Shown here piece by piece: positions 1-14,157 of a stretch of 14,157 nucleotides of DNA (positions within the stretch are counted from its first letter, which is position 1; each line of letters starts with the position of its first letter). The DNA is from an uncultured Porphyromonadaceae bacterium (lineage in GTDB: Bacteria; Bacteroidota; Bacteroidia; Bacteroidales; Muribaculaceae). Both the position numbers and the translations under genes were made by a program. Where the stretch lies: assembly GCA_947174735.1 (NCBI GenBank), contig CAMWKC010000027.1:1-14157 (forward strand). Reading direction: 5' to 3'. Under the pieces are notes generated by a model. That model did no database searches and was not told the DNA's origin. It was given only the letters and a program-made list of their open reading frames with translations.

Positions 1-30
1 AACTTTTATTAGATTTTTCCTTATTTTGAG

Positions 31-189
31 TCAACCTTTTTCAGACCAATACAGATTTAATTTACGCATATCTTTCGGAAGTAATTTCTCAACCGAATCA
101 GGAAAATATAAAACTAAATTCTCATAAATGAGGCTGTTGCAAAACTCGATGACATCATATTTGTAATGGTAGGTAGGTATTATTTTGAA
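31..189 (-). pseudogene. Unidentified 3'-terminal coding remnant (about 52 codons, no clear start)
   Basis: On the minus strand a frame stays open for 52 codons between an in-frame TAA (190-192) and a TGA (31-33). The predicted tail has a protein-like mixture (ENLVLYFPDSVEKLLPKDMR, then KLNLYWSEKG) but its only ATG is 12 codons from the end, so no normal start is visible. The left end of the MITE-like element (127-144) lies inside this frame, so the frame upstream of about 127 may simply be element sequence, and the true remnant may be only the last 30 or so codons. The region is clearly more AT-rich than the genes to the right. I do not recognise a family. It may be the tail of a gene truncated by insertion and rearrangement, or a chance open frame. 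Confidence 0.3.
127..144 (+). repeat. Left inverted repeat of the MITE-like element
   Basis: This 18-bp end matches the reverse complement of 1798-1815 with one mismatch (G versus C at the seventh position). Confidence 0.55.
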
Positions 190-216
190 TTAATAATCAA
201 TTACTTATGTAAACAT

Positions 217-225
217 ACCAAAGGC
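217..225. repeat. Target-site duplication, left copy (ACCAAAGGC)
   Basis: The 9 bp just outside the left IS end are repeated at 1765-1773. The identity extends to 11 bp (TACCAAAGGCA at 216-226 and 1764-1774), so the duplication is 9 bp if the IS starts with ACTAACC and 11 bp if it starts with CTAACC. Duplications of this size fit the IS4 superfamily, and 9 bp is the IS50 value. Confidence 0.8.
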
Positions 226-243
226 ACTAACCTTTACCCACAA
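226..243 (+). repeat. Left terminal inverted repeat of the IS
   Basis: ACTAACCTTTACCCACAA is an exact reverse complement of 1747-1764; after one mismatch a further three bases match. The transposase stop codon (234-236) lies within this repeat, so its last residues are encoded by transposon-end sequence. Confidence 0.9.
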
Positions 244-1712
244 GTAGCTCCCATTTTCAAGAGGTATTGATAGATCATTTCAATTCTATCAATACCTCTT
301 TTGAATGTTATCAGTCCGGGCTTGGGTTGTGAAGGCATGGCAGACCATCCGCCTACGCATGCCACAGCCCAAGCAGCCCAGGCCAGAGATCCCTTTGGGT
401 AAGGGTTTTTATAAATTTTCTTTCCACTATTGAACTCTTTGTTTAGGTTATCCACTATCTTTAATTCCAATTGAGTGAATACAAGCGATACCGGTGCTGT
501 GTCATCCTCACTGTCAAAGCCTTTTTTCAATAAGGCTGTTTGGTAAGCGCTCTTGATGCATACGGCAAGATTTATCTCAAATGCATGCGGACTCTCAACC
601 TGTATATCCTCTATTGCGAAGCCTTTTTTCTTCAACAACCGATGGTAGTCCTCGATAAACCAACGTCTGCGGTAAATACTGACAATCTTCTCCGCATCAT
701 TTACATCTGCCAGTGGTATCGATGTAAGTAACAACCAGTCAATCCTTTCGGCTTCCTTTACGGATGAGCTTTCTTCCGTAAGGCGGACAAAATACAGTTC
801 AATACTCTTTTGGAGATATACCGGACTATGCGGTCGTAAGAGGGTGACTTTCCCATATCTTACGTTAACCTCTGCCTTGCGTTTGCCTTTACGCGGACCT
901 TTGCTTATGGAGATTTCACGGGTGGTTTCTACAGGAACTCCCGCTGTATATTCAAATAACCCGGCCTTACTTCCATCCGGCAGCCGTATCTTTCGATTTT
1001 TGGCGGCTCTGACCACTATGTCGAAATTCTTCAGCTCGGATGGAAGTGTAAGCAAAGGGTACATATCGCCCTCTCTGTCCTGAACAGATATAATATGTAT
1101 GTCCTCATCCAGGAAAGCTCTTATCTCTTTCGGGGTATCAATCCATCGTGATGATTCCGAGTCCCGCTCAGCGACGGGAATGTTATACTTATAACGGGTT
1201 TTACCGCTTTCGGAATCGGTAATGTAGTAGGAAAGCTGTCTTTTGCGGTCAGCCCTGATGTCCTCTTCCCTAACCCGGCTCAACGGTTTAGGCGAGCGTC
1301 CCCATATCTGCAAATGACCCAACCCCAGGGGTACACCTGTACATGAATCCATAACGATAGCTGAATGGGAACGCATGCCTTTGTTAGTGTGGAGGCATTC
1401 CAACACCTCACGGCCTCCCTTCTTCAAACGACTGACGATATTTTCGCGGACTACTTCCATTGTATCCTGTACAACTAATATCTCGTTTATTTTCAATGCC
1501 TTGATATTGTCATACAGCTGTGACCTCATATCCGACACAATGGCTTCAAGGGTAACTTTCTCATTGTTGATGAAGCGATAGGCCCTCTTTCTGTCGGCCG
1601 CATCCGGACATGCACGATTAATGACAGCACTGCCTTGGGTACTCATACTCTCAACTAACGATTCATATTCTTTGTCTAATCGTAAATCATTAAAGATACT
1701 CTGACTTTTCAT
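234..1712 (-). CDS. IS4-family (Tn5/IS50-like) DDE transposase
   Basis: This 492-residue protein catalyses cut-and-paste movement of the surrounding IS. Residues about 1-60 resemble the Tn5-type N-terminal DNA-binding domain (ADRKRAYRFINNEKVT near 39-54). The RNase H-like catalytic core shows the expected acidic triad: D83 in VVQDTMEV, D212 in SVQDREGDMY, and E354 in the signature Y347-x2-R350-x3-E354-x6-K361. The beta-strand-rich stretch between D212 and E354 fits the insertion domain of this family, and the C-terminal WAAWAVACVGGW and FKRGIDRI segments resemble Tn5-type tails. Length is normal for the group. The start at 1712 lies 52 bp inside the right IS end, leaving room for an element-borne promoter. 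No frameshift or lost catalytic residue is seen, so it is probably active. Confidence 0.93.
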   Translation of the reverse strand: MKSQSIFNDLRLDKEYESLVESMSTQGSAVINRACPDAADRKRAYRFINNEKVTLEAIVSDMRSQLYDNIKALKINEILVVQDTMEVVRENIVSRLKKGGREVLECLHTNKGMRSHSAIVMDSCTGVPLGLGHLQIWGRSPKPLSRVREEDIRADRKRQLSYYITDSESGKTRYKYNIPVAERDSESSRWIDTPKEIRAFLDEDIHIISVQDREGDMYPLLTLPSELKNFDIVVRAAKNRKIRLPDGSKAGLFEYTAGVPVETTREISISKGPRKGKRKAEVNVRYGKVTLLRPHSPVYLQKSIELYFVRLTEESSSVKEAERIDWLLLTSIPLADVNDAEKIVSIYRRRWFIEDYHRLLKKKGFAIEDIQVESPHAFEINLAVCIKSAYQTALLKKGFDSEDDTAPVSLVFTQLELKIVDNLNKEFNSGKKIYKNPYPKGSLAWAAWAVACVGGWSAMPSQPKPGLITFKRGIDRIEMIYQYLLKMGATCG

Positions 1713-1746
1713 ATGCCTTCTAATTTATATGGACTAAAACGCCTAT

Positions 1747-1764
1747 TTGTGGGTAAAGGTTAGT
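1747..1764 (-). repeat. Right terminal inverted repeat of the IS
   Basis: TTGTGGGTAAAGGTTAGT is the exact inverse of 226-243. It lies upstream of the transposase gene. Confidence 0.9.
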
Positions 1765-1773
1765 ACCAAAGGC
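1765..1773. repeat. Target-site duplication, right copy (ACCAAAGGC)
   Basis: It matches 217-225 exactly. Joining the flanks across one copy restores an uninterrupted MITE-like element. Confidence 0.8.
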
Positions 1774-1797
1774 ATGTCCCTACATACAAATAGGGTA

Positions 1798-1815
1798 TTT
1801 TGCAACAGGCTCATT
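1798..1815 (-). repeat. Right inverted repeat of the MITE-like element
   Basis: It is the inverse of 127-144 at 17 of 18 positions. The host-side boundary is at about 1815, 32 bp past the stop of the neighbouring hydrolase gene. Confidence 0.55.
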
Positions 1816-1846
1816 GCGGAGTCGATGAATCGCGTCGTAGCGGGTG

Positions 1847-3403
1847 TCAATCGTTTGCTGTTGACTTCATTGACTTTTCTATCCACGCAAAGAGGTCATC
1901 GAGGTTGTAGTCGCCGGAATGGGGACGATTCCACGGCAAGAAGAAGTTGACATCGTAGCCGGCATTTTTCAGTTTGGTGGCTAAGTTGATGGGTACGAGA
2001 AATGAAGTGTCACGGTCTTTGGCACCATGGCGTATATACCATTTGGGAGCTACATCGGTACTTACCCGGTCGCCTATAAAATTCATCGGATTCATAAGAT
2101 AGACCCGCTTAACCATTTCGGCAGACAGTGTATCGGTAGGATTATGTAGGCGATGCTCCAGAGAAAAGTTGGTGAAATTGTTAGGATTGCCATCAGCATC
2201 AGCAAATAACCGGTTTTCAGGCGACGGTGTAGGTATAATCACACCCATCTGGTCGAAAGCGGGCGGCGTCTTCAAAGGCTGTACCGAAGCCACGTAACTC
2301 AGATACTTATCAAGGTCTACACTCTCCACAAAATCAGTTGACATATTGAATCTCGGACGCTGACCGCCGGGAGCAGAGTTACCCGGGCCAAACGAAGGCG
2401 CCGCACGACCATCATCACCAAAAGGATTCTCCGACAGTCTTACTATGCCTATAGAGTCAGGAATATCCGCACCTTCCTCAAGTGCCTTATGTGCCGAGGC
2501 AGCAATAAAAGTCTTCAGATAATCCCGGTAATTATCAGCCGTTATCAGTTGACCTTTGTCATCGCGAAGTTGTAGCGAATTGATATAAGCCGGTGCGAGA
2601 GCCGCCAATTCATCAGAGATACGGCACTGTTCAGGGTCAAGATTACGCACACCGTGGTTTGTACAGTTATACAACCATTCATACTCCATATCAGCATGAT
2701 TAAGGTCAGTGATAGGACAATAACATATAGCACCGTACACATTGTCTTTTGTCTCGGCTGCACCCATAGCTTCAAGATACGGCTTATATTCCTCACGGTT
2801 AGCTGTCGTGCCTATCAAAGCTGACATCGCACCGCCGGCACTTGTGCCGTCAATGAAGATACGTTCGGAATTGCCGGGGATACGTGTGTCATTATACCTC
2901 AGATAACGCACCACAGCCTTCAGGTCGAGCAGACCGTTAGGTGCGATGCCGGTATACACTTCTTTACCGTCACGCTTCACCACCGAATTTGAACCTCTCA
3001 CACCCGGAATACACACCACATAACCTTCCTGCAAAGCACGGCCCGTGGCATCGGTAGCCGACGGAGTCTTGGCTGCAGAAGCCATATAGCCACCGACATA
3101 CTGGCGTAACAGAATAGGCACCTCGCTATCCTTACGGCCCTTCATATCTACCGGCACATAGATATTAAGAGTCTGATAAACGGAATCCTCCACATTACCC
3201 ACATAGAATATTCCTTCGTAGCCTCTATAAGCCACAGTATCACCCGAAGGCATCACAAGTGAATCGGTTCTGTAACCTGCCGGAGCAAATTCAAGCGAAG
3301 CAGTCTCCGCTTTTTTCTCCGACTGCTGTTGTTGCGGCCCGCAAGCCACAAGCGACGTCACAGCCACTGCTCCGACGCCCATAATAAGTTTCTTTACCGT
3401 CAT
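1847..3403 (-). CDS. Tannase-like (subtype B) alpha/beta-hydrolase lipoprotein, probable esterase
   Basis: The 518-residue product has a lipoprotein signal: hydrophobic residues 5-20 and lipobox LVAC with Cys21, followed by a Gln/Glu/Lys-rich linker, so it should be a membrane-anchored envelope esterase. The nucleophile elbow is IDGTSAGGAMSA with Ser188 in GxSxGG. The C-terminal RHGAKDRDTSF supplies Asp463 and Asp465, and NRPHSGDY supplies His495. The 32-residue Asp463-His495 spacing equals what I recall for the Asp419-His451 pair of Lactobacillus plantarum tannase, whose Asp421 (Asp465 here) contacts the galloyl group; those numbers are from memory. CYCPITDLNHADMEYEW (228-244) also looks typical of tannase-related proteins. 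Galloyl esters are therefore possible substrates, but feruloyl, acetyl or other acyl esters cannot be excluded. It lies 28 nt behind the DUF5119 gene, probably in the same transcript. Confidence 0.78.
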   Translation of the reverse strand: MTVKKLIMGVGAVAVTSLVACGPQQQQSEKKAETASLEFAPAGYRTDSLVMPSGDTVAYRGYEGIFYVGNVEDSVYQTLNIYVPVDMKGRKDSEVPILLRQYVGGYMASAAKTPSATDATGRALQEGYVVCIPGVRGSNSVVKRDGKEVYTGIAPNGLLDLKAVVRYLRYNDTRIPGNSERIFIDGTSAGGAMSALIGTTANREEYKPYLEAMGAAETKDNVYGAICYCPITDLNHADMEYEWLYNCTNHGVRNLDPEQCRISDELAALAPAYINSLQLRDDKGQLITADNYRDYLKTFIAASAHKALEEGADIPDSIGIVRLSENPFGDDGRAAPSFGPGNSAPGGQRPRFNMSTDFVESVDLDKYLSYVASVQPLKTPPAFDQMGVIIPTPSPENRLFADADGNPNNFTNFSLEHRLHNPTDTLSAEMVKRVYLMNPMNFIGDRVSTDVAPKWYIRHGAKDRDTSFLVPINLATKLKNAGYDVNFFLPWNRPHSGDYNLDDLFAWIEKSMKSTAND

Positions 3404-3431
3404 ATATAGTTATGTATAAGTTATCTGACTC

Positions 3432-4406
3432 TTACATTGGAATGTCGATATTCACCGACTGCCACTCATCTACGTCAGGCACAAGACCTCCGCTGATGAT
3501 AGGCTGCGGAAATTCAAGCCCGCGCAATACTATATGCACATGCTGCGGGTCCGGAGCCTTGGCTACCTGATCTGTCACATCGGCATTATATATCCACTTT
3601 GAGCCATCTTCAAGAATAGTGTACACTTTAAGAATATGGTCAGGACTGGCATCCGGCCGCACACCGAATGTCAGAAATTCGGAATGTAGCGACGAATCTT
3701 TCAAATCCTTAGTCATGACCACACTCATTGTGGCCTGCGTAGCCGAAGCCTGATTCTTTCCTACGACATGACCCTCGGCCATACCCGAAAGAGAAGCATC
3801 AATCTCCTCACCCGTAAGATACTGAAGATTTTTTACATTATATATATCTACCGTGTAGTAACATACACGTTCCTCAGGATAGAGTACTATTTCCTTTTCA
3901 GTATCAGTCATCGACGGCCGCAACAGTATATCGTCAGTACGGCAACCCCATGTCATCTCGGGAGTTTTCACCATTCTTTCCGTACTCCCCTCTTTGCGCG
4001 GCAGCGAATGTACCGGCACACCGAGAACAGCCAATGCCTCAGCCTCGCCGGTACATATCTCAAACGACTCCACTCCCTCGGCATTACGAAGAACAGCCCA
4101 GTCAGTGTTGTCGGAATTCATACCTAAAGCTGCAAAAGAACCGAACGGCAGTCTTATCGTACCGCCGCTTATGTCTGAAAATATAAATCGTATCGCCTCG
4201 CCCTGATAATCTATAGACAGCGAAGTGCCGATAGGGAAAAAATAAGCCGCCATCGACTCCGGAGCAGCATCAGGAGCATTTTGCCAGTCAAAGACGAGTC
4301 GGACTCTCAGATTGGGCGAAGCATCATTAATCAGATCCTTATGTCGGCAACTCCCCAACAGCAGCGGGAGTAACAGCAGAAATCCTATAATAAATTTAGT
4401 ATTCAT
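3432..4406 (-). CDS. DUF5119-family lipoprotein
   Basis: I choose the ATG at 4404-4406, giving 324 residues, because it begins a textbook lipoprotein signal: MNTKFIIGFLLLLPLLLGSC, lipobox LGSC with Cys20. An in-frame ATG at 4539-4541 would add 45 mostly basic residues ahead of the signal peptide (see the leader feature). The mature part looks like the DUF5119 family of Bacteroidales envelope proteins: an early FDW followed by a proline-rich turn, a YFFP segment, and the C-terminal sequence HIVLRGLEFPQPIISGG followed by VDEW. Family members have no established activity; some lie near fimbrillin-type genes, but none is visible here. No catalytic motif is seen. It is followed after 28 nt by the tannase-like gene, so the two probably act in the same pathway. 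Confidence 0.75.
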   Translation of the reverse strand: MNTKFIIGFLLLLPLLLGSCRHKDLINDASPNLRVRLVFDWQNAPDAAPESMAAYFFPIGTSLSIDYQGEAIRFIFSDISGGTIRLPFGSFAALGMNSDNTDWAVLRNAEGVESFEICTGEAEALAVLGVPVHSLPRKEGSTERMVKTPEMTWGCRTDDILLRPSMTDTEKEIVLYPEERVCYYTVDIYNVKNLQYLTGEEIDASLSGMAEGHVVGKNQASATQATMSVVMTKDLKDSSLHSEFLTFGVRPDASPDHILKVYTILEDGSKWIYNADVTDQVAKAPDPQHVHIVLRGLEFPQPIISGGLVPDVDEWQSVNIDIPM

Positions 4407-4434
4407 TTTTACTGTGGGATTAAATGGCGCAAGG

Positions 4435-4462
4435 ATAAAAAGCCTTCCGTCTCGGACGGAAG
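4435..4462 (-). terminator. Intrinsic terminator or attenuator ahead of the DUF5119 gene
   Basis: Read on the minus strand, CTTCCGTC (4455-4462) and GACGGAAG (4444-4451) form a perfect 8-bp stem with a 3-nt loop, followed by GGCTTTTTATCC. This is a convincing Rho-independent terminator shape. It lies 145 nt beyond the HTCS stop but only about 28 nt before the DUF5119 start, so it could end the HTCS transcript or act as an attenuator in the leader of the next operon. Confidence 0.7.
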
Positions 4463-4480
4463 ACCGATGTCTACGCCTCC

Positions 4481-4511
4481 CGACATTATTATAACTATTC
4501 AGAAGACCAAA
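4481..4511 (-). promoter_or_regulatory. Possible Bacteroidetes-type promoter for the DUF5119/esterase pair
   Basis: On the minus strand TTTG (4508-4511) is followed, after 19 nt, by TAATGTCG (4481-4488). This partly matches the Bacteroidetes pattern of TTTG near -33 and TAnnTTTG near -7: the first box is exact, the second matches four of six fixed bases. If used, the transcript would start just before the hairpin and could not include the ATG at 4541. Confidence 0.22.
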
Positions 4512-4607
4512 AATTCTCCGCTTTCCGGACGGTTTTAACATAAAATTCTCCTATAGGCTCTTTTTTCGTCATTTAAACCCACATATCACCAGCACTAATA
4601 GCAGACT

Positions 4608-7600
4608 TTATCTGCTGACAGCACACCCGGCAGAATAACGTTCCGTGTATTCGGAAGGCTTTATACCGAATTGCTTCTGAAAGCAGCGTGTGAAATAAGA
4701 AGCACTGTTAAAGCCCACCTTCTGGCTGACCTCAGCTATGGTGAAACGGCCTCCGGCCAAAAGTGCGGCAGCGCGCTTCAGACGCGTTATCTGTATCAGC
4801 TCACGCGGAGTCATACCCGACACATTGCGGATTTTGGCATAAAGACTCGAACGGCTCATACCCATCTGAGCCGCCACATCATCAACGCTGAAATCAGGCC
4901 GTTCGCAATTATCAGCTATCGACTGTTCCAGACGTTGCAGGAAGTTATCGTCCGCCTCTGTCTGTGCCAGTTCGGTCAGCGGAGCAGTCGGCGACTCGGC
5001 ATAACGGCGTTTCAGGAGAGCACGCATATCAAGCAGATTACGTACACTTGCTTCAAGATAGCCTGTAGAGAAAGGCTTTTCAATATAAGCGTCGGCGCCT
5101 GTACGTGTACCTTCGATTTTGGATACATTATCTGTTTTGGCTGTAAGCAGTATCACAGGTATATGACTGTAACGCTCATCGGCACGTATGCGGCTCAGCA
5201 CACCCAGTCCGTCAAGACGCGGCATCATCCAGTCACATATAACAAGGTCAACATCGTGACGTCCGAGTGCATCCATAGCTTCCTCACCGTCAGCAACCTC
5301 GACTACTTCATAATTATCTCTGAAATGCGAGGCTATAAAACGTCGCATTTCTTCATTGTCGTCAGCCACCAGCAAAGTCGGACGTCTATCTGAAGCCACC
5401 GGATGCTCTGCAGAAGTCTCTCTATACTCCGGCTGTCCGGCGGATATAACACGGGCTGAGACCGTTTCCTTTACTGTCGGAAGATTTCCTGTTCCCGCCT
5501 GTTCAAGAGGCAGCGTAACAGTAAAAGTAGCTCCTTTGCCGGGTGTAGATGTTACCTTGACAGTACCGCCGTGTGCATCCACTACTCCTTTGACTATACT
5601 CAGTCCCAAGCCTGTACCTCCTTTTGATTCGTTGACAGTTTCCAAAATCTGATAAAACGGTCTGAAAATTTTCTCGGTATTATGACGGCTTATACCTATA
5701 CCGTTATCGGTGACAGCAATCGTCACACCTGACCCGTCAGCCGTAAGGGCACATTCCACACGCACTACATCGCGTGTATATTTACGGGCATTATTGATAA
5801 GATTGCTGACCATCTTGATTACAGCCTCACGGTCAACAGTAGCAAGTATCTCAGCATCGGGTAGTATCACTTCCAACTTTCCGCCGTCATGTTCTATTGT
5901 GGAACGGAAACGTTCGGCCACACCGTTCACAAGTGCTGTCAGCTCTACTTCACGGAAATCGTCGAACCGTCCTGCCTGTTCAACTTTACGAAAGTCAAGC
6001 AGCTGATTTACAAGGTCGAGTAGTCTGTGACTGTTGCGGTCAATTGTATCAAGGTCTTCAGCCACCTTCGGACCTAATGAAGAGGCTGCTTTGGTAACAT
6101 TCTCAAGCGGACCTATTATCAGTGACACCGGTGTTCTTATCTCATGTGCCACTGTGGTGAAGAACCGCAGTTTGGAACGATACACTTCCTTCTCCTTATT
6201 ACTCGCCATACGTTCTATCTCGCGCCGGTGCAGCCGGTCACGACGTCTTATTACCCGATTAATCAACACACCGCATAATCCGGCGAAAAGCAAAGCATAC
6301 AAAATCTTCATCCATATCGTAGCATACCATGCCGGTAATACAGTCACCTTCAGCGAACGAGTAGGTACCGGACCACCGCCCTGACCTACTCCGCGCACAT
6401 ACAAAGTGTAATCGCCAGGCGGCAGATTGGTGTAAGTGCAGCGTCCCTCCTCACCGGCCTCAATCCATTCGCGGTCGAAACCGTCAAGCCTGTATTCTAT
6501 ACGGTTACGTGAGGGATTGGTATAACTCAGCACACTGAAATACAGACTGAATGAGTTGTCCGACTCACTCAGTTTTAATTCATCGAGCCGGTTGGGCGAT
6601 ACGGGCAGCCAACGGCTACCCACATTCACTGTGGCGTTAGCTATGTCGAGGCCTGTCAGCGCTATTTCAGGTGTGGCCGGAGGCGGAAGCGGTGCCTGCG
6701 GATTTATGGCACACAACCCGGTGACACTACCGAAATACAGCGAACCGTCCATGCTTTCGAGGGCTGCTCCGGGCTGAAACTGTGAAGCTGTCAGACAGTC
6801 AGCCGCTCCGTAACTTTCAAGCCTCCCGTCCGGACGCAAACACGAGAGACCTTTGGAAGTAGCTATCCACAGGCCGTCATCGCCTTCAGCTAAGGCCTCT
6901 ATCATCTGAACGGGCAACTCAAGCGCCATACGGCTGAAACTCCTGCTGTCCGGGTCAAAAACGTTCAGTCCGTCAAATGTAGCTACAAGCACCTTGCCGT
7001 CACGCGACACCTTGACCTGATTGGCGTGTGCATGAGACAACGAACCTGCCGCAGCACCCGGCCGGTAGTTGACCCACTCGTCATGAGCCGGGTCATAGCA
7101 GTAAACACCGCGCCCCTGTGTCGATATCCAAAGCCGTCCGCGTGTGTCTTCAGCCATTGAGCTTATCCAGCTGCCGAGGTCCCGAACTTTCACAAGAGAG
7201 TCTGAGGCAGGATCATAACGTGTCAGCCACTCTGTAGCTGACACCCACATCGTTCCACGTGAGTCGCGCATCATAGCGTATGTACTATAATGACGGTCGC
7301 TGTCACTTAAAGGAATATGATGCCAGCTTCCATGTTCCATATAACCTGCGCCTCGTGCATACGAACCTATCCACAATCGTTCCCTGTCTGCATACAGAGA
7401 GTGTATATTTACTTTAGGACCATCTTGTATATGAAGCACGTCATAATGTGTGAAATGACCTGTAGCGGGTGAATAAGAACTTAATCCACCATCGTCCGAC
7501 CCAATCCATATATAACCGTCGGTATCCTCAGCTAACGCCGAGATAATATGTCCTGCCACAGAGTTTACAAACCTTGAAGGTCGCCACTCTCTGAAACGTC

Positions 7601-8651
7601 CGGCTCCGGGTACCACATAGTTCAGTCCGCGATAGAACGTACCTACCCACACTCCTCCTTCACGGTCTGTAAGCAACGGATATATAAACTGATCGGAAAG
7701 ACTGTACGGATTTAGTTCATCGTTGACATACAGATGACATTCGCCGGTCGACATATTCATACGGCAGAGACCTCCGTCAGAACCTATCAGCATATACCCG
7801 TCGCCATACGAAGTCATTGAGTGTATATGTTCAGCTCCCGGACATTGTGCCGGGCTGAGCATACGCACTGCATGTCCGTTGCGTGCGTCGAAACAAAGCA
7901 CACCGTTATTCCACGTACCAAGCCAGTAGCGTCCGGTGTTATCCTGCCATATACATAAGGCCGAAGTGTCTACCGGACGACCGTCTATAGTCAGAGAAAA
8001 AGGACGGAACACACCGGCACCACGGTCATAGCGATAGAGCAGTCCGCTACCGAGTGAGCTGACGGCCCACAATTCACCGGCCGAATCCTCAAGCATCATG
8101 GCGAGATAATTCGAACACTCCGGAAATTCATAACGTTGCTTCACTGTACAGCCGTTGCTTATCTGGCAGATACCGCTTCCGTCAACCGACAGCCATACGT
8201 CACCGCGACGGTCTACTAAAACGTCGCGCACATTGCCTTCAATCTGTACCGGTCGTTCAAGACTATCCTTAAGTATAATAGGTGTCAGTCGTTCGGTTGC
8301 AGCGTCATACAATTGCAGACCTTTATCAGTGCCTACGAGAATATTATCTTTATACACCGCTAAACTCATGGCATAACGGCCACAATCTCCGCCGTCACAG
8401 CGTACAGGCTCGAAAGTACGGAAACGTTTGCCGTCATAGCGCACCAGACCGCCATCAGTCGCAAACCATACGAAACCTGTACGGTCCTGCACTATGTCGC
8501 GTATACAGTTAGAGGGCAGTCCCTCTTCAGTGGTGTAATGACGGAATTTCAGATCGCTGCCAGGCGCAATCTGCCGTGCACCAGCAGACACGGCACACAC
8601 CATCATCACCAGCACTATACATACTGTCCGCAGCATTTTTCTGAATCTCAT
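4608..8651 (-). CDS. Hybrid two-component system (HTCS) sensor kinase/response regulator with AraC output
   Basis: This 1347-residue one-protein signalling system senses a ligand in the periplasm and activates nearby genes. It has a signal peptide (about 1-26), then about 14 propeller repeats of the form W-hydrophobic-(G/A)-T/S-x-x-G-hydrophobic (about 35-650), consistent with two seven-bladed Reg_prop propellers. A Y_Y_Y domain (about 695-770) and a membrane segment (about 779-798) follow. The kinase has its phospho-acceptor at His836 in TVAHEIRTP, N-box NLINNARKY, G1 DNGIGI (982-987) and G2 GGTGLGL (1011-1017). The receiver (about 1091-1205) has Asp1097/1098, phospho-acceptor Asp1140 and Lys1192. 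An AraC HTH ends the protein (about 1250-1338, VGFNSASYFTRCFQKQFG). All key residues are intact. GGAGG lies 3 nt before the start codon. The 51-nt gap from the metallopeptidase gene shows no terminator, so they may be cotranscribed. Confidence 0.95.
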   Translation of the reverse strand: MRFRKMLRTVCIVLVMMVCAVSAGARQIAPGSDLKFRHYTTEEGLPSNCIRDIVQDRTGFVWFATDGGLVRYDGKRFRTFEPVRCDGGDCGRYAMSLAVYKDNILVGTDKGLQLYDAATERLTPIILKDSLERPVQIEGNVRDVLVDRRGDVWLSVDGSGICQISNGCTVKQRYEFPECSNYLAMMLEDSAGELWAVSSLGSGLLYRYDRGAGVFRPFSLTIDGRPVDTSALCIWQDNTGRYWLGTWNNGVLCFDARNGHAVRMLSPAQCPGAEHIHSMTSYGDGYMLIGSDGGLCRMNMSTGECHLYVNDELNPYSLSDQFIYPLLTDREGGVWVGTFYRGLNYVVPGAGRFREWRPSRFVNSVAGHIISALAEDTDGYIWIGSDDGGLSSYSPATGHFTHYDVLHIQDGPKVNIHSLYADRERLWIGSYARGAGYMEHGSWHHIPLSDSDRHYSTYAMMRDSRGTMWVSATEWLTRYDPASDSLVKVRDLGSWISSMAEDTRGRLWISTQGRGVYCYDPAHDEWVNYRPGAAAGSLSHAHANQVKVSRDGKVLVATFDGLNVFDPDSRSFSRMALELPVQMIEALAEGDDGLWIATSKGLSCLRPDGRLESYGAADCLTASQFQPGAALESMDGSLYFGSVTGLCAINPQAPLPPPATPEIALTGLDIANATVNVGSRWLPVSPNRLDELKLSESDNSFSLYFSVLSYTNPSRNRIEYRLDGFDREWIEAGEEGRCTYTNLPPGDYTLYVRGVGQGGGPVPTRSLKVTVLPAWYATIWMKILYALLFAGLCGVLINRVIRRRDRLHRREIERMASNKEKEVYRSKLRFFTTVAHEIRTPVSLIIGPLENVTKAASSLGPKVAEDLDTIDRNSHRLLDLVNQLLDFRKVEQAGRFDDFREVELTALVNGVAERFRSTIEHDGGKLEVILPDAEILATVDREAVIKMVSNLINNARKYTRDVVRVECALTADGSGVTIAVTDNGIGISRHNTEKIFRPFYQILETVNESKGGTGLGLSIVKGVVDAHGGTVKVTSTPGKGATFTVTLPLEQAGTGNLPTVKETVSARVISAGQPEYRETSAEHPVASDRRPTLLVADDNEEMRRFIASHFRDNYEVVEVADGEEAMDALGRHDVDLVICDWMMPRLDGLGVLSRIRADERYSHIPVILLTAKTDNVSKIEGTRTGADAYIEKPFSTGYLEASVRNLLDMRALLKRRYAESPTAPLTELAQTEADDNFLQRLEQSIADNCERPDFSVDDVAAQMGMSRSSLYAKIRNVSGMTPRELIQITRLKRAAALLAGGRFTIAEVSQKVGFNSASYFTRCFQKQFGIKPSEYTERYSAGCAVSR

Positions 8652-8702
8652 AAACCTCCAATCTGAATAGTATATTTTAAAAAAAGGAAGAGGAATAGGT
8701 CA

Positions 8703-10046
8703 TTAACGTATTGGTTCGGTACCGCTGAAGGCTACAGCGTATGGCCACTGGGCATCACCGGGGTTATCAGGACCGTCGATGTTGCGCCAGTGCTCGGTTG
8801 GAGCACCCATCACCACAAGCCAGAGATGTGAAAGTGTAGTACCGGTCGGTACGGTGTAACTCAGATGTCCGTGCGGAGATGAGCCGATATCACTGTACAG
8901 AGTACGTCCGTCGGAAGTCACAGCAACAAAACCGTAACGCCAGCCTGCTTTGGCAGGATTATGCAGATAATAACCGTCAGCAGTAAGACCTGACTTATTC
9001 TTGGCGCCGACAAGACCGTCAAAATCCACAGTTACTTTCTTCCCGGTTTCAGGTACTTGTAAGGCTATGGTATTAAAACCGTAATTTTCAGGACAGTTAG
9101 CTGGAGCCGGACGCCATTTTCCTTTACCGGCCGAAAGTAATTCTGTGTGCCATAGGTTGGCGTATGGTGCGGCATTGGCCCGCACACGCTCGAAATCCCA
9201 GTTTATCTGTCGTCGCTGGTCAGTGAACATCGTGTCGCAGAACGCCTTTTGGTCAAGTCCTGTAAGACGTTTATATGTCATGACGGGGTCTTCTCCTATC
9301 TGCCCCTGACGGAAAAGCTCGGCAATAAAAGGCAGACCGTGACGCTCGCCCCATGCTTCAAGTACGTATGGCGAATGATAGATATTATCTATATGTAGAA
9401 AAGCCTTATGCGTCAGGTCACGATAGGCACTGAGATGATAGTTCTCGTCAGTCTGCCAGTCAGGATTGACCTGCCACAGCATCCACTGTGAAGCCATCTC
9501 ATAGAAGCCGGCGCCGCCCCACCCTACACCTTCACCGTCACAACTTATCTGTGTCTGGAACGAATGTCCCAATTCATGAGCTATACAGTTGAGGCGTTTA
9601 TCCTGTACACGGTTCGGTGTAATCCACAGAGCACCTATCTCGTCATCGTAGGCACCGCCATAGGCAGTACCCTCGAGCGAGTAATCAAGCATAACCATCA
9701 TTTTGTAACGGTCAGCTTTGGTGCCGGACTTAACAAACTTCATATCATTACGAAACACATCATAGAATGATTCGAGTCTGTCAAGCAGATTAGCCATATC
9801 CACATTCATGTTGTTACCGTCGAGCTGAGGTGCATCGCCGATATTGCCGCCGAATCCGGGCGCCCAGAAAAGCACGATGTTGTCAGTGGCAGCCATACGG
9901 CTGAAACTCCATTTGCTTGAAGGGTCGCTGAAGTCATTGTCAGCCAGTTCTTCCGGCAGATATATCGACTTGCCTGTATAATCCGCACCCGCCGCTGTAA
10001 ATGCGAGGGCAGCCGCAAGAACAATAGTAAGTAAGCTATGTCGCAT
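8703..10046 (-). CDS. Secreted DUF6055-like zinc metallopeptidase (short paralogue)
   Basis: The 447-residue product has a Sec signal peptide (MRHSLLTIVLAAALAFTAAG, probable cleavage near residue 21) and no lipobox Cys, so it should be periplasmic or released. The core carries CIAHELGHSFQ with zinc ligands His157 and His161 and catalytic Glu158. Glu183 in FYEMASQW is a plausible third ligand 26 residues after His157, a gluzincin-like spacing. The C-terminal part (about 322-445: YGFNTIALQVPETGKKVTVD, GWRYGFVAV, DAQWPY) looks like a beta-rich module. Core and module align well with the larger protein at 10171-12477, so the two are paralogues. I assign them to the DUF6055 type from memory of that family; peptidase activity follows from the motif, and substrate is unknown. 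It lies behind a terminator and just before the HTCS gene. Confidence 0.75.
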   Translation of the reverse strand: MRHSLLTIVLAAALAFTAAGADYTGKSIYLPEELADNDFSDPSSKWSFSRMAATDNIVLFWAPGFGGNIGDAPQLDGNNMNVDMANLLDRLESFYDVFRNDMKFVKSGTKADRYKMMVMLDYSLEGTAYGGAYDDEIGALWITPNRVQDKRLNCIAHELGHSFQTQISCDGEGVGWGGAGFYEMASQWMLWQVNPDWQTDENYHLSAYRDLTHKAFLHIDNIYHSPYVLEAWGERHGLPFIAELFRQGQIGEDPVMTYKRLTGLDQKAFCDTMFTDQRRQINWDFERVRANAAPYANLWHTELLSAGKGKWRPAPANCPENYGFNTIALQVPETGKKVTVDFDGLVGAKNKSGLTADGYYLHNPAKAGWRYGFVAVTSDGRTLYSDIGSSPHGHLSYTVPTGTTLSHLWLVVMGAPTEHWRNIDGPDNPGDAQWPYAVAFSGTEPIR

Positions 10047-10089
10047 ACTATCGGTTACTTATATATATGATTGATTACCACAAATCGGA

Positions 10090-10121
10090 TAAAACACGGG
10101 GACGGCCGTCAGACCGTCCCC
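10090..10121 (-). terminator. Intrinsic terminator between the two metallopeptidase genes
   Basis: On the minus strand GGGGACGG (10114-10121) pairs with CCGTCCCC (10098-10105) around an 8-nt loop, followed by GTGTTTTATCC. The stem is GC-rich and the tail U-rich. It lies about 50 nt after the stop of the large metallopeptidase gene and should end or reduce the susD-side transcript. The remaining 40 or so nt before the next start hold TTTG (10081-10084) and an AT-rich TATATATAAG stretch, which could be a promoter but match the Bacteroidetes consensus poorly. Confidence 0.75.
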
Positions 10122-10170
10122 GGTTGCTACACAAAGTTAAGGATTAGATTTTCAGTAGCAGTTTCGACTA

Positions 10171-12477
10171 TCAATAGTTGAGCGAAATCGTATATCTCAA
10201 TGTGTAGACCTTACCGTCGTGCATGTAGGTAAGAATAGGACGCATTGAGAAGGTACCGGTAGTTTCCTCGGTTATCTGACCCGGATGGTCACCATAGTTA
10301 AGGGTAGTGCCGTCAATTTCGAAGAAGGTGTAACCGCCTGCCCACTGGCCTTCGTTACCGTCGGCGTCAAGCCAGAAACCGTTGTTAGCGCTTGCAGTAG
10401 TGTTGAGCGAACCATCGGTATTTTCAGCAAGCAGCGAGATTATACCGTCAGCTGGCATCTCACCCACATGGATAAGCTCGGCTAACTCATCGGCCGATAT
10501 GCCGAAGATGTCAAGTACGGGCTGTGCGGCAAGGTCTACAGAACCACGGCCGTACTGACCGGGGGCTGAAAGTTTCACCTCGTATGTGACAGTCATGTTA
10601 TATTCATCCACAAGATTATAGACAGGCTCAACCTCCTCTACATAATAAGCAAGGTCGGTACCTTCGAGTCTGATAGTGTATGGGAACTGGGCATCGTCAG
10701 CCTCATTGTCATTCCATGCATGACCTATATACTCTTCAGGTGAACCCTGTACCACGAGATAAAGGTAGTCGGTACCGGCAGGCACGTTGAATGTCAGACG
10801 ACCGTTGCGGTCCTTTCCGGCCTCACTGTATGTGCGATGGTCACCCGTACGGGCTACAAAACCGTAACGCCAGCCCATGTTACCGTCAGCTACTGTGTTA
10901 TTATAGTTAGACGTGTTGCCTACAGCCTTGCCGTCACCGTCAACCATAGTACCCTTATCTTTGGCATGGAGAGCACTGCCTGCTGCCAGACCTTCGAAAT
11001 CAACAGTTACCTCACCGCCGCCTTCGGGCACTTCAAGTGCTATGACATTGAAGCCAGTAGCACCCGGACACTGCTTGTAGCTTATCTGATAACGACCTGT
11101 CACGTAATTGAAATACATCTTGGTGTCATAACGGTCCTGATGGTCCTCACGTGCATACTCCTTAACACCGTCAATATCGAATGTAGCCATACGCATGGCG
11201 TAGTCGAACAGCTGTTCGCGTGTCTGGCTGTAATCGTTACCGTTATAAAGACGTGTATAGGTCATTATAGCATCTTCAGGATATACAGACTCTTTCCAGA
11301 TACGTCCGTAAGCGTCGAGACCGCTGCGATTTACCCAATAAGTCTGTAAGTAGTAAGATGCATAACGCATCCACTCGTTATGGAAATGGCGGTGACAGTT
11401 GTCGAGCCATACCTGGAAGTGATAGCTGTCAAGCTGTTCCTCCGGATAATCACGTTGTGCCTGCCACTGTGCGCACTGCTCCCAGTAACCGCAGCCGGAG
11501 TCACGGTTGACGAAACCGTAACGGAAGCCGTGATTGTAATTATTCTCAAAGCCCTGTTTATTGACTTTATCAGCATATACCTGATACTGGAACGAGTGGC
11601 CTATCTCATGTGCGATAGTAGAACCAACTGGCTGACATGTTGAAGGATTAACCCACAACGCACCGATGCTGTCATCATAACCTGAACCGGTGGCAAGCCA
11701 TTCGTCCTGATAGATGAGATATATCTCCATCTTGTAGTCGTCAAGCATCGATTTATTCTCACCCAACGTAGCCATCTGCAACTTATTGATATTGGTATCA
11801 AAGAAATGCTCGGCCTTAGCCAACAGGTCATCTATATCGACACGCATGGCTGCGGGTACACTCTCGGCATTGGGATTATCACCGAATTCAGGTGACCAGA
11901 ACACGAAGAAGTGTTCAGACTGCTTCATACGGTGCCATGAATAATAGGCGTCATGACGCAACATGTATTCGGGTCCGTTTTCGAAGTGAGGATTCCAGGC
12001 CGCCGGGCAGAGATATTTGTCGTAGTCCTTGATGTCTGCGGGGGCGAGTAGGAGAACTTTATAAGCCTGTTCGACACTGATGACGATAGTCTCGCCTTTG
12101 ACAGTGGAGATTGTCACCTGCGCTATACGGCTGTTATGTATATCTTCGTTAGGCTGTACGGTCAGCGTCAGATGCAAGTCGGCACCGGCTTCGCCCTCGG
12201 CAGGCGATATAGAAGCCCATGTGCAGGTCTCGCCGGCCTCATCAAGCACGACGGCTGTCCAATCCATATCAGCTGAGAAAGGTATGTCGATGGTTGTGGC
12301 ATCGGCAGTGACAGTAAAGTCAGCTTCGCCGGGCACTATCTCACCCTTATAGCGGGGATCGAAGTCGGCGTGGCGCTTGCTCATGTCGTCGTCCGAGCAA
12401 CCTGTGGCCATGGCTGCAAGAGCGCCTAACATCAGGCAGCCCATACCTTTCAGTATATAATTATGTGTTGATTTCAT
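10171..12477 (-). CDS. Surface lipoprotein: BACON, DUF6055-like metallopeptidase and DUF4859 modules
   Basis: The 768-residue protein has a lipoprotein signal with Cys27 (ATGC) followed by SDDD, which resembles the acidic export signal of surface-exposed Bacteroidetes lipoproteins. A BACON-type beta-sandwich (about 50-140) ends in TIVISVEQAYK and probably acts as spacer or ligand binder. The metallopeptidase core (about 175-460) contains STIAHEIGHSFQYQ with His290, Glu291 and His294; Glu333 in YWEQCAQW is a candidate third ligand. A beta-rich module (about 472-608) matches the C-terminus of the short paralogue. Residues about 625-768 form a DUF4859-like module (LDIFGISADEL, NNGFWLDADGNEGQW). 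It probably cleaves protein or glycoprotein at the cell surface and passes fragments to SusC/D; substrate is unknown. It follows the DUF4859 lipoprotein gene by 28 nt and is closed by the terminator at 10090-10121. Confidence 0.8.
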   Translation of the reverse strand: MKSTHNYILKGMGCLMLGALAAMATGCSDDDMSKRHADFDPRYKGEIVPGEADFTVTADATTIDIPFSADMDWTAVVLDEAGETCTWASISPAEGEAGADLHLTLTVQPNEDIHNSRIAQVTISTVKGETIVISVEQAYKVLLLAPADIKDYDKYLCPAAWNPHFENGPEYMLRHDAYYSWHRMKQSEHFFVFWSPEFGDNPNAESVPAAMRVDIDDLLAKAEHFFDTNINKLQMATLGENKSMLDDYKMEIYLIYQDEWLATGSGYDDSIGALWVNPSTCQPVGSTIAHEIGHSFQYQVYADKVNKQGFENNYNHGFRYGFVNRDSGCGYWEQCAQWQAQRDYPEEQLDSYHFQVWLDNCHRHFHNEWMRYASYYLQTYWVNRSGLDAYGRIWKESVYPEDAIMTYTRLYNGNDYSQTREQLFDYAMRMATFDIDGVKEYAREDHQDRYDTKMYFNYVTGRYQISYKQCPGATGFNVIALEVPEGGGEVTVDFEGLAAGSALHAKDKGTMVDGDGKAVGNTSNYNNTVADGNMGWRYGFVARTGDHRTYSEAGKDRNGRLTFNVPAGTDYLYLVVQGSPEEYIGHAWNDNEADDAQFPYTIRLEGTDLAYYVEEVEPVYNLVDEYNMTVTYEVKLSAPGQYGRGSVDLAAQPVLDIFGISADELAELIHVGEMPADGIISLLAENTDGSLNTTASANNGFWLDADGNEGQWAGGYTFFEIDGTTLNYGDHPGQITEETTGTFSMRPILTYMHDGKVYTLRYTISLNY

Positions 12478-12505
12478 TGCTGTCAGGTAATTTCTGTATT
12501 ATTGA

Positions 12506-13507
12506 TTACTCGAATGTGGCGTTGAGTATGTAAGACAGCGCCTTGCTGTGGTCAGCCTGCAGAGCGGCACCGAACTTGATAAGGTACTGTGCGCCCGAGG
12601 GAACACCGGGATAACGGCCTATACCGTAGCAGTGCTCGTCATATTCAGGGTCGAACCACGGCTCTATATAGTAGACACAGCCGTCGCCCCAGCCCATTAT
12701 AGAACCGTCGCCGCCACACCAGTAACCGCCGTTATTGGCTGTTGACTGACCGTCCCATATAAAGGCGTTGGTAGCATGGTCTATCATAAATGTACCCATC
12801 GTGCCGTCTTCGATAGCAGCCTGGAACTGAGCTACGTTCATGCCGAATACGTACTCTATGTTCTCAGCAAAGTCCGACCAGTCCCATTCATAAGCGGCAT
12901 AGTCGCCTGCCGGTATGGTTATGTCGCGGAATACATAGCTCTTATCGTATGCCGTAACCGACATGATGAAGCGTACATGTGTATTGTAGTTCGGTCCCAC
13001 TTTGGCGAAACCCATTTCCATAGGCACGTTACCGCCGCCATTAGGGTCAAGATAGAACTCAAAACGGTGCTGTTCGGCATTGAATACTAACTTACCATAT
13101 ATATTCTCATCTTCACTGCCGCACACATTGGCGTTCTTGTTCAGATACCAGCCGTATTTATCACCGGTGTTGGAGTCGGCTTTCACCCATACGCTACGGT
13201 TGGGATTGATAGGATACACAACATATTCGCTGCCGAGTTTAGCTATTACCTCCTGTGCCGAAACACCGAAAGCGGCCTGTATCATTTCTTCGTAGTCGTA
13301 GACATCAAGTGTCACCGGGGCGTTATCACCGGCCTGCATCTCGTAGCTCCGGGTGGCTGTAACAGCGGGATCAGCCTTAACCGGCGGATTCTCGTCTGGT
13401 CCGTAGACATGTATCTTCGACGAGTCAGCGTAATCATGCTCGCACGAGGTAGCACCCGTAAGCAGTGCGCCGGCGACTAATACGCAGAGTGTTATATGCT
13501 TGTTCAT
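12506..13507 (-). CDS. DUF4859-like tandem-module lipoprotein, putative surface ligand-binding protein
   Basis: The 333-residue protein has a lipoprotein signal (MNKHITLCVLVAGALLTGAT then SC; Cys22) and an acidic CEHDYAD start to the mature chain, suggesting surface display. Two related modules follow. Module 1 (about 60-190) has AAFGVSAQEV and GWYLNKNANV. Module 2 (about 196-333) has YVFGMNVAQF, NNGGYWCGGDGSIMGWGDG and YGIGRYPG. The same pattern recurs in the C-terminal module of the metallopeptidase encoded downstream, so I call all three DUF4859-like. Many exposed Trp and Tyr residues fit ligand binding. No catalytic motif is visible. Its place directly after susD, 18 nt away, is where SusE/F-like surface-binding proteins are usually encoded. 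Confidence 0.72.
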   Translation of the reverse strand: MNKHITLCVLVAGALLTGATSCEHDYADSSKIHVYGPDENPPVKADPAVTATRSYEMQAGDNAPVTLDVYDYEEMIQAAFGVSAQEVIAKLGSEYVVYPINPNRSVWVKADSNTGDKYGWYLNKNANVCGSEDENIYGKLVFNAEQHRFEFYLDPNGGGNVPMEMGFAKVGPNYNTHVRFIMSVTAYDKSYVFRDITIPAGDYAAYEWDWSDFAENIEYVFGMNVAQFQAAIEDGTMGTFMIDHATNAFIWDGQSTANNGGYWCGGDGSIMGWGDGCVYYIEPWFDPEYDEHCYGIGRYPGVPSGAQYLIKFGAALQADHSKALSYILNATFE

Positions 13508-13525
13508 TGGTCTGTGGCTTTTATA

Positions 13526-14157
13526 TTAATATGCGTATCCGGGATTCTGCTTCAGGTTGGGATTACCCTGAAGGTTATCGCGAAGAATGGGGAATATATC
13601 AAGATGATGATCAGTCGGGTTAGTGTTGGGAAGCTTATCAAACCAGCTCTTGCCGTTGAACACGTTACAGCCGTTGGTCAGTTTGAAGCGTATCAGGTCC
13701 TGACGACGGTGATGTTCGTACGGGAATTCCCAGGCGAGCTCATCAAGCAGACCGCCTAATATGATGTCGTCACCGCCTTCGTGTGTCTCGAACACTTCAG
13801 TCACGTTAAGTTCACCTGTAGCATTGTCAATCTCACCGTGAGTGGAGCGACGTCCGTAGTCATATACCGAACCACCCTTGAGTTGTTCTACAGTACGGAT
13901 TGCCTTAGCGGGATTCGAGGCAAAAGCACGCTGGCGCACCTGCGATACAAGATCAGCGGCTACTTGCTCGGTCTCACCCTTATAGCCTCCGAGACGCAGC
14001 AGACACTCGGCCTTAATCATCATGGCGTCAGCCAGACGGAAGAAAGGTACGTTACAGTTGCTGGTACCGATATTACCCGGTTCTATTTCATAGAGCCACA
14101 GACGTGCACCCTGCATACCGGCTGCACCCGGACTCTCGATTGAGTACACTTCAGGAG
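13526..14157 (-). CDS. SusD/RagB-family nutrient-binding lipoprotein, C-terminal part (5' end outside window)
   Basis: Only the last 209 or so residues are visible; the frame runs off the window edge, so the GTG at 14147-14149 is not a real start (Pro-Glu codons continue upstream). SusD proteins cap the SusC TonB-dependent channel at the cell surface and hand over ligand. FRLADAMMIKAECLLRLGG is the typical TPR-like helix, LLDELAWEFPYEHHRRQDLI followed by RF is the C-terminal RagB/SusD signature, and PNLKQNPGY near the end is the usual tail. A complete member is about 500-600 residues, so over half is missing here. susC should lie immediately upstream. It is the first visible gene of a run with 18- and 28-nt gaps. 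Confidence 0.93.
   Translation of the reverse strand, partial: PEVYSIESPGAAGMQGARLWLYEIEPGNIGTSNCNVPFFRLADAMMIKAECLLRLGGYKGETEQVAADLVSQVRQRAFASNPAKAIRTVEQLKGGSVYDYGRRSTHGEIDNATGELNVTEVFETHEGGDDIILGGLLDELAWEFPYEHHRRQDLIRFKLTNGCNVFNGKSWFDKLPNTNPTDHHLDIFPILRDNLQGNPNLKQNPGYAY

What the first reader, a model, noticed from the sequence alone, without database searches (positions are those of the whole stretch)
8703..14157. SusD locus built around two metallopeptidase-like proteins with no visible CAZyme
Most Sus-type loci pair SusC/D with glycoside hydrolases or lyases. Here the SusD gene is followed by a binding lipoprotein and two HExxH proteins, and an HTCS is next in line. This suggests a system for protein, glycoprotein or glycopeptide capture, in which surface peptidase action replaces or complements glycan cleavage. 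The motifs and gene order are seen directly; the substrate is inferred, and glycan-active genes could lie outside the window.
Basis: partly seen in the sequence, partly recalled or inferred. Interest (0 to 1): 0.7.

Follow-up and report, generated by a model that had tools for sequence, protein, structure and literature searches.

The report
Gut locus for eating plant extensins
The two peptidase genes belong to a wider gut-bacterial gene set that appears built to take apart extensin-like plant wall glycoproteins, protein backbone and sugar side chains together, a target for which no such locus turned up in the papers searched.

Summary
In detail: a SusD fragment, a DUF4859 lipoprotein, two HExxH proteins and an HTCS lie where stated. 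Both HExxH proteins are DUF6055 (PF19527, MEROPS M106), relatives of the Svx peptidase that cleaves plant extensins. "No CAZyme" is an artefact of the contig end. The locus continues on another contig of the same genome, and a roughly 90-99% identical locus in a sister genome is unbroken: GH127, SusC, SusD, DUF4859, M106b, M106, HTCS, with divergent GH97, GH43 and GH127. These families match the linkages of extensin glycans (beta-L-Araf chains on hydroxyproline, a terminal alpha-L-Araf, alpha-Gal on serine). Parts of the set recur in 80 named loci, 7 with M106-GH43 fusions; some have linked X-Pro-type peptidases, arabinose genes or hydroxyproline dehydratase. Within the genus, hydroxyproline dehydratase occurs in 3 of 7 M106 genomes and 0 of 54 others. 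Best reading: a hydroxyproline-rich glycoprotein (extensin-type) utilisation locus in which peptidases and glycosidases cooperate. Arabinogalactan protein is the main rival. Nothing was assayed; the window genome lacks a detected hydroxyproline dehydratase; Svx's arabinan-recognising domain and two of its sugar-contact residues are absent here.

The parts
13526..14155 (-). SusD, C-terminal 209 residues; the N-terminal part is on contig C16 (L054:1-1092)
   Evidence: PF07980 75.6 bits, cut-off 23.1; 14-base exact end overlap of C27 and C16, adjacent on L033
12506..13507 (-). Lipoprotein with two DUF4859 stretches, probable surface glycan/glycopeptide-binding protein (role inferred)
   Evidence: PF16151 70.9 bits; lipobox followed by C-EHDY; model pLDDT 88, beta-sandwich-like with no informative PDB match
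10171..12477 (-). M106b: BACON + DUF6055/M106 peptidase + DUF4859, predicted surface lipoprotein
   Evidence: PF19527 438.9, PF16151 46.7, PF13004 28.5 bits; lipobox C-SDDD
11596..11610 (-). HEIGH zinc motif of M106b (residues 290-294)
   Evidence: invariant columns
11479..11481 (-). Third zinc ligand Glu333 of M106b (HExxHx38E)
8703..10046 (-). M106: DUF6055/M106 peptidase, 447 aa, hydrophobic N-terminus without lipobox (predicted periplasmic)
   Evidence: PF19527 476.5 bits; no lipobox; AlphaFold2 pLDDT 92.8
9564..9578 (-). HELGH zinc motif of M106 (residues 157-161)
   Evidence: H157, E158 and H161 invariant in 48 of 48
9498..9500 (-). Third zinc ligand Glu183 of M106 (HExxHx21E)
4608..8651 (-). 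HTCS hybrid two-component sensor/regulator
   Evidence: Reg_prop, Y_Y_Y, HisKA, HATPase_c, Response_reg, HTH_18; HTCS in 47 of 80 related loci
3432..4541 (-). DUF5119 protein, local add-on
   Evidence: PF17145 141.9 bits; in 1 of 80 named loci, L057, which is G045
1847..3403 (-). Subtype B tannase-like lipoprotein, local add-on
   Evidence: NF041556 417 bits, cut-off 300; in 1 of 80 named loci, L057, which is G045

Best explanation
This is one half of a locus for using plant hydroxyproline-rich glycoproteins of the extensin type. Proposed working (inferred): the surface lipoprotein M106b cuts the arabinosylated backbone; DUF4859 lipoproteins and SusD hold the glycopeptides; SusC imports them. 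In the periplasm M106 shortens the peptide further, GH43 removes the terminal alpha-L-Araf, the two GH127 enzymes remove the beta-L-Araf chain from hydroxyproline, and GH97 removes alpha-Gal from serine. The HTCS switches the locus on when a fragment is sensed. In some relatives X-Pro-type peptidases, arabinose-catabolic genes and hydroxyproline dehydratase lie in or next to the same cluster and could use the products. Shown: gene content, order, co-occurrence, conserved metal sites. Inferred: substrate, order of steps, compartments.
For: (1) M106 is related to Svx (NF040510, 82 and 44 bits), which cleaves carrot extensin but not mucin or concanavalin A (PMC13164431). (2) The unbroken sister locus holds GH127 x2, GH97 and GH43; the window's own continuation holds the same. 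(3) The linkages of Hyp-Ara4 are one alpha1,3, two beta1,2 and one beta-Hyp (PMC7263609); Ser carries alpha-Gal (PMC9266454). The sister GH97 sits with retaining alpha-galactosidases (614 bits against 145 for the best alpha-glucosidase). Three GH127 cysteines (C342, C408, C409) are kept in 34 of 34. (4) 9 of 13 same-genus M106 genes have GH127 within 20 kb, against 7 of 98 copied SusD rows not near M106. 26 of 41 genomes whose fetched stretch showed none of the three GH families have GH127 within 20 kb of an M106, against about 2.9 by random placement; three of these 26 are G022, G037 and G049 again. (5) 7 single proteins fuse M106 to GH43. (6) Aminopeptidase P in 4 and DPP IV-like S9 in 9 of 80 loci. 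(7) Hydroxyproline dehydratase over cut-off in 3 of 7 M106 genomes of the genus, 0 of 54 others (p = 0.00097), and on the same contig as an M106 locus in G049 and L127.
Against: No protein was assayed. The window's own genome, and G014, G037 and G045, have no detected HypD (the own genome is 72% complete). Outside the genus the HypD association is weak (3 of 4 against 9 of 36, p = 0.07). M106 lacks the left-handed beta-helix domain that Svx needs for extensin, and W136/G137 of Svx are not kept (0 of 48). GH127 also occurs in the arabinogalactan locus BT3674-87. 43 of 80 loci show no GH127, GH97 or GH43 within about 10 kb, and 15 of 41 genomes re-examined had no listed GH127 within 20 kb of an M106 on the same contig (the GH127 listing was cut). 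M106 genes in L066, L084, L097 and L098 sit in stretches without SusD, HTCS or these GH families. The own GH97 gene is split in two frames.
Confidence: 0.7

Rival explanations
1. The locus targets arabinogalactan proteins: GH127 and GH43 strip arabinose from the galactan and M106 opens the protein core.
For: [quoted passage not shown] GH127b is closest to 6ex6 (1125 bits). AGPs also contain hydroxyproline, arabinose and galactose (partly recalled).
Against: No GH2, GH16, GH30 or GH35 among Pfam matches of the locus proteins. Every ORF of 150 aa or more in the fetched stretches L067 and L068 is labelled SusC, SusD, DUF4859, M106, GH127, GH97, GH43, aminopeptidase P or EamA; genes beyond those 21-kb stretches were not seen. 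The GH43 subfamily was not resolved. M106's only characterised relative among the papers read acts on extensin.
Confidence: 0.15
2. A pectic arabinan or rhamnogalacturonan locus with beta-Araf caps, in which the peptidases are accessory.
For: GH43 enzymes act on arabinan (recalled); beta-Araf occurs in arabinan and rhamnogalacturonan-II (PMC10850190).
Against: No polysaccharide lyase or GH78 and only one GH43 gene among the locus proteins scanned; M106 is fused to GH43 in 7 loci; hydroxyproline catabolism would be unexplained.
Confidence: 0.06
3. General protein or mucin-type glycoprotein capture, as in the first reader's wording; the arabinose enzymes are coincidental neighbours.
For: The model resembles gluzincins, including M1 aminopeptidases, lugdulysin and, weakly, ZmpA; G049 has an extra M64 peptidase.
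Against: GH127 proximity is far above the SusD control and random placement; no sialidase, fucosidase or hexosaminidase among the locus proteins scanned; Svx does not cut mucin.
Confidence: 0.06

Closest known systems
Svx/AvrXca peptidases of soft-rot bacteria (NF040510)
   Same: Homologous peptidase region, HExxH...E zinc site; Svx cleaves extensin
   Different: Far below the family cut-off (82 and 44 against 625 bits); lacks the left-handed beta-helix domain and Svx's W136/G137; sits in a Sus-type nutrient locus, not as a secreted virulence gene
Bifidobacterium longum hypBA1/hypBA2/hypAA cluster and Xanthomonas euvesicatoria homologues
   Same: GH127/GH146-type beta-L-arabinofuranosidase and GH43 acting on Hyp-linked arabinofuranose chains
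   Different: Those clusters use GH121 and, in Bifidobacterium, an ABC importer, with no peptidase mentioned in the passages read; here SusCD/HTCS, two peptidases, GH97 and two GH127
Bacteroides arabinogalactan PUL BT3674-87
   Same: Sus-type locus with HTCS and GH127
   Different: Galactan backbone (literature); here no galactanase-type family was matched apart from the unresolved GH43, and there are two M106 peptidases. Whether BT3674-87 has M106 was not checked
PF19527/DUF6055 = MEROPS M106
   Same: Both HExxH proteins are members by score
   Different: Among the papers read, activity is reported only for the Svx branch

Membership tests
DUF6055/M106 peptidase family (PF19527) | Profile score over the curated cut-off | tested here: met
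   476.5 and 438.9 bits, cut-off 27
DUF6055/M106 peptidase family (PF19527) | HExxH plus downstream Glu zinc site in a gluzincin fold | tested here: met
DUF6055/M106 peptidase family (PF19527) | Peptidase activity | not testable with these tools
   needs purified protein
Svx/AvrXca (NF040510) | Score over the family cut-off of 625 bits | tested here: not met
   82.2 and 44.4 bits
Svx/AvrXca (NF040510) | Left-handed beta-helix (acyltransferase-like) domain | tested here: not met
   best stretches end at profile positions 420 and 443 of 601; the 447-aa model has helices, then separate strands matching beta-sandwich modules. That the helix domain of Svx follows position 445 is inferred from the papers
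Svx/AvrXca (NF040510) | Carbohydrate-site residues W136, G137, N171 | tested here: not met
   by offset from HExxH and the third Glu: NC 32, NA 10, ST 4, GV 2 of 48 in place of WG; Gln invariant in place of Asn
Sus-type polysaccharide utilisation locus | SusC/SusD pair, CAZymes and sensor in one cluster | tested here: met
   sister genome G045 and own contigs C27 and C16
GH127 beta-L-arabinofuranosidase | PF07944 and the catalytic cysteine motif | tested here: met
   397 and 433 bits in the own genome, cut-off 24.9; cysteines 342, 408 and 409 in 34 of 34. A cysteine nucleophile is stated in PMC10850190; which column it is, is recalled. The zinc-binding Glu was not counted
GH97 retaining alpha-galactosidase (NF053844) | Score over cut-off 800 | tested here: inconclusive
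   sister copy 799.7 bits; Asp and Glu at the positions recalled as nucleophile and acid/base aligned with 3a24; own copy split
Hyp-arabinan gene cluster of Bifidobacterium/Xanthomonas | GH121 beta-L-arabinobiosidase | tested here: inconclusive
   no such family among Pfam matches of the locus proteins; whether Pfam holds a GH121 model was not checked
Arabinogalactan PUL | Galactanases in the locus | tested here: inconclusive
   GH2, GH16, GH30, GH35 not matched; GH43 subfamily unresolved

The most novel reading that the evidence does not exclude
A previously undescribed, widespread class of gut Bacteroidales nutrient loci that eat whole plant glycoproteins: dedicated M106 glyco-peptidases, sometimes fused to an arabinofuranosidase, open the arabinosylated hydroxyproline backbone, and both the arabinose and the hydroxyproline are burned, linking extensin in dietary fibre to hydroxyproline metabolism in the gut.
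Probability: 0.55. Interest if true: 0.85.

Novelty: new variant of a known kind. Interest (0 to 1): 0.74.

Why it matters
Extensins are a structural protein of plant cell walls, yet the searches made here found no Sus-type locus for them. If right, the finding gives a function and substrate to two families of unknown function in Bacteroidales (DUF6055, and as binder DUF4859), shows peptidase and glycosidase genes united in one nutrient locus, and offers a plant source for the hydroxyproline that gut bacteria are known to metabolise. It is testable in named isolates: Bacteroides cellulosilyticus, Parabacteroides goldsteinii and Xylanibacter ruminicola carry M106 loci.

Tried and rejected
Sequence search of both HExxH proteins against solved structures gave nothing useful (best E 0.02 and 0.33). 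The DUF4859 model gave only low-TM beta-sandwich matches (TM at most 0.25 on the query in the 50 rows shown), so its binding role is inferred from the lipobox and gene order. Foldseek on the M106 model gave weak hits (best E 2e-4); the C-terminal CBM22/CBM29-like matches are suggestive only.

Limits of the counts. The SusD control uses 100 same-genus rows that I copied from the listing, which the tool had cut and which is ordered by score. Those 41 genomes were chosen because the fetched stretch showed none of the three GH families, which works against the association; three of them (G105, G107, G111) are G022, G037 and G049 again by contig and coordinates, and without them the figure is 23 of 38. 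L062 was not in the list given; its contig length equals that of L038 (G014). M106 carriers in the two-by-two tables are the 11 of 101 genomes over the family cut-off; three weaker ones (G084, G088, G096) were counted as non-carriers, and of them G084 has HypD over its cut-off. The 80 loci are the best 80 of 553 confirmed, so they favour close relatives, and they are not phylogenetically independent. Neighbour labels are phmmer or cluster matches to one reference each, with Pfam run on representatives only. Of the 14 loci labelled GH43, 6 owe it to M106-GH43 fusions; the seventh fusion (L113) is not among the 14. The lipobox test is a crude regular expression. The GH43 subfamily and the identity of 6ex6 (recalled as a Bacteroides GH127) were not settled. 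HypD was sought in 14 chosen genomes before the 101-genome control.

Papers: abstract and sections 6 and 9 (part 1) of PMC13164431; abstract and passages of PMC10815107; passages of PMC9266454, PMC7263609, PMC10850190, PMC3243724, PMC4454575, PMC11574389, PMC8106489 and PMC11241649; abstract of PMC6085000; search listings otherwise. The statement that no extensin locus of Sus type is in print rests on searches only, in an open-licence library.
Full report
What is in the window. The window is an entire contig (C27) of a fragmented, 72% complete genome. Its nearest relatives by locus are named as Muribaculaceae or Porphyromonadaceae MAGs, so the host is most likely a Muribaculaceae gut bacterium (inference). 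All genes of interest lie on the minus strand: the C-terminal 209 residues of SusD, a lipoprotein with two DUF4859 stretches, a 768-residue BACON+DUF6055+DUF4859 protein (here M106b), a 447-residue DUF6055 protein (here M106), an HTCS, a DUF5119 protein, a subtype B tannase-like protein and an IS4-type transposase.

Where the resemblance to Svx stops. The M106 proteins lack the left-handed beta-helix domain that Svx needs to cut extensin: the best profile stretches end at positions 420 and 443 of 601. The W-G pair that Svx is said to use for sugar contact is NC, NA, ST or GV in 48 of 48, and its Asn is an invariant Gln. They therefore work like a relative of Svx at best and are not Svx. In M106b, added BACON and DUF4859 domains might take over recognition (inference).

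The missing half. In G045, a same-genus genome whose locus proteins are about 90-99% identical, one 28.8-kb contig carries the unbroken arrangement: GH127a, SusC, SusD, DUF4859, M106b, M106, HTCS, DUF5119, tannase, with GH97, GH43 (plus F5/8C and LamG domains) and GH127b divergent. In the window's own genome contig C16 begins with the last 14 bases of C27, and both ends map side by side on G045. C16 carries the rest of SusD, SusC, GH127a, GH97 (split into 195- and 464-codon frames), GH43 and GH127b. The claim that no CAZyme belongs to the locus is thus refuted.

Why extensin. PMC7263609 (passages) gives the Hyp glycan as Araf-alpha1,3-Araf-beta1,2-Araf-beta1,2-Araf-beta-Hyp; PMC9266454 (passage) gives alpha-Gal on Ser. 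The locus offers a family for each bond: GH43 (alpha-Araf), two GH127 (beta-Araf) and GH97. The sister GH97 scores 614 bits to a retaining alpha-galactosidase and at most 145 to alpha-glucosidases, and lies 0.3 bits under the NCBIfam cut-off for retaining alpha-galactosidase. GH127a and GH127b match 6ex6 at 673 and 1125 bits and HypBA1 at 322 and 335 bits; cysteines 342, 408 and 409 are kept in 34 of 34.

Recurrence. The 80 named loci are the best 80 of 553; they are labelled as Bacteroidales-type organisms except L133, labelled Roseburia, which may be misbinned. Within about 10 kb: HTCS 47, GH127 28, GH97 17, GH43 14 (6 of them M106-GH43 fusions) and CotH 22 of 80. At least one of the three GH families is in 37 and none in 43. 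Some of the 43 are short or cut stretches. Searching 41 genomes behind 42 of those 43 loci, all 41 hold GH127, and 26 of 41 have a listed one within 20 kb of an M106, against about 2.9 expected by random placement; 15 of 41 do not. Three of the 41 (all three positive) are G022, G037 and G049 again, leaving 23 of 38. As a control for 'any Sus locus', 9 of 13 same-genus M106 genes lie within 20 kb of GH127 against 7 of 98 copied SusD rows away from M106. Two of the four misses are the window's own genes, separated from GH127 only by the contig break. By genome, GH127 is present in 7 of 7 M106 carriers of the genus and 14 of 54 others (p = 0.00027). Seven proteins fuse M106 to GH43 in one chain (one of them confirmed with Pfam).

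Backbone and monomers. Aminopeptidase P (M24) follows M106 in 4 of 80 loci and a DPP IV-like S9 peptidase occurs in 9 of 80; both classes are known for bonds at proline (recalled), and the closest NCBIfam models for the former are Xaa-Pro aminopeptidase and dipeptidase, below cut-off. Genes similar to the arabinose-catabolic genes of G049 lie in the fetched stretch in 7 of 80 named loci: L063 (G022), L075 (G049), L081, L082, L085, L092 and L096. In G049 one 62.8-kb contig runs from a hydroxyproline dehydratase gene (HypD, 1158 bits, cut-off 1100), GH97, aminopeptidase P, P5C dehydrogenase, arabinose isomerase and epimerase to the M106 locus with GH127 x2, GH97 and GH43. In L127, an uncultured Prevotellaceae genome (RUG280), HypD (1143 bits) and a glycyl-radical activase follow the HTCS of the M106 locus. 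HypD makes 1-pyrroline-5-carboxylate from hydroxyproline (PMC11574389, passage). In the genus HypD is over cut-off in 3 of 7 M106 genomes and 0 of 54 others (p = 0.00097), including 0 of 14 with GH127 but no M106; in all 101 genomes 6 of 11 against 9 of 90 (p = 0.0012); outside the genus 3 of 4 against 9 of 36 (p = 0.07). These genomes are not independent. The window genome, G045, G014 and G037 show no HypD, so hydroxyproline use is optional at most.

Compartments. A lipobox followed by acidic residues occurs in 22 of 40 M106b against 2 of 71 M106 proteins (crude test). This suggests M106b outside and M106 inside the outer membrane, the division usual for Sus-type enzymes (recalled).

Verdict. 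The locus is a Sus-type system, but of an unusual kind in which peptidases are core members. Extensin-type hydroxyproline-rich glycoproteins are the best-supported substrate (0.7). Arabinogalactan protein is the main rival, and the unresolved GH43 subfamily is one thing that keeps it open. In silico extensin use, argued from GH127, was proposed before for Latescibacteria (PMC4454575, passages), and Hyp-arabinan enzymes are known in Bifidobacterium and Xanthomonas (PMC7263609 passages, PMC6085000 abstract). No Sus-type locus with dedicated peptidases for this substrate appeared in searches.

Noticed in passing
L138:10489-11361 and L067:13761-16484: A 290-residue protein of the G049 HypD cluster has no Pfam or NCBIfam match, yet its family is fused to GH97 in 5 loci (904-909 aa: L067, L068, L078, L079, L126); possibly an unknown enzyme or binder for the same substrate.
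   Followed up: partly
window 1847-3403 and 3432-4541: Subtype B tannase-like protein and DUF5119 protein after the HTCS; among the 80 named loci only L057 (G045) has them. Tannins bind proline-rich proteins (recalled), which might explain the company.
   Followed up: partly
G000:C16 (L054:6931-8946): The GH97 gene of the window's own genome is split into two frames (195 and 464 aa); either decay or assembly error.
   Followed up: no
window 234-1712: IS4-family transposase at the contig end, a possible cause of the assembly break on that side.
   Followed up: no
L031:9546-10874 and other loci: CotH kinase-like protein inside the M106 cluster in 22 of 80 named loci; role unknown.
   Followed up: no
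L031:2822-4129: M64 (IgA peptidase family) gene next to the HTCS in G049, a further peptidase in the cluster.
   Followed up: no
L069, L071, L072, L073: In these Bacteroides loci an EamA transporter lies before the HTCS, and a tricorn-like S41 peptidase and a NigD-like protein after it.
   Followed up: no
L087, L090, L091, L115: A second M106 setting in Prevotella/Prevotellaceae with a fasciclin-domain protein, SusCD and a DPP IV-like peptidase, and no GH127, GH97 or GH43 in the fetched stretch; may address another protein substrate.
   Followed up: no
L133: An M106-GH97 neighbourhood in a MAG labelled Roseburia, which is not a Bacteroidales genus; misbinning or transfer was not examined.
   Followed up: no
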